Assembly: GCA_017617235.1 (NCBI GenBank)
Contig: JAFZWQ010000044.1
Location: 1 to 58,851, forward strand
Length of the DNA: 58,851 bases
Source: Bacteroidaceae bacterium
Lineage (GTDB): Bacteria > Bacteroidota > Bacteroidia > Bacteroidales > Bacteroidaceae
Direction of reading: 5' to 3'
Each line of letters begins with the position of its first letter. The first letter of the stretch is position 1. Shown in pieces: positions 1 through 58,851 of the stretch. A program made the position numbers and the translations under genes. Under the pieces are notes generated by a model. It saw nothing but the letters and a program-made list of their open reading frames with translations. It did not search any database and was not told where the DNA came from.

Positions 1-360
1 ACAGGCGTGCTTACGGATCTCGCAAAGCACATCGTCGAGCAGATGCTGGCGGGCAAGCGCGTACACATCCCCCGGCTCGGAACGTTCTACATAACGTTGA
101 AGAGCCAGGCAGTGGACGACGCCGAGGATTTTAATCCAGCCGTACACATCACCGCCGTGGTACCCCATGTACGCTTCGATAAGGCAACATGGGATAACAT
201 CATCAACAAAGTCGATTTCGAGCTCGTGACAACGCTGAAAGAGCAGGCCGCAGCTAAGAAGTTGGCTAAGCAAACGATGAATGCAGCCATGGCTGGAACC
301 AGCAGCGGTGACGACAATGGTGGCGACGACGGTGGCGACGACAACGGGCAGACTGAGTGA
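1..360 (+). CDS. HU-family DNA-binding protein, 5'-truncated by the window edge
   Basis: The frame is open from base 1 and stops at 358-360, so only the C-terminal part of the gene is present. The segment GKRVHIPRLGTFYITLKS followed by DFNPAVHI matches the beta-arm region of the long HU-like proteins of Bacteroidales, in which a 'G-x-G-T-F' strand precedes an 'EDFNPA' motif. The C-terminus is a low-complexity acidic Gly/Asp tail (GDDNGGDDGGDD), also usual in this group. It probably binds DNA as a nucleoid-associated protein. The start lies outside the window. Family assignment is confident; the specific role is unknown. Confidence 0.8.
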   Translation, partial: TGVLTDLAKHIVEQMLAGKRVHIPRLGTFYITLKSQAVDDAEDFNPAVHITAVVPHVRFDKATWDNIINKVDFELVTTLKEQAAAKKLAKQTMNAAMAGTSSGDDNGGDDGGDDNGQTE

Positions 361-395
361 GCAGTTGGGGCTCAATGCCCCACTGACTCACAAAT

Positions 396-512
396 TGAAG
401 ATTGAAGATTCTTGAACGAGTCAAGCGACTTCGTCGATTAGAAGATTGAAGATTCTTCAGCCCTAACGAGCGAAGCGACTACGTCGATTAGAAGATTGAA
501 AATTAATTTTCC
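396..512. repeat. Intergenic simple repeat (GATTGAA heptamers plus CGA-rich segments)
   Basis: Heptamer runs of GATTGAA/GAAGATT alternate with segments containing AAGCGACTTCGTCGATTAG. The same material recurs in opposite orientation at 47006-47214. It is non-coding and lies between the HU-like gene and a terminator hairpin. Confidence 0.75.
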
Positions 513-537
513 TGCCGCGACCATTGAACACAAAGAG

Positions 538-574
538 AATCCCACGACTTGCGTGATGCGGGCCGTGGGATTTT
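538..574 (+). terminator. Rho-independent-type hairpin
   Basis: AATCCCACG at 538-546 pairs with CGTGGGATT at 564-572, with a 17-nt loop and T residues following. It probably ends transcription from the HU-like gene. The T run is short. Confidence 0.55.
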
Positions 575-649
575 GCATTATCCAATATAGAATACAGTAA
601 GAATACTGATATAATTATAAAATAATTTAGTAAATTTTACAACTAGCAG

Positions 650-680
650 TTGTTTTTATCAATATCTTTTCCTATCTTTG
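650..680 (+). promoter_or_regulatory. Promoter of the toxin-antitoxin-like pair
   Basis: TTGT at 650-653 and TATCTTTG at 673-680 fit the Bacteroidetes -33/-7 consensus (TTTG, 19-21 nt, TAnnTTTG). The -7 box ends 22 nt before the ATG at 703. Confidence 0.65.
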
Positions 681-702
681 CGGCGACGATATTGGATAAA
701 GT

Positions 703-1254
703 ATGACATTCGATAAGATTCTTGATAATGACACCCTATGGGCTGTCCGCTATGACGGAGTAGCCGATAACGCCTTGCAGACCCTCTTCTCTCAGTGGAG
801 CGATCCTGAATGGCTGGTAGATTTTTTCTTGGCTAATATGGCAGACTTGGAATCCTATTTCAAGATTACTGATATCAATCAGGCCATCTATGATACCATT
901 GATGACAATCAACGTATACAGTGTCTGATTCTCGACCTCTCTCCAGAAGCTAACCTTGACAATATTTTCCGTCCCTTGGAGAATAGTCGTACCAGTGAGA
1001 TGATGCTGGGCAAAGAGAAGGCCAGAATCAAAGACCGCCCTCAACACGCTTCGTGGCTTCGCATCTATGCCATTAAGTTGGAGCCTGGGTGCTACATCAT
1101 TACTGGTGGAGCCATCAAGTTGACTCGCACCATGCAAGAGCGTGAGCATACGCTCAACGAATTGAACAAGATGGAACAGGTACGCAATTACCTCATCAGC
1201 AATCAGGCTATAGATGCAGACGGTTTTGTGGATTTTCTGTCAGAACTACAATAA
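703..1254 (+). CDS. Putative HigB/RelE-like toxin with N-terminal extension
   Basis: This 183-residue soluble protein has no clear named family. Its C-terminal part, about residues 120-165, reads WLRIYAIKLEPG, then YIITGGAIKLTRTMQERE. That resembles the beta-strand core of HigB/Gp49-type RelE-fold toxins: an aromatic-rich strand, then a strand ending in 'hhxGxxKxT', then a helix. The first 110 residues are acidic and not recognised. It lies 18 nt upstream of an HTH gene, the toxin-first order typical of HigBA, and behind its own promoter. Toxin function is inferred from gene order and the fold-like pattern. An uncharacterised partner of an HTH regulator is the alternative. Confidence 0.5.
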   Translation: MTFDKILDNDTLWAVRYDGVADNALQTLFSQWSDPEWLVDFFLANMADLESYFKITDINQAIYDTIDDNQRIQCLILDLSPEANLDNIFRPLENSRTSEMMLGKEKARIKDRPQHASWLRIYAIKLEPGCYIITGGAIKLTRTMQEREHTLNELNKMEQVRNYLISNQAIDADGFVDFLSELQ

Positions 1255-1272
1255 AGAACAAAGGAGGGGCCT

Positions 1273-1659
1273 ATGAAAAAGAAAACTATAGAATTCCTCG
1301 AAGCTCATCAGAGCAGTACGCCATCAAAGTGGCGCGAGGAAGCTGAATGGCGACGTGACAATCGCTCTTGGTTGCGCCATTCACAGAGAATAGCTGTTAA
1401 GGTGCTGCTGCAGATGAAGCAGGAGGGACTTACGCAGAAGGCTCTTGCAGAGCGTATGAACTGTACCCAACAATATGTCTCGAAAATACTGAAAGGACAG
1501 GAGAATATGTCGCTCGAAACCCTAACAAAACTGGAAGAAGCACTTTCTATTCGTCTTGTTCTTGATGGGAAAGTGGTTCCTTATCCAAACATGGAAGAAA
1601 ATACTACCGCAGACATGGTTGCGGAGGATACGAGATTTACGGAAATACGGAGCGAATAG
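1273..1659 (+). CDS. XRE-family HTH protein, likely antitoxin
   Basis: This 128-residue protein has a Cro/C1-type helix-turn-helix at about residues 54-92 (LTQKALAERM, QQYVSKILKG, LETLTKLEEAL). A basic, Trp-rich N-terminal stretch (WREEAEWRRDNRSWLRHSQR) precedes it. A strong Shine-Dalgarno-like AAAGGAGGGG at 1259-1268 precedes the ATG, so this gene may be translated more than the toxin-like gene before it, as expected for an antitoxin. It would bind its own promoter region at about 650-700. The DNA-binding assignment is strong; the antitoxin role depends on the neighbour. Confidence 0.75.
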   Translation: MKKKTIEFLEAHQSSTPSKWREEAEWRRDNRSWLRHSQRIAVKVLLQMKQEGLTQKALAERMNCTQQYVSKILKGQENMSLETLTKLEEALSIRLVLDGKVVPYPNMEENTTADMVAEDTRFTEIRSE

Positions 1660-1725
1660 ATTTAAGCGACATGAAATAACAGGTGACCGCGTGAAAAATG
1701 AAAATTCAAGATTGAAAATTATAAT

Positions 1726-3807
1726 ATGAGAAGGATATTTGTATTTTGGGTGGTGGTGCTGAGTTGGACGGGCACCATGTGGGCACAGCAGATTTCGCAG
1801 CAGGAGGCCCTGAACCGTGTGGTGAAATGCATGAGTCAGCAAAGGGTAGGGCGGCGTGCCCCAGCCCGCAGCAGCGAACTGGTGGCGACACCGGTGAAGG
1901 CCAGCAGCATCTATGCCTTTAACCGACAGGGCGGGGGCTATGTGATAGCCTCGGCCGACAGCCGCGCACTGCCCATACTGGGTTACAGCGACACGGGCAG
2001 CATAGACTGGGAGCAGATGCCCGAGAACATGCGTGCATGGCTGATGCAGTACGACGAGGCGATGGCCACCCTGGGCGACCGTACGGACCTGGTGGACGGA
2101 AACTGGGTGAACGGGACATCAAAGCGCACGGCACACGAGGCGGTGGAGCCCCTGATAAAGACGCATTGGAACCAGTTGGAGCCCTATTGGAACCAGTGCC
2201 CCATCTACGGAGGTGATAATCCCGAATATGAAGGAAAACGCAGTTATACAGGCTGCGTAGCCACAGCGATGGCGCAGATAATGAACTATTATCGGTGGCC
2301 CAGCGGAGTGCCCGACGGACTGCCCGGATATATGCCTTTTGATGAGATGGGATTTGGGTTGTGGTACATAGATGCGTTGCCGCCCGTGACATTCGACTGG
2401 GACCATATGCTGGACACCTATTGTGCGACGAACCCGGAGACGGGCGTGGTGGAAGTGCTTGGCACCGAGGAAGAACAAGACGCTGTGGCCACGCTGATAC
2501 GCTATTGCGGACAGGCGGCGAAGATGGCTTATCACCCCCTCGGATCGGGTGCACTCGAGTCCGATGCCGCTGTGGCCCTAAGGGATATCTTCGGCTATCC
2601 CGCCGCCCAGTACTTGTACCGAGACGATATACTGGAGATTGATGAATGGGAAGACCTGTTGTATGACGAACTGGCCAACGGACGTCCCATAGAGTATGGC
2701 GGCTATAGTGGATCTTATGGCGGACACGAATTTGTGGTGGACGGCTACGACGGCAACGGACTGTTCCATATTAACTGGGGATGGGGTGGTGTCTATGACG
2801 GATATTTTGTGGTTTCGGTGTTGAGTCCCATTGAGCAAAACGCACCGGGCGGGGGACACCACAACTTCGGATTCAGCTGTACTCAGAAAGTTATTATCCA
2901 CACAGACCCGTCGATGGAGCCGTCACCTGTGCAGTTTACCCCAGCGGTGAAATTATATCAATATGCTCCGATAAAAGTGAGTGACGGGAATATTACCACC
3001 ATCACATTCGCCTATTTGTATGAAGAGCTGGATAAAGAGGAAATTTCGATGGACATAGCACTGGCCACTATGGAGGCAGACGGCACGCTGACGCCACGCT
3101 TCCTGGGCGATCCCAACGACAGCATCGTTTTCTCTGGTAATGTGATGGATGTGGTGGTGGACAGCATGGCCTTCCAACCGGGTGAGTCAATGACGCTGTA
3201 CCCGATATACAGATTCCGCGCACCCGGTGCCCAGTGGCAGCTGCTGAGACCGGCAGCGTCGCACATCGTGGCAGGGCGCAATGCCGACGGACGATTCTAT
3301 ATCGACGTATATGGAAATCCCAGCACCGTAATTTGTACGGATGCTCGCGTCGCGCAAGACACGCTAACTGTGGGTGAGGCATGTGACCTGACTATAACCA
3401 TGTGGAACCCGATGGACTTTGCCATCTCCGGATATGTGTATATATCCCCCTGTTACTTTGGTGACGTGAAATACGATGACTCGGTCTACGATATGCCCTA
3501 CACCAAGGGAACACCTATGTACTATGGCATCTCCATGCTGTCGGGAGAGAAGAAGGAATACACCGTTTCGTTCACACCGGAGCAAGCCGGGTTGGTGTTA
3601 TTGAATGTCTGTCTGCCCAGTGGTTTCTTCATAGGCGAAATTGCAATTGAAGTGGATGAAAACCCACAGACTGGCTGCATAGCCATCGAGGCGGACAAAG
3701 GCCGTGTGGCGGACAAAGCCATTTACGACCTGACGGGACGTCGTCAAAAGACCCCCACGCGGAAGGGGATATACATCATCGATAACCGCAAGGTGATAAT
3801 AAATTAA
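1726..3807 (+). CDS. Secreted C10-family (streptopain-like) cysteine peptidase
   Basis: This 693-residue exported protein has a signal peptide (MRRIFVFWVVVLSWTGTMWA, then QQ). An N-terminal propeptide-like region contains GGGYVIASADSRALPILGY, typical of SpeB-like zymogens. The catalytic Cys sits in TGCVATAMAQIMNYYRWP (about residue 177). The catalytic His sits in YGGHEFVVDGYDG, followed by the FHINWGWGG oxyanion/Trp segment. A beta-rich C-terminal region follows. It ends in a sorting-type tail (YDLTGRRQK, then GIYIIDNRKVIIN), suggesting cell-surface delivery. A simple AT-rich repeat sits immediately before the ATG. A second, longer C10 peptidase lies at 47215-49920. Confidence 0.9.
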   Translation: MRRIFVFWVVVLSWTGTMWAQQISQQEALNRVVKCMSQQRVGRRAPARSSELVATPVKASSIYAFNRQGGGYVIASADSRALPILGYSDTGSIDWEQMPENMRAWLMQYDEAMATLGDRTDLVDGNWVNGTSKRTAHEAVEPLIKTHWNQLEPYWNQCPIYGGDNPEYEGKRSYTGCVATAMAQIMNYYRWPSGVPDGLPGYMPFDEMGFGLWYIDALPPVTFDWDHMLDTYCATNPETGVVEVLGTEEEQDAVATLIRYCGQAAKMAYHPLGSGALESDAAVALRDIFGYPAAQYLYRDDILEIDEWEDLLYDELANGRPIEYGGYSGSYGGHEFVVDGYDGNGLFHINWGWGGVYDGYFVVSVLSPIEQNAPGGGHHNFGFSCTQKVIIHTDPSMEPSPVQFTPAVKLYQYAPIKVSDGNITTITFAYLYEELDKEEISMDIALATMEADGTLTPRFLGDPNDSIVFSGNVMDVVVDSMAFQPGESMTLYPIYRFRAPGAQWQLLRPAASHIVAGRNADGRFYIDVYGNPSTVICTDARVAQDTLTVGEACDLTITMWNPMDFAISGYVYISPCYFGDVKYDDSVYDMPYTKGTPMYYGISMLSGEKKEYTVSFTPEQAGLVLLNVCLPSGFFIGEIAIEVDENPQTGCIAIEADKGRVADKAIYDLTGRRQKTPTRKGIYIIDNRKVIIN

Positions 3808-3849
3808 AAGTGAAAAATTAAAAGTGAAAAGTGATAAGTGAAAAGTGAA

Positions 3850-3880
3850 AAAGCGCCCTGGGAGAACCGGGGCGCTTTCT
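3850..3880. terminator. Bidirectional terminator hairpin between convergent genes
   Basis: AAAGCGCCC at 3850-3858 pairs with GGGCGCTTT at 3870-3878. A and T runs lie on the outer flanks, so it can serve both the C10 peptidase on the plus strand and kduI on the minus strand. Confidence 0.75.
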
Positions 3881-3899
3881 GTATGGGGAATGATGGGGA

Positions 3900-4823
3900 T
3901 TAGCGGATGTCGATGACGGGGATGTTGTCCTTGTCGTTGTAGTAGAGGTTCTCGCCAGCCATGCCCCAGATGAAGGTGTAGTAGTAGGTGCCTGCAGCAG
4001 CATGCATGCTCCATTCGGGCGACATGATGGCCTGCTCGTTGTGCAGCCATACCACGCGGCTCTCTTCGGGCTGTCCCATGATGTGGGCAATGGTCTGGTC
4101 CTTGGGCAGGTTGAAGTAGTAGTAAGCCTCTACGCGACGACCGTGGGTGTGAGGGGGCATCGTGTTCCAGGCAGCACCGGGATTCAACTGCGTCAGACCC
4201 AACTGCAACTGGCAGGGACCTTCCTCCAGCACATCGTTCACGATGAGTTTATACACGGTGCGGTTGTTGCACTCCTCCAGCGAACCTACAGGTCCCCAGA
4301 CGGCAGCCTTCAGCGAACCTTTACGACCGTCGAGGGTAATCCACTGTGTCTTGAAATGCTGGTGGGCGGTGGCACTGTTCAGGTAGAACTTGGCAGGCTT
4401 CGAGGCATCCTTCGAGCGGAACAGCACTTCCTTGTTCACATCCTTGCCCTTGCCCATGTGACCACGACCGATGTACAGGGCCTCCTTGGGAGAGAGGGCA
4501 TATTCCTTGCCATCGACGATGACGAAACCATCGCCCTCGCCGCAGTTCACTACACCCAGTTCGCGATTGTAGAGGAAATACTTCTCCTTGATGCCCGGGT
4601 CAACATCGAGTCCCAGTTCCCAGAAGTTCTCCAGCTTCAGCGTCTGGCTTACAGGCATGGCGCCACCGAAGATGAAGCGGTCGTAGTGACTGTAGGTCAA
4701 CAGTATGGAGTCGGCCTCCATCGTCTTTTCCATAACGAAGCGCTCGCGCAGGGTCTTCGTGTCGTACTCCTTGACATCCTCGGGATGACAGGCGGTTTGG
4801 AACTTCACATGCTGACGGCCCAC
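3900..4823 (-). CDS. kduI: 5-dehydro-4-deoxy-D-glucuronate isomerase (KduI), N-terminus disrupted
   Basis: KduI converts 5-keto-4-deoxyuronate to 3-deoxy-D-glycero-2,5-hexodiulosonate in pectin and glycosaminoglycan uronate breakdown. Family motifs are clear: [14 protein letters not shown], the Zn ligands His-x-His and Glu in [14 protein letters not shown], and WSMH near MHNEQA..SPEWSMH, then FIWGMAGEN. The open frame reaches only a GTG at 4823. Upstream in the same frame lie codons for FAQEADRF, which look like a signal-peptidase site. An ATG at 4903 reads [16 protein letters not shown] in another frame. The two frames meet at a 7-bp repeat tract (4849-4869). The protein may therefore be an exported form switched off here, or start at GTG as a cytoplasmic enzyme. 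The neighbouring EIIC-type permease supports sugar-acid use. Confidence 0.88.
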
Positions 4824-4848
4824 AAAGCGGTCGGCCTCCTGAGCAAAT

Positions 4849-4869
4849 AAATTGAAAATTGAAAATTGA
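4849..4869. repeat. Three-copy heptanucleotide tract in the kduI leader
   Basis: Three perfect AAATTGA units (TCAATTT on the coding strand) lie within the putative kduI signal-peptide codons. From the ATG at 4903 to the GTG codon at 4823 is 80 nt, one short of a multiple of three. One extra 7-bp unit would join the frames. Confidence 0.8.
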
Positions 4870-4910
4870 AAGTTAGCAGAGCTAATGCAATGATGCGTTT
4901 CATATTTTTG

Positions 4911-4996
4911 GAGGTTTAGAGGTTTAGAGGTTTAGTGATTTAGTGATTTAGAGGTTTAGAAGTTTAGAGGTTTAGTGATTTAGTGATTTAGAGGTT
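4911..4996. repeat. TTTAGAGGT/TTTAGTGAT simple-repeat tract
   Basis: About nine imperfect 9-10 bp units (TTTAGAGGT, TTTAGTGAT, TTTAGAAGT) fill the gap between kduI and the permease gene, and the tract's last bases reach the permease stop codon at 4988. The same unit recurs at 46741-47005. Confidence 0.85.
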
Positions 4997-6361
4997 TTCG
5001 TTATTGCTTGACTCGCGGACGATGCGCATGCGGTTCCATACCAGCATGGCCAGGGTGATGAGCGACAGCACGCCCATGCCTATCCAGCGCAGATACTTGA
5101 CGCAGGCATAGATGACGTAGCCGAACAGCGAGGAGGCAAAGTCCAGAGCACCTCCCTCGAAACCTTCAGGAATCTTGGCAGCCGATGCCGTGGGGTCGGT
5201 CTTGTACACCTCGTTGGCAGCCAGTGTGAAGGCCGATGCCATATCCGTTACAAAATACAGTCCCACGATGAGGGCCACAAGTCCGATGATAAGGCTCTTC
5301 ACCACATTTCCCTTGGTGTAGGGCAGAATCATGGGGAACAGGTAGAACATACCCGCCAGCGATGCCAGAGGCAGGAACTGGTTGCCGGGCAGGAACACGG
5401 CAATGGCCAGAATGACGGGAATGAGGATGATGGAGCAGACCAGGGTAGTGGGGTGACCGATGACCAGGGCAGGCGACATGCCGATGTGTACCTTCATGCC
5501 TCCGAAACGTTTCTTGGCTACCTCCTGTGTCTTCTCGGCAATGGGCTTCAGACCGTCGATGAACAGGCTGGTGATGCGAGGGATGAGTTCCATGACGGCA
5601 CCCATCGTTACACCCAGGAACAGAATCTTCTTGATGTCGAGCTGTGCAGCCCAACCGATGAGGGCACCCACGATGACACCCAATACCAGCGGCTCGCCCA
5701 GCACACCGAACTTCTTCTTCAGGCCCTCGGCATCGATGTCGAGTTTAGAGAAACCGGGAATCTTGTCCAGCAGCCAGTTGATGCCAACGGCAAACACCGT
5801 AAAGCTCTGGCAGAAAGGCTGGGGGATGGAGATGCCCTGCAGGTCGTAGTGTTTCTGGAACTTGTCGGCCGTGAGGTCGGCCATCACCAACGTGATGATG
5901 TAGCAGACAATGGCAGCGAAATAGCCCCACAACAGGCTCTGGTCCATAACGAAATAGGCTACAGCACCGATGAAGGCGAAGTGCCAGTAGTTCCACAGGT
6001 CGATGTTCACGGTGCGCGTGCACTTGGTGAACAGCATCAGCAGGTTAACACCCAGACAGATGGGGATGATGAGTGCGCCAACGGCTGTTCCGTAGGCTAC
6101 GGCAGCAGCAGCGGGCCAACCCATGTCGAAGACCTTCAGCTGAAGGTCGTAGAGTTCGGAGATGGCTTTCAGCGGACTGTCGAAATTGGTGGTGAGCAGG
6201 GCAGTGACAATACCCAGACCCACGAAACCGACACCCACGTAGAGACCGCTCTTCATGGCCTTGCCGAACTTCATGCCGATGCACAGACCGATGATGGTGA
6301 ACAGGATGGGCATCATTACCGATGCGCCCAGGCTGATGATGTAAGAAAAGACTTGTTCCAT
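4988..6361 (-). CDS. Orphan GatC-type PTS EIIC permease
   Basis: This integral membrane protein of about 457 residues has roughly ten or more hydrophobic segments. It resembles the galactitol-type (GatC) EIIC family: the N-terminal YIISLGASVMMPI, the loop KAMKSGLYVGVGFVGLG, WNYWHFAFIGA, and GHPTTLVCSIILIPVILAI. I chose ATG 6361 (MEQVFSYII); the longer frame would read through inverted-repeat DNA. No EIIA, EIIB, HPr or EI gene is nearby, so a phosphotransferase mechanism cannot be supported here. Lying directly upstream of kduI in the same direction, it probably imports a uronate or related sugar acid by another mechanism. The substrate is inferred only from context. Confidence 0.85.
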   Translation of the reverse strand: MEQVFSYIISLGASVMMPILFTIIGLCIGMKFGKAMKSGLYVGVGFVGLGIVTALLTTNFDSPLKAISELYDLQLKVFDMGWPAAAAVAYGTAVGALIIPICLGVNLLMLFTKCTRTVNIDLWNYWHFAFIGAVAYFVMDQSLLWGYFAAIVCYIITLVMADLTADKFQKHYDLQGISIPQPFCQSFTVFAVGINWLLDKIPGFSKLDIDAEGLKKKFGVLGEPLVLGVIVGALIGWAAQLDIKKILFLGVTMGAVMELIPRITSLFIDGLKPIAEKTQEVAKKRFGGMKVHIGMSPALVIGHPTTLVCSIILIPVILAIAVFLPGNQFLPLASLAGMFYLFPMILPYTKGNVVKSLIIGLVALIVGLYFVTDMASAFTLAANEVYKTDPTASAAKIPEGFEGGALDFASSLFGYVIYACVKYLRWIGMGVLSLITLAMLVWNRMRIVRESSNNENL

Positions 6362-6371
6362 GTTTTTAATC

Positions 6372-6515
6372 GGCCCCACCCCCAATCCCCTCCCGAGTGA
6401 GGGGCGTATATACTATTGAAGGGGTTAAAGCCTTTTTTTGAAGTTAATATTTAATCTTATTTTATCTCTATTATAACTACTCCCTCCCCTCGGGGAGGGT
6501 GAGGGGTAGGGGTCA
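6372..6515. repeat. GC-rich inverted-repeat element, short (non-coding) copy
   Basis: The left arm at 6372-6405 (GGCCCCACCCCCAATCCC, then CTCCCGAGTGAGGGG) is followed by GTATATAC. The right arm at 6480-6515 is its imperfect reverse complement. About 75 bp of AT-rich DNA lies between. It matches the ends of the DUF559-containing element at 17982-18479. The right arm supplies the stop codon of the coiled-coil protein gene. Confidence 0.8.
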
Positions 6516-7400
6516 CTCAAACGAGAATGTTGTGCCTCCGATGCGGTGACCGTCGGCAAAGATGTCGGCACGATAGGTACCTGCCAACAGCGTCTGGTTC
6601 ACATCCCAGTAAACGGTTACGGCCTGTTCTTCGCCCGTGTATTCGATGTCCTTGCGGATGGAGTATTCCAGCGTGCGATTCTCGAAGGGGAAGGTGCCGC
6701 CCTGGGTCAGTACCTCGTTGGTGGGCGTCATGATGCGGACATAAACACTCTTCATTCCCGTCTGTGCCGTAACGTTACGACTGATGGAGAAGGATATCTG
6801 GAAGCGCTTTACTTCCTTTATCTTCTTCGATGCCTTGCCTTTCTTGTTCTTTCCGAAGGCCGATACGCCGGTAGCGTCCAGCTGCGAGGCTATGGCCACC
6901 TTGTCCGTCAGGGTTTCTTTCTCTGTCGTCAGGTTGCTGATGTGCTGCTGGGCCTGTGCGTTTTCCGTGCGCAGGTTCTGGTTCTCCATATTCAACTGCT
7001 GGTTCAACTGGTTCAGCGAATCTATCTGCATGACGTAGTTACGCAGGATTTCGCGCAGGGTGGCCAGTTCCTTCTTCAGTCGCATAATCTCGGCAGCATC
7101 GTTGCTCTTCGTACGTTTCAGTTCTTCCTGCAGTTCCTGCACACGCTGCTGTTCCTTTTCCAACTGGGCAATCAGCGAGTCGTTGTTGATTTGGGTCTGC
7201 AGTTCCTGGTACTGACGGGCAAACTCTTCGTATTCGTTCTGCATTTCCAGCTTGTCCATTTCTGCCAGCTCCTGCAGTACTTTCATTTGCTCGTTGTCTT
7301 CCTCGGCTTTGTTCGTGCGGTAGGCCAGGTAGGCGATGATGCCGCACAGCACCAGTACGGTGGCAACAGCGGCAATGATGAGTAAGTTCTTTCTTTTCAT
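6513..7400 (-). CDS. Membrane-anchored coiled-coil protein, unknown function
   Basis: This 295-residue protein has one N-terminal membrane segment (about residues 5-26, LLIIAAVATVLVLCGIIAYL). A long Gln/Glu/Leu-rich coiled coil follows at about residues 30-175, then a Lys-rich linker (KNKKGKASKKIKEVKR). The C-terminal domain of about 100 residues is beta-rich (VYVRIMTPTNEVLTQGG, ending RIGGTTFSFE). The topology predicts most of the protein in the periplasm. It starts 4 nt after the ABC exporter stop, so it is probably cotranscribed with it. I do not recognise a named family. Confidence 0.8.
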   Translation of the reverse strand: MKRKNLLIIAAVATVLVLCGIIAYLAYRTNKAEEDNEQMKVLQELAEMDKLEMQNEYEEFARQYQELQTQINNDSLIAQLEKEQQRVQELQEELKRTKSNDAAEIMRLKKELATLREILRNYVMQIDSLNQLNQQLNMENQNLRTENAQAQQHISNLTTEKETLTDKVAIASQLDATGVSAFGKNKKGKASKKIKEVKRFQISFSISRNVTAQTGMKSVYVRIMTPTNEVLTQGGTFPFENRTLEYSIRKDIEYTGEEQAVTVYWDVNQTLLAGTYRADIFADGHRIGGTTFSFE

Positions 7401-7404
7401 GTGT

Positions 7405-9069
7405 TCACTTATTTGTTATATTGCTTTTCTTCTTTGTCAGATGCAACGTCTGGGTGCAGTAGTCGATGACGGCCTCGCGGTGGGTGATGAACAGCAGGGT
7501 CTGTTCAGGGCGGAGATATTCCGACAGGTTCTTCAGCAGACGGGCCTCTGTCTCGTTGTCCAGTGCAGAGGTGGCCTCGTCCAACAGCAGGATGCTGCCC
7601 TTGCGCAACAAGGCGCGGGCGATGCAGACACGTTGAGCCTGACCCTGACTGAGTCCGGCATTGTCTTCGCCCAACGGGGTGTCGATGCCATCCGGCAGTT
7701 CCATTACGAAATCGGCGCAGGCTATTTTCAGCACTTCGCGCATCTCGTCTTCCGTTGCCTTCGGATCTCCCAACAGCAGGTTGTTGCGGATGGTTCCGGA
7801 AAACAGCGTGTTGCCCTGTGGCACATACACCAGGTTGCAGCGCGTGAGTGGGGAGATGCGTGACGACTGACCCTCCTTGTTGTATATCTCTGCCGTTCCC
7901 TCGGTGGGTCGCAACAGGGCCAGGATGATGCGTATGAGTGTGGTCTTGCCCGCACCCGTTTCGCCCAGGATGGCTGTGCGGCTGCCCGGCGGGAAATCGT
8001 AGGAGAAGTCCTCCAGAATGTCTCTGCTCGTTGCCCAGTAGCGGAAGGTGACATGATTCAGTCGAAGGCCGGCACCATCGGGATAGCGGATGGGCTTGCC
8101 CTCTTCCTCCATGGGTGCATCTTCCAGTTCCATCAGTCGCTCACCTGCCGTGAAGGAGCTGATGATGACGGGTATGAATCTTATCATTTCGCGGAAGGGG
8201 CCCTGAATCTGTCCTACCAACTGGATGTAGGCAATCATCATGCCGTAGGTGATGAGTCCGTCGTGCAAACGGTTCACACCCCACAGGAAGGTTACCAGAT
8301 AACCTGTGGCAAAGCCCATGCTGATGAGTGTGCCGGATACCGACGAGAACACCGTGCGGTGGCGGACCTGACTGCGCAGCTGCATTTGGTAGCGGGCCAG
8401 GATTCGGGCCATCATCTTGATGCGTCCCAGGGTCTTCAGCACCACGCGATGCAGGATGCTTTCCTGCAGCAGACTCTGTATGGCACTGTCCGTCTTACGG
8501 ATTTCCCTTGTCAGACGTCTCATCCTGTTTACATACATGCGGCTGAACGCTATGAAGATGGGCACAATGGCTATAATCATGCACGCCAGCTTGGGGTCCA
8601 TGGTGAACATGAACAGGAAGGCGCCACCCAGACGGGTGAGCACGCTGAATACGGAAGGAATGGTTTCTGTTACCGTATTCGTTACGTCGTTCACATCGCG
8701 TATCAGTCGGTTCAGGATGTCACCGCTGTGATAGGCCTCGCGACCTGTCCATTCGTTCTTCAGCAGACGGTGGAACAGGTGTAGCTGCATCTGGTTCTGG
8801 GCCTTTACACCCAGCAATGCCCCAATCCATTTACGGGCGAATCCGATGGTGGTCTGGCACAGGATGATGATGATGAGCAGGTAGGCTGCAGGGCGAATGG
8901 ATTCCTCGCGATGCAGGGTGGCGATGTCGATGCAATGCTTTGTGGCCCATATGAAGGCAAAGTCTATACCCACACACAGAACGCCGATGATGGCGTTCAG
9001 GGTTACTTGCAGGCGCAGACGTTTCAGAATCGTCCAGAACCAACGTATGATGCTTCGGGTATTCTTCAA
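7405..9069 (-). CDS. ABC exporter, fused permease and ATPase
   Basis: This 554-residue half-transporter is of the MsbA/MdlB type. The N-terminal membrane domain has about six helices (residues 15-300, e.g. LNAIIGVLCVGIDFAFIWA). The ATPase domain has Walker A GETGAGKTT (about residues 362-370), a Q-loop, signature LSQGQAQRV (a variant of LSGGQ), Walker B ILLLDEATSAL and the H-loop FITHRE. It would work as a dimer in the inner membrane. It lies 12 nt downstream of nadK and 4 nt upstream of the coiled-coil protein, so all three are probably one operon. The substrate cannot be read from sequence. Confidence 0.9.
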   Translation of the reverse strand: MKNTRSIIRWFWTILKRLRLQVTLNAIIGVLCVGIDFAFIWATKHCIDIATLHREESIRPAAYLLIIIILCQTTIGFARKWIGALLGVKAQNQMQLHLFHRLLKNEWTGREAYHSGDILNRLIRDVNDVTNTVTETIPSVFSVLTRLGGAFLFMFTMDPKLACMIIAIVPIFIAFSRMYVNRMRRLTREIRKTDSAIQSLLQESILHRVVLKTLGRIKMMARILARYQMQLRSQVRHRTVFSSVSGTLISMGFATGYLVTFLWGVNRLHDGLITYGMMIAYIQLVGQIQGPFREMIRFIPVIISSFTAGERLMELEDAPMEEEGKPIRYPDGAGLRLNHVTFRYWATSRDILEDFSYDFPPGSRTAILGETGAGKTTLIRIILALLRPTEGTAEIYNKEGQSSRISPLTRCNLVYVPQGNTLFSGTIRNNLLLGDPKATEDEMREVLKIACADFVMELPDGIDTPLGEDNAGLSQGQAQRVCIARALLRKGSILLLDEATSALDNETEARLLKNLSEYLRPEQTLLFITHREAVIDYCTQTLHLTKKKSNITNK

Positions 9070-9081
9070 TTTCTGCAGCGT

Positions 9082-10008
9082 TTAGTTTTCAATCCGGATA
9101 TCGTTGCCCCACATCAGCTTTTCGCGCAGGGTGCGGAAGAAACTGCTGTTGGGACGCTTCAGAACACTGATGTTGTAGGGAGCGCGACGAATGGTCAGAC
9201 TGGTGTCTTCGCTGCATGTCTCGCTGCGTCCATCGATGGAAACCAGGAAATTGTGGCTGCGGCTCGATACAGACAGCTTGACTTCGGAATGGTCGCACAC
9301 CGTAATGGGGCGCACGTTCAGGCTGTGTGCTGCCACAGGGGTAATGCCCAGCGTGCCGGCATCGGGTGCCATGATGCTGCCTCCCACACTCAGCGCATAG
9401 CCTGTGGAACCCGTGGGGGTGTTGATGATGAGTCCGTCGGCCTGGTACGTCGTCAGGTATTCGCCGTTGATGTCCACACGTATGCTAATCATCGACGAAT
9501 TGTCGCGTTTCAGTACGGCTACCTCGTTCAGTGCATAGGGGTAGGTTCCGGATTTTGAGTTCTGAGTGCTGAGTTCAGAGTTCAGAGTTGCTCCTTGCTC
9601 TTGGAAAATCACTTCCAGTACGGTTCTTTCCTCGAGCCGGTATTCGCCGTTATAGATGCAGTCGATGGTGGAATCAATCTCGTCGCCCGACACATCGGCC
9701 AGGAATCCCATGCGTCCCATGTTGATGCCCACGATGGGGATTTGCTGGTCGCCCACCCGTGTAGCGGTCTGCAGGAAGGTTCCGTCGCCCCCCATGGATA
9801 TGGCAAAGTCGGCCTGGAATCTATTTCCGTCGATGATGCCGGTGGGGTCTACGTTCAATTGTATCTGGGTGGTCAGGTAGTCGTAGAAGGGACGGTCTAT
9901 ATAGACCTCGGCCTGATGGCTTTCCAGACAACCCAACAACTTCTTCACCAATGCCGATTTCTTGGCTTGGTATATGTTTCCAAAGAGTGCAAATCGCAGT
10001 TTGCGCAT
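9082..10008 (-). CDS. nadK: NAD kinase
   Basis: This enzyme of about 308 residues makes NADP from NAD and ATP in the cytoplasm. I chose ATG 10008 (MRKLRFALFGN); the longer open frame runs through the promoter. The MGGDGTFLQTATR motif with the catalytic Asp is at about residues 66-80, GIN-G-R-GFLAD follows, and NTPTGSTGYALSVGG holds the NAD-binding loop. Residues about 138-151 (TLNSELSTQNSKSG) are encoded by a TGAGTTCTGAGTGCTGAG-type repeat that looks like intergenic DNA and is not expected in the family. It sits between EVIFQEQGA and YALNEVAV, probably a surface loop, so the enzyme is likely still functional. Confidence 0.93.
   Translation of the reverse strand: MRKLRFALFGNIYQAKKSALVKKLLGCLESHQAEVYIDRPFYDYLTTQIQLNVDPTGIIDGNRFQADFAISMGGDGTFLQTATRVGDQQIPIVGINMGRMGFLADVSGDEIDSTIDCIYNGEYRLEERTVLEVIFQEQGATLNSELSTQNSKSGTYPYALNEVAVLKRDNSSMISIRVDINGEYLTTYQADGLIINTPTGSTGYALSVGGSIMAPDAGTLGITPVAAHSLNVRPITVCDHSEVKLSVSSRSHNFLVSIDGRSETCSEDTSLTIRRAPYNISVLKRPNSSFFRTLREKLMWGNDIRIEN
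9554..9592. repeat. GAGTTCAGA/TGAGTTCTGA simple repeat inside nadK
   Basis: Imperfect units (TTTTGAGTTCTGAGTGCTG, then AGTTCAGAGTTCAGAGTT) sit within the nadK frame, in frame and without a stop on the coding strand. They encode a polar Ser/Thr/Asn loop. Confidence 0.75.
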
Positions 10009-10030
10009 AATTAATCTACTATATTTGGTG

Positions 10031-10058
10031 CAAAGATACGGATTTTTGCTTAACTTTG
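10031..10058. promoter_or_regulatory. Divergent -7 boxes between nadK and pdxJ
   Basis: CAAAGATA at 10031-10038 is TATCTTTG on the minus strand (towards nadK). TAACTTTG at 10051-10058 is on the plus strand (towards pdxJ). Both match TAnnTTTG. The -33 boxes are weak or off-spaced, so exact starts are uncertain. Confidence 0.55.
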
Positions 10059-10087
10059 TGGCAAGATATGGTAAAAAGTGTTGATTA

Positions 10088-10810
10088 ATGACGAAACTAA
10101 GTGTAAATATCAATAAGATTGCGACCATACGCAATGCGCGTGGCGGCGATAATCCCAATGTCGTACGTGTGGCATTGGATTGCGAACGATTTGGTGCGCA
10201 GGGCATTACCGTTCATCCTCGTCCAGACGAGCGCCACATCCGTCGTCAGGACGTTTTTGACCTGCGTCCGCGCCTTACTACCGAATTCAACATCGAGGGC
10301 TATCCATCGCCCCAATTTATGGATTTGGTCCTGCAGGTGGTGCCCACACAGGTAACTCTGGTGCCGGACAGCCCTGACCAGATTACCAGTAACCACGGGT
10401 GGGACACACGCACCCATCTGTCTTTCCTGACGGAGGTTACACAGCGCTTCCACGAGAAGGGCATTAGGGTCAGCATCTTCGTGGATGCCGACGAGGCGAT
10501 GGTGGAATATGCCGCCAAAGCCGGTGCCGACCGTGTGGAACTATATACAGAACCCTATGCCACCCAATATCCGAAGGATAGGGAGGCAGCGATCGAACCC
10601 TTTGTACGTGCCGGAGAACGTGCCAAGCAACTGGGACTGGGACTGAACATGGGTCACGACCTGAGTTTAGAGAACCTGGCCTATATGCACGAGCGCATGC
10701 CCTACGTCGATGAATGCAGCATTGGCCACGCCCTGGTGTGTGATGCCCTGTATCTGGGTCTCGAGGAAACTATCCGTCGCTATCTTGCCTGCCTAAATAA
10801 TGAAAAATGA
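10088..10810 (+). CDS. pdxJ: Pyridoxine 5'-phosphate synthase
   Basis: PdxJ condenses 3-amino-2-oxopropyl phosphate with deoxyxylulose 5-phosphate in the DXP-dependent vitamin B6 pathway. At 240 residues it has the normal length. Motifs include [18 protein letters not shown] at the N-terminus, [21 protein letters not shown], and the C-terminal [15 protein letters not shown] followed by IGHALV. It forms a cytoplasmic TIM-barrel octamer in known relatives. It is transcribed divergently from nadK. Confidence 0.95.
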
Positions 10811-10897
10811 AAAGTTAAAAGTGAAAAATTGATACTATTGACTTCAAGATGGATTTACATTTAATTTTTCACTTTTCATTGTTAATTTTTAATTTGA
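10803..10897. repeat. AT-rich inverted repeat after pdxJ
   Basis: AAAAGTGAAAAATT at about 10817-10830 is opposed by AATTTTTCACTTTT at about 10864-10877, with further partly matching flanks. Related AAAAGTGAAAAATTAAAAG tracts follow the C10 peptidase at 3808-3850. Confidence 0.65.
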
Positions 10898-10901
10898 TAA
10901 T

Positions 10902-11459
10902 ATGATTTACACATTTCTTGCCGAAGGCTTCGAGGATATAGAAGCATTGGCTCCCATAGACATCATGCGTCGTGCTGGCTTGCAGGTCGAAACTGTTAGC
11001 ATCACAGACGATTGCGTAGTTCTGACAGCCCATGGTGTGGGCATTGTGGCAGACCGAACGATAGCCGATATTGATTTCGCAGATGCCGATTTGCTGTTCC
11101 TGCCTGGCGGAATGCCGGGTGCCACGAATCTGGATGCCTGTCAGCCCCTGCGTCAGGGAATCCTGCAACACTATCAGGCCGGTCGTCCCGTTGCTGCCAT
11201 TTGTGCTGCTCCGTTGGTGCTGGGTCATCTGGGACTGCTGGAAGGCAAGAAGGCTACCTGCTATCCAGGCTTCGAAACCGAGCTGAAAGGTGCCACATAT
11301 ACTGCCTCGCTGGTCGAGCAGGATGGACAGGTTATTACCGGCAAGGGACCTGGTGCCGCTATGGAGCTGGGTTACGTGTTGGTGGAGCGTCTGAAGGATA
11401 AACAGACTGCTGAAGCTTTACGCGAAGGTATGATGTACAACTTCTTGATGAACAATTAA
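10902..11459 (+). CDS. DJ-1/ThiJ/PfpI family protein (YajL-like)
   Basis: This 185-residue cytoplasmic protein belongs to the DJ-1 clan. [20 protein letters not shown] at residues 6-25 carries the conserved Glu. [14 protein letters not shown] is followed by [16 protein letters not shown] with the nucleophilic-elbow Cys at about residue 104. Known relatives act in stress protection, deglycation or chaperoning; older annotations as a thiamine enzyme are unsupported. It lies between pdxJ and ispD, same strand, separated by repeats. Confidence 0.9.
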
Positions 11460-11482
11460 TTGTTAATTGTGAATTGTTCATT

Positions 11483-12160
11483 ATGAATTATATAATAGTA
11501 GTTGCTGGTGGAAAGGGCCTGCGAATGGGTGGAGACATACCCAAGCAGTTCCTGCCAGTTGGTGGTGAACCTGTGCTGATGCGCACATTGCGTGTCTTCC
11601 ACGAGGCCGATGAAGACATGAGGATTATTCTGGTCCTCCCCGCTGACCAACAGGAATACTGGCAACAGTTGTGTCGCGAATATCACTTCACGCTGTCGCA
11701 TCAGGTGGCAACTGGTGGCGAGACGCGCTTCCACAGCGTACAAAACGGACTGGCTCTGGTGCCCGACGATGCCGATGGAGTAGTGGGTGTGCACGATGGA
11801 GTGCGTCCCTTCGTATCTGTCGAGGTTATTCGTCGATGCTACGAGGGAGCTCGTCAGCATGGGGCTGTAGTGCCTGTTGTTCCTGTGGTGGAGACGGTAC
11901 GGCAGCTATTACCAGAGGGCGATAGCCTGACGGTGGACCGCAACCAGTATCGACTGGTACAGACCCCGCAGACGTTTCGCATCCCCCTCTTGAAAGAGGC
12001 TTTTCAACAGCCCTATCAGCCCGCCTTTACCGACGATGCATCGGTGGTGGAGGCACTGGGTTACCGCATTGCGCTGGTCGAGGGAAATCGCGAGAACATC
12101 AAACTCACCACCCCCTCCGACATCCGCTTCGCTGAATCCCTCCTAACTTGCAACTCGTAG
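11483..12160 (+). CDS. ispD: 2-C-methyl-D-erythritol 4-phosphate cytidylyltransferase
   Basis: IspD makes CDP-methylerythritol in the MEP isoprenoid pathway. The nucleotide-binding loop is [19 protein letters not shown] at residues 5-23. [10 protein letters not shown] and [13 protein letters not shown] are the expected metal and substrate segments, and [12 protein letters not shown] with KLTTPSDI complete the family pattern. I chose ATG 11483 ([10 protein letters not shown]). A (T)TAATTG(T/G) repeat tract sits directly before the start. The TGA/TAG region ends 9 nt before recG, so the two are likely cotranscribed. Confidence 0.94.
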
Positions 12161-12169
12161 CTCTATAAG

Positions 12170-14263
12170 ATGAATGTTCTCGACTATCCCGTGACGTATT
12201 TGTCCAATGTGGGACCGGCAAGGGCCAAACAGCTTGCCGACGGGATGGGCGTACGTACCTATGGTGACCTTATCCAGCAGTTTCCTTCGAAACATATCGA
12301 CCGCAGCCGTTTTTATTACAGCTACGAACTGACGACGGAAATGCCCTATGTACAGATGCGGGGGCAGATACTGAGTTTCGAGGAGGAAGGGTTTGGACGC
12401 AAACGTCGCATCGTAGGACATTTCTCGGACGGGCACGGCATTGTGGACCTGGTGTGGTTCAACGGGTTGCAGTATGTGGAAAAGACCTATAAACTGCTTA
12501 CGGATTATGTGGTGTTTGGTAAACCAACGCTGTTTCGTGACCGTTTCAATATTACGCATCCCGAGATAGAAAGTGCCGATAAATTCAGCATTTCATCCGT
12601 GGGTCTTCGTCCCTATTACAGCGTGCCTGAAAAGCTTCAGAAACGAGGTATCAACTCGCGCATGATGGAGCAATGGGTACGAACTGTTTTCCGTCTCATC
12701 CACGAGCCGTTGGCGGAAACCTTACCTGAATACATGCTACGGGAATTGCGCCTGATGTCGCGCGACGAAGCCATTCGCGCTATGCACTATCCCCAGAGTG
12801 CTGAACATCTGAGCAGGGCTACTTATCGCCTGAAGTTCGAGGAACTGTTCTTTATCCAACTGAATATATTGAGGTATGCCCGCGAACGCAATCGTCGATT
12901 TGCGGGATACGTGTTCCCCGTGGTGGGCGATTTGTTCAACGATTTCTACTATCATCACCTGCCGTTCCCACTGACGGAGGCACAGAAACGTGTTATCCGC
13001 GAGATTCGTCAGGACACGCAGATGGGGCGCCAGATGAACCGATTGTTGCAGGGCGATGTGGGCAGCGGAAAGACGTTGGTGGCGCTGATGTCTATGCTCA
13101 TTGCTCTGGACAACGGGTTCCAAACCTGCATCATGGCCCCCACGGAGATTTTGGCCGAGCAGCATCTCGACACCTTCCGTCAGTTCTTGGGGGATATGCC
13201 AGTCAGGGTGGAACTGCTCACGTCCACCGTTAAGGGCAAGCGGCGACAGGCTATACTGCAGGGGCTGCAGACGGGTGAGGTGCAGATACTGGTTGGCACC
13301 CATGCCGTTATCGAGGACAATGTTACTTTCCGTCGGCTGGGATTTGTTGTTATCGACGAACAGCACCGTTTCGGCGTTGCCCAGCGTGCCAAACTGTGGA
13401 ACAAAGGACAGACCGTTCCGCATGTACTGGTGATGACGGCAACGCCCATTCCCCGTACCCTGGCTATGACCGTATATGGTGACCTTGATGTGTCCGTTAT
13501 CGACGAGCTGCCGCCTGGCCGCAAACCCATCCAGACCATACACCATTTCGAAAACCGACGGCAGGAGCTCTACAAAGGGTTGCGTCAGCAAATCAGTCTG
13601 GGACGTCAGGCCTACATCGTTTATCCCCTCATCAAGGAAAGTGAGAAGATGGATTTGCAGAACTTAGAAGAGGGTTATCGCGAATTCTGTAAGGCTTTCC
13701 CTGACCTAAACATCAGCATGGTGCATGGCAAGATGAAACCTGCTGACAAGGACAGGGAAATGGACCGCTTTGTGCGTGGAGAAACACAAATCCTTATGGC
13801 TACTACCGTTATCGAGGTGGGTGTCAACGTTCCCAACGCTTCCGTAATGGCCATCATGAATGCCGAACGCTTCGGATTGGCACAGTTGCACCAGTTGCGA
13901 GGCAGGGTAGGACGTGGTGCCGACCAGAGCTACTGTATTCTGGTTACCAGTTTCAAACTGTCTGGCGACACCCAGCGTCGCATCCAGATTATGTGCGATA
14001 CCAACGATGGATTCGAGATTGCCGAGGCCGATATGCGTCTGCGTGGACCTGGTGACCTGGAAGGAACACAGCAGAGCGGCATTCCTTTCGACCTGCACAT
14101 TGCCAACTTGGCACGCGACGGACAGGTGGTTCAGTTGGCACGCGATGTGGCTCGTCGTATTCTCGACAGCGATCCCGATGGTCAGCGTCCTGAACACCAG
14201 ACGATGTGGGCTGCTCTTTCCGACCTGAACAAACGCACCGTCGACTGGTCCTCCATCTCTTGA
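12170..14263 (+). CDS. recG: ATP-dependent DNA helicase RecG
   Basis: RecG remodels stalled forks and Holliday junctions. At 697 residues it has the expected length. The N-terminal wedge/OB region (MRGQILSFEEEGFGRKR) comes first. The helicase motifs are LLQGDVGSGKTLVALM (motif I), APTEILAEQH (Ia), VVIDEQHRFGVAQR (DEQH, II), MTATPIPRTLAM (III), TTVIEVGVNVPNAS (V) and QLRGRVGRG (VI). The C-terminal RecG segment DMRLRGPGDLEGTQQSG is present. It follows ispD closely. The protein is cytoplasmic. Confidence 0.96.
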   Translation: MNVLDYPVTYLSNVGPARAKQLADGMGVRTYGDLIQQFPSKHIDRSRFYYSYELTTEMPYVQMRGQILSFEEEGFGRKRRIVGHFSDGHGIVDLVWFNGLQYVEKTYKLLTDYVVFGKPTLFRDRFNITHPEIESADKFSISSVGLRPYYSVPEKLQKRGINSRMMEQWVRTVFRLIHEPLAETLPEYMLRELRLMSRDEAIRAMHYPQSAEHLSRATYRLKFEELFFIQLNILRYARERNRRFAGYVFPVVGDLFNDFYYHHLPFPLTEAQKRVIREIRQDTQMGRQMNRLLQGDVGSGKTLVALMSMLIALDNGFQTCIMAPTEILAEQHLDTFRQFLGDMPVRVELLTSTVKGKRRQAILQGLQTGEVQILVGTHAVIEDNVTFRRLGFVVIDEQHRFGVAQRAKLWNKGQTVPHVLVMTATPIPRTLAMTVYGDLDVSVIDELPPGRKPIQTIHHFENRRQELYKGLRQQISLGRQAYIVYPLIKESEKMDLQNLEEGYREFCKAFPDLNISMVHGKMKPADKDREMDRFVRGETQILMATTVIEVGVNVPNASVMAIMNAERFGLAQLHQLRGRVGRGADQSYCILVTSFKLSGDTQRRIQIMCDTNDGFEIAEADMRLRGPGDLEGTQQSGIPFDLHIANLARDGQVVQLARDVARRILDSDPDGQRPEHQTMWAALSDLNKRTVDWSSIS

Positions 14264-14310
14264 TGCTTCCTTTTTACTTCCTTGTTATAGCTCCAAATTG
14301 CTCACTTATT

Positions 14311-14335
14311 CTTGCTCCACTTTGTTACGCAAGCG
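14311..14335. repeat. CTTGCTCC...GCAAGCG hairpin repeat
   Basis: CTTGCTCCACTTTGTTACGC followed by AAGCG forms a CTTGC/GCAAG stem. Near-identical copies lie at about 46760, 46847 and 46885. This one sits between recG and the SRP RNA promoter repeat. Confidence 0.7.
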
Positions 14336-14359
14336 TAGGCCTTTGGCCGTCCGATTACG

Positions 14360-14458
14360 TACCTTTGACCTACTTTGCAAGTCGAAGTTTGGCTGCATCT
14401 CGGAAAAAATTAAATTTTTATTTGTTTTTTCGCTCGATTTGCACTAACTTTGCAGCCG
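14360..14458 (+). promoter_or_regulatory. Promoter module of the SRP RNA, duplicated upstream of infC
   Basis: TTTG at 14421-14424, a 20-nt spacer and TAACTTTG at 14445-14452 form a near-perfect Bacteroidetes promoter. It ends 12 nt before the predicted SRP RNA 5' end. The whole stretch, including a GACCTACTT...GTCGAAGTT segment further upstream, is about 90% identical to 57536-57633 in front of infC. Confidence 0.8.
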
Positions 14459-14463
14459 CAAAA

Positions 14464-14561
14464 TGGGAAAGTCCCGTACGGCATGCTCCCTTGGAATCCC
14501 CCAGGGCTTGACCGCAGCAAGGGTACTCGGTTGTAGCGGCGCGATGCGGCAAGCTTTCCCA
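14464..14561 (+). ncRNA. ffs: Signal recognition particle RNA (small bacterial type)
   Basis: The RNA is about 98 nt. The ends pair: TGGGAAAG at 14464-14471 with CTTTCCCA at 14554-14561. An internal hairpin follows, with the apical SRP-like segment CCCCCAGGG...GACCGCAGCAAGGG at about 14509-14542 (compare the GGUCAGG...GCAGC loop of 4.5S RNA). It binds Ffh for cotranslational membrane targeting. A strong promoter lies just upstream, and tRNA-Thr follows 3 nt later, so the two may share a transcript. Bounds are from the terminal helix. Confidence 0.8.
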
Positions 14562-14564
14562 CCC

Positions 14565-14638
14565 GCCTCTTTAGCTCAGTTGGCCAGAGCACGTGATTTG
14601 TAATCTCGGGGTCGTTGGTTCGAATCCGACAAGAGGCT
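14565..14638 (+). tRNA. tRNA-Thr (anticodon TGT)
   Basis: The acceptor arms GCCTCTT and AAGAGGC pair fully, and the discriminator is T at 14638. The anticodon loop TTTGTAA gives TGT, reading ACA and probably other Thr codons. The T arm GTTGG-TTCGAAT-CCGAC is intact. The anticodon stem has one T-T mismatch (CGTGA/TCTCG). CCA is not encoded. Confidence 0.93.
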
Positions 14639-14733
14639 CAAAGAAAAAGTCCTTGGATGGCATAGAAACTTGTTTCAAATGACAGCTGAGGATTTTTTGT
14701 TTGAAAGTCTGCCGCCGGCAGGCTTTACGGATA

Positions 14734-14756
14734 TTCAATCCGACAAGAGGCTCAAA
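14734..14756 (+). repeat. Duplicate of the tRNA-Thr 3' end
   Basis: AATCCGACAAGAGGCTCAAA at 14737-14756 is a perfect 20-nt copy of 14623-14642, which covers the tRNA T-arm and acceptor strand plus 4 nt beyond it. The copies are 114 bp apart. The second lies just before the next gene's ATG. Confidence 0.85.
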
Positions 14757-14757
14757 A

Positions 14758-15456
14758 ATGGATAAACATTATAACCCTGCCATTTCGAGATGTCTGCAAA
14801 ATTTTGCGGAACAACGGGATTGGCAGGGTTTACTGTTGTATTTGGACGGCCTTTCGAATGCCCAGTTCCGCACAGCAGGTTACATGTTGGGTGAACGCAC
14901 GATACCTGAGTTGGACGAACCAGATATGTGGGCCCTGATTTCGTCATTGGTGGCACACAACGCCAAAGCTTTCCTTGTGACGATGATGAAGGCGGTGGCT
15001 GTTCGATTAAAGCTTGGGACGCTGTCGCTGCGTTCATCTGGTTCGCGTGCATTCTTTGCTATGGTTTGCAACAATGAGGTGGACCGACAGAAGGTGCTGA
15101 CGGAACTGCTGCCCGTGGTGGAAAGTCCGGAGGATGTGTCCTGGTTGCTTGGAAAACTGGGTGTAGAAGAAGGTAGAGAACGACTTGCCGCGTTGTTGCG
15201 TGTGCAAACAACAGCTGCCAACTATGCCCTGTTTCGCACCCTGCATTATATAGAACACGAGCGTCCGCTGCTTGTGCGCACAGCCCGTTTCCTGATGCAA
15301 CGGGGAGATGCGATGGGATTCAACCTTGCCAGTTTGATAAAGACATATTACGGGCTCGACGAGGTAACGGGGACATTCTCGCTCCACATCGAGCCCTATG
15401 AACTGGCGCGCCTGTCCAACAGCTACGAGGCTTTCCGCCGCGCCATGTTATTGTAG
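14758..15456 (+). CDS. Conserved-looking hypothetical protein (helical)
   Basis: This soluble protein of about 232 residues has no signal peptide and is mostly helical, with Leu/Ala-rich segments (LLLYLDGLSNAQ, LWALISSLVAHN-like, RERLAALLRVQT). I do not recognise its family. I chose ATG 14758 (MDKHYNPAISRCL) because the upstream extension would be translated from the duplicated tRNA tail. It lies downstream of the tRNA and convergent with mutS2, separated by only 36 nt. The two are not an operon. No function is proposed. Confidence 0.7.
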   Translation: MDKHYNPAISRCLQNFAEQRDWQGLLLYLDGLSNAQFRTAGYMLGERTIPELDEPDMWALISSLVAHNAKAFLVTMMKAVAVRLKLGTLSLRSSGSRAFFAMVCNNEVDRQKVLTELLPVVESPEDVSWLLGKLGVEEGRERLAALLRVQTTAANYALFRTLHYIEHERPLLVRTARFLMQRGDAMGFNLASLIKTYYGLDEVTGTFSLHIEPYELARLSNSYEAFRRAMLL

Positions 15457-15492
15457 GTTATTAAGCTACTAAGCTACTAACCTTCTAAGCAA

Positions 15493-18054
15493 TTAGGCAA
15501 ATTCTACAACGGTGATTCCTGCACCACCGAATTGTATGTGTTCATCGCGTGCATTGGATACCTGTGGCACAGTGCCCAAATATTGACGGATGAGCTGTCG
15601 CAGGATACCGTTACCCGTACCGTGTAGAATGCGTACGCGAGGTGCTCCCACCAGAATGGCATCGTCGATGAAACGGGTGATAGTTTGCAGAGCCTCGTCG
15701 CCACGTTGTCCGCGTACATCGATTTCCGGACGGAAGTTCAGTTGCGTTTTGTGCATCTGGTCCAATGTCTGGCGGCTGATGTATGTGGTAGCAGTTACGG
15801 CAGGTTGCTGTTTAATGGGCCCGTCGGCAGGTTCCAACATATCCAAGGGCAGGGTGGTTCGGATGGAACCGAACAGTACGGTGCACTTCTTGCCCTTGAT
15901 CGTTTCCAGCGTACCTGTGGTACTCTGTCCTTTTATGCGTACAGGGCTACCTTCGGTCCATTGCTTTTGGGGCGTGGGTTTGGGCTGTTGCTCTGCTGCA
16001 GTTTGGTTTCCGCTGTTCTTTTCGCTACGTTCGCGTTTGCGCTGTTCCTGACGCTGTTTGCGGGCCAGAATCTGTTGCATCTTGCGTTCGATAGCTGCAT
16101 CTTTCTCCAAATCTTCCTCGCTGAGTGCTGTGCGGAAGGTGTCGAGTTCCTGACGCACCTCGCGTGTGCGTTCCTTTTCTGCTTGCGACTCGCGGATTTC
16201 GCGGATAGTGTTCTCTACCATAGCGTTGCTCTGGTTCAACAGTTCGGTTGCCTGTTGGCGGGCAGAGGCAATGATTTCCTTACGTTTGTGCTGCAGTTCG
16301 GCGATTTCTTCCTCGTAACGGGCTAGCGTCTTCTCCATATCCTTTTCGCGTTGGTGGATGGTCTGACGCTTTCCTTCCCAGTAACGTTTGTCGCGTACGA
16401 TGTCCAGCAGATAACGGTCGGCATTCACATAGTCCTGTCCCACGATTTCCGAAGCGTCGGTAATTACCTGTTCGGGGATTCCAATCTTACGTGCAATCTC
16501 GATGGCAAAACTGCTGCCTGGGTGTCCGATTTCCAGCTGGAACAGGGCCTGCATCTGCTGACGGTCGTAGAGCATGGAACCATTGACAACCCCCTCGTGA
16601 TTGTCGGCAAAATGTTTCAGGTTCTGGTAGTGGGTGGTGATGACGGCATAGGTGCGACGTTCCACGAACTGGCGCAGCATAGCTTCTGCCAGTGCACCAC
16701 CGATGGTGGGTTCCGTTCCTCCGCCAAACTCGTCGATGAGCAGTAGCGAACTGTCGGAACACTCCTTCATCATCTGCTTCATATTCAGCAGGTGCGAACT
16801 GTAGGTGGACAAATCGTCGGCAATGCTTTGTTCGTCACCAATGTCAATAAAGATTGCGCTGAACAGACCCACACGCGAGTTCTCGCCCACAGGAATGGGC
16901 AGGGCGCATTGAAGCATGTATTGGAGCAAGCCTACGGTCTTCAGGCAGACACTCTTTCCACCAGCATTAGGACCGCTGATGATGAGGATACGGTCTTTGG
17001 GCGTCAGTTCGACATCCAGAGGAACCACCTTCTTTTGATGGCGACGCAACTTGAGTTCGAGCAACGGATGACGGGCCTGTGTCCAGTCGATGAGGGGATA
17101 GTTCTTCAACTGGGGCGTGATGCCGCCAATCTGTTGTCCCAAACGATATTTTGCCAGCGCTAATTCTACATCTGCCAGGAATTCGAAAGCGCGAAGCAAT
17201 TCGGGCACATTGGGGCGCAGCGTGTCGGCAAAGGTCTGCAGGATGCGGATGATTTCTCGTTTCTCCTCGGCTTCCAATTCGCGCAGGTTATTGTTGGCCT
17301 CGACAACAGCAGCAGGTTCAATGAAAATGGTCTTACCCGTTGCACTTTCCCCATGAACGATACCGCGAATGCGGCGTTTCAGGGCAGGTGCCACAGGTAT
17401 TACCAAACGTCCGTCGCGAATGGCGGGCATCACGCTGTTTTCTATCAGACCTTCTTTCTTGGCACTTTCCAGAATACTGTTCAGCGTGCGGCTGACGCTA
17501 CCCTCGGTACGGTGTAGTTCGCGACGTATGCGCATCAATTCAGGACTGGCGGTATCTTTGACGTGTCCGTATTTATCCAGTATATTCTCGATTTGACGAG
17601 TTACGCCGTTGAAAGTGAATACGCCTTCGGATAGTTTGTCCAGAGCCTTATAAGGTGAATCCTCGGCACGGATGACTTCTATCCACGAATGCAGGGTGTC
17701 GAGTGCACGCTTCAGTTCCCATAGGTCGTTCTCTTCCATATAGACACCTTCGACACGAAGACGGCGAACGGGGAGACGCAGGTCGAAGAAATCCTCGCCG
17801 GGCAACTGCAGTTCTGTATCTAGAATCTGGCGAATTTCATCGACCACATTCAGTTGGAACTGTATCTGTTCGGCATCGGTTTGGAAAGACAGTGCCTCGA
17901 CACGTTCCGTACCCAGTTTGCTGATGCAATGGCCTTTCAGCAAAGTACGTATTTCGTCGAATCCTATCTTCTTCTCAATTGCGGCCCCACCTCCATTCCC
18001 CTCCCGGGGGAGGGGCGTGGATTGTTTTGTTGTTTGTTGTATATCGTTGTTCAT
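15493..18054 (-). CDS. mutS2: Endonuclease MutS2
   Basis: At 853 residues this has the expected length. The core begins at EKKIGFDEIRTLLKG. The ATPase has Walker A ISGPNAGGKSVCLKT (about residue 358), DEQSIADDLSTYSSHL, and LLLIDEFGGGTEP. A long coiled coil and linker lead to a C-terminal Smr nuclease domain (IDVRGQRGDEAL, then RILHGTGNGILR). In known relatives MutS2 limits recombination or rescues collided ribosomes. Residues about 12-25 (STPLPREGNGGGAA) are encoded by one arm of the GC-rich inverted repeat, so the original N-terminus seems replaced. The start overlaps the DUF559 stop by 1 nt (TAATG). Confidence 0.93.
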   Translation of the reverse strand: MNNDIQQTTKQSTPLPREGNGGGAAIEKKIGFDEIRTLLKGHCISKLGTERVEALSFQTDAEQIQFQLNVVDEIRQILDTELQLPGEDFFDLRLPVRRLRVEGVYMEENDLWELKRALDTLHSWIEVIRAEDSPYKALDKLSEGVFTFNGVTRQIENILDKYGHVKDTASPELMRIRRELHRTEGSVSRTLNSILESAKKEGLIENSVMPAIRDGRLVIPVAPALKRRIRGIVHGESATGKTIFIEPAAVVEANNNLRELEAEEKREIIRILQTFADTLRPNVPELLRAFEFLADVELALAKYRLGQQIGGITPQLKNYPLIDWTQARHPLLELKLRRHQKKVVPLDVELTPKDRILIISGPNAGGKSVCLKTVGLLQYMLQCALPIPVGENSRVGLFSAIFIDIGDEQSIADDLSTYSSHLLNMKQMMKECSDSSLLLIDEFGGGTEPTIGGALAEAMLRQFVERRTYAVITTHYQNLKHFADNHEGVVNGSMLYDRQQMQALFQLEIGHPGSSFAIEIARKIGIPEQVITDASEIVGQDYVNADRYLLDIVRDKRYWEGKRQTIHQREKDMEKTLARYEEEIAELQHKRKEIIASARQQATELLNQSNAMVENTIREIRESQAEKERTREVRQELDTFRTALSEEDLEKDAAIERKMQQILARKQRQEQRKRERSEKNSGNQTAAEQQPKPTPQKQWTEGSPVRIKGQSTTGTLETIKGKKCTVLFGSIRTTLPLDMLEPADGPIKQQPAVTATTYISRQTLDQMHKTQLNFRPEIDVRGQRGDEALQTITRFIDDAILVGAPRVRILHGTGNGILRQLIRQYLGTVPQVSNARDEHIQFGGAGITVVEFA

Positions 18055-18479
18055 TATTCTAGTTCATTATATATTTTGTTTAGCACATTCTCGATGTCAT
18101 GTAATATTGCATTATTGTCGAATCGAATAACATGAAATCCCATTTGAGATAGTGCTATAGAACGGTCGAAATCGCTCTCTATTTGTTCTTCTTCATAGTG
18201 ATATTTCCCATCAACCTCTATTATCAGATGTTTTTCCAAGCATACAAAATCCGCAATGTAATCACCAATAATGTGTTGTCGGTTGAACTTTACTCCTAAT
18301 TGGCTGTTACGGATGTGGTACCACAAATGTGCTTCAGCTTCTGTTGGGAATTGCCTGTTTTTCTCTGCTCGTTCCTTCAATAGTGCATATCTGTCGGGCG
18401 ATGCGGTTCTGTATGTGAAGTCTTTCATCCTTCGGTCGTATATACTCCCTTCCCTCGGGAAGGGTTGGGGGATGGGGCT
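17982..18479 (-). mobile_element. Inverted-repeat element carrying a DUF559 nuclease gene (putative)
   Basis: The arm at 17982-18020 (GGCCCCACCTCC, then CCCCTCCCGGGGGAGGGGCG) and the inverted arm at 18437-18479 (GTATATAC, then CTTCCCTCGGGAAGGG and GGGGATGGGGC on the plus strand) flank a single gene, DUF559 (18054-18428). The arms match the ends of the short elements at 6372-6515 and 26709-26843, including the GTATATAC motif just inside the arm. The gene's ATG lies about 13 nt inside that motif. No target duplication was seen. Mobility is inferred. Confidence 0.5.
18054..18428 (-). CDS. DUF559 domain protein (Vsr/PD-(D/E)xK-like nuclease fold)
   Basis: The 124-residue protein reads as a complete DUF559 member. 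An N-terminal Arg-rich segment (KERAEKNRQFPTEAEAHLWY) precedes LGVKFNRQHIIGDYIADFVC and LIIEVDGKYHYEEEQIESD. Asp in YIADFV and Glu/Asp in IIEVDG match the catalytic pattern of very-short-patch-repair-like nucleases. It ends with FHVIRFDNNAIL and a helix. It is flanked by inverted GC-rich repeats and overlaps the mutS2 start by 1 nt. The natural role of DUF559 proteins is not settled. Here the flanking repeats suggest a role in element maintenance or spread. Confidence 0.85.
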   Translation of the reverse strand: MKDFTYRTASPDRYALLKERAEKNRQFPTEAEAHLWYHIRNSQLGVKFNRQHIIGDYIADFVCLEKHLIIEVDGKYHYEEEQIESDFDRSIALSQMGFHVIRFDNNAILHDIENVLNKIYNELE

Positions 18480-20915
18480 TTATAGATTTTTTTCGGGATA
18501 TAGGGTGTTCCACCAAGTGGGGTCGTCCTTAAGCCAACGCTCGAACCATGCGTAGATGGTGTTTTGCCACTTGATGCGTTTTGAATAGTCGAGTATGTGA
18601 TGATTTTGTCCCTTTACGGTAACGAAGGCCGTTTCGCGACCCAGTATCTTCAGCGCTGTAAAGAGCTGGATACTCTCGTTGATGGGCACGTTCGTATCGT
18701 CCGAGCCGTGCATGAACAGGATGGGTGTGTGGATGCGGTCGGCCAGGGTGAGTGGAGAGTGATCCGTGAAGAGTTCCTTGTTGTTCCAAGGGTAACTGTT
18801 GGCAGCCGATATGGCGCTGTAGGAATAGCCCCAATAACCGTAACCCCAATAGCTGGTTGGGTCGCTAATACCCGCATGACTCATGGCAGCGGCAAAGATG
18901 TCGGTCTGGGTCTGCAGGTACTGGGTCATGAAGCCTCCATACGAGGCACCCAGACAGCCAATCTTCTTGTCGTTCACAAAGGGGTGTTCCTTACAGAACT
19001 GCTTTGTGCCCTGGATGATGTCATCTGCTGTGTAGTCGCCATAGGCGTTCACGTGGCGTGCGGCAAATTCCTGACCGAATCCCGTACAACCAGAAGGCTG
19101 GATTACATATACCACATAGCCCATTGCGGCCCATCCGTGATAGGAATAATAGCTGTCGAGATAGCGTCCCACAGGCGAGCATCCGCCATAGTAGTAAACC
19201 AGCATGGGATATTTCTTCGATGGGTCGAAATGGGGGGGCAGATAATAGCGTCCGTAGATGGTGTCGCCACGTTCTGCACGGAAGTTCCAGTCGCCGAACT
19301 CACCCAGTTCGATGTTCTTCATGCGAACGGCATCGAGGTCCTCGACCAGGGTCTCACGGTTCTTCTTCAGGTCATAGACGTATAGACGGTCGCTGTTGGA
19401 ATGTCCCTGTCCATAGTAGGTGAGTATGGGTTTTTCGTTGGCAATGTCGAAGCGCATGACGAAACGTTCCGTAAGGTTTAGCATTTCGCTCTTTCCCGTT
19501 TGTGGATTGATGCGGAAGATGTCCTGATTGTCACGGTTCTCGCACAGGGCGTATATCATGCCGTCGACTTTCGACCATTCCCAATTCTTGATGCAGGGAT
19601 AGAAGTCAGCCGTCAGCGGTGTCACCTTCTTGGTGTCCAAATCCATGCGATAAAGACCCATATGAATCATACTTGGTGTCATTCCCTTTGGCACGCGGTT
19701 GCCAATTCCGTCAAATGCTTCAGGACTTCCCTCGAATACGATACACTTATCATCGGGACTCCATTGTCCGGAACCTGCAAAACCTTCGTGAGCAAAGAGC
19801 GTGTCGACCTGCATCGTGGTAAGGTCGATGATGACTGCCGTTGTGAAAGTGAAGGGACGACGTGTGATGTCGTTTTCATAGATGTGCAGCAGCATGCGCT
19901 TTTGGTCGTGCGAGGGTATTCCCGATACGTTGTGCTGACCCAGGGTCAGTGTCTGGATGCGTCCTGTGGACAGGTCCATGAGTCTCAGGTTCGAACGGTT
20001 ACGCCAACCGGGTTGTCTGTCGTCGGGTACCAGTGTTTGAAACACTTCGGCATCCTCCTTCGGACCGTCTGTCGATTTATAGATGAGCATCTGTTTCTCA
20101 CCTGGCAGGAAAGTGCCCGATTGGTTCTGCAAGTCGTTGAACAGCACCTCGCGTTTGCCCGTCAGGGCATCCACCTTCTCGTACAGCGTAGTCATATCGC
20201 TCAGCGTGCTGGCAGAAATATAGAGATGTCCGGCAGAGGTCCATTGACGGAAATCAGTTACCGTTTTCCGTTCGCCTGTCTGCAGGTCGATAAGGTATTT
20301 GGTCCAATCGGTTTTTGCATCGTTCTTCGTTACATATTTGTCCTCGACCAGAAAACGTCCGTCGGGACTGATGGAAATGCCGCCCATGCGTTCACCATAC
20401 ATCAGGGTTCGCAGCGTGTAGGGCTCCTTGCCAGTGGGATTCACCTGGATGGCTTGCTTGCTTTCGACGCATACATTCAGTGTGTCGGCTTTATCGGCTT
20501 CCTGACGAATCTTCAGCACAATGTCGTGGCGACCAGGCACCAAGTCCTTGTCGGCACCTTGTTCTCCGTCGATGTAAACCTGGAAGGTCTTGGGGCCGTT
20601 GACCTTGATGCTTACTTTGGCAAAACTTTCGTTCTGTAGGGTGAAACCTGCCAGTCGAACGGCATCGGTCTCTTGTGCTGCCAATACGGAATCCTCGGTC
20701 TCCGTACCATTTTTCCAAGCCAGTGGACTTACGGAGTTGTCCATCAAGTCCTGTTTCAGATCCCAGGCTTTCCCGTTTACGTCAGTAGTGTCTGTCATGA
20801 ACGGACGACTGATGGCAAAGGGCTGCGAGATGCGCAGCCGCGTTACTTTAGTGGTTTCTGCATTCGACAGGCTACAAACTGTTAGCATAGCTGCCAATAA
20901 ATAAAATCGTTTCAT
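18480..20915 (-). CDS. Exported S9 (dipeptidyl peptidase IV / prolyl oligopeptidase) family peptidase
   Basis: This 811-residue protein has a signal peptide (MKRFYLLAAMLTVCSLSNAE). An N-terminal beta-propeller-like region of repeated WD-type strands is followed by a C-terminal alpha/beta hydrolase. The nucleophile Ser is in GCLGASYGGFMTQYL, the Asp in LFMHGSDDTNVP, and the His in KGQNHHI. The preceding YYYGGCSPVGR and GWAAMGYVVYVIQPSG are typical of S9 peptidases. It probably trims Pro-containing or other short peptides in the periplasm. It is encoded between the relA-like gene and the DUF559 element, all on the minus strand, with a 51-nt gap to DUF559. Confidence 0.92.
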   Translation of the reverse strand: MKRFYLLAAMLTVCSLSNAETTKVTRLRISQPFAISRPFMTDTTDVNGKAWDLKQDLMDNSVSPLAWKNGTETEDSVLAAQETDAVRLAGFTLQNESFAKVSIKVNGPKTFQVYIDGEQGADKDLVPGRHDIVLKIRQEADKADTLNVCVESKQAIQVNPTGKEPYTLRTLMYGERMGGISISPDGRFLVEDKYVTKNDAKTDWTKYLIDLQTGERKTVTDFRQWTSAGHLYISASTLSDMTTLYEKVDALTGKREVLFNDLQNQSGTFLPGEKQMLIYKSTDGPKEDAEVFQTLVPDDRQPGWRNRSNLRLMDLSTGRIQTLTLGQHNVSGIPSHDQKRMLLHIYENDITRRPFTFTTAVIIDLTTMQVDTLFAHEGFAGSGQWSPDDKCIVFEGSPEAFDGIGNRVPKGMTPSMIHMGLYRMDLDTKKVTPLTADFYPCIKNWEWSKVDGMIYALCENRDNQDIFRINPQTGKSEMLNLTERFVMRFDIANEKPILTYYGQGHSNSDRLYVYDLKKNRETLVEDLDAVRMKNIELGEFGDWNFRAERGDTIYGRYYLPPHFDPSKKYPMLVYYYGGCSPVGRYLDSYYSYHGWAAMGYVVYVIQPSGCTGFGQEFAARHVNAYGDYTADDIIQGTKQFCKEHPFVNDKKIGCLGASYGGFMTQYLQTQTDIFAAAMSHAGISDPTSYWGYGYWGYSYSAISAANSYPWNNKELFTDHSPLTLADRIHTPILFMHGSDDTNVPINESIQLFTALKILGRETAFVTVKGQNHHILDYSKRIKWQNTIYAWFERWLKDDPTWWNTLYPEKNL

Positions 20916-20947
20916 ATCTCTTATTTTTATTGTTTATTCCTATTTAT

Positions 20948-22894
20948 TTATACGCGAGTAACATTCTTTACCCCCTTGATGGTCTTGAGTTTTCGGATGA
21001 GGCCATTCAGACGGTCGGTATCCTCGAGCATTACCGTCAGGTGACCAGAGAACAGTCCGTCGTGGGAATCGATATTGATACTACGCATCAGCATCTTCTC
21101 CTCCTTCGAGATTACAGAGGTGATGTTGTTCACAATTCCCATATCGTCCTGACCCACGATGTGGAGTGTAATGCTGTATTGGTTGCCGTGTTTCGAGGCC
21201 CAGCGAGCCTTTACGAAACGATAGGGAGCACGTTCGCGCATGGCCTGGGCATTGGGACAATCCGTACGATGAATCTTGATGCCTCCTGTGGCTGATACAA
21301 AACCGAATACCTCGTCACCGTAGATGGGGCGACAGCATTTTGCCAACTGGAAGTCGATGCCTTTCAGGTTCTGGTCGATAACTAACACGTCGCTATGTCC
21401 GTGGGTCTTTTCGTTTTCCGTTTCCTGCTGCATGACGAAGTCGCTGGCAGAACGGGTTACCACCTCGTCCTCGCCTCGTTCGTGACGTTGTTGTGCCTGA
21501 TAGGCCTCCAGAACCTGGTTCACATCCTGCCGTTCTTCGGCAATGGCGCGATAGAAATCCGTAACCACCTTGTAGCCCAGTCGCTTGATGGTGTGCATGA
21601 GGGTGGCTTCGCTGTATTCCACCTTGCGGTTCTTCATCTTGCGTTCCAACAATTCGCGGGCCAGGGTGATACGTCCGGCTTCGGCTTCCTTCAGGCTTTG
21701 GCGTATCTTGGCACGTGCACGACTGGTGGTGGCAATACCCAGCCAGTCTTGCTTGGGCGATTGGTTGTTCGACGTGTGAATCTCTACATGGTCTCCACTT
21801 TGCAGCTTTTGTTTCAGGGTTACATGCCGTTCTCCGATACGTCCGCCCGTACAGTGGTTTCCCACTTGGGTGTGAATGGCGTAGGCAAAGTCGAGTAGGG
21901 TAGCTCCCATGGGCAAACGGAACAGGTCGCCACGGGGGGTGAAGACAAACACCTCGTCCTCCACCAATCCCGTTACAGGCTCCTTGTCTCCTGTTTCCAA
22001 AGCTGTTCGGATGTTTGCCATCCAAGCCTCAATGCCTCCTTCGGTACTCTTGATCCCTTTATAACGCCAATGGGCAGCCAAACCGTGTTCGGCTATATCG
22101 TCCATGCGTTCTGTGCGGATTTGTACCTCCACCCACTTTTCGTCTGGTCCCTTTACGGTGATGTGCAAACTTTCGTAACCATTTGCTTTGGGTTTGCTGA
22201 GCCAGTCGCGCATACGTTTGGGATTCGACTGGTACATATCTGTAATGATGGAGAACACCTGCCAGCAATCGGCATGCTCGCGTTCTGCGGGGGAATCCAG
22301 GATGATGCGTAGGGCAAACAGGTCGAACACCCCATCCACATCGACATGTTGCTTCTGCATCTTCTGCCAGATGGAGTGGATGCTCTTCGTGCGTTGCTTG
22401 ATGTGGTACTTCAATGGGGTCTGATGCAGACGCTCCTCGATGGTTTCCACAAAGCGAGCAATGTAGGCATCACGTTCACGCTTTTTCTGGTTTAGTTCGT
22501 GGGCAATGTGGTAATAGACATCGTGTTCGGAGAATTTCAGACTAAGGTCCTCCAACTCTGTCTTCACCTGATAGAGTCCCAGTTTGTGTGCCAAAGGGGC
22601 ATACAGGTTGGCTGCCTCTTCGACCAAAGTGGTATTGGGCTGTTCGGTATCGTATCGACGCATCGCAATCAGACTACGTGCTATCATCAATAGTATGATG
22701 CGCATGTCGGCAGCTGTGGTGATGAATAGGGATTGGAAGTTCTCGGTGCCAATAGCGGCACGGGGAACGCTGTTCAGCAAATCTGTCAGTTGCTGTGCTC
22801 CCGTCTCCATTCTCTCCTTATCGGCAAACATGGCTTCGTACTCTTGTTCGCCGCCTACCATTGTGGCTAATAGTCCACGTATTTCTTCGTCCAT
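20948..22894 (-). CDS. RelA/SpoT-family (p)ppGpp synthetase, hydrolase domain degenerate
   Basis: This 648-residue protein begins with a shortened HD-like region that lacks the HDxxED metal site; IARSLIAMRR stands where active enzymes have LADRLHNMRT. The synthetase domain is intact: RTKSIHSIWQKM, DLFALRIIL, KPKANGYESLHITV and VEVQIRTERMDDIAEHG. A TGS domain (FVFTPRGDLFRLPMGATLLD), a basic helical region and a C-terminal ACT domain (YSITLHIVGQDDMGIVNNIT) follow. It therefore probably makes (p)ppGpp but does not degrade it. The short N-terminus is unlikely to be a start-site error because a TAACTTTG -7 box on the minus strand lies at 22921-22928. Confidence 0.9.
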   Translation of the reverse strand: MDEEIRGLLATMVGGEQEYEAMFADKERMETGAQQLTDLLNSVPRAAIGTENFQSLFITTAADMRIILLMIARSLIAMRRYDTEQPNTTLVEEAANLYAPLAHKLGLYQVKTELEDLSLKFSEHDVYYHIAHELNQKKRERDAYIARFVETIEERLHQTPLKYHIKQRTKSIHSIWQKMQKQHVDVDGVFDLFALRIILDSPAEREHADCWQVFSIITDMYQSNPKRMRDWLSKPKANGYESLHITVKGPDEKWVEVQIRTERMDDIAEHGLAAHWRYKGIKSTEGGIEAWMANIRTALETGDKEPVTGLVEDEVFVFTPRGDLFRLPMGATLLDFAYAIHTQVGNHCTGGRIGERHVTLKQKLQSGDHVEIHTSNNQSPKQDWLGIATTSRARAKIRQSLKEAEAGRITLARELLERKMKNRKVEYSEATLMHTIKRLGYKVVTDFYRAIAEERQDVNQVLEAYQAQQRHERGEDEVVTRSASDFVMQQETENEKTHGHSDVLVIDQNLKGIDFQLAKCCRPIYGDEVFGFVSATGGIKIHRTDCPNAQAMRERAPYRFVKARWASKHGNQYSITLHIVGQDDMGIVNNITSVISKEEKMLMRSINIDSHDGLFSGHLTVMLEDTDRLNGLIRKLKTIKGVKNVTRV

Positions 22895-22920
22895 TTTGTT
22901 CTAATGTCGATTGAGTTGTA

Positions 22921-22980
22921 CAAAGTTACGAATAATTTTCGTAATTCTGATTTGTAATTCACTTTTTATGCTTACCTTTG
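22921..22980. promoter_or_regulatory. Divergent promoters of the RSH gene and the DUF4301 gene
   Basis: On the plus strand, TTTG at 22951-22954, 18 nt, and TACCTTTG at 22973-22980 lead to the DUF4301 ATG at 23006. On the minus strand, TAACTTTG (22928-22921) leads to the RSH gene; its -33 box is not clear. Confidence 0.65.
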
Positions 22981-23005
22981 CGATACTTAACAATAATTTA
23001 CGCGT

Positions 23006-24523
23006 ATGTTAACAGCAGCAGACAAAGCTCAGCTTAGTGCCAAGGGCATCAGCGAGGCGCAAATCGAACAACAGTTGAAGGATTTTCAAACTGGATTCCC
23101 ATTCCTGAAATTGGCTGGTGCCGCCGCTATCGGCAAGGGCATCTTGGCCATCGATGCGGATGAGCAGAAAAAGTGTATCAAGGCTTGGGACGACTACAAA
23201 GCCGAGGGACACCACATTACAAAATTTGTGCCTGCATCGGGAGCTGCAAGTCGTATGTTCAAGGATATGTTCGAGTTCCTGGATGCCGATTACGATGTGC
23301 CCACCACGAAAGCAGAAAAACAATATTTCGAAGGTATTCACGAATTTGCCTTCTTCCAGGCATTGGACGATGCGTGCGAGGTTTGCGAAGGAAAGGGTGT
23401 GGATGCGCTGATTGACGAAGGCGATTACAAGGCTGTTGTTCGTTGTATGCTCAGCGAGGAAGGTTTGAATTATGGTCAGTTGCCCAAGGGCTTGCTCCAG
23501 TTCCATGCCTACGAAGAGGAAGTTCGTACTCCACTCGAGGAGCATTTGGTGGAGGCAGCCCTTTATGCCCAGTCGCGTGGCGAAGCCGATGTGCATTTCA
23601 CCGTCAGCACGGAACATCGTGAACTCTTCGAGGAGCTGGTAGAACGCATCCTGCCTGATTACGAACAGCGTTTCGGTATCCGTTATCACGTTAGCTTCAG
23701 CGAACAGAAGCCTTCGACAGATACCGTTGCTGCCAATATGGATAATACCCCCTTCCGCACAGAAGACGGCAAGTTGCTGTTCCGTCCGGGCGGACACGGA
23801 GCCTTGATTCAGAATTTGGGTGATTTGGAGAGTGATGTGGTGTTCGTGAAGAACATCGACAATGTGGTGCCTGATGGCTTGAAACCTGTAACGGTAACCT
23901 GGAAACAGGTGATAGCCGGTGTGCTGGTAAAGGCCCAGCAACAGGCTTTCGATTATCTGCGTCTGCTGGATACGGGCAACTATAGTCATGCACAGATTGA
24001 AGAGATGATTCGCTTCGTACGCCACGAACTCTGCACCGATGTTCCAGGCCTGAAGGATTTGGAGGATGCAGAACTTGTAACCTTCCTGCGTGGCAAACTG
24101 AATCGCCCCTTCCGTGTTTGCGGTGTGGTAAAGAATGTGGGCGAACCGGGTGGTGGCCCGTTCCTGGCTTATAATCCCGACGGCTCTATCTCGTTGCAGA
24201 TTCTGGAAAGCAGTCAGATAGACAAAAACAACCCCGAATACGTGAAGATGTTCACAGAAGGTACTCACTTCAATCCCGTGGACCTCGTTTGCGGTATTCG
24301 TAACTACAAGGGCGAGAAGTTCGACCTGCCGAAGTATGTAGACCCCGCTACAGGATTCATTTCATACAAGAGCAAGAACGGTAAGGAACTGAAAGCGCTG
24401 GAGTTGCCTGGCCTGTGGAATGGTGCCATGAGTAATTGGAACACCATATTCGTGGAAGTGCCTCTGGAGACCTTTAACCCGGTGAAGACCGTGAACGATT
24501 TGCTCCGTCCGGAACACCAGTAA
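23006..24523 (+). CDS. DUF4301 family protein
   Basis: This 505-residue cytoplasmic protein carries the DUF4301 signature near the N-terminus: FVPASGAASRMFKDMFEFLD at about residues 75-94, similar to the GxGxR nucleotide loop of sugar nucleotidyltransferases. FRPGGHGALIQNLGDLESDVVF follows in the middle, then VVKNVGEPGGGPF and FTEGTHFNPVDLVCG. The nucleotidyltransferase-like fold is inferred from that loop; the natural reaction is not established. It has its own promoter and is followed by a terminator. Conserved through Bacteroidetes as far as I know. Confidence 0.88.
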   Translation: MLTAADKAQLSAKGISEAQIEQQLKDFQTGFPFLKLAGAAAIGKGILAIDADEQKKCIKAWDDYKAEGHHITKFVPASGAASRMFKDMFEFLDADYDVPTTKAEKQYFEGIHEFAFFQALDDACEVCEGKGVDALIDEGDYKAVVRCMLSEEGLNYGQLPKGLLQFHAYEEEVRTPLEEHLVEAALYAQSRGEADVHFTVSTEHRELFEELVERILPDYEQRFGIRYHVSFSEQKPSTDTVAANMDNTPFRTEDGKLLFRPGGHGALIQNLGDLESDVVFVKNIDNVVPDGLKPVTVTWKQVIAGVLVKAQQQAFDYLRLLDTGNYSHAQIEEMIRFVRHELCTDVPGLKDLEDAELVTFLRGKLNRPFRVCGVVKNVGEPGGGPFLAYNPDGSISLQILESSQIDKNNPEYVKMFTEGTHFNPVDLVCGIRNYKGEKFDLPKYVDPATGFISYKSKNGKELKALELPGLWNGAMSNWNTIFVEVPLETFNPVKTVNDLLRPEHQ

Positions 24524-24545
24524 GTTACATTCCCATAAAGATGTG

Positions 24546-24582
24546 TGCACACGTGTCCCAAAGGGTGCGTGTGCATTTTTTA
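24546..24582 (+). terminator. Terminator of the DUF4301 gene
   Basis: TGCACACG at 24546-24553 pairs with CGTGTGCA at 24568-24575, followed by a run of six T. The T run overlaps the end of the convergent 67-residue gene. Confidence 0.8.
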
Positions 24583-24783
24583 TTTCATGCGACGGGAAAG
24601 CAACTGACGGAAGTTTTCCAGTTGTTCCAAAAAGGACGTTTCGTTAAGATCAGGATGATATTTAGCCAGATATTCTTTGAATGCCTCGATGGCATGCATT
24701 GCCCCCATGGCCTTACCTGCTTTCAGTCCACTTTGGTAAGGTGTGTGGGGTAGTAATGCTCTGTTGAAATTACCGTCACTCAT
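24580..24783 (-). CDS. Small hypothetical protein, last gene of the ytxH operon
   Basis: This soluble 67-residue protein (e.g. YQSGLKAGKAMGAMHAIEAF, ending LLSRRMK) has no membrane segment. Its ATG overlaps the stop of the preceding membrane protein by 4 nt (ATGA), which strongly suggests translational coupling. It is not recognised as a named family. It is the third gene of a three-gene minus-strand operon. Confidence 0.75.
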   Translation of the reverse strand: MSDGNFNRALLPHTPYQSGLKAGKAMGAMHAIEAFKEYLAKYHPDLNETSFLEQLENFRQLLSRRMK

Positions 24784-25373
24784 CTGCGGCGACGGCGTTT
24801 GCGACCAAAGATGTTTCCCAAGGTGCGAATGATGGTCAGTCCCATACGCAGACCCTCGTAGATAGCAAAACCGCGACTGATGAGGTTGCTGGCTTTCGTC
24901 AGTTTGTTTCCATCCTTCTGGTCTTCAGGGTTGACCAGCAGATTGAAACTTTCCGACATGCGGGTTTTGCTTTCTTGCAGTTGTTCGTTAACTTCTTTGC
25001 TGTTTAATGCTTCTTCGCCTGGGGTAAACACGTTGGTCAGCATACCCGTGATGGGTTTGATAACCCATGCTTCGCGTTTAAACCAGAAAACAATCAGAAG
25101 CAATATGGCGAATGCGCTGACACAGGCAAATCCCAGAGCATTGTTTCCAATGGCCTGTCCGATGATGTAGGCCAGGAAGAAAAAGAAGAAGAGTAGCGCC
25201 ATTCCACCCAGAACCAGACATACTACAGCAATAGCCAGACGCGACAGAACGATGGACAATTTGTCACGAGTCTCGACTATGATAGCCTTCTTCTGAAGAC
25301 CCACATACGAGCGGGTCTCCAAAAGAAGGTCTTGCATCTGTTTCTGAGTGTCGCTGAAAAGGTTGAAAAACAT
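24780..25373 (-). CDS. Membrane protein, phage-holin/DUF1469-like
   Basis: This 197-residue protein has an amphipathic N-terminal helix (FNLFSDTQKQMQDLLLETRS). Two adjacent membrane segments follow at about residues 45-70 and 75-100 (LAIAVVCLVLGGMALLFFFF, then FACVSAFAILLLIVFWF). The soluble C-terminus ends in a poly-Arg tail (GRKRRRRR). This is the layout of the holin-superfamily III/YqjE-like proteins often found beside YtxH proteins. It overlaps both neighbours by 1-4 nt. It may act in envelope stress, but the evidence is only context. Confidence 0.75.
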   Translation of the reverse strand: MFFNLFSDTQKQMQDLLLETRSYVGLQKKAIIVETRDKLSIVLSRLAIAVVCLVLGGMALLFFFFFLAYIIGQAIGNNALGFACVSAFAILLLIVFWFKREAWVIKPITGMLTNVFTPGEEALNSKEVNEQLQESKTRMSESFNLLVNPEDQKDGNKLTKASNLISRGFAIYEGLRMGLTIIRTLGNIFGRKRRRRR

Positions 25374-25576
25374 TACTCTTCGGGCTGCAGTTCTTCAGCA
25401 ATTTCATCTACCAAATTGCTCATCTCCTTCGAGGAGAGACGGATGCCGCGCTTGCGCAGGGCCTCAGCAATTCTTTCACGCAACTCGCTTCCCTTTTCGG
25501 GGGCGAATAATAAACCAGCGGCTGCACCAACAACGGCGCCACCAAGGAATGCTGCCAGATAATTCAATGCTTTCAT
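25373..25576 (-). CDS. YtxH domain-containing small protein
   Basis: In this 67-residue protein an N-terminal Gly/Ala-rich membrane segment (LAAFLGGAVVGAAAGLLFAP) is followed by EKGSELRERIAEALRKRG, the usual YtxH 'LFAPxxGxxxR' pattern. It is the first gene of the operon with the holin-like and 67-residue proteins, overlapping the next gene by 1 nt. YtxH-type proteins are linked to general stress in Firmicutes; the role here is unknown. Confidence 0.85.
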   Translation of the reverse strand: MKALNYLAAFLGGAVVGAAAGLLFAPEKGSELRERIAEALRKRGIRLSSKEMSNLVDEIAEELQPEE

Positions 25577-25696
25577 AATCGTAGTATTTAAAGGTTTGTA
25601 CTATGTATCTGCGACAAATGTACGCATTAATCGTGAATAATATATCGTGAAATGTAAATTATTTCTTGTCTTTTAACTTTTTTTTAAATAGAACGC

Positions 25697-25727
25697 TTTG
25701 TTATATCGTCAAGAATAGGTAAATTTG
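25697..25727 (+). promoter_or_regulatory. Promoter of the SPOR lipoprotein gene
   Basis: TTTG at 25697-25700, a 19-nt spacer, and TAAATTTG at 25720-25727 match the Bacteroidetes promoter. The 5' leader to the ATG at 25786 is about 55 nt. Confidence 0.7.
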
Positions 25728-25785
25728 TAGCGGTAAAAATTGGATTAATAGGTATATATTATTAAATCACAACATATTTTAAATT

Positions 25786-26292
25786 ATGAAGAAGTTTCTC
25801 ATTTTCGGTTCAGCCCTGTTTATGGTGCTTGCCATGACAAGTTGTAAGAGTAAGGAAAGTGCGTACAAAAAGGCTTACGAGAAGGCTCAGTCTACTCAGG
25901 TAGGTCAGCAGTATGTTACCACTCCCACTCAGCAGACCACTCCTGTTCAGGTTACCCCTGTAAATCCCACTCAGCAGACCACCACTCCTGTTGTTACTCA
26001 GGACTACAGCGGTGTTGGCGTTCGTTCGGAGAATGTTACTCTGGTCAGCGGAACTGGCCTGCGTGCTTTCAGCGTGGTTGTTAATTCGTTCCAGCTGCAG
26101 AGCAACGCCCAGAGCTTCCAGGCTACTTTGGCCGCTAAGGGTTATGCTGCACAGATTGTTTCTGCTCTGGTAGATGGCAAGACCTTCTATCGTGTTGTTG
26201 CTTCTACTCACGACACCAAGGAACAGGCTGCTCAGAGCCGTGCTGCCCTGCTGGGTACTTATCCCGATGCATGGTTGCTCTATAAGAAGTAA
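25786..26292 (+). CDS. SPOR-domain lipoprotein
   Basis: This 168-residue protein has a lipoprotein signal (FGSALFMVLAMTSC, Cys at residue 20). A Gln/Thr/Pro-rich linker holds two similar TPTQQTTPVQVTPV-type units. The C-terminal SPOR domain (about residues 90-168: RAFSVVVNSFQLQSNAQSF, ending YPDAWLLYKK) would bind denuded peptidoglycan glycan strands, as known for SPOR proteins. It probably acts at the septum or in the outer-membrane/periplasm. It ends 3 nt before ruvX. Confidence 0.9.
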   Translation: MKKFLIFGSALFMVLAMTSCKSKESAYKKAYEKAQSTQVGQQYVTTPTQQTTPVQVTPVNPTQQTTTPVVTQDYSGVGVRSENVTLVSGTGLRAFSVVVNSFQLQSNAQSFQATLAAKGYAAQIVSALVDGKTFYRVVASTHDTKEQAAQSRAALLGTYPDAWLLYKK

Positions 26293-26295
26293 TTA

Positions 26296-26709
26296 GTGAG
26301 CAGAGTACTTGCTATAGATTATGGGGTCCGTCGCACAGGTATTGCTGTGACGGACCCCTTACAGATAATAGCGAACGGTCTTACGACGGTGGATACGCGC
26401 CAGCTGTTGCGATTCTTGCAGGATTATGTGACAAAAGAGCAGGTGGAACGTTTCGTTGTGGGTCGCCCCATGCAAACCAACGGACGGGAGAGCGAGAACC
26501 TGAAGAACGTGCAGCAGTTCGTGGTGCAGTTGCAGAAGGCCATACCCGATATCCCAGTAACGTGGTGGGACGAACGATACACCAGTGTCATGGCCCATCA
26601 GACGATGCTCGACAGTGGAATAGGTCGGATGGCGCGTCGCAACAAAGCCCTTGTCGACGAAATATCGGCCTGCATCATCCTTCAGGGTTGGATGGAACGC
26701 CGCCAATAG
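26296..26709 (+). CDS. ruvX: Putative pre-16S rRNA nuclease / Holliday junction resolvase (YqgF)
   Basis: This 137-residue protein of the YqgF family has an RNase H-like fold. LAIDYGVRRTGIAVTDPL at the N-terminus carries the first acidic residue, VVGRPMQTNGRES the second segment, and WWDERYTSVMAHQTM plus VDEISACIILQGWM the C-terminal acidic positions. Relatives mature the 5' end of 16S rRNA. The start is GTG at 26296, 3 nt after the preceding stop. The TAG stop is immediately adjacent to the GC-rich inverted repeat. Confidence 0.92.
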   Translation: MSRVLAIDYGVRRTGIAVTDPLQIIANGLTTVDTRQLLRFLQDYVTKEQVERFVVGRPMQTNGRESENLKNVQQFVVQLQKAIPDIPVTWWDERYTSVMAHQTMLDSGIGRMARRNKALVDEISACIILQGWMERRQ

Positions 26710-26843
26710 GCCCCACCCCCTTAACCCCTCCCGAGGGAGGGGAGTGGTCACCAAAGTAATTAGTATTAACCGAATATGATAATAATCCCCATCTTCTGTA
26801 GTATATACGCCCTTCCCTCGGGGAGGGATTGGGAAGGGGGCTG
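26709..26843. repeat. GC-rich inverted-repeat element, short copy
   Basis: The left arm at 26709-26743 (GGCCCCACCCCCTTAACCCC, then TCCCGAGGGAGGGG) and the right arm at 26800-26843 (GTATATACGCCCTTCCCTCG, then GGGAGGGATTGGGAAGGGGG) are inverted. About 60 bp lie between. The GTATATAC motif is followed on the minus strand by TACAGAAGATG, resembling the start region of the DUF559 gene. Confidence 0.82.
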
Positions 26844-26849
26844 TTTCTT

Positions 26850-27407
26850 ATGATTTTACCAATATATACATACGGTCAGCCGGTTTTAAGGAAAGTGGCT
26901 GAAGAAATAGACGAGAGTTATCCCCAGTTGCCCGAACTCATCCAAAACATGTGGGACACGCTGGCGCGCAGTCAGGGTATTGGCTTGGCAGCTCCACAGA
27001 TTGGACTCAGCATACGTCTGATAGTCATCGACCTGGATGTTATCAGCGATGATTTGCCCGAATACCAGGGATTCAAGAAGGTGTTCATCAACCCCTATAT
27101 CGAGGAGTACGACGATTCGGAAACGGATGTCAGCGAAGAGGGTTGTCTTTCGCTGCCCGGTATTCACGAGAAAGTTCGTCGTCCGACTCGTGTGCGCCTT
27201 TCCTGGCAGGACGAAGAGTGGCAGGAGCACGACGAGTGGATAGACGGCTATTTGGCTCGTGTCGTGCAGCACGAGGTCGATCACCTCGAGGGAGAGGTTT
27301 TCACCGACCACCTGAAAGGCCTTCGGAAACAGATGGTTAAATCTAGCCTTAACGACCTCCTCAAGGGTCGCTTCTCCTGCTCCTACAAGGTTAAGCTGAG
27401 AAAATAA
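26850..27407 (+). CDS. def: Peptide deformylase
   Basis: This cytoplasmic metalloenzyme removes the N-formyl group from nascent proteins. It is about 185 residues from ATG 26850 (MILPIYTYGQPVL). The three family motifs are all present: GIGLAAPQIG, EEGCLSLPGI and QHEVDHLEGEVF, with Cys and the two His as metal ligands. The longer frame upstream would be translated from the inverted repeat, so it is not used. It is flanked on both sides by GC-rich repeat arms. Confidence 0.95.
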   Translation: MILPIYTYGQPVLRKVAEEIDESYPQLPELIQNMWDTLARSQGIGLAAPQIGLSIRLIVIDLDVISDDLPEYQGFKKVFINPYIEEYDDSETDVSEEGCLSLPGIHEKVRRPTRVRLSWQDEEWQEHDEWIDGYLARVVQHEVDHLEGEVFTDHLKGLRKQMVKSSLNDLLKGRFSCSYKVKLRK

Positions 27408-27442
27408 AACCCCTTCCCAATCCCTCCCCGAGGGGAGGGAGA
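27408..27442. repeat. Single arm of the GC-rich repeat family
   Basis: CCCCTTCCCAATCCCTCCCC followed by GAGGGGAGGGA matches the arm consensus and forms a hairpin by itself. A related CCCCCTCGGGG lies within the next gene's signal-peptide codons (27496-27506). Confidence 0.7.
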
Positions 27443-27456
27443 AACTGTTATTGTGT

Positions 27457-29445
27457 ATGAAGAAAATCCTTTCCATAGTGTTTTTCTTATTATCCCCCCT
27501 CGGGGCGATGATAGAGGGGGTTCATGCGCAGATAAATACCGACCGGGTGATGCTGATGGGACGTAATGCCCTGTATTACGAGGATTATGTGCTTTCCATC
27601 CAGCGTTTCAATATGGTCATCAATGCCAAGCCCTTCCTGGCAGAGCCTTATTTCTTTCGCGGCTTGGCAAAGTTCTATCTCGAAGATTACAAGGGTGCAG
27701 AAACGGATTGCACCAGTGCCATCGAGCGGAATCCCTATGTCGAGAATAACTTTTCGCTGCGAGCCTTGTGTCGCGTAAACCTTCAGAACTACGCACAGGC
27801 CGAAGCCGACTACGTGAAAGCAACGCAAATCAGTCCCCAAATCGAGGGGAACTGGCACAACATGGTTTTGTGTCAGATGGAGCAAAAGGCATACGAACGG
27901 GCCGATTCTTCGTTGGATGTTATGATTCGCCAATGGCCTAAACAGGCCGACAACTATACCTTGAAGGCTCAGATACGATTCGCTCTTTCCGATACGCTGA
28001 AAGCCGAGGAATGGCTCGATAAGGCGCTGGAAGTAAACAATTACGAGGGTGCAGCGTGGAGCATGAAGGCGATGGTCGCCCTGAATCGTGGCAAGTACAA
28101 GGAAGGGGAGGAGTGTCTGGACCGTGCCATCCTGCAAATGCCGCGTAATGCCAGCCTGTACGTCAATCGTGCCTTAGCTCGTTTCCACCAGCAGAATCTG
28201 CGTGGTGCTATGACGGATTACGATGCAGCCTTGGAAATCGAACCTGGCAACTATCTGGGTCATTTCAATCGTGGATTGCTTCGTGCGCAGGTGGGCGATG
28301 ACAATCGTGCTATCGAGGATTTCAACTTTGTGCTCGAACAGGAGCCGGACAACGTTATTGCCCTTTACAATCGTGCACTTCTGCTCGACAATACAGGCGA
28401 CTTCAAGGGTGCCATTCGCGATATTTCTGCCGTTATCGAGGAATATCCCGAGTTCTGGACGGGCTATCAGACTCGTGCTGCCATCCTGCGCAAGATTGGC
28501 GACGTCTATGGGGCTGAACGCGACGAGTTTAAGGTGCTGAAGGCACAGATGGAAAAGCGTACAGGAACCTATCGCAGCAAGTCGAAGACCCGCAAGAAGA
28601 GCGACAGGAATCCGGAAGACTATAACAAGTTGGTGGAGGAAGATACCCAGCAACCCGAAAAAGAGGAATATACCAGCGAATATCGCGGACGTGTCCAGAA
28701 CAAGCAAACCGACTTGGTGCCCGAACCGATGTACGTAATGACGTATTACAAACGTGCCAACGGTCTGTCCAACTATATTCCTTTCCATCACAGGGTCGAA
28801 AGCTTCAATCGTAGCGGACAGTTGCCCTTGCCGCTGTACATCAGCAATGTCGAGACCAATGCCACAGCCGAGCGCATGCAGCAGCATTTCCAGGACATAC
28901 AGGCCGTCACCGAGGTCCTGGGCGATTCGCCTGAGACCACGGGCCTGCACCTGCGTCGTGCAATGGATTACTATCATGTCCGCGACTTCGAGGCCTGTCT
29001 GGCCGACCTGGACCGTGCCATTGTCCTGCAGCCCTTGGTAGCCATCAGCTATTTCCTTCGTGCCCAGGTGCGTTGTGCCCAGCAAATGGCTTCCCAGTCC
29101 TCTTTGCCATCCTTGCCCTTGTCCCCCACGAACGAGGAGAAAATCGTCTATGGACAGGCACTCGATGATTTGCAAAAGGTTGTGGAACTGGAGCCCGATA
29201 TGCTGTTCGCCTATTACAATATCGGCAACATCTATGCACATTTGCACGAATATGCCAAAGCCCAGGAGGCCTATACCCGTGCCTTGGAGATTGACCCCCG
29301 TTTCCCCGATGCCTACTACAATCGTGGTGTAATCCGACTCCTGGATGGTCGTACCGAGGAGGGACTTGCCGACCTTTCCCAGGCAGGCGAATACGGTCTC
29401 TATGGTGCCTACAATCTCATCAAGCGCTACTCCAAAGCCAAATAA
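27457..29445 (+). CDS. Exported tetratricopeptide-repeat protein
   Basis: This protein of about 662 residues has a signal peptide (MKKILSIVFFLLSPLGAM, ending VHAQ). The body is a chain of TPR-like helix pairs (e.g. AEPYFFRGLAKFYLEDYKGA, IEPGNYLGHFNRGLLRAQVG). It is interrupted by a charged linker at about residues 365-405 (KSKTRKKSDRNPED, QQPEKEE). More TPRs follow near the C-terminus (FAYYNIGNIYAHLHEYAKAQ). It is probably a periplasmic protein-protein interaction scaffold. I chose ATG 27457. It is followed 29 nt later by the M6 protease gene; its partners are unknown. Confidence 0.85.
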   Translation: MKKILSIVFFLLSPLGAMIEGVHAQINTDRVMLMGRNALYYEDYVLSIQRFNMVINAKPFLAEPYFFRGLAKFYLEDYKGAETDCTSAIERNPYVENNFSLRALCRVNLQNYAQAEADYVKATQISPQIEGNWHNMVLCQMEQKAYERADSSLDVMIRQWPKQADNYTLKAQIRFALSDTLKAEEWLDKALEVNNYEGAAWSMKAMVALNRGKYKEGEECLDRAILQMPRNASLYVNRALARFHQQNLRGAMTDYDAALEIEPGNYLGHFNRGLLRAQVGDDNRAIEDFNFVLEQEPDNVIALYNRALLLDNTGDFKGAIRDISAVIEEYPEFWTGYQTRAAILRKIGDVYGAERDEFKVLKAQMEKRTGTYRSKSKTRKKSDRNPEDYNKLVEEDTQQPEKEEYTSEYRGRVQNKQTDLVPEPMYVMTYYKRANGLSNYIPFHHRVESFNRSGQLPLPLYISNVETNATAERMQQHFQDIQAVTEVLGDSPETTGLHLRRAMDYYHVRDFEACLADLDRAIVLQPLVAISYFLRAQVRCAQQMASQSSLPSLPLSPTNEEKIVYGQALDDLQKVVELEPDMLFAYYNIGNIYAHLHEYAKAQEAYTRALEIDPRFPDAYYNRGVIRLLDGRTEEGLADLSQAGEYGLYGAYNLIKRYSKAK

Positions 29446-29474
29446 ATTTTGTATAACTGTTAATCACGGAAACT

Positions 29475-32030
29475 ATGATAAAGAAGCTGCTGAGCACACT
29501 GCTGCTCGTCCTTTCGACCTATGTGTGTTGGTCCATTCCTGCCGACCGTACGCCACGTAAAATACAACAGCCCGACGGCACGTTCGTAACGCTCAGGCTG
29601 AACGGCGACGAGTATTTCCACTATACCACTACGGCAGACGGATTCACTGTCGTGAAAAATGAACGCGGCTTCTGGGTGTATGCCTCGAAGCAGGCCGACG
29701 GCACGTTAGCAGCCACCAATGTGGTGGCCCACGACGAAGCCGACCGTCAGGCCGACGAGAAGGCCTTTCTAAACGGCACCACCCGTCGAATAAAGCCCCA
29801 GATGGACAGCCGTATGGCAGAGATGCGTCAGGGCAATCGTATGCGACAGGCCCAAGCGCTGGAGAAACGGCGTGCCGAGGGCTTCGACTATTCCAACTTC
29901 CGCGGCCTGATAATCCTGGTGGAATACAACGACCGTTCGTTCCAGTATGGCGACGAGATGAACGACATCATGAACGACATTGCCAACAAAGAAGGCTACA
30001 AAGGCGACTCGCGTACGAACTATGTGGACGAATCGAAAGGGATTGATGGGCGATTCTATGGCAGCGTTTACGACTATTTTCGCGACAACTCCAACGGCAA
30101 GTTCCAGCCCAAGTTCGACGTTGTGGGCCCTGTAAAAGTGAATCAAAGCCAGTATTTTCCCAGAGGGGTGGATTATGCGCCGCAACTGGTGAAGGAGGTG
30201 GTAGATGTTGCCGACCCACTGGTCGACTTCAGCCAATACGACGGCAACGGCGACGGTGTGGTAGATTTGATTTACTTTGTCTTTGCGGGTTTTGCCTCAC
30301 ATAATCCTGCTAACGACGAGCGCTTGATGTGGGCACATAAATCCCATTTCGTCGACGAGGTGAAAGATGGAGTCAAACTGGTGGATTATACCTGCAGTAC
30401 GGAGATGGAGGTTAATGAGGAACTTCCCATGCTTACCGGCATTGGAACCATCTGTCACGAATTAAGCCACGTACTGGGATTGCCCGATTTTTACGATACA
30501 GACTATGAAGGTTCGGGAGGCCAATCCGACGACCTCCTATATTGGTCGCTTATGTCTGCTGGCGACGATCTTGCCTATGGCCGCGTTCCTTGCAATTATT
30601 CGCTCTACGAGCGCTATCTCGTGGGATTCTGCGACAAGCCCACGGTACTGAACGAGGTAGGCACGTATTCCATGCACGATGTCACCACCAACGAGGGCTT
30701 CTGGCTCGATACGTCACGTAAAAACGAGTTCTTCATCATCGAAAACCGTCAGCAGACAGGGTGGGACACCTATTTGCCTGGACATGGCATGCTGGTTTTC
30801 CGTGTGGACAGGAGCGATATGGATAAATGGAATGATAATTGTATAAATGTAGATCCCAAGCGCCAGTACTACGAAATGCTCTATGCCGGAGGATATCGAG
30901 GTGGCAATTCACCCTACGAATCCTTCCCCGGAAAGGGAAATGTCACCATGCTCACCAACTACAGCTCGCCTGCCAATCTGCGGACATGGGCGGGAAGGGA
31001 AAACAAATTCGGAATTGTCCACATCGCCGAAACCGACGGCATCATCTCTTTCGACCTGGTGGATGCCAGCACGTTCGCCGAGATTGTTCTGCCCCAGCAA
31101 CAGGACATGTACCAGGGCATCTGCTACGAACTCGAACGCGGTATCTATGTGCCCAAGAAAACGTACCAGGCCAAGTGGACATCGGACAACCCCGAGGTCG
31201 CCAGTGTCGATCAGGAAGGAAACGTAACGGCAATGGCCGAGGGCGAGGCACAAATCACCCTCACCGTCAACGACTCCTTATCCGCCACTTGTGCCGTAAC
31301 GGTGCAGCCTGCCCCTGCCGTTCCCAATATCGAAAGTCTCTTCAATTATCCCAGCAAAACCCCGCAAGTGCTGCAACTGAACGATGCACAGGTATTTTTT
31401 GTATATCTAAAGAATCGTGCGTTTGTACGCGATGGCAGCGGCAGCATCATGTTATACGATATTCTGCCCGATGCTGTGCCAGGCGATGTGCTCAACGGTC
31501 TTTTATATTCGAAATATTTTGAAGACACTGGATGGATTGAGATGGATCCTATCAAGGGCATCAACTATGTTGGCTCCATCCAGGTTACGCATGGTCCCAC
31601 GCCAGAGCCCGATGTGGTGACACTCGCCAATATGGGTTCGTGCAAAATCATGGACTACATCACACTGAAGGACGTAAAACTTGAATACCGTACAAACAGC
31701 AAAGGCGTAGAACAGTTGTCTATCGCGGATGGTGAGCACACCATCTTCCTTAACACTAAATACATTGGTAATATGGATATGCCCACGAAACAGGAGCTGT
31801 CCGAAAACCGCTACGATGTAGAAGGCATCATCAGCTATTACAATACCCCGGGCTATAACGACGTGATTAACCTCACCGCACCCATCGCCGTGTCCCAGAA
31901 CACCGGCATAGCAGCTCCCGTCAGCGCCTCGCAGCCCTGTCAGCAGATTTACAACCTCCAGGGCCAGCGCCTCAGTCGTCTGCAGAAAGGCCTGAACATC
32001 CTCAATGGCAAAATCCTCCTTCACCCCTAA
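29475..32030 (+). CDS. Secreted M6-family metalloprotease with Ig-like domain and sorting-type tail
   Basis: This 851-residue protein has a signal peptide (MIKKLLSTLLLVLSTYVCWS). The propeptide-like region includes FVTLRLNGDEYFHYTTTADG. The zinc motif HELSHVLGLPD (about residue 328) matches HExxHxxGxxD of immune-inhibitor-A-type M6 peptidases, followed by a Met-turn-like WSLMSAGD. A bacterial Ig-like group 2 domain (WTSDNPEVASVDQEGNVTAM) and an OB-like beta region follow. The tail is YNLQGQRLSRLQKGLNILNG. It is probably surface-exposed or secreted and degrades host or dietary protein. Confidence 0.9.
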   Translation: MIKKLLSTLLLVLSTYVCWSIPADRTPRKIQQPDGTFVTLRLNGDEYFHYTTTADGFTVVKNERGFWVYASKQADGTLAATNVVAHDEADRQADEKAFLNGTTRRIKPQMDSRMAEMRQGNRMRQAQALEKRRAEGFDYSNFRGLIILVEYNDRSFQYGDEMNDIMNDIANKEGYKGDSRTNYVDESKGIDGRFYGSVYDYFRDNSNGKFQPKFDVVGPVKVNQSQYFPRGVDYAPQLVKEVVDVADPLVDFSQYDGNGDGVVDLIYFVFAGFASHNPANDERLMWAHKSHFVDEVKDGVKLVDYTCSTEMEVNEELPMLTGIGTICHELSHVLGLPDFYDTDYEGSGGQSDDLLYWSLMSAGDDLAYGRVPCNYSLYERYLVGFCDKPTVLNEVGTYSMHDVTTNEGFWLDTSRKNEFFIIENRQQTGWDTYLPGHGMLVFRVDRSDMDKWNDNCINVDPKRQYYEMLYAGGYRGGNSPYESFPGKGNVTMLTNYSSPANLRTWAGRENKFGIVHIAETDGIISFDLVDASTFAEIVLPQQQDMYQGICYELERGIYVPKKTYQAKWTSDNPEVASVDQEGNVTAMAEGEAQITLTVNDSLSATCAVTVQPAPAVPNIESLFNYPSKTPQVLQLNDAQVFFVYLKNRAFVRDGSGSIMLYDILPDAVPGDVLNGLLYSKYFEDTGWIEMDPIKGINYVGSIQVTHGPTPEPDVVTLANMGSCKIMDYITLKDVKLEYRTNSKGVEQLSIADGEHTIFLNTKYIGNMDMPTKQELSENRYDVEGIISYYNTPGYNDVINLTAPIAVSQNTGIAAPVSASQPCQQIYNLQGQRLSRLQKGLNILNGKILLHP

Positions 32031-32085
32031 AATGAGAAAAACGCTATTCAAAGGCGAAATAAGTTAAAGTATATTTGAATACCCC

Positions 32086-34572
32086 ATGAAGATAAGAAAT
32101 TTATTTTTGGCGGCAGCCTTTATCTGCTGCACGTCGTTCAGTGCAGAGGCACAGAACAATAGTAAATTCACGGCAGGAAAGGTCAGCGACATCCATCCGA
32201 TGGGATGGCTCGAGACCATGATGCAGCGTCAGCACGACGGACTGACGGGACATCCCGAGGCGCTGTCGTACCCCTATAACAGTTGCTTGTGGGCAGGCGA
32301 GATTTCGCGTGCCGACGAGAGCTATGGCGACAACTGGTGGCGCTACGAGCAGACGGCGTACTATACCGACGGACTGTTGCGGCTGGGCTACGAGCTGGGT
32401 GCTCAGGAGATGGTCGACAAAGCGATGGAGGGCATCGAATACACGTTGGCACATCCCGACGAGAAGGGTGTGCTGGGCAATGAGACGCTGGAGGGCATCA
32501 CGTGGCCCATGTCCGTGTTCTTCCGTGTGCTGCAGGCCAAATACGAGCACGACGGCGACGAGCGCATTCCAACGGCTTTGGAGAAACACTATCTGAACTT
32601 CACGCCACAGGATTTGGCTGGCGGCATCGTGGGTGGTCGTAACATCATGTCCATCGAGGGCATCCTCTGGACCTACGGCAAGACGGGCAATGCCAAACTC
32701 CTGCAGTTAGCCGAGGACGCCTGGGCCATTCAGGATAAGTTCGCTGTCGACGAGACGGCCATCCTCAGTTCAGAGCCCTTCTACATGCACAGCGTCACGT
32801 TCTGCGAGATGCTCAAACTGCCCCTGTTGCTCTATGCCTACACAGGCAAGCAGCACTATCTGGATCTGGCGATGACGGCTGTCCGCAAGGTGGAGCGCGA
32901 GTCGATGTTGCCCGATGGTGTTCCGTCGAGTGCCGAGTTCCTGCTGGGCGACGATGTCGACATCAGTCACGAGACCTGCGATGTTGTGGACTTCTCGTGG
33001 ACACTGGGCCACTATCTGGCTGTGACGGGCGATGCCGAGTGGGCCGACAAAATCGAGCATGCCGTCTATAATGCCGGTCTGGGAGCCATCACCAAGGACT
33101 TCCGCGCGCTGCAATATTTCTCGTCCGTCAACCAGTTCATTGCCACCGGCACATCGAACCACAATACCTATAAGCATGGCTCCACGTGGATGGCTTATCG
33201 CCCCACGCACGAGACGGAGTGCTGCTCCGGCAACGTAAACCGCATGCTGCCCAACCTGGTCAGCCGCATGTGGATGACCGACAGCGAGGGTGGGGCAGTG
33301 GCTGCCATCTATGGTCCCAGCAAGGCCACCTTCCACACGGACGAAGGCGATATCACCATCACCTGTGCCACCAGTTATCCTTTCAGCAAAATGTTGGTCT
33401 TCTCTGTCAGCGGAGACGCGGGAATCAGCCTTCCCCTGACGTTGCGCATCCCCACGTGGTGCAACAATGCCTCCCTCTCTGTCAATGGCCTGCCCGTAGA
33501 TATCAGCCTTACTGCCGGAACCTTTGTCAGACTGCCTGAGCCGGTCCAGGAAGGCGATGTCATCATCCTGATGCTGCCCATGGAGGTCGAGACGCACTCC
33601 ATTCCCGGTCAGGGTGTCTATTTCCAGTATGGTCCGTTGCTCTATTCCTACGCCATTCCGCAGCAGAAGGTCGAGGACACCACGGAATACGAATGCATGC
33701 ACGGCAAGAAACCCGAGAACCCCGAATTCAAGTGCTGGAACATCACGCCTACGGGCGCCTTCAATTACGCCTATGCCGACGATGGCCAGCCCCTGACGTG
33801 CGAACCGATATACTACGACGCTGTTCCCTTCCCCTGCGACCTGGAAACCGTATTTTCCAAGATTCGCATCCCCGTGAAGCAAATCAAGTGGGACCTCGTG
33901 GACGGACGCTATACTCCTCCCATGCCCGAACAGGGACATCTCACCTTCCTGAGCGACGCCACACAATACATCGACCTCGTGCCCTACGGTTGCACCGAGT
34001 TGCGACTCACCGTTTTCCCCGATGCCGATGCACAGCCGCTGCCTGCTCCCGAAGAGCCCGACTACTCCCGTCCTGCCGATGCGCCTGACTGCGTGGGTGT
34101 GATTTGTGATGCCGACTATGTCTATTTCGAAGAACCCCGCTTCTGTTGGGACGAACCCATATATTGCAAGGTTCGTACGGCTGGCGACACCACCACCGAC
34201 CTCTTCAGCAACGCAGGTGGAGACCTCTGCGAGATGGTGGGCACCACTGCCAACGGTCGTAAGATTTGGCGCTGGATAGGCACACCAGCCGACGGACAGT
34301 CCTTTGTGGAACTCATCTTCACCAACCACGACCTGCTGACCACCATCCTGCCGTTCTACTCTGGCGGCTATTACCGCTACGATGGACTCGTCTATTTGGT
34401 CGGTCAGTCCAATCCCACCTCCATCACCCGTCCCGACAGCTACGGCCCCTCTCGTGACGATGAGGCTGCTCCTTCCGACGGCTGGTATACCCTCGATGGT
34501 CGCCGCCTTGTCCGCCGTCCCACCACCAACGGCCTGAACATCCTCAACGGCAAAAAAGTTGTGATCCACTAA
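32086..34572 (+). CDS. GH127/DUF1680 family glycoside hydrolase (beta-L-arabinofuranosidase-like)
   Basis: This 828-residue exported protein has a signal peptide (MKIRNLFLAAAFICC, ending AEAQ). The (alpha/alpha)6-barrel region carries YGDNWWRYEQTAYYTDGLLR. The key segment is THETECCSGNVNRM, with Glu 378 and the Cys 379/380 pair corresponding to the nucleophile/zinc Cys of GH127. A beta-sandwich follows, then a sorting-type tail (WYTLDGRRLVR, GLNILNGKKVVIH). It would release beta-L-arabinofuranose from plant polymers or glycoproteins. No SusC/SusD pair is nearby, so it is not in a standard polysaccharide-utilisation locus. Confidence 0.88.
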   Translation: MKIRNLFLAAAFICCTSFSAEAQNNSKFTAGKVSDIHPMGWLETMMQRQHDGLTGHPEALSYPYNSCLWAGEISRADESYGDNWWRYEQTAYYTDGLLRLGYELGAQEMVDKAMEGIEYTLAHPDEKGVLGNETLEGITWPMSVFFRVLQAKYEHDGDERIPTALEKHYLNFTPQDLAGGIVGGRNIMSIEGILWTYGKTGNAKLLQLAEDAWAIQDKFAVDETAILSSEPFYMHSVTFCEMLKLPLLLYAYTGKQHYLDLAMTAVRKVERESMLPDGVPSSAEFLLGDDVDISHETCDVVDFSWTLGHYLAVTGDAEWADKIEHAVYNAGLGAITKDFRALQYFSSVNQFIATGTSNHNTYKHGSTWMAYRPTHETECCSGNVNRMLPNLVSRMWMTDSEGGAVAAIYGPSKATFHTDEGDITITCATSYPFSKMLVFSVSGDAGISLPLTLRIPTWCNNASLSVNGLPVDISLTAGTFVRLPEPVQEGDVIILMLPMEVETHSIPGQGVYFQYGPLLYSYAIPQQKVEDTTEYECMHGKKPENPEFKCWNITPTGAFNYAYADDGQPLTCEPIYYDAVPFPCDLETVFSKIRIPVKQIKWDLVDGRYTPPMPEQGHLTFLSDATQYIDLVPYGCTELRLTVFPDADAQPLPAPEEPDYSRPADAPDCVGVICDADYVYFEEPRFCWDEPIYCKVRTAGDTTTDLFSNAGGDLCEMVGTTANGRKIWRWIGTPADGQSFVELIFTNHDLLTTILPFYSGGYYRYDGLVYLVGQSNPTSITRPDSYGPSRDDEAAPSDGWYTLDGRRLVRRPTTNGLNILNGKKVVIH

Positions 34573-34661
34573 TCCCCCCTTTGCCTATGCGCCGTGCGCT
34601 GCGTCGCTGGGTGGAAAACAATGCAACGCTCCGGGCGGAGGAATAGTAATCCTTCCCTTTA

Positions 34662-34727
34662 TCCCATACGTGGGAAAAGGTTGTCCCACGGGTGGGATAA
34701 GCTTGTCCCATGCGTGGCACAAACCAT
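34662..34727. repeat. Three 22-bp imperfect tandem repeats with internal palindromes
   Basis: Units at 34662-34683, 34684-34705 and 34706-34727 each start TCCCA, carry a CCCAnnnGTGGG-type palindrome, and end in an AAnnnTTG-like spacer. They sit in the 280-nt gap upstream of the LRR gene run. Confidence 0.8.
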
Positions 34728-34854
34728 CGCCTAGAATTAAGAGAATCAGGACGATTGTCATTTTTTGTGCAATATTCTTTTTTATATCATATCTTTTTCC
34801 TAAATTTGTCGCATTAATAAATAAGAAGTATTATATATTAACCTTATCTTAACT

Positions 34855-36646
34855 ATGAGAAAAAAGAATTACCCCCCCCCACCTTCTGCTGGTGATTTTG
34901 TTGTGTCTATGTAGTCTTGGAGCCTATGCCTATGATGCTCATATTCAGGGTATTTACTACAATTTTAACGAGGAAAACAAGACTGCAGTAGTAACCCACG
35001 ACTTAGACAAATTCTCAAACAGAGAGGGATGCTATAGCGGTAACGTTGTGATTCCCGAAACTGTTCTCTACAACGAGTGTACATACACCGTTACAGAAAT
35101 CGGCTCAGAAGCCTTCTGCAATTCCATCCAGCTTACCAGCGTGTCCATTCCCGCTACGGTAAACTTTATTTCCGATTCTTTCCGTTATTGCGATAAACTG
35201 CGGGATGTAACTTGTCTGGCAGTAACGCCTCCCGAGGCATCCGACTATTCCTTCTGGGGGAGCTATAGCATGACCCTTCATGTTCCCAAAGCCTCGATTG
35301 AAGCCTATCGGGCTGCTGAGGGATGGCAAGACTTTGGAACCATCGTTGCTGTGGACGACGACCCCGACCCAACCTTCAAGCCTTCACATTGCGATGCTTT
35401 CGTAGGCGGGTTCTATGTTAATCTGGACAAGACCAACAACACGGCAACGGTTGTCACCAGTGGCGAGTACGAAAAATACAAGGGCAGTATCCGTATTCCT
35501 GAAACCGTTGACGTGGACGGTGAGAAATATACCGTTACGGAGATTGGCGAAAGGGCCTTCCTGTTCTGTAATGAAATTACGGACGTCCTGGTTCCCAACA
35601 CCGTAACCGCCATCCGTGTTTCTGCCTTCCAGGGCTGCGAGGCAATGACCACCATCACCCTGGGAAAATCCCTCAATACGATAGAGGATTACGCTTTCCT
35701 GACATGTCCCGCTCTTAAACGGGTCAACCGCATCATAGATATTCCAGCGTATTGTCTGTCCGATATAACAAATTTGGGATTTGGTTCATACATCATGGGG
35801 AATGGTTATGATATACACCTGTACAGTGGCTACGATACGGAAATCACCGATTTGGTAATTCCCAGTGGCGTAACAACCGTTCGCAGTAACGCTTTTCAAT
35901 ATTGTTCCGGCTTGCAGACCGTTGTCATTGGCGACGATGTGGAGAGTGTAATGAGTGGCGCATTCGTATATTGTACCAATCTAAGGGAAATAACCTTTGG
36001 AAAGTCATTGACCAATTTGGATAATGTCGGTAGTACGATATTCTGGGAATGCGAGAATCTGGAACATGCCATCTTCCATTGCCCGACGATTCCCTATCGT
36101 TGTCTGGAGAATATTCAAAGCGTGAAGGAAATTACCATTGGCGAAGAGGTGACCGCCATTGGCGATGAGGCATTCTATTGCATGGAAGGACTTACCTCTG
36201 TCGTGATTCCCAATTCGGTAACCACGATTGGTAAAAAAGCATTCATAGGCTGTTGCAATATGACCTCCATCGTTCTGCCTGCCAGCTTGGAATGGATTGA
36301 CAACTATGCTTTCGAAGAATCCAATCTCAAGGATGTGTACTGTTATAAGGACGAACCTTTGGTTAATGAATGGGCATTTGCTTTTTCCAACCTTTCCGAA
36401 TCCACCCTGCACGTGCCGGCAGCATCGGTAGAGGCCTACAAGGCAACATTTCCTTGGAGTGATTTCGGCAACATCGTTCCGCTGCAGGATGGCGACCCCG
36501 CTCCGACGGGAATCGATGCTGCGCCTCTTGATAATGAGAAAATGAGAAATGGAGAAAATGAGATTTATGACCTGGCGGGACAGCGGCTCAGCAAGGCCCG
36601 TCGTGGTGTGAACATCGTGAATGGTAAGAAATATATAAAGAAGTAA
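34855..36646 (+). CDS. BspA-like leucine-rich-repeat surface protein, frame broken at a C9 tract
   Basis: Type-5 (BspA) leucine-rich repeats fill the body, e.g. SEAFCNSIQLTSVSIPATVN and AFQYCSGLQTVVIGDDVES. The tail is IYDLAGQRLSKARRG with NIVNGKKYIKK, suggesting sorting to the surface. The ATG at 34855 reads MRKKNYPPP and then stops at 34900-34916. The main frame is open only from about 34859, with GTG at 34892. Removing one C from the nine-C run (34872-34880) gives MRKKNYPPHLLLVILLCLC followed by SLGAYA, an ideal signal peptide. The gene is thus off (or miscalled) by one base here. BspA relatives bind host proteins. Confidence 0.85.
34872..34880. repeat. Poly-C (C9) tract at a frame break
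   Basis: Nine consecutive C lie seven codons after the LRR gene's ATG. Eight (or eleven) would put the ATG in frame with the LRR body. Confidence 0.85.
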
Positions 36647-36650
36647 AGAT

Positions 36651-39218
36651 ATGAAAAAACTGTTATTTATTCTTGCGAGTGTTTTGCTGCCGATGGCAGC
36701 CAGTGCTGACGACAGCGGAAGTTGCGGTCCCAATGCAACCTACACCTTTGTGGAATCCACAGGAACCCTTACCATTTCGGGTAAGGGCTACATGGACACA
36801 GGCAATTCCCTTAGCGAATCTCCTTGGAATGCATATAAGGGTAACATTAAGAAAGTGGTAGTGGAACAGGGCATTACACAAATCAGTAAATATGCATTCG
36901 ATAGTTGCACCAACCTAACTAGTGTGAGCATTCCCGCCAGTGTTACCGTCATAGGAAACTATGCCTTCTCTGAATGCACTAGTCTGAAGGGTGTTGTACT
37001 CCCAGAGGGCGTGAAATGCATTAATTTCTCAGCATTCTCTAAATGCTCCTCTTTGGAAAGTGTGGTAATCCCCAGCACAGTAGCAGTTATCGAGAACTAT
37101 GCTTTTTCCATATGTCCCCAAATGAAGAGCGTGACCTCGTACATCCGGGAACCGTTCGAAGTCGAGGAGAATGTATTCTATTACTATAATACTACGGAAA
37201 AGAAGTACATGTTCCCCAATGCCACGCTGTACGTCGTGAAGGGCACGAAGGCCAAGTATCAGGCAACGGCCGCATGGAACAACTTCCCCACGATAGAGGA
37301 AGTGGACGACCCCTTTAACGGTACGTGTGGCGAGAACCTGACCTATTCCTTCGATGCGGCATCGGGAACCCTTACCATTTCGGGAACGGGGGAAATGGAT
37401 GGTTTCAAGCAAACGAGCGCGATACCTTGGTACACCTATGCCAATAGCATCAAGACCGTAACGGTGGAAGAGGGTGTTACCGCCCTGGGCCGTAACGCCT
37501 TCTTGGGTTTGGAGAACATGACGGAAGTTTCGCTCCCCAGCACGCTGACCACCATCGGTATCAATGCGTTCTGTCGTTGTTCGTCACTTAGCAGCATCGT
37601 ACTGCCCGATGCTGTCAAAGCCATTCGTACTGCTGCATTCTCCTCCTGCATAAGTCTGCAGAGCATCCGTATTCCAGAAGGCGTCACCACATTGACGAAA
37701 GAGGTCTTCAAGGATTGTGCCAACCTGTCCCAAGTGGAAATCCCCAGCAGCGTAACCACAATCGAAGACTATGCCTTTTCCAGTTGCGCCAGTCTTGTAG
37801 AGCTGGAGGAGATGGAGGGCCTGACCACCCTGGGCAAGGGCGTTTTCAGTGGCTGTAGCGCCCTGAAGAGTTTTATCATCCCCCAAACGATGAAGTCTAT
37901 GGGTGCGGACCTGTTTGTTGAGTGTCCCAACCTGAAAACAATTATCTCCCATCTGAAGGAGCCGATAGAGATTGCAAACAATGTCTTCAAATTGAATTAC
38001 GAAACTGTTGAGCTCTGTGTCTACATGGGTCAGCAGGTGAATTACGAGGCAGCAGACAACTGGAAGGACTTCAAGACCATCAGCGAATTGCCAATCGGCA
38101 TTTGCGGCGACGACCTGTTCTGTTCCTTCGACGAAACCACAAATACCCTCACCATCCGCGGTAACGGACCGATGGGCGATTATAGCAAGTATGATACTCC
38201 TACGGGCTGGATGGGAACCTATCCTTGGAGATTCATCTACGATAAAATTAAGACGGTGACCATCGAGTCTGGTGTGACCCGCATTGGTAAGTATGCGTTT
38301 TGTTTTTTGAAGAATCTGGAGAATGTCGTTATTTCTGAGACCGTGACCAGCATCGGACAAAATGCTTTTGAAGATTGCACGGCCCTGCAAACCATCGATA
38401 TACCATCGAGCGTAACCAGCATCGAATCTGCAGCATTCTGTGCTAGTGGCCTCATGGGTATTATCCTCCCGGAAGGTGTGACCAGCGTTGGTTCAATTGC
38501 TTTCGCAAGTTGTTCCAATCTTTTGGTTATCAGTATTCCCGCCAGCTTAACGGAAATCGGATTGCTTACTTTTAATGCTTGTCCCCAGTTGCAAATGATT
38601 CAAGTTGCCGAAGGTAATCCGGTTTACGACAGTCGCGACAATTGCAATGCCCTCATCTATACGGAATCAAATTCACTCAAATTAGGCTGTAAGAATACCG
38701 TTATTCCCAACAGCGTGAAAGTTATAAGCATTAATGCTTTTACTGAGTGCACAGGCCTGAAGGAAATCACGATTCCGGAAGGTGTTGTTTCTATAGATGC
38801 ATCTGCATTCGATAATTGTACCTCGCTGGAACGCGTTGTCATTCCCAGCACGGTGACCTCTATTGCCGGAGGTATTCTCGGAAGGGGCGCTTTCCACGGA
38901 TGTACCAAGTTGTGGGATATTTCCTGCTACATCAAGGAGCCGTTTGCCATTGCTGACGATGTGTTCGATGAAATGACCTATCAAATGGCTAACCTCAATG
39001 TACTTCCCGACACAAAGGCACTCTACGAGACTACGGATGGCTGGAAGAAATTCACGTTCATCGAGGAGACGTTAATCGACGGAATCGGCGCTACGCCTCT
39101 TGATAATTCACAGTTCACAATTCATAATTCACAATTATATGACTTGGCGGGACAGCGGCTCAGCAAGGCCCGTCGTGGTGTGAACATCGTGAATGGAAAG
39201 AAATATATAAAGAAGTAA
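36651..39218 (+). CDS. BspA-like leucine-rich-repeat surface protein
   Basis: This 855-residue protein has an intact signal peptide (MKKLLFILASVLLPMAASA). It has three modules, each opening with a similar 'CG-x-N-TY-F-x-x-x-GTLTISG-G-M' head at about residues 24, 225 and 482. Each head is followed by BspA-type leucine-rich repeats (AFDSCTNLTSVSIPASVTVI). The tail (YDLAGQRLSKARRGVNIVNG) is almost identical to that of the upstream protein. A repeat-derived linker (PLDNSQFTIHNSQL) precedes it. It starts 4 nt after the upstream stop, so it is cotranscribed. It is probably a cell-surface adhesin-like protein. Confidence 0.9.
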   Translation: MKKLLFILASVLLPMAASADDSGSCGPNATYTFVESTGTLTISGKGYMDTGNSLSESPWNAYKGNIKKVVVEQGITQISKYAFDSCTNLTSVSIPASVTVIGNYAFSECTSLKGVVLPEGVKCINFSAFSKCSSLESVVIPSTVAVIENYAFSICPQMKSVTSYIREPFEVEENVFYYYNTTEKKYMFPNATLYVVKGTKAKYQATAAWNNFPTIEEVDDPFNGTCGENLTYSFDAASGTLTISGTGEMDGFKQTSAIPWYTYANSIKTVTVEEGVTALGRNAFLGLENMTEVSLPSTLTTIGINAFCRCSSLSSIVLPDAVKAIRTAAFSSCISLQSIRIPEGVTTLTKEVFKDCANLSQVEIPSSVTTIEDYAFSSCASLVELEEMEGLTTLGKGVFSGCSALKSFIIPQTMKSMGADLFVECPNLKTIISHLKEPIEIANNVFKLNYETVELCVYMGQQVNYEAADNWKDFKTISELPIGICGDDLFCSFDETTNTLTIRGNGPMGDYSKYDTPTGWMGTYPWRFIYDKIKTVTIESGVTRIGKYAFCFLKNLENVVISETVTSIGQNAFEDCTALQTIDIPSSVTSIESAAFCASGLMGIILPEGVTSVGSIAFASCSNLLVISIPASLTEIGLLTFNACPQLQMIQVAEGNPVYDSRDNCNALIYTESNSLKLGCKNTVIPNSVKVISINAFTECTGLKEITIPEGVVSIDASAFDNCTSLERVVIPSTVTSIAGGILGRGAFHGCTKLWDISCYIKEPFAIADDVFDEMTYQMANLNVLPDTKALYETTDGWKKFTFIEETLIDGIGATPLDNSQFTIHNSQLYDLAGQRLSKARRGVNIVNGKKYIKK

Positions 39219-39221
39219 GAT

Positions 39222-41921
39222 ATGAAAAAACTGTTTATTTCCATGTGCCTGTTGGTGGCAGGCATCGCAACGGCCCAGGCACAGAGCCTGATGGTAGGCA
39301 GCAAGACTATCGACCTGACAAAAAACGGTACCTATACGGGCATCGGCACAAAGTCGGGTACTGCCACATACATAGCCAGCAGTCGCACGCTGGTGCTGAA
39401 AAACGTCAGCCTGCAGGACGAACGTCTGTATGCCAAGGACCTGAATTCTGCCGTGTATTCCATTTCGCTCGATAACGATTTGGAGATTACAAACTCCAAG
39501 GGCACCTGCATCTACTTTGAGAACAGCCGAATCATGATACGCGGCAATGAACATGCCGTAAAACTCGACAATTCGGCTTGCGAAACGAGTGGGAAGCCCT
39601 GTGTACAGGTTCACGATGGACAGGTAAATATCTTCGATGCATACTTTGACGCTTATTCAAGTTTTTCCAACGATGTACTCTTGGGGACCACCCAGGCAGA
39701 ACTGACCTTTGCCCTGACTTTTGCAACGATCAATAGTTGGGGGGATGGTAGTGCTCTCAAAGGTTTTAAGTCCGTTACTTTCGATGACTGCCTTCTGCAA
39801 TATGGTGAGTATGTGAGCGGTAAGGGTGTCTTTGATGAAGGAAAACTTACGAAGTATGTTCTGGTCGAACCCTATCTGAGAGTCGGCAATGAGATGGTAC
39901 GTACTGTCTCTAATACGACGGGTGGCACCAATTGGACGTGGGACAAGGCCACCAAGACCCTGACCCTGACCAATGCCAATGTTTGGTTACGTGATGAATA
40001 TACTAATTGGGGGTTAGAAAGAATATGTAATAATGTGGATGGTTTGACGCTGCAAATCAAGGGATTGTGTACCTTAGGCAATTGGATAAGGGGAAATGAT
40101 GGTATATACTCCAATGGAAAAATAACCATCAAGGGTGAAGGCGTTGCCGAAAACAAGGGCCTGCGAATTATTAAAGGTACCAAATATTGTAGACGTGGTA
40201 TTTGGGGTACTAACATTACCATCGACAACATTAATATTGAAATGGATGTTGACTATTATGGAGGAATTGTTGGTGGGGGTACGGATTATCCATATAATGA
40301 GCAGTCGGATTTAACCATCAGGAATTCACGGCTAAAGATTTCGAAAGTTGGTGGTGATAGAAACTATGGGGCTATTCATAGGTTTACAACTTGCACCATG
40401 GAGGGTTGTCAGGTAGATACAAAACAGTCGCCTGGTGTTTGCTTCCGTTCCGACCTTTGTGGTTTTGGTACCACTAAGTCTCTATATGGTAGCAGTGACG
40501 AGGTGTTGTATATCGACATTCCCACCACGGACTACAACATCGAGGTGGGTGGTACGCCCGTAACGAACCTGAACGAGACGGATGTGCAGACGGACGGTCT
40601 CTCCACCGGAAAGATTTCCTATAACAAGAGCACGAAGGAACTGACCCTGGATGCAGTTTCGCTGACACCAAAGGTCTTTGCAGAGGCTATTTCTATCCGC
40701 GAACCCAATGTAAAGATTGTGCAGAAGGGAAACATCTACATTAATAGCGGGGCAGCTGCACTGGGTGTGTACGAAGATGGTGTAAGCCTGACGACGGCAA
40801 CCACAGAGAATACACCAACAATGTTTGTTTCCGGCGAAGATGGTACGGGCATGTTCATTGCAGGCAATAACTTCTCCATCAAAGCCAACAAGCCCCTGTA
40901 TGTCACGGGTGGAATGTACGGCATCCTCTCTGCACCCGAAACATCGGCGGGCTCCAAGATTACGTTTAGCGGAAAATCCCAGATTTGGATGAGGGGCGGT
41001 GCGGCTGCATTGTCCGGTTTCGAAAATAACGTATTCAACTCGATGGATTTCTACTACGACGGCACGTCACAAACCACACCGGGTTGCTATCTGAATGAAT
41101 ACGGACAGGTGTGCCAGAACGGCGGCGAAGTGGTGAGTAACAAGTGGGTATGCCTCGCCCCAGTAACAGAGAAGTATGATTTGTATGTTGGTGGAACCCA
41201 AGTGAACAATGCCAACTGCAAGGGCATCGGCAGCAAGTACATTACTGCCGGTGGTGGAAAGGCCGTAACCTACGACCCCGAAACCAAGACCCTGACCCTC
41301 GATGGTATTACGATAGATACTGGCGAAGATTGGGTACAGGGAATCTGGAATAATTCAGTAGATGGGCTGACCATTGATGTTGCAGCAAACAGCAGCATGA
41401 AAAAGAAGAATCCTGGACCGACAAGTATTTTTCTAGGTGCAAACACTACCATAAAAGGAACTGGAACCCTTGATTTAATTGCAATAACCAGTTTTAATTC
41501 AACTATTCTTACGCTAAAGGATATTGAAGTAAATGCTGAGAGTTTTATTGGTGCTAAGTCTTCTGACCATGGTTATAATACTCAGTTGCTAGTTGATTTG
41601 ACATCTCCAGAGAAAAGGATAACAGCAGATGAGGTTAGGGGATTCGGCTCTTTAACGCTGTTGAACGGTACGCAGATACTGAAACCAGAAGGTGCCTATT
41701 TCGATGCGGAGGAGCATACCATTGTAAATGCAGATGGTAACAAAGCCACAGGCATTGTCTTTGCCGACAAGACGGCTGTTCCGAGCGGAATCGGCGCTAC
41801 GCCTCTTGATAATGAGAAAATGAGAAATGGAGGAAATGAGATTTATGACTTGGCAGGTCGAAAGGTTTCCAAGCCTGCGAAGGGTCTCTACATCCAGAAC
41901 GGCAAAAAAGTTATCAAATAA
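39222..41921 (+). CDS. Large exported protein with four beta-rich modules, unknown function
   Basis: This 899-residue protein has a signal peptide (MKKLFISMCLLVAGIATAQA). Four modules each begin with a 'LxVGGTxV..N' strand and a 'YDxxTKTLTLxN' strand, at about residues 22, 222, 435 and 648 (e.g. AVTYDPETKTLTLDGITID). Many short beta strands follow each head, compatible with a right-handed beta-helix. The tail is YDLAGRKVSKPAKGLYIQNG. It starts 3 nt after the LRR protein stop, so it belongs to the same operon. The family is not recognised; adhesin or carbohydrate-binding roles are possible but unproven. Confidence 0.82.
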   Translation: MKKLFISMCLLVAGIATAQAQSLMVGSKTIDLTKNGTYTGIGTKSGTATYIASSRTLVLKNVSLQDERLYAKDLNSAVYSISLDNDLEITNSKGTCIYFENSRIMIRGNEHAVKLDNSACETSGKPCVQVHDGQVNIFDAYFDAYSSFSNDVLLGTTQAELTFALTFATINSWGDGSALKGFKSVTFDDCLLQYGEYVSGKGVFDEGKLTKYVLVEPYLRVGNEMVRTVSNTTGGTNWTWDKATKTLTLTNANVWLRDEYTNWGLERICNNVDGLTLQIKGLCTLGNWIRGNDGIYSNGKITIKGEGVAENKGLRIIKGTKYCRRGIWGTNITIDNINIEMDVDYYGGIVGGGTDYPYNEQSDLTIRNSRLKISKVGGDRNYGAIHRFTTCTMEGCQVDTKQSPGVCFRSDLCGFGTTKSLYGSSDEVLYIDIPTTDYNIEVGGTPVTNLNETDVQTDGLSTGKISYNKSTKELTLDAVSLTPKVFAEAISIREPNVKIVQKGNIYINSGAAALGVYEDGVSLTTATTENTPTMFVSGEDGTGMFIAGNNFSIKANKPLYVTGGMYGILSAPETSAGSKITFSGKSQIWMRGGAAALSGFENNVFNSMDFYYDGTSQTTPGCYLNEYGQVCQNGGEVVSNKWVCLAPVTEKYDLYVGGTQVNNANCKGIGSKYITAGGGKAVTYDPETKTLTLDGITIDTGEDWVQGIWNNSVDGLTIDVAANSSMKKKNPGPTSIFLGANTTIKGTGTLDLIAITSFNSTILTLKDIEVNAESFIGAKSSDHGYNTQLLVDLTSPEKRITADEVRGFGSLTLLNGTQILKPEGAYFDAEEHTIVNADGNKATGIVFADKTAVPSGIGATPLDNEKMRNGGNEIYDLAGRKVSKPAKGLYIQNGKKVIK

Positions 41922-41923
41922 AA

Positions 41924-42952
41924 GTGGAATATAAAGAATTAGGAAAGAAGGCGCTGAAGGGCTGCGGCTGCGTGTCGATAGGTCTGGTGCTGTTGGCAGT
42001 TCTGCTGGTTGTGGTGGTGATGTGCCACAATAGCAACAAGGAGGAAGGCGAAGGCGAACCAAGTGATAGTACGCAGGTAGTGCAGAACGAGAATGTGGTG
42101 GTGAACGAACCTCTGGAGGGCGACCCCTATCAGGAGTTGGACGACCTGATCGGTCTGACATCCGTGAAGAAGGAGGTGCATTCGCTGGCAAACTTCGTGA
42201 AGTTGCAGAAGCAGCGCGAGGAAAAGGGACTGAAGACACCCAAGGTCAGCTACCATCTGGTGTTCTACGGGTCGCCGGGTACGGGTAAGACCACTGTGGC
42301 ACGCATCATAGGTCGTATCTACAAGGACCTGGGTGTGTTGAAACGCGGCCATACCGTAGAGACGGACCGAGGCGGACTGGTGGCAGAATACATGGGACAG
42401 ACGGCGATGAAGACGGATACCGTCATCAAGCAGGCGCTGGACGGTGTGCTGTTCATCGATGAGGCCTATGCGCTGGTGCCTGAAAACGGCAATGGGGCAG
42501 ACTATGGTCAGGAGGCCATTTCCACCCTGTTGAAACGCATGGAGGATTACAGGAACCGGCTGGTGGTAATCATTGCCGGATACAAGGACGAGATGCAACG
42601 TTTCATCGACTCGAACCCGGGCTTGCAGTCGCGTTTCAACCGCTACATCGACTTCCCCGACTATTCGGCAGACGAGCTGGTGGACATCTTCAAGATGTAC
42701 ATGAAGAAGAACCAGTACACCCTGTCTTCCGAGGCAGAGGAATACCTGCATCTGTGTATGGATTACAAGGTGGAGCACAAAGACCGCAACTTCGGTAATG
42801 CCCGTTTTGCCCGCAACTTCTTCGAGAAAGCCATTCAGGAACAGGCCAACCGCCTGGAGGGGCGCACGAACCTGCAGGAGAAGGAGTTGATGGAAATTAC
42901 CGACGACGACCTGGAGGCTGCCTTCCTCTCGCAGAGCGGAATCGAAGACTGA
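41924..42952 (+). CDS. Membrane-anchored CbxX/SpoVK-type AAA+ ATPase
   Basis: This 342-residue protein has an N-terminal membrane segment (about residues 14-34, GCVSIGLVLLAVLLVVVVMC) and an acidic linker. One AAA+ domain follows: the CbxX-type entry LDDLIGLTSVKKEVHSLANF, Walker A GSPGTGKTT, the pore-region VAEYMGQTA, Walker B VLFIDEAYALVP, and the Arg-finger region NPGLQSRFNRYIDFP. CbxX, SpoVK and EccA ATPases are normally soluble. The start is GTG at 41924, 3 nt after the stop of the surface-protein gene, suggesting translational coupling. It may remodel or help assemble the neighbouring proteins; its target is unknown. Confidence 0.88.
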   Translation: MEYKELGKKALKGCGCVSIGLVLLAVLLVVVVMCHNSNKEEGEGEPSDSTQVVQNENVVVNEPLEGDPYQELDDLIGLTSVKKEVHSLANFVKLQKQREEKGLKTPKVSYHLVFYGSPGTGKTTVARIIGRIYKDLGVLKRGHTVETDRGGLVAEYMGQTAMKTDTVIKQALDGVLFIDEAYALVPENGNGADYGQEAISTLLKRMEDYRNRLVVIIAGYKDEMQRFIDSNPGLQSRFNRYIDFPDYSADELVDIFKMYMKKNQYTLSSEAEEYLHLCMDYKVEHKDRNFGNARFARNFFEKAIQEQANRLEGRTNLQEKELMEITDDDLEAAFLSQSGIED

Positions 42953-42982
42953 ACATATTGCTAACGATATGTATTTGCAGTT

Positions 42983-43876
42983 ATGAACAAGAAGTTTTAT
43001 ACAGGTTGTGGATTTACGCTGATAACCTTGGGCATAGTGCTGATGGTCGGTGTGGCATTGGTGATTCTGGGTGCCTACAATGGCGACCAGATGGCTGCCG
43101 ACGAGAATAAGGCCGAATGGCAGGAGTATAACGAATGGGTGGCACAGGTCGAGGCTACGGCGGACACCACCGAAGTGGACTCCATCATCGAGTCGCGCCC
43201 CAAGCCCGACATCCGACAGGGCGGCTTTGCCACCATCTTCGGCAGCCTGATGGGGATTGTGCTGGCGTGTGTGGCAGCCATTCCGCTGATAGTAGGTTTC
43301 ATCATGCTGTCGCGTCGAAACAAGGCGCTGGTGCTGTTGCTGGCCTTCGGCATGGGGTTACAGGCACAAGACACCAAGAAGGCGGCACTGGACCACATCC
43401 GCAAGTTGTATGCCGCTGCCCAGCCAAAGACACCCGAACAGCGGGAGGCTGAGGGTTTACCCGACGACCTGCCACCCGACGAGACGGTGGTGACCAGTCA
43501 CTATATGACACCTGGCAACGGACCGGTGAAGGAGGAGATGCATTTCTATTATTCGTGCGACTTCCCCGAAGAAGGCTGGGACGCATATTGCCAGTTGCGT
43601 TTCATTATCCGCAAAACCAGCGGCGGTGCCTTCTCTAACTACGAGGAGTTTCTTTTTGACGAGGGTGAGTTGGTGTTCTGCTATTTGCGTCAGACGGAAA
43701 ATGGGAAGGAAAGCAAACAGGTCGATGAGACACGTTACTATTTCACGAAGGAGGATGGACTCATCCACGAAATCATCAAAGGCGGTCCAGTCATGGACGA
43801 CGTCTTCGCCCGTCGGTTGGCCAAGGACCTGAAGGAGGGTTTCGATAAACTGGTGAATAGTCCTTATGAATATTGA
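42983..43876 (+). CDS. Membrane protein of unknown function
   Basis: This 297-residue protein has a first membrane segment at about residues 10-33 (LITLGIVLMVGVALVILGAY). A short charged loop precedes a second segment at about 80-105 (GIVLACVAAIPLIVGFIML). A third hydrophobic stretch (ALVLLLAFGMGLQAQ) resembles an internal signal sequence, and a soluble C-terminal domain of about 170 residues follows (HFYYSCDFPEEGWDAYCQLR). That layout hints at an ancestral fusion of a membrane anchor with a secreted protein. It follows the AAA+ gene by 30 nt and overlaps the next gene by 11 nt. The family is not recognised. Confidence 0.75.
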   Translation: MNKKFYTGCGFTLITLGIVLMVGVALVILGAYNGDQMAADENKAEWQEYNEWVAQVEATADTTEVDSIIESRPKPDIRQGGFATIFGSLMGIVLACVAAIPLIVGFIMLSRRNKALVLLLAFGMGLQAQDTKKAALDHIRKLYAAAQPKTPEQREAEGLPDDLPPDETVVTSHYMTPGNGPVKEEMHFYYSCDFPEEGWDAYCQLRFIIRKTSGGAFSNYEEFLFDEGELVFCYLRQTENGKESKQVDETRYYFTKEDGLIHEIIKGGPVMDDVFARRLAKDLKEGFDKLVNSPYEY

Positions 43877-45335
43877 AGAACCCATGCTAATCCATAACCG
43901 TATGATGATGAAATATGCGGTCAGAATCTCGCTGACGGCACTCTTGGTCTTTTTTGCGTTTTCGCTGGAAGCGTGTGCAAACTCCAAAAAGGTGGAGGTG
44001 AGAAACTGGAAGACTGGACAGATGATGAAATTTCGCAATCCCTTCTCTGCCAATAAACCGATGACTGCTGAGGAACTCAATAAACTGAGAGTCCCGTTTG
44101 CGGACGATGCCGTGAAGGCGGCCATTTGGCACCAGTTCCTGGACTTCGAGCGGAGCAATGATAAGAAACGTAAGGAAGGCAACTTGCATAAGGGCCGTTT
44201 GTTGGTGGGCGTTCTGTATTACCATAGAGACTGGGAAAAAATGCAGCGACCACTGTCACTTCCACAACGGCGCTATCTGCAATTCCATGCCGTATTCGCA
44301 TGTAAGGACGGGATTACGATTGCCGAGAAGTATTTTGTGTTGAACGATACCAACGACCACGGAGAATTTTCGAACCAGTACCAGTTCGAGTTGTCGAAAA
44401 TCGATAAGGATTATCAGCAGTACTTGTTGGTTGACTGGGAACATGTGCCGATAGCCGATGTTGTGGACCGTGTGAACAGCATCTACAGCCAGATAGACAA
44501 GGAAACAGAGGCTGAGCTGGATGCGCAGTTCTGCACCCAGAACTATCTGAATCTCAAAAAACGGTGCGATGCGCTGAGCTGCAAGACGGATGACATCTGG
44601 CGCGACTACGACCACTGGCTGATGGGGCAAGATAGCGACAAGGACTTCAGGGCCACTATCGAGGCGGTTGAGTTTCCAGGCGATGATACGGCTGCTCTGG
44701 TGACACTCACGGTGCATAACTTCGAGGACCAGCGTGTTACCCTTTCCCTTGTCTGCGAACGCGGCAACTGGTATGTTAACGATTTCCTGAGCTATACTGA
44801 CGACGATGAGGGAGGCCTGCCGACAGAACTTTCGGAGATAGACATGATGTATGACTTCTTGGAGGATGCCATGCTGGACACCGACGACATTCCCACGAAC
44901 GACTCGCTGCGCCAGAAACAGATTCGGAAAACTGTAACCCTGTTGGAGAAACGTTATGGTATGACGATGAGTTCCGAGGATATTTACACCATCGTCGGTG
45001 GACGCTATCTGTGGGGCTCGATACAGTTTGCAGACGAATACCGTGCTGCTCCCAGAGAGGAAGGCGATGACCGACGCTATGCTTTGGCTCTCGATGTGCT
45101 GGTGGATGATGACAACGTGTATGTTCACGAGGTGCTGGGCAACTGGTATGGCGAAGGGGATTGCTCATGGAATGTAGATGACGAAGGCCATTACGTGGGA
45201 CAGGAAATCACAGAAGCCTATATGATTGGCGACGAGTTGGTGCTGGAAGTCATCCGTCAGGCTCCGGAGAGTTGTGTCAAGGGGACTTTCTGCCTGCGAC
45301 AGGGTAAGTTGATTTACGAAGAAGACGACGAATAA
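43866..45335 (+). CDS. Probable lipoprotein of unknown function, acidic
   Basis: The frame is 489 residues. The likely lipoprotein signal lies around YAVRISLTALLVFFAFSLEAC, so the true start may be one of the Met at 43884 or 43902-43908 rather than 43866. The mature region contains two acidic mixed alpha/beta halves (EEGDDRRYALALDVLVDDDN, WYGEGDCSWNVDDEGHY). The second half has features of the DUF3828/NTF2-like exported proteins, but I cannot assign a family. It overlaps the upstream gene by 11 nt and ends 2 nt before the next, so the three are one transcript. Confidence 0.75.
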   Translation: MNIEEPMLIHNRMMMKYAVRISLTALLVFFAFSLEACANSKKVEVRNWKTGQMMKFRNPFSANKPMTAEELNKLRVPFADDAVKAAIWHQFLDFERSNDKKRKEGNLHKGRLLVGVLYYHRDWEKMQRPLSLPQRRYLQFHAVFACKDGITIAEKYFVLNDTNDHGEFSNQYQFELSKIDKDYQQYLLVDWEHVPIADVVDRVNSIYSQIDKETEAELDAQFCTQNYLNLKKRCDALSCKTDDIWRDYDHWLMGQDSDKDFRATIEAVEFPGDDTAALVTLTVHNFEDQRVTLSLVCERGNWYVNDFLSYTDDDEGGLPTELSEIDMMYDFLEDAMLDTDDIPTNDSLRQKQIRKTVTLLEKRYGMTMSSEDIYTIVGGRYLWGSIQFADEYRAAPREEGDDRRYALALDVLVDDDNVYVHEVLGNWYGEGDCSWNVDDEGHYVGQEITEAYMIGDELVLEVIRQAPESCVKGTFCLRQGKLIYEEDDE

Positions 45336-45337
45336 CA

Positions 45338-46207
45338 ATGAGAAAACAAATATTTTACAGCATGCTGTTCTGCCTGATAGCTATTGCGTCATCGGCGTCG
45401 GCAGGAAGCAAGAAGGAGGAGATACGGCAATTGCAACAGACCATCGACTCGCTGAACCGCATTGCCGACAGGAGTGACTTGAATCAGGAAATACTGAAGG
45501 ACGATTGGATGGCACAGGCATATTGTAAGGCCGCCTACTTCATAAACCCTGAGGAATACAGCAACGATACAGCACGTATTAACGAGGCGTTGCGCACGAT
45601 GGACTGGGTCATGTCCCACCGTATTGTGGTGCCCAATGAACTGCTGAAGAAAGTAAACAACTACGACAAGCAGAAACTGGAGATACTCTATGCCACGACA
45701 GAGGTGACGCTGCCTGTTACCTCACAACGTTACCAGACGTTGCGTCAGTTCTGCGACGAAGTAATGCAGGAACGCAACAAAGCAGCAACGTGCACGATGC
45801 CTGCTGGACAGCTGGTACAACTTCGTTATGAATATGATGTGCTGCGGTCAACGCCTCCCAAGGCCAAATCGTTGCAACTTTCGAAAAATGAACAGGGGAA
45901 ATGGAGTCTTTATCATCAGAAATACAATGACCTCAGCGGGGGAATCGTTGCCGACAGCCTAGCTGCAACCGTGCGTCAGATGGTGGAGGAGGGTGGTATC
46001 TATCGTGAACCGACCGATTATAAAAATCCTCCTCGTTTCCCCGACTGTCCCCAAAAACTGGACGGGAAAGGCAAATGGTCGTTCACCTGCGAATTCGAAG
46101 GAGGAACCATTCGTATTAGCGGTTCCCCCGATGTCAGTCTCTCTCCAGCCTGTCAGAAGGTGATAGACTATCTGATTAATACCTATTCCTCATCGTATTT
46201 GAAGTAA
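45338..46207 (+). CDS. Exported protein of unknown function
   Basis: This 289-residue protein has a signal peptide (MRKQIFYSMLFCLIAIASSA, then SA). A short coiled-coil segment (KKEEIRQLQQTIDSLNRIAD) leads into a helical region and a small beta-containing C-terminus (WSFTCEFEGGTIRISGSPDV). It is probably periplasmic. It starts 2 nt after the upstream stop and ends the plus-strand gene run. Its last 25 nt overlap the convergent lipoprotein gene. No family is recognised. Confidence 0.75.
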   Translation: MRKQIFYSMLFCLIAIASSASAGSKKEEIRQLQQTIDSLNRIADRSDLNQEILKDDWMAQAYCKAAYFINPEEYSNDTARINEALRTMDWVMSHRIVVPNELLKKVNNYDKQKLEILYATTEVTLPVTSQRYQTLRQFCDEVMQERNKAATCTMPAGQLVQLRYEYDVLRSTPPKAKSLQLSKNEQGKWSLYHQKYNDLSGGIVADSLAATVRQMVEEGGIYREPTDYKNPPRFPDCPQKLDGKGKWSFTCEFEGGTIRISGSPDVSLSPACQKVIDYLINTYSSSYLK

Positions 46208-46635
46208 TCCTTTCGGAGCGTTAGTGGGCCTTCGTAATCTTTGTCGGCTGCTGGATGCTTGATACGGCAGTTGCCAGTAAGTTCTCCGTTGCTGTCCAGG
46301 TGGGCATGGAAATAGAATTCCTGCGTGGTATCCTTTGCTACCTCGTCATACGCTAATTCGTTTACCGTGAGCTCTCTACCATCGAAGGATGCGGTGGCGT
46401 TGTCGAAACCATAGAGGCGATAGATGTTACATTCGGAGACTTCCAATCCCTCGTCCGTCATCTCCAAACGTAGCAGCAACTCAGGGCCCTCGTCACCTAC
46501 CCATCCCCAATAACCGACGAGTTCCTTTGCCTTCTCACGACTATCCAAGTTCTGGCTGTTATGATTACCACAACTCCATATCAGGGCGGCAACGGCTGCC
46601 AAAACGATGGTCTGCATGATTCTGAATGTCTTCAT
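46183..46635 (-). CDS. Small lipoprotein of unknown function
   Basis: This 150-residue protein has a signal with lipobox AALIWSC (Cys at about residue 22). The mature domain is about 125 residues, acidic and beta-rich: LVGYWGWVGDEGPELLLRLE, then LSSYDATASF-like strands and DSNGELTGNCRI. The 'LVGYWGW' opening resembles lipocalin-like lipoproteins of Bacteroidales (DUF4847/lipocalin type), but this is weak. It is convergent with, and overlaps by 25 nt, the plus-strand gene. A TATTTTTG box on the minus strand (46668-46661) may be part of its promoter. Confidence 0.75.
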   Translation of the reverse strand: MKTFRIMQTIVLAAVAALIWSCGNHNSQNLDSREKAKELVGYWGWVGDEGPELLLRLEMTDEGLEVSECNIYRLYGFDNATASFDGRELTVNELAYDEVAKDTTQEFYFHAHLDSNGELTGNCRIKHPAADKDYEGPLTLRKDYFKYDEE

Positions 46636-46701
46636 ACGCTTAACGTTTAGTACCTGTTTGCAAAAATACTACTATTTTTTGGTTTCCTGATGAATTTCTT
46701 C

Positions 46702-46731
46702 AAAAAAACGCTATTCCGTTGGGGAGTAGCG
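46702..46731 (-). terminator. Terminator hairpin for minus-strand transcription
   Basis: Read on the minus strand, CGCTACTCC...GGAATAGCG is followed by seven T. It lies about 480 nt downstream of the C10 peptidase stop, beyond the repeat mosaic. The same hairpin occurs at 55321-55352. Confidence 0.65.
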
Positions 46732-46740
46732 CCTTCTCTT

Positions 46741-47214
46741 TTTAGTGATTTAGTGATTTCTTGCTCCACGTTGTTACGCAAGCGAACAAGTTCGAGCGAG
46801 TGATTTAGAAGTTTAGAAGTTTAGAGGTTTAGTGATTTAGAAGTTTCTTGCTCCACGTTGTTACGCAAGCGACTGAGTCGATTACTTGCTCCACGTTGTT
46901 ACGCAAGCGAACAAGTTCGAGCGAGAAATTTAGAAGTTTAGAAGTTTAGAAATTTAGAAGTTTAGAAGTTTAGAAATTTAGAAGTTTAGAAGTTTAGTGA
47001 TTTAATTTTCAATTTTCAATGTTCTAATCGACGTAGTCGCTTCGCTCGAAGGGCAGAAGAATCTTCTAATCGAGCTCGCTCGCTTGCGTAGCGTAGAGGA
47101 GCAAGAATTTTCTAATCGACATAGTCGCTTGACTCGTTCAAGAATCTTCAATTTTCAATTTTCTAATCGAGCTTGCTCGCTTGCGTAGCGCAGAGGAGCA
47201 AGAATCTTCAATCT
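46741..47214. repeat. 470-bp mosaic of three intergenic repeat families
   Basis: The stretch contains TTTAGAAGT/TTTAGTGAT 9-mers (46741-47005). Three CTTGCTCCACGTTGTTACGC hairpins are interspersed (about 46760, 46847, 46885). After 47006 it becomes TCAATTTTC heptamers alternating with TCTAATCGAnnTAGTCGCTT units, inverted relative to 396-512. No coding potential is seen. Confidence 0.85.
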
Positions 47215-49920
47215 TCAATTTATTACCTTTCGGACGACGACGGTGCCATCGGGCTTGAGCTCGCGACTGATGACGAGCCCCCTGTGGTTGGCAGAGACGC
47301 GACGTCCCTGCAGGTCGTATGTAGAGGTGAAGGGCAGGGTAGTGGTCGGAAGCGTCTCGATGCCAGAGCCCTCTTCCACCACGTTGAAGACAACCGTGCA
47401 ATTATCTATGACAATATAATTACCACTTCCATACAAGTTATAGCTCAAGGCCAAAGCGTATTTACCTCCAACCTCTAAATTATCGAAATATGTATTAAAT
47501 GATACGTGTTCTCCGACTCCCAGCGTAACAAAATCGCCCATATAATCTATGCTTATGCTCTGTCCCGATTCATCTATCTGATACAAATCAATCCACAGAC
47601 CACCGTTTTCCAGTGCCGCAGTTCCTTTGTTCTTAATATAACCTTTGAAGTTTACCGTTGTCCCTTCTATGTCGCCGTTGGCGTTGGCATTGGTCAGGGC
47701 GAGACTGCCCGTCATGACGGGTGCAGGTGCCGATGGATCTATAACATCAAAATACTTTATGGTTTCATCATATTCAATAATGTTATCATCATCTTTGTAA
47801 TAGCCCATTACTATGAAATAATTTCCCCCAAGCTCCAAGTCTTTAAAGGATGTCGTGAAGGTGTTGCTGTTGCCTGGGGCGATGGTGACTAATTTGTAAT
47901 CTCGGGGAGCTGTCATCTTCCACTTTTCGGTCTCTAAGTTATGTTTATATAAAGCCACAAAGACCCAGCCATCTACGAGGGTTCCATCGCCAATATTCTG
48001 GAACTCTGCCGACACGTTGACTGTGTTCTCTTCCACATTGCCCTGTCTGTTGGCATTGGTCAGGGTTATGGTTCCTGTCAATTGCGGCTCTCCAGTATCC
48101 TCTGGGATGGTGATGCTGCCCACGGCAAAGGGGACAAACTGGTCATTTTCGTTTTTATAACATAAATTTAATTTCATCGTTCCTGCAGTTCTAGGCAAAT
48201 AGTCTATGTCGAACGTTACTGTTTCACCTGCTTTTGCTTCAAACATCCGTCCGCCTGTGATGACGTTGTCAACGGACAGATAAACATAGTTGTTGAAGTA
48301 TGTACCGTTGTTTGTAATCTGCGCCTGCACATTGACTCTACTAAAGAACTTTGCGTTGTCAATGGGAGCAATTTTTCCGCTCAGGTTGACTTCGGGTCCT
48401 GTCAGTGTCAGCGTATTGCCGCTGATGGTAGCTTTGATTCGATAGACGTCCGATCCCCAGCAGGGTTCCCAATCTTCAGAATCTTCAGAACGGCTCTCAA
48501 GAATAATGTAATAGTCACCATCGGCCAAGCTTGCTCCAAACGAGATATCACTAATGATGGTTTCAAATCCGAAAAGATTTTCAATAAAGCCAAAATGATT
48601 ACCTTCATCGATATCGACGCTTGTCTGATTGCTACTGCCATCCACTAATGCAAAACGTAGCGAATAATCGTGCCTATCGCCAGTTAAATTGTAACAAAGT
48701 ATTCTGATTTTTATTCCTGTGAAATCATCAGCATCAGAGGTGCGCGTGTAGCTGTCTGCTCCTTTATTGGTAAAGCCGTAAACGCTGAGCCGCTCTCCAG
48801 TCTTCCCGCCCGTGCTGTGCTGAATACCAACGATGGCATCCTGGCTGAAACTGTAGCCGTCATCGCTTCTGCTTGCTCCGGGAGATTTATTATTATAAGG
48901 GTTCAGTACGGACAGCAGGAAGTAGCCATTATCATCTCCGCCCCAGCCCCAGTTGATGTGGAACATACCATCGCCGTCGTATCCGTCAACGATGATTTCA
49001 TGGCCGCCACCTGTCGAGTGTCCGGCATAGAGCACCGGTCGGCTGTTGGCCAATTCGTTATAGATGAGATTCTCCCAATCAGTGGCGCTGAAGTGTTCAC
49101 GAGACAGGTATTGTATGGTCTTGTCGTAGTCGAAATACTGGCACAGAGCTTTTACGCAATTTATCGAGGGGGTACCGCTGACTTCTGCACAATATTCCAT
49201 CTCCAGGGCCTGCCCGCAGAGTTTCATCAGGGTGGCTACGGCATTCTTCTGTGCTGTTGTCTCGCTGCCGTCGTAGCGGTCAAGTATGTTGTCCCAGTCG
49301 ATGTCCGTTACGGGAATCTCGGGCATGTCGATTTCACTGATCCTAGTGGTATAGGCAGGGATAGCCATTGTCGTCTGGGCCGGATATTTGTAATAGTTAA
49401 GCACCTGTGCCATTGCCGTAGCCACACAGCCCGTCTTTGCCTTGTTCCCATCCACCATAGGACACATCTCATTATAAGGTGCAAGCTGATTCCATGTGCT
49501 GGTCAGCAAGGGGGCGACGGCCTCATGGATTGTGCTGTTCACCTGGGCTGCAGGATACTTGTCGAGGGCGCTGATTTGGCGCTCGTAGTCCTCTAACCAC
49601 GCCCGCATGTTCGTGGGGATATTGTCGACATCGAAGTTGCCGTCATCGGCATAGCCCAGAATGGCTGGCGTGCGGTCGTCGCCCGAGGCAATCACAAAGC
49701 CCTGCCCCTCACCCACGTTGAACACGTAGTAACTGGCAGTGGCTTGTGCACTCTGCAACTTCAGCGGGGCACGTGCCGCCTTCAACTTTCCACCTTGTGC
49801 CATCCGCGGACGACTGTTCACAAACACCCGTGCCCTCTGCATGGCCTGTTCCTGTGTCACCGGCGCTGCCATCAACACCATCGGCAGCAGCAGCAACCAA
49901 ATTCCAAATATCCTTCTCAT
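47215..49920 (-). CDS. Secreted C10-family cysteine peptidase with C-terminal CARDB-like domains
   Basis: This 901-residue protein has a signal peptide (MRRIFGIWLLLLPMVLMA). The propeptide region GFVIASGDDRTPAILGYADD is followed by the catalytic Cys in TGCVATAMAQVLNYYKYP and His in GGGHEIIVDGYDGDG, then FHINWGWGG. After the peptidase come several beta-sandwich repeats with the CARDB-like signature (TLTNANRQGNVEENTVNVSA and ALTNANANGDIEGTTVNFKG). It ends with YDLQGRRVSANHRGLVISRE. The peptidase core is like that at 1726-3807, but this protein is about 200 residues longer through the added domains. It is probably surface-located. Confidence 0.92.
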   Translation of the reverse strand: MRRIFGIWLLLLPMVLMAAPVTQEQAMQRARVFVNSRPRMAQGGKLKAARAPLKLQSAQATASYYVFNVGEGQGFVIASGDDRTPAILGYADDGNFDVDNIPTNMRAWLEDYERQISALDKYPAAQVNSTIHEAVAPLLTSTWNQLAPYNEMCPMVDGNKAKTGCVATAMAQVLNYYKYPAQTTMAIPAYTTRISEIDMPEIPVTDIDWDNILDRYDGSETTAQKNAVATLMKLCGQALEMEYCAEVSGTPSINCVKALCQYFDYDKTIQYLSREHFSATDWENLIYNELANSRPVLYAGHSTGGGHEIIVDGYDGDGMFHINWGWGGDDNGYFLLSVLNPYNNKSPGASRSDDGYSFSQDAIVGIQHSTGGKTGERLSVYGFTNKGADSYTRTSDADDFTGIKIRILCYNLTGDRHDYSLRFALVDGSSNQTSVDIDEGNHFGFIENLFGFETIISDISFGASLADGDYYIILESRSEDSEDWEPCWGSDVYRIKATISGNTLTLTGPEVNLSGKIAPIDNAKFFSRVNVQAQITNNGTYFNNYVYLSVDNVITGGRMFEAKAGETVTFDIDYLPRTAGTMKLNLCYKNENDQFVPFAVGSITIPEDTGEPQLTGTITLTNANRQGNVEENTVNVSAEFQNIGDGTLVDGWVFVALYKHNLETEKWKMTAPRDYKLVTIAPGNSNTFTTSFKDLELGGNYFIVMGYYKDDDNIIEYDETIKYFDVIDPSAPAPVMTGSLALTNANANGDIEGTTVNFKGYIKNKGTAALENGGLWIDLYQIDESGQSISIDYMGDFVTLGVGEHVSFNTYFDNLEVGGKYALALSYNLYGSGNYIVIDNCTVVFNVVEEGSGIETLPTTTLPFTSTYDLQGRRVSANHRGLVISRELKPDGTVVVRKVIN

Positions 49921-49995
49921 ATCATTTTCAATTTAGAAGTTATGTGGCTTCGCCACGAAGTTAAAGGGAAGTTATTTGCGCTTCGCTCATGGAAG

Positions 49996-50280
49996 TTATG
50001 CTTCGTTTGCTATAAGTGTAATTTCACATGTCTGGAAATTAATTTCCCAGTTTCCTTTCGGATGGCTTTCCCATCCATATTGTTTGGCTTTTTCGTCCCA
50101 CCATTGTTGGAATTTTCGTCCTGTTTCACCCATGTCTTTCACTAGTTTTTCATATAGTTCGCTGTTGTCAGCTGTGAGAATTTTTGCCAGTTCGTTCAGG
50201 CCGTTGCGACGTTCGAAGAGACACTGTATCTCATTGCGTTCTTCTGGGGTTACTTTCCCGACTACTTTTCTTATTTCCAT
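49996..50280 (-). CDS. CXXX-repeat peptide modification system protein (small accessory)
   Basis: This 94-residue soluble protein (VVGKVTPEERNEIQCLFERR, ending NWEINFQTCEITLIANEA) matches my recollection of the small accessory protein that accompanies CXXX-repeat maturases in Bacteroidales. Its ATG lies inside the stop region of the preceding maturase (10-nt overlap), so it is translationally coupled and is the last gene of the cassette. Its biochemical role is unknown; it may bind the precursor or the maturase. Confidence 0.7.
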   Translation of the reverse strand: MEIRKVVGKVTPEERNEIQCLFERRNGLNELAKILTADNSELYEKLVKDMGETGRKFQQWWDEKAKQYGWESHPKGNWEINFQTCEITLIANEA

Positions 50281-51197
50281 CTGTTTACGATATTAAAGGG
50301 GTCTAAATAATCTATTTCCTTAATCTCTTCATGATCAGGCAGGAAGGTTCCATGTTTTCGGATGTGATTCAATAGGTCGCGGCTGGTATTGCGTTCCAGG
50401 TGTGCCACCACGCATTGTTCATGGCTCGGAGTGTTCACCTCAAACGTCGTCTTGCGGTTCAGCCAAATACAACGTTTGCAATGATAGGCATCGCAGTGAC
50501 GACAGATGGGGGCATATTCCAATTTGTAGAGTTGTTTGTTCTTGATGTCAAGTCCATGCTCCAAGTCGCCGATACAGTCTTTCTCATCCGCGTAGTAGAA
50601 TGCTGGGCAGACATAGAATTTTCCGTTGGGTGCTAGCGTGATTGTCGTGTCACCCGCTCCGCAGTTGTTCATTTGCGTGATCATCATACGGTCAGTAAGC
50701 AGGTTCAACTGTGGTGACTTGCCATCCACGAACATCGTCTCGACTTTTGCCGACAGTCTGCTAAGCAAGGCCTTATAAATGTCGAAGTATTCGTCGGTGA
50801 ATGTCTCAATGTCTGTCAGTACGATATTTAGCCTTGATACGTTAGTCAAAGTCTTGATGATGTCTGACTCGTGTGCAAACATCCCCTGTTTGTCTGTCCG
50901 CCACACCACTGGCACATCGGCTTTCACATCGCAGATGTCATCAGTCACCCATACGTCGGCATTCTCTCTCGTGGGTTTTATCTTCGAGTGATCTATACTC
51001 TCTATCAACTCGTCGTATTCAGCAGGCAGTTCGTAATCGGGATAGACATACTGAATCATCAGATTCTCCATCATGCCGAAACGGATACCTGCTCTTAACG
51101 TCTTGAGAGGCACCAATCGTTGTTCTGTCCTGGCGCTCTCATAGTGACAGAACGAAGTGCTCGTGTCGTCTAATAAAATAATAAGGTATTGTAACAT
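50271..51197 (-). CDS. CXXX-repeat peptide maturase (SPASM-like, lacks radical SAM CxxxCxxC)
   Basis: This 308-residue protein has no CxxxCxxC in its N-terminal half. The C-terminus has a SPASM-type Cys cluster: CGAGDTTITLAPNGKFYVCP, DCIGD, then CRHCDAYHCKRCIW and a final EQCVVAH. It therefore probably holds auxiliary Fe-S clusters or binds substrate but does not generate the 5'-deoxyadenosyl radical itself. It lies 5 nt after the radical SAM gene and overlaps the small accessory gene by 10 nt. The family name is from memory of the CXXX-repeat system. Confidence 0.75.
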   Translation of the reverse strand: MLQYLIILLDDTSTSFCHYESARTEQRLVPLKTLRAGIRFGMMENLMIQYVYPDYELPAEYDELIESIDHSKIKPTRENADVWVTDDICDVKADVPVVWRTDKQGMFAHESDIIKTLTNVSRLNIVLTDIETFTDEYFDIYKALLSRLSAKVETMFVDGKSPQLNLLTDRMMITQMNNCGAGDTTITLAPNGKFYVCPAFYYADEKDCIGDLEHGLDIKNKQLYKLEYAPICRHCDAYHCKRCIWLNRKTTFEVNTPSHEQCVVAHLERNTSRDLLNHIRKHGTFLPDHEEIKEIDYLDPFNIVNRWK

Positions 51198-51202
51198 GAT
51201 GG

Positions 51203-52426
51203 TCAGCAGATTTCTGGTTTTACGTCCTTCTTGTTCCTCTCATATTCCTCGCGCAGTCCCTCTAACTCCAGCTTGCGGTAGAGCTTGTTCCAATAGTAGT
51301 TATTGGCACGTACTCGGGCTTTATGCATCTTGCAGATAGCCGTCGAACGTTGGTAAATAGTGTTTGTCACAGCCGCATCATAGTTTTCTCCCTGACACCA
51401 GGCACATCCACTGGCCACCTCACATTCGATGCATTCCTGCGGGCTTTGTGTGGTGCGGTCGAGTGTCAAGAATGGTCGAAGTTTGTTCTTATCAATACCG
51501 TCGTATATGTTGCCGATAATAATTGGGTGTTTCGAGCGCAACGAATAGCCTGCAAAGCGAGTACAAGGATAAAAATTTCCAGCCGCATCTACGGCCAACA
51601 TCATGCCTGCACCACACCAGTTTTGATTTTGCATAACTCTATCCAATGGCTTACCTATCATTTCCGAAAAGAATGAACAGGAATAACCTTGATACCACTC
51701 TCCGTCTATTATCGCATCTGCCAATTGTAATAACTGGTTTTCAAATAACAGGTCATCACCTTCATGCCATACATCTTCAAAAACACAATTGATGTTCACA
51801 TCGCGTATTCCCAAAGAATACAGATGCAGTACACTCTCCTTAACATAAGGCAGGTCTGCAGAACTTATAGTAACCTTGGTTCCGCTGTCTTTAAATTGTG
51901 AAAGCCATAGAGGAATATTACGAAGAACATCCTGATAGGAACCCTTGCCAGAACCTTTGTACACACGGTTTAAGTTATGCTTCATCTCCGTTCCGTCGAT
52001 AGTGATACCTATGCTCAGGTGCGATTTGTTTTTTTCGATGAATTCCTGAACCTTTTGCTCGTGGTAGTTGATTCCATTTGTTGAGAAAGAGAAACGGTAG
52101 GAATTGAACCAGTGATGGTCAAGCCTGAACATCTCCGTCTTGATGTAATCGCATATTTTATTGATTAGGTCAATCTCCAAAAACGGTTCGCCTCCAATAA
52201 AGTCAAATACGACCGATGGCTGGCGAAAATTTTCCTGGGCTAATATGTAGTCAATAGCCTGTTTGGCAACCTCCCATGACATGCGCTCTTTGGTATTCTT
52301 TCCTACCAGATAGCAGTATTTGCAGGCCAACTGACAATCCTTCGTGACAATGAACGTAATGTTCTTTGCCATGCCCTCCTGCCAGGCGTTCTTCCGTATT
52401 TTTATGATGTCCGACGAATTATCCAT
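51203..52426 (-). CDS. Radical SAM/SPASM peptide maturase, CXXX-repeat target type
   Basis: This protein is about 407 residues from ATG 52426, whose first codons overlap the stop of the Cys-rich protein by 8 nt (ATGGATAA). The radical SAM motif CQLACKYC gives Cys 31, 35 and 38, with FIGGEPFLEI as the SAM-binding Gly-rich motif. The C-terminal SPASM domain has WCGAGMMLAVDAAGNFYPCT and CIECEVASGCAWC. It probably crosslinks or otherwise modifies the adjacent CXXX-repeat protein in the cytoplasm. A longer upstream frame exists but lies inside the target gene. Confidence 0.88.
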   Translation of the reverse strand: MDNSSDIIKIRKNAWQEGMAKNITFIVTKDCQLACKYCYLVGKNTKERMSWEVAKQAIDYILAQENFRQPSVVFDFIGGEPFLEIDLINKICDYIKTEMFRLDHHWFNSYRFSFSTNGINYHEQKVQEFIEKNKSHLSIGITIDGTEMKHNLNRVYKGSGKGSYQDVLRNIPLWLSQFKDSGTKVTISSADLPYVKESVLHLYSLGIRDVNINCVFEDVWHEGDDLLFENQLLQLADAIIDGEWYQGYSCSFFSEMIGKPLDRVMQNQNWCGAGMMLAVDAAGNFYPCTRFAGYSLRSKHPIIIGNIYDGIDKNKLRPFLTLDRTTQSPQECIECEVASGCAWCQGENYDAAVTNTIYQRSTAICKMHKARVRANNYYWNKLYRKLELEGLREEYERNKKDVKPEIC

Positions 52427-53372
52427 AGCGGTACGATGTTCCATAGCATGCTCCTTTACAGGTTTGCAAACAACCCGCATAGCACGTGGTGTCGCAACCT
52501 CCTTTGCAGGTGGTATCACACAATACTGAACACGATGTAGTGCACGAACTACGGCATTCCGCTGTACATGTGCTACCACATTGACCAGTGCAGCCACTTG
52601 AACAACCTCCCGAACAACCTCCTACACAATTGCCAGTACAAGTAGTGCTACAACCGCCGCTGCAACTTCCTGTGCATGAACTCCCGCATCCACCCGTACA
52701 ACTGCCTTTACAGGCGTTTTCGCAACTCCCACTACAACTTCCTGTGCATGAACTCCCACATGCACCCGTGCAACTAGAAGTGCATTCGCCAGAACAATTT
52801 GCAGAACAAACAGCACTACAGTCTGTACAAGTACTTGATGGCGAATAATGACCATTTAGAAGATGCAGATATCCACTTCTGTTAGCCACTTCAGGGGTTC
52901 CATTATATTTGGTCAGCTTTCCGATGAGGAGGACTTCATCGCCGGTATTTAGGAGCGCTCCATAATTGTAAGGAGTATTATGAAGATAATAGGCTCTATA
53001 AACAAGTAACGTATCACCCGTGGTGCCAAGGTCACTCAGATAGAATGTGGCAGTACCTTCCTCAATGCTGTAATTGTAAGTAATAGAGTTCACTCGTCCA
53101 TTAATTATCACCTCATCAGTCATCTCTCCATCGGCCAGTTGGCTTGCAACTTTATATGCTTCCGAGGGACTGTAAGGTGACATAAAAGTACCATCTCCTT
53201 TAGAAGAATAAGGGTTGGGAGTAGGCGGATATTCAACATCATCATCCCCACAAGACATTAATATCGTAGGGCCAAACGCTATGATACCTAAGATAGGCAA
53301 CACACCCTTGGCTGCCTTCTTGAAGAATTCCCTTCGTGACTGAAGTTCTTCGTTGTTCTTGTCCTTCTTCAT
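52419..53372 (-). CDS. Tat-lipoprotein with OB-like domain and 32-unit CXXX-repeat tail (rSAM target)
   Basis: This 317-residue protein has a twin-arginine motif SRREFFKKAAKG (Arg 13-14). A hydrophobic segment ends in the lipobox LMSC (Cys 41), predicting Tat export and lipidation. Residues about 70-175 resemble the OB-like exported domain DUF6359 (VIINGRVNSI, ATFYLSDLGTTGDTLLVYRA, GKLTKYNGTPEV). From Cys 182 the tail is C-x-x-x repeated without a break: after an initial CTD, 32 cysteines in exact four-residue register (CSAV, CSAN, ... CKGA, CYG). The spacer residues are mostly Ser, Thr and Gly. It is the probable substrate of the downstream maturases. A Tat route would suit a tail modified before export. 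Confidence 0.85.
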   Translation of the reverse strand: MKKDKNNEELQSRREFFKKAAKGVLPILGIIAFGPTILMSCGDDDVEYPPTPNPYSSKGDGTFMSPYSPSEAYKVASQLADGEMTDEVIINGRVNSITYNYSIEEGTATFYLSDLGTTGDTLLVYRAYYLHNTPYNYGALLNTGDEVLLIGKLTKYNGTPEVANRSGYLHLLNGHYSPSSTCTDCSAVCSANCSGECTSSCTGACGSSCTGSCSGSCENACKGSCTGGCGSSCTGSCSGGCSTTCTGNCVGGCSGGCSSGCTGQCGSTCTAECRSSCTTSCSVLCDTTCKGGCDTTCYAGCLQTCKGACYGTSYRYG

Positions 53373-53707
53373 AACGTTAAAAGTTTTATAATATTGTCAA
53401 TTTTCAGATTCCATCGATGGTTGTTTTGACGCGCCCAGTACTTAGAGTCATCAGCCATTGCTAACATCCGACAGCTCAGGATTGGCTTAGTCGCTTCAAT
53501 ATTACATAATTTTTTGCAATTTACCTAAATTATTTAGAGAAAACTGCAAAAGAAGTCGAATTTTAAATGTTTTTATCAAGAAACAGGCAGAAAACGTTGT
53601 ACCTTTCAAAAAAATAGAAATTCTTCAGCGGATTTAAAGAAGAGGAGCAAGCGGTGCTACTCATTCTCTCAACACCTAGCGCGGAGCAGGGAGGGGAGAG
53701 GATGATG
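53373..53707. other. 335-nt non-coding gap upstream of the CXXX cassette
   Basis: The region is AT-rich, with no credible ORF. I could not find a TAnnTTTG box on the minus strand for the cassette. A short GC-rich stretch at about 53680-53700 (AGCGCGGAGCAGGGAGGGG) vaguely recalls the repeat arms. Nothing else is recognised. Confidence 0.4.
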
Positions 53708-54016
53708 TTAACCCTTGTTCATTTTTGCGGGAAGAATACGGTCGACGATTACAAAGTCTTCTTCTATATGAAATACATATATCCAGCGGCGGTTATGCGA
53801 CACCATTCTGCGAGCTTCCGGGTGAATTTTGCGTAAAGTTTTGGAAGTGGTACGACCAATGCAATCTGCATAGACGGACAGCATTTTTATTTCGGCCCTC
53901 ATGTTGTTTGCATAGCGTATTGCACCTTCCTCAGACAGCATTGCATCCAGGAAAGTCTGCAAACTGGCCATGTCTGCATGGGCTGCATGGCTGATTCGCA
54001 CCTCATAGATTCGCAT
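53708..54016 (-). CDS. RelE/ParE-family toxin
   Basis: This protein is about 102 residues from ATG 54016 (MRIYEVRISHAAHADMASL). It has the ParE pattern: a first beta strand, two helices (LQTFLDAMLSEEGAIRYANN), a central Arg-containing strand, and the C-terminal IYVFHIEEDFVIVDRILP pair of strands. Known relatives inhibit gyrase or cleave mRNA; the target here is unknown. It overlaps the upstream antitoxin-like gene by 14 nt and is preceded by a consensus promoter. The start may be earlier, but that would extend into the antitoxin frame. Confidence 0.78.
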   Translation of the reverse strand: MRIYEVRISHAAHADMASLQTFLDAMLSEEGAIRYANNMRAEIKMLSVYADCIGRTTSKTLRKIHPEARRMVSHNRRWIYVFHIEEDFVIVDRILPAKMNKG

Positions 54017-54206
54017 AGTCCTCGTGAACGCGTGCGATGAGTTCGTCGAAATACTCATCAACAGAAACCGTACTTGCCATCACACGTTCTCTTGTGGAAT
54101 CATCTTTTGACGGAGTATGATAGCGACGACTCGTTTCATAAGCCACAGCAGGTTCAGCGGCAACCATAACCGAATCGGTTTCCATATCAGGATACTTTTT
54201 CACCAT
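54003..54206 (-). CDS. Probable antitoxin of the ParE-like pair
   Basis: This 67-residue protein has a disordered, acidic N-terminal half. A C-terminal helix with the 'VDEYFDELIARVHEDY' pattern resembles antitoxins that wrap ParE/RelE toxins. There is no recognisable DNA-binding domain, which is common for the Bacteroidales members of this type. It is translated first and overlaps the toxin start by 14 nt. Confidence 0.65.
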   Translation of the reverse strand: MVKKYPDMETDSVMVAAEPAVAYETSRRYHTPSKDDSTRERVMASTVSVDEYFDELIARVHEDYANL

Positions 54207-54234
54207 ATTACTTTACTATACATCTTATCTGCTG

Positions 54235-54265
54235 CAAAGATAGTGATTGTTTCCGAGACAACAAA
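54235..54265 (-). promoter_or_regulatory. Promoter of the ParE-type TA pair
   Basis: On the minus strand, TTTG (54265-54262), 19 nt, then TATCTTTG (54242-54235). The -7 box ends 29 nt before the antitoxin ATG (54206). Confidence 0.8.
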
Positions 54266-54303
54266 GGATTCGCGGCATTAAATATATTTAATTCGGCCAT
54301 CCC

Positions 54304-54334
54304 TTTGCAGTGTTAGGATGTATTTGTATATTTG
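54304..54334 (+). promoter_or_regulatory. Promoter of the SH3-like exported protein
   Basis: TTTG at 54304-54307, 19 nt, then TATATTTG at 54327-54334. It lies 44 nt before the ATG at 54379 and is divergent from the TA promoter. Confidence 0.75.
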
Positions 54335-54378
54335 CAAAGAAATAGACAAAATTAATTATCCATAATATAATCTATACT

Positions 54379-55221
54379 ATGAAAAAGACACTTTTAATGT
54401 TGGTTGTGTTTTATGGAGGCATTACATTAAGCGCCCAAAGCCTTCTGAACAGTTTGAAATACGAGGCTCCCAAAAAGTTAATAACAGTAAAGGGGAATAC
54501 AGCAAATGTGAGAGAAAAACCGAATCTGAAAGCCCCTATTGTTGAAGTCAATTGTTGGGAAGACTGGGATAAACCTGAAAAATTACATCTGAAAAAAGGG
54601 ATACTCTACCCTGTAACGGACGATTTGGACGGGTGGTATGAAGTCAATGTAACTTATCCCTCGAGTTATGTCTTTAGCTATTTAGAAACGAAGGGATATG
54701 TCAGCAAATCCGTTGTCCTTGAGCAGCCATGGACGGAGTCGCTTGATAGCCTTATTGCAGAAAAGAGGAAAAACCCTATAGATGAGGACTACTTTCCATA
54801 TTCTTATGTTGATTTGTATGATTATAGAGACTTGCCTAATGGTGAATATGCGATAATTTCAACTACGTATAATCCTAATTATTATATATTGACGACTATT
54901 TATAATGAATTTTACACATTATGGTTAGGGAAGGTTGTGGATAACGTGTTTGTTTTCAAATACCCTGTCCATTGGGAATTTAAGTGTCACGGACGTGCGG
55001 ACGATGTAGTATACGTGGAAAATAAGGGAGAAGTGAACATATTCTATTATGCAGAAAAGGGTTCGGTTATTCACGAAAATAACCGTGCTACGGGATATAT
55101 AACGATATTTCACTTCGACAATTTCGGTGATGATTGGATAGAGAGGCTGTTCAAAGATGCGATAGAAGAGGAACGCACGGGAGTGATGTATTACAATGCG
55201 GAATGGATTAATAAATATTAA
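54379..55221 (+). CDS. Exported protein with SH3-like domain, unknown function
   Basis: This 280-residue protein has a signal peptide (MKKTLLMLVVFYGGITLSAQ). Residues about 35-105 hold a bacterial SH3-like segment (ITVKGNTANVREKPNLKAPI, then GWYEVNVTYP and GYVSKSVV). A C-terminal beta-rich domain of about 150 residues, rich in Tyr, Phe and Asn, follows (PNGEYAIISTTYNPNYYILT). It is more AT-rich in codon use than its neighbours (many TAT, AAT, ATA), hinting at different ancestry. A terminator follows. The role is unknown; SH3-like domains often bind cell-wall peptides. Confidence 0.75.
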   Translation: MKKTLLMLVVFYGGITLSAQSLLNSLKYEAPKKLITVKGNTANVREKPNLKAPIVEVNCWEDWDKPEKLHLKKGILYPVTDDLDGWYEVNVTYPSSYVFSYLETKGYVSKSVVLEQPWTESLDSLIAEKRKNPIDEDYFPYSYVDLYDYRDLPNGEYAIISTTYNPNYYILTTIYNEFYTLWLGKVVDNVFVFKYPVHWEFKCHGRADDVVYVENKGEVNIFYYAEKGSVIHENNRATGYITIFHFDNFGDDWIERLFKDAIEEERTGVMYYNAEWINKY

Positions 55222-55320
55222 TGACTGACAATCCTGTTGAAATACATCCAGTAGTCCGATGCACAGTTGACTTCAACGGCAGACTCGTCCACTAATCCCC
55301 CTTTCCCCCAACAAGAAAAG

Positions 55321-55352
55321 GCGCTATTCCGTTGGGGGGTAGCGTTTTTTTT
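55321..55352 (+). terminator. Terminator of the SH3-like protein gene
   Basis: CGCTATTCC at 55322-55330 pairs with GGGGTAGCG at 55336-55344, followed by eight T. The same stem-loop occurs at 46702-46731 in the opposite orientation. Confidence 0.8.
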
Positions 55353-55517
55353 CTTAACTTTAACTACGTTGAAAATAGGATGCACCTCGGCAATACCCAA
55401 TATTTGAAGAGATACAACGTTGCTGTCTTGTCCTATCGGCCCTATGCCGCCATACGCGAAAATAATCATGCAAGCACGTTATTTTCATGCCTAACGACAT
55501 TTTATCTCTTCATATAT

Positions 55518-55548
55518 TTTGTATTTCGCTCGGTTTTCACTATCTTTG
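55518..55548 (+). promoter_or_regulatory. Promoter of thrS
   Basis: TTTG at 55518-55521, 19 nt, then TATCTTTG at 55541-55548. Its TTTCGCTCGGTTTTCACT spacer closely resembles that of the SRP RNA and infC promoters. Confidence 0.8.
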
Positions 55549-55579
55549 TCACCCGAATTTTGCAAAATATTTAAATAAG

Positions 55580-57523
55580 ATGATAAATATTACATTTCCG
55601 GATGGTTCTGTGCGCCAGTATAATGAGGGCGTGACGGGACTTGAGATTGCAGAGAGTATTTCGCCTCGTTTGGCACAGGATGTCATTGCCTGTGGCGTGA
55701 ACGGCGAGACGGTGGAACTGAATCGCCCCATCAACGAAGATGCTGCCATTCAGCTGTATAAGTGGGACGACAAGGAGGGTAAGCATGCCTTCTGGCACAC
55801 CAGCGCCCACCTGATGGCCGAGGCCTTGCAGGAGTTGTATCCTGGCATTCAGTTCGGCATCGGTCCTGCCATCGAGCAGGGTTTCTACTACGACGTGATG
55901 CCTGCTGAGGGCGTTACCATCCGCGAGAACGACTTTCCAGAAATCGAGAAGAAGATGATGGAGCTGGTTGCCCGCAAGGAGGAACTGGTGCGTCGCGACA
56001 TCTCGAAGGAGGATGCCCTGAAGTTCTTCGGTGACCGCGGTCAGACGTATAAGAACGAGCTGATTGCCGACCTGGAGGACGGTCATATCACCACCTACAC
56101 ACAGGGTGCGTTTACCGACCTCTGTCGTGGCCCGCACCTCACCAGCACGGCTCCCATCAAGGCTGTGAAGGTGCTGAGTGTTAGTGCTGCCTACTGGCGT
56201 GGCGATGAGAAGCGTCCCCAGATGACTCGCCTCTATGCCATTTCGTTCCCCAAGAAGAAGATGCTGGACGAGTATCTCGTGCTGTTGGAGGAGGCCAAGA
56301 AGCGCGACCACCGCAAGATTGGTAAGGAGATGGAATTGTTCATGTTCTCGGAGCGTGTCGGCAAGGGATTGCCCATTTGGCTTCCCAAGGGTACAGCCCT
56401 GCGTCTGCGCCTTGAGGACTTCTTGAAGAAAATCCAAAAACGTTATGGATATCAGCAAGTTATTACTCCGCATATTGGTGGCAAGAATCTGTATGTAACC
56501 AGCGGTCACTATGCCCATTATGGCAAGGACAGCTTCCAGCCCATCCACACTCCGGAAGAGGGCGAGGAGTACATGCTGAAACCCATGAACTGCCCCCACC
56601 ACTGCGAAATCTTTGCTTGGAAGCCCCGCAGCTATAAGGACCTGCCTCTGCGTCTGGCCGAGTTCGGTACGGTTTATCGTTACGAGCAGAGCGGTGAGTT
56701 GCACGGACTGACCCGTGTACGTTCGTTCACTCAGGACGATGCACACATCTTCTGTCGTCCCGACCAGGTGAAGGGTGAGTTCATCCGTGTGATGGAAATC
56801 ATTCAGATTATCTTTGGTGCTCTGGATTTTGCCAACTTCGAGGCTCAGATTTCTCTGCGCGACCCCAACGACAAGGAGAAGTACATCGGTAGCGACGAGG
56901 TTTGGGAACAGGCCGAGCGTGCCATCATCGAGGCTTGTGAGGAGAAGGGCCTGAAGACCACCACCGAGTTGGGCGAGGCTGCTTTCTACGGTCCCAAGCT
57001 CGACTTCATGGTGAAGGATGCCCTGGGTCGCCGTTGGCAGCTGGGTACCATCCAGGTGGATTACAACCTGCCCGAGCGCTTCCAGCTGGAATATGTTGGC
57101 GAGGACAACCAGAAGCACCGTCCCGTGATGATTCATCGTGCTCCCTTCGGCTCTATGGAGCGTTTCACCGCTGTGCTTATCGAGCACACGGCCGGACATT
57201 TCCCCATCTGGCTCGCTCCCGACCAGGTTGCCGTGCTGCCCATCAGCGAGAAGTTCAACGACTATGCCAAGGAGGTTTGCAAGCGACTCGAGGAGCAAGA
57301 TGTACGCACCGTGCTGGACGACCGCAACGAGAAAATTGGTCGTAAGATTCGCGACAACGAGTTGAAGCGCGTGCCCTACATGCTCATCGTGGGCGAGAAG
57401 GAGCAGGAGAGCAAGACCGTGAACTTCCGTCAGCAGGGTGGTGGCGAACAAGGCACCATGACTGTCGATGAGTTTGCCAAGAAAATCAACGACGAGGTTC
57501 GTGCCTTGACTGAGAAATATTGA
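55580..57523 (+). CDS. thrS: Threonyl-tRNA synthetase
   Basis: This cytoplasmic enzyme of about 647 residues charges tRNA-Thr. I chose ATG 55580 ([14 protein letters not shown]), just after its promoter; the longer frame runs into the promoter. An N-terminal TGS domain is followed by the SAD editing domain ([13 protein letters not shown], with the HxxxH and Cys in FTDLCRGPH). The class II core has [11 protein letters not shown] (zinc Cys), [14 protein letters not shown] and [12 protein letters not shown]. The C-terminal anticodon-binding domain contains [13 protein letters not shown]. It is followed after 12 nt by the infC promoter repeat. Confidence 0.97.
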
Positions 57524-57535
57524 TACTAAATATAT

Positions 57536-57633
57536 TACCTTTGACCTACTTCGCAGGTCGAAGTTAGGCAGCATCTCGGAAAAAATCAAATAAAATTTGT
57601 TTTTTCGCTCGATTTGCACTAACTTTGCAGCCG
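57536..57633 (+). promoter_or_regulatory. Promoter module of infC, duplicate of the SRP RNA promoter
   Basis: TTTG at 57596-57599, 20 nt, then TAACTTTG at 57620-57627. Upstream, GACCT...AGGTC forms a small hairpin. The 98-nt stretch is about 90% identical to 14360-14458. Confidence 0.8.
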
Positions 57634-57648
57634 TTTTGAAACAACCTA

Positions 57649-58302
57649 ATGAAGAAAGACGACAAAAAACAACAGTATCGTATCAACGAACAAATACGTG
57701 TTCGTGAAGTCCGCATCGTTGGCGATGGCATAGAATCTGCCGTCGTGCCCACCTCGAAAGCCATACAGATGGCAGAGCAGCGTGGGGTTGACCTCGTGGA
57801 GATTTCTCCTAATGCCGAGCCACCCGTATGCCGCCTTATCGACTACTCCAAGTTCATCTATCAGCAGAAGAAGAAACAAAAGGAGATGAAGGCAAAGCAG
57901 ACGGTTGTCAACGTGAAGGAGATTCGTTTCGGACCTCAGACCGACGACCACGACTACAACTTCAAGCTGAAGCACGCCATTGGCTTCCTGAGCGATGGCG
58001 ACAAGGTGAAGGCTTACGTCTTCTTCAAGGGTCGTAGCATTCTCTTCAAGGAACAGGGCGAGGTGCTCTTGCTGCGCTTTGCTGCTGACTTGGAGGAATA
58101 CGGCAAAGTAGAGTCCCTGCCTGTGCTCGAGGGTAAGCGTATGATAATGTTCATCGCTCCCAAGAAAGTTGGTGGTGGTGCCAAGAAGCCAGTGGAGACA
58201 GTAGAGGAAGTACAGGAAGCTCCTGTAAAGAAAGCTCCCCAGCAGAAGGCCCGCAAGGAATACACCGGCCCCAAGGTAGAGGGTGAGGACTTTGACGACT
58301 GA
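57649..58302 (+). CDS. infC: Translation initiation factor IF-3
   Basis: IF-3 binds the 30S subunit and proofreads the initiator codon. At 217 residues it is longer than the usual 180 because of a Lys/Ala/Glu-rich C-terminal tail after about residue 175. The N-domain has [18 protein letters not shown], and the linker [20 protein letters not shown]. The C-domain has [20 protein letters not shown] and [13 protein letters not shown]. The start is an ordinary ATG, not the rare AUU used for autoregulation in many bacteria. It heads the infC-rpmI-rplT operon. Confidence 0.97.
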
Positions 58303-58368
58303 CCCCTCTCTAACTCCCCCGAGGGGGAGAAACAAAAGCCTTCCCTCGGGAAGGTTTGGATGGGGTTG
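58301..58368. repeat. GC-rich repeat arms between infC and rpmI
   Basis: ACTCCCCCGAGGGGGAG at 58313-58329 and CCTTCCCTCGGGAAGG at 58339-58354 are two hairpins, with partly inverted flanks matching the GC-rich repeat family. The first bases overlap the infC stop. They could affect read-through into rpmI. Confidence 0.75.
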
Positions 58369-58448
58369 AAAAATGAAAAAAGGGTAGTGCGTAACGCCCG
58401 GTATATGCGTTGCCACACCATTATTAATAACAACTAAAAACAAAAAAA

Positions 58449-58646
58449 ATGCCAAAAGTAAAGACAAACTCCGGTGCAAAGAAGAGATTCGTACTCACCG
58501 GCAGTGGTAAGGTAAAGCGTCATCACGCTTATCACAGCCACATCCTGACAAAGAAGACCAAGAAGCAGAAGCGTAACCTGCAGCATGCCGACCTGGTAGT
58601 AACTGAGAACATGAAGCAAGTCCGTGACCTGCTGAACCTCCGTTAA
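58449..58646 (+). CDS. rpmI: 50S ribosomal protein L35
   Basis: This 65-residue basic protein has the complete L35 pattern: [40 protein letters not shown] and the C-terminal VRDLLNLR-like end. It lies between infC and rplT in the conserved order. Confidence 0.97.
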
Positions 58647-58747
58647 TGTCGCGTTAGGAACAGAGTCAATTTACTAAAGTTATTAACCGAATGCCCAGCA
58701 CCAAAGAACAATAACATTGTCGCTGACATTCAAAAACAAACAAAACT

Positions 58748-58851
58748 ATGCCAAGATCAGTAAATCACGTAGCCAGTAGAGCTAAGAGAAAGAAGATTCT
58801 GAAGTTGACCCGCGGTTATTTCGGCGCTCGCAAGAACGTTTGGACCGTTGC
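58748..58851 (+). CDS. rplT: 50S ribosomal protein L20, 3'-truncated by the window edge
   Basis: Starting at ATG 58748 it reads [20 protein letters not shown], then [14 protein letters not shown], matching the L20 N-terminus. The frame is open to the last base. L20 assembles early on 23S rRNA and represses this operon in known cases. Confidence 0.95.

Follow-up and report, generated by a model that had tools for sequence, protein, structure and literature searches.

What does a cassette make in which a putative lipoprotein with a long Cys-X3 array is encoded beside a radical SAM enzyme, and how does its product leave the cell? The cassette lies at positions 49996-53372 (-) of the window, the whole 58,851-nucleotide stretch of Bacteroidaceae DNA analysed here, and comprises genes for the target and for three maturation proteins, listed here with the parts of the target:

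52419..53372, minus strand: target protein, 317 aa, with Tat signal, lipobox, OB-like domain and C-terminal CXXX array (from the sequence and its ORF)
53250..53372, minus strand: signal region of the target, residues 1-41, LQSRREFFKKAAKGVLPILG...ILMSC, then GDDDVE; RR at 13-14, predicted lipidation Cys41
52833..53204, minus strand: OB-like domain, about residues 57-180, common to the targets of loci L210 (40% identity) and L054 (28%)
52446..52829, minus strand: CXXX array, residues 182-309, with 32 Cys in a register of four plus Cys182 (from the sequence and shuffles)
51203..52426, minus strand: radical SAM/SPASM maturase, 407 aa, motif CQLACKYC, TIGR04115 (623.9 bits, cut-off 350)
50271..51197, minus strand: SPASM-only partner, 308 aa, TIGR04119 (241.1 bits, cut-off 150)
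49996..50280, minus strand: accessory protein, 94 aa, TIGR04116 (94.9 bits, cut-off 50)

Four linked minus-strand genes had been described here in an earlier sequence-only reading, and their coordinates, strands and spacings all proved correct on re-check. The target and radical SAM genes overlap by 8 nt with the ATG that gives 51203-52426, an alternative in-frame ATG lying at 52444; a gap of 5 nt separates the radical SAM gene from the SPASM-only gene, which overlaps the accessory gene by 10 nt. The cassette resembles the CXXX-repeat system of NCBIfam (TIGR04114, TIGR04115, TIGR04116, TIGR04117 and TIGR04119) in having a CXXX array next to three maturation proteins that all score above the curated cut-offs, so the maturation set is of a kind already known in silico. 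CXXX-repeat maturase families do exist, as the earlier reading stated, and a literature search for the set TIGR04115/TIGR04119/TIGR04116 found nothing on its chemistry. The target differs from that system: it is a domain-bearing lipoprotein that falls below the cut-offs of both target models (31.9 bits against 50 for TIGR04117, at residues 3-33; 15.5 against 20 for TIGR04114) and is therefore not filed under either, though the CXXX array is obvious in its sequence. A CXXX target lies within 3.5 kb upstream in 103 of the 107 cassette loci with enough upstream sequence; loci were merged only when they shared 600 identical bases, which leaves near-copies in the set, so that locus counts are not independent; the statistics ignore shared ancestry, and many of the genomes compared are incomplete MAGs. 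Cultured carriers include Xylanibacter rarus strain 109 (L164) and Bacteroides sp. GM023 (L208).

The array itself holds up well. Its register is unbroken at residues 185-309, as had been claimed, and Cys182, three residues ahead of the first register Cys, brings the last 136 residues to 33 cysteines. Since 20,000 shuffles of the tail gave a longest register run of 10 (mean 3.1), the register is not due to chance. The array is rich in Cys and in Gly/Ser/Thr and nearly free of Pro. A two-unit alternation of residue types occurs in the arrays (z about 2 to 4), but it may stem from recent tandem duplication and no weight is placed on it.

The enzyme next to the array belongs with peptide maturases. 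The radical SAM/SPASM identity given by the earlier reading is borne out by the CQLACKYC motif and the TIGR04115 score, and in the aligned relatives the motif Cys residues are invariant and the full catalytic motif is kept. In a sequence search the nearest solved structure is 5wgg (E 3.2e-37), which we take to be the thioether maturase CteB, and the NCBIfam models that rank next are those of Cys-peptide maturases, PapB (E 1.1e-58, 199 bits, cut-off 340) and SCIFF among them, all of which score below their own cut-offs. The window enzyme thus shares a homologous radical SAM and SPASM core with the CteB/SCIFF and PapB ranthipeptide maturases, but differs in lacking an N-terminal RRE-sized domain and in being accompanied by a SPASM-only protein. 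The match begins at residue 93 of 5wgg, a chain of 453 residues, the unmatched part presumably being the RRE; in the window enzyme the radical SAM core starts after only about 20 residues. The SPASM-only partner lacks the radical SAM motif, as described before: it has no CX3CX2C, but it does carry a SPASM-like set of seven Cys. These seven Cys and Cys17 are invariant in its alignment, and its profile matches the SPASM domain of the maturase (E 7.6e-6). The accessory was correctly given as a 94-residue protein, and its search against solved structures by sequence returned chance-level matches only (best E 0.24). In L037 the TIGR04119 and TIGR04116 proteins form one fused protein.

By analogy with these maturases, the CXXX tail is probably modified by thioether links. 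The earlier interpretation is partly supported: sequence comparison bears out the maturase set, the Tat route and the lipid anchor of this member, whereas modification of every Cys unit and a rod-like or metal-binding tail, as that reading proposed, are candidate features. Characterised relatives of the enzyme form Cys thioethers, as described in PMC9413430. The substrates of CteB/SCIFF and PapB have about six units, while the window array has 32 and offers few Asp/Glu acceptors. Asp or Glu occurs in 564 of 2916 CX3C units across the family arrays and in 5 of 31 in the window, so that the PapB-type acceptor, the best studied one, cannot serve most units; the PapB-type Cys-X3-Asp/Glu motif is not found as such in the arrays, where the +4 residue is Cys by construction. 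This scarcity, and the replacement of PapB's Asp by the next Cys, would also suit a different radical reaction, such as epimerisation, C-C linking or Cys-to-Cys linking in which CX3C takes the place of CX3D. We regard such a reaction as fairly improbable, since we know of no precedent for Cys-to-Cys linking by this enzyme class and the closest characterised relatives (PMC9413430) are thioether-forming. Somewhat less likely still is an array of free Cys that binds metal as in metallothionein or holds iron-sulfur clusters, in which case Tat would be needed because the metal cofactor is inserted before export, in the cytoplasm, and the role of the radical SAM and SPASM proteins would be to load or protect the sites. 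The composition of the array would fit such a use, as would the usual cargo of Tat, which typically exports cofactor-loaded proteins, but the radical SAM enzyme groups with peptide maturases and keeps its full catalytic motif in aligned relatives, and to our knowledge no metallothionein needs a radical SAM enzyme.

The N-terminal part of the target points to the export route. Twin arginines stand at residues 13-14, as the earlier reading had it, in a S-R-R-x-F-x-K signal followed by a hydrophobic stretch, and RRxFF is present in 165 of 176 family targets. Pro at +13 of the signal is conserved in 98% of these 165 targets, an observation not made in the earlier reading. Since this Pro persists in two relatives without Tat, the Tat signal may double as a maturase leader, with RRxFFKxAxxxxLPxLG as the predicted leader. 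Lipidation of this member is predicted from the lipobox-like LMS-Cys41 after the signal, although the fit is loose, with Met at -2. The following CGDDDVE resembles SDDDD, the surface-export signal proposed for Bacteroides fragilis in PMC5080379, and at least two of the six residues after the Cys are acidic in 35 of 53 lipobox-like family targets. The surface lipoproteins treated in the covered part of that paper differ in being neither Tat-exported nor radical-SAM-modified. Between lipidation site and array, the OB-like label has its only source in Pfam matches, all of them sub-threshold (PF01336, E 0.028 in the window target; for the homologous target of L210, E 0.00033 and 21 bits where the cut-off is 27), and a sequence search of this region against solved structures gave chance-level matches only (best E 0.26).

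A target of 317 aa that is predicted to be lipidated and carries a folded domain, in a cassette that encodes no dedicated protease and whose adjoining C10 peptidase is not conserved, makes it very doubtful that the product is a peptide toxin or signal cleaved from the target and secreted, even though relatives with short non-lipidated targets, or with an ABC exporter in place of Tat, resemble classical peptide systems. The ABC exporter is paired with the maturases in L039-L041. The downstream C10 peptidase was considered as a maturation protease and rejected, since among 115 other loci only L058 matches, about 6 kb from the cassette; an upstream toxin-antitoxin-like ORF pair has no match in other loci and was likewise set aside. 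Two of 116 radical SAM rows (L083 and L084) were too short for this comparison and were excluded.

The relatives link the cassette to Tat. Of the 98 distinct loci that extend at least 4 kb downstream, 71 have tatA and tatC after the cassette, at a median distance of 1.5 kb past the radical SAM gene, with one example each of linked tatA and tatC confirmed by Pfam. In the TatC tree, 72 of 80 cassette-linked TatC form one clade apart from 51 other TatC, the latter being the best-scoring matches with returned loci rather than a random sample (of 56 rows, four with stops in the aligned stretch and one duplicate of a linked copy were dropped). Of the 42 genomes that bear the cassette, 25 have at least two tatC copies, as against 16 of 357 cassette-free ones, and the cassette's own tatC is the sole one found in 7 of the 42. 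The remaining 27 of the 98 loci have no tatC within 6 kb, and 25 of them no tatA either; in one, L081, a tatC lies 7.7 kb off on the same contig. The window has no linked tat genes, a search at E 1 giving only two chance-level tatA matches far off, while the two nearest relatives of its cassette keep the pair. One tatC was found in its genome (G000 C44:27983-28609); with the assembly at 85.5% completeness, a cassette-type tatC located elsewhere may have been missed. The earlier claim of Tat export is thus strengthened by the signal and the linked genes of relatives, and weakened by the loci without linked tatC and by the lack of linked tat genes in the window itself. The target resembles ordinary Tat cargo in its signal and in the single genomic tatC, but many relatives differ from ordinary Tat export in encoding TatA-TatC of a separate clade inside a peptide-maturation cassette. 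New at the level of sequence are the linked tatAC, which figures in none of the NCBIfam family names covered, the separate TatC clade, the tatC copy number that tracks the cassette, the conserved Pro of the Tat signal with its possible leader role, and the missing tat pair of the window. Cassette-linked tat genes, absent from the window, were also absent from the earlier reading.

Gene order, family membership, the Tat signal, the linked Tat genes and their separate clade are read from the sequence, while the reaction, the leader role, the surface location and the use of the product are inferred; they would fit together as follows. The Tat signal of the target would recruit the maturases as a leader, and the radical SAM enzyme would act on the array while it is still in the cytoplasm, the likeliest outcome being a bond between Cys sulfur and a carbon within the unit or beside it. 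The SPASM-only protein may assist in electron transfer, through additional iron-sulfur clusters, or in substrate handling, and the accessory may assist in leader recognition or as a Tat-signal chaperone. Since a finished rigid protein could not pass Sec unfolded, it is proposed to leave via Tat, in many relatives through the cassette-encoded TatA-TatC and in the window's organism through the single remaining general TatC. It would then be lipidated at Cys41, and the acidic CGDDD start makes surface display probable. There the OB-like domain would be the part on display or engaged in binding, and the cross-linked tail would serve as a protease-resistant module. That the window holds such a RiPP-like cassette, whose target has its tail modified in the cytoplasm before Tat exports the folded protein for display as a lipoprotein, appears reasonably likely. 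The wider proposal, for which the case is evenly balanced, is that CXXX cassettes are self-contained make-and-export units with their own TatA-TatC and a dual leader/Tat signal that bring fully cross-linked domain proteins to the surface, and that the window cassette is a derived one, dependent on the general translocase after the loss of its own.

If so, peptide-type radical chemistry would be joined to Tat export, the presence of additional Tat translocases among Bacteroidales of gut and rumen would have a reason, and there would be a natural route to the surface display of densely cross-linked protein modules. A set of NCBIfam families without known chemistry would become testable, given a predicted leader, a translocase and acceptor constraints. 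Sister cassettes that share the OB-type target exist at L210 and L054 and did not appear in the earlier reading.

The four genes of the cassette lie where the sequence-only reading had placed them, linked by overlaps of 8 nt and 10 nt and by a gap of 5 nt:

52419-53372, minus strand, target, a 317-residue Tat-signal lipoprotein
51203-52426, minus strand, radical SAM/SPASM maturase
50271-51197, minus strand, SPASM-only protein
49996-50280, minus strand, accessory protein

The 32 cysteines at exact four-residue spacing, also described in that reading, span residues 185-309 of the target, whose last 136 residues hold 33 Cys. The longest register run among 20,000 shuffles of this tail is 10. The window's run is long for the family without being its record, since six of 176 targets have longer ones, up to a maximum of 44.

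Each of the three maturation proteins, when compared with the NCBIfam HMMs as had been proposed, scores above its curated cut-off. The radical SAM protein, taken with an upstream-extended frame of 446 residues, reaches 623.9 bits against TIGR04115 (cut-off 350), the SPASM-only protein 241.1 bits against TIGR04119 (cut-off 150) and the accessory 94.9 bits against TIGR04116 (cut-off 50). The target itself falls below the cut-offs of both TIGR04117 and TIGR04114. Among the runners-up for the radical SAM protein are the models of PapB, CcpM and the SCIFF maturase, each far under its own cut-off. Its closest solved structure is 5wgg (E 3.2e-37), which we take to be the thioether maturase CteB. Since the aligned part begins at residue 93 of the 5wgg chain, the window protein does not have the N-terminal part of that chain, presumably the leader-recognition element (RRE). 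The SPASM-only protein matches the SPASM domain of the maturase in a profile comparison (E 7.6e-6) and, with E 0.004, the corresponding part of 5wgg; its Cys17 and seven SPASM-region Cys are invariant in 57 aligned SPASM-only proteins. In one locus, L037, the TIGR04119 and TIGR04116 parts are fused in a single 510-residue ORF, each over its cut-off, and L038 has an equally long ORF at the matching position. The L037 fusion supports a putative physical complex of these two proteins.

Of 395 genomes sampled from the phylum, 6 carry TIGR04115, as do 42 of 399 sampled from the family; the window's genome is counted in both. The analysis covers 129 loci (48 from other genomes, 80 from named genomes and the window), 116 of them distinct once exact copies are removed. 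At least 80 loci are in named genome contigs, mostly labelled as gut and rumen Bacteroidales; L168 and L186, labelled Clostridia or Lachnospiraceae, are possibly mis-binned contigs.

Where 1.5 kb or more of upstream sequence is available (107 loci), 103 have a CXXX target, meaning an ORF whose register run is five or longer, no more than 3.5 kb upstream. The motif RRxFF is present in 165 of the 176 targets and RRxF in 169. With the first Arg numbered 0, position +12 is Leu in 92% and position +13 is Pro in 98% of the RRxFF targets. L039 and L041, of another family, have short five-Cys targets without RR that carry RKTLPG; a search of the L039-L041 group for the accessory found none, and an ABC exporter comes next (Pfam check on L041). 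This arrangement suggests that the LP element may be part of what the maturase recognises, and that this group probably exchanged one export route for another. Of 85 loci, 81 have the accessory as well as an RRxF target, two have an RRxF target but no accessory, and two have neither; this is no more than a hint, since the two loci that lack both are closely related. The targets at L043 5261-6511 and L052 6087-7313 have a non-CXXX domain between two Cys-repeat stretches, which in L052 weakly resembles Fib_succ_major (E 0.00025, under the cut-off) and in L043 has no match in a Pfam search.

The X positions of the arrays are mostly Ser, Thr and Gly. Pro accounts for 0.3, 0.0 and 0.1% at the three positions (2720 units, arrays of at least four units), whereas the SPASM-only and accessory proteins contain 3.7%. 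Ser or Thr is present inside 2160 of 2916 CX3C units (26 of 31 in the window). While PapB uses an Asp/Glu acceptor, these residues are scarce in the arrays, being inside 564 of 2916 units (5 of 31 in the window), so a PapB-like acceptor would be unable to serve most units.

Tat genes commonly accompany the cassette. Distinct loci whose downstream sequence is 4 kb or longer number 98: in 71 of them tatA and tatC lie 3′ of the accessory, in two tatA alone, and in 25 neither. Across all 80 linked cases, the start of tatC lies a median of 1.5 kb downstream of the radical SAM gene, and in 73 of them no farther than 2 kb; one TatA and one TatC were verified by Pfam (PF02416, E 6.6e-14; PF00902, E 1.7e-58). 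A FastTree phylogeny of TatC, built from 80 linked and 51 other copies, places 72 linked copies in a clade with support 100 and seven in one with support 98; one stands apart. Forty-five of the other copies, including that of the window's genome, form a clade with support 97, and the last six fall into two small groups, whose genomes are more distant or of Bacteroides type. Family genomes with the cassette have at least two tatC in 25 of 42 cases, those without it in 16 of 357 (Fisher p 4e-18, kinship ignored); the corresponding figures for any tatC are 41 of 42 and 275 of 357 (p 9e-4, kinship ignored). Judged by matching contig positions of cassette and tatC, the cassette copy is the only one in seven of the 42 (G475, G489, G515, G630, G637, G715 and G787) and is accompanied by at least one further copy in 22; G467 has one tatC 7.7 kb from the cassette and another copy, nine, including the window's genome, have no linked tatC and one or two elsewhere, and three cannot be judged since the cassette contig ends too early. 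The sixteen cassette-free genomes, with two to five tatC each, are G474, G502, G513, G530, G544, G635, G639, G651, G667, G680, G695, G697, G706, G714, G729 and G746.

A search of the whole window found no trace of tatC, and the single tatC of its genome (G000, contig C44) is of the general type in the TatC tree. L054 and L210 join the window in one group of the radical SAM tree (support 98); they are the only two other loci in whose targets a window-type OB-like domain was recognised. Both have linked tatAC, and the L054 target has a 32-Cys run as well. The simplest history would be that the window's lineage lost the tat pair.

The lipobox rule holds for 53 of the 165 RRxFF targets, a few doubtfully, and 35 of these 53 have at least two acidic residues within the next six (CGDDDVE in the window). 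Acidic starts of this kind are defined as a surface-export signal of Bacteroidetes, with SDDDD proposed for B. fragilis, in PMC5080379. The sequence establishes which genes are present and in what order, the CXXX array, the Tat signal and the linked Tat genes. We infer that the array would be modified by radical chemistry in the cytoplasm, most likely to Cys-to-carbon thioethers, with the LP element acting as leader, and that the folded target would be exported by Tat, lipid-anchored and displayed at the surface.

The open-access literature searched yielded no mention of TIGR04114-TIGR04117 or TIGR04119, nor of the term CXXX repeat with this meaning, and no radical SAM peptide maturase tied to a dedicated Tat system. 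The accessible parts of a RiPP survey of Bacteroidales (PMC10352776) contain no occurrence of CXXX or Tat, and those of PMC10924467 a single, unrelated mention of radical SAM; PMC9413430 was also among the literature consulted for this system.

On three viral contigs, L093 (246 kb), L096 (48 kb) and L095 (20 kb), genes for TIGR04115-like radical SAM proteins lie next to those for large Cys-repeat proteins, which are 481 to 722 residues long and have no Tat signal. The regions concerned are:

L093, 384-7104
L096, 1342-7578
L095, 1498-2943

The L096 Cys-repeat protein resembles phrog_6085 (E 5.8e-8), and an upstream ORF has weak tail-fibre matches (phrog_892, E 2.4e-5); modification of phage structural proteins by radical SAM enzymes is a possibility. 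The L096 radical SAM ORF (1342-4731, 1129 residues) appears, on direct reading of its sequence, to be broken up by two intein-like inserts, one within the cluster motif. In L090, a 185-kb viral contig, the radical SAM gene (3001-4224) has an in-frame TAG directly past the cluster motif, which could mean a pseudogene, readthrough or another code.

Upstream of the cassette, two overlapping minus-strand ORFs of 67 and 117 residues (53708-54206) have no Pfam match over the cut-off; their size and arrangement resemble those of a toxin-antitoxin pair. The cassette is followed, 75 nt downstream, by a C10 (streptopain-type) peptidase that carries a Spi inhibitor prodomain (47215-49920), and a second stretch homologous to this peptidase region, 39% identical, is located at 1726-2898.
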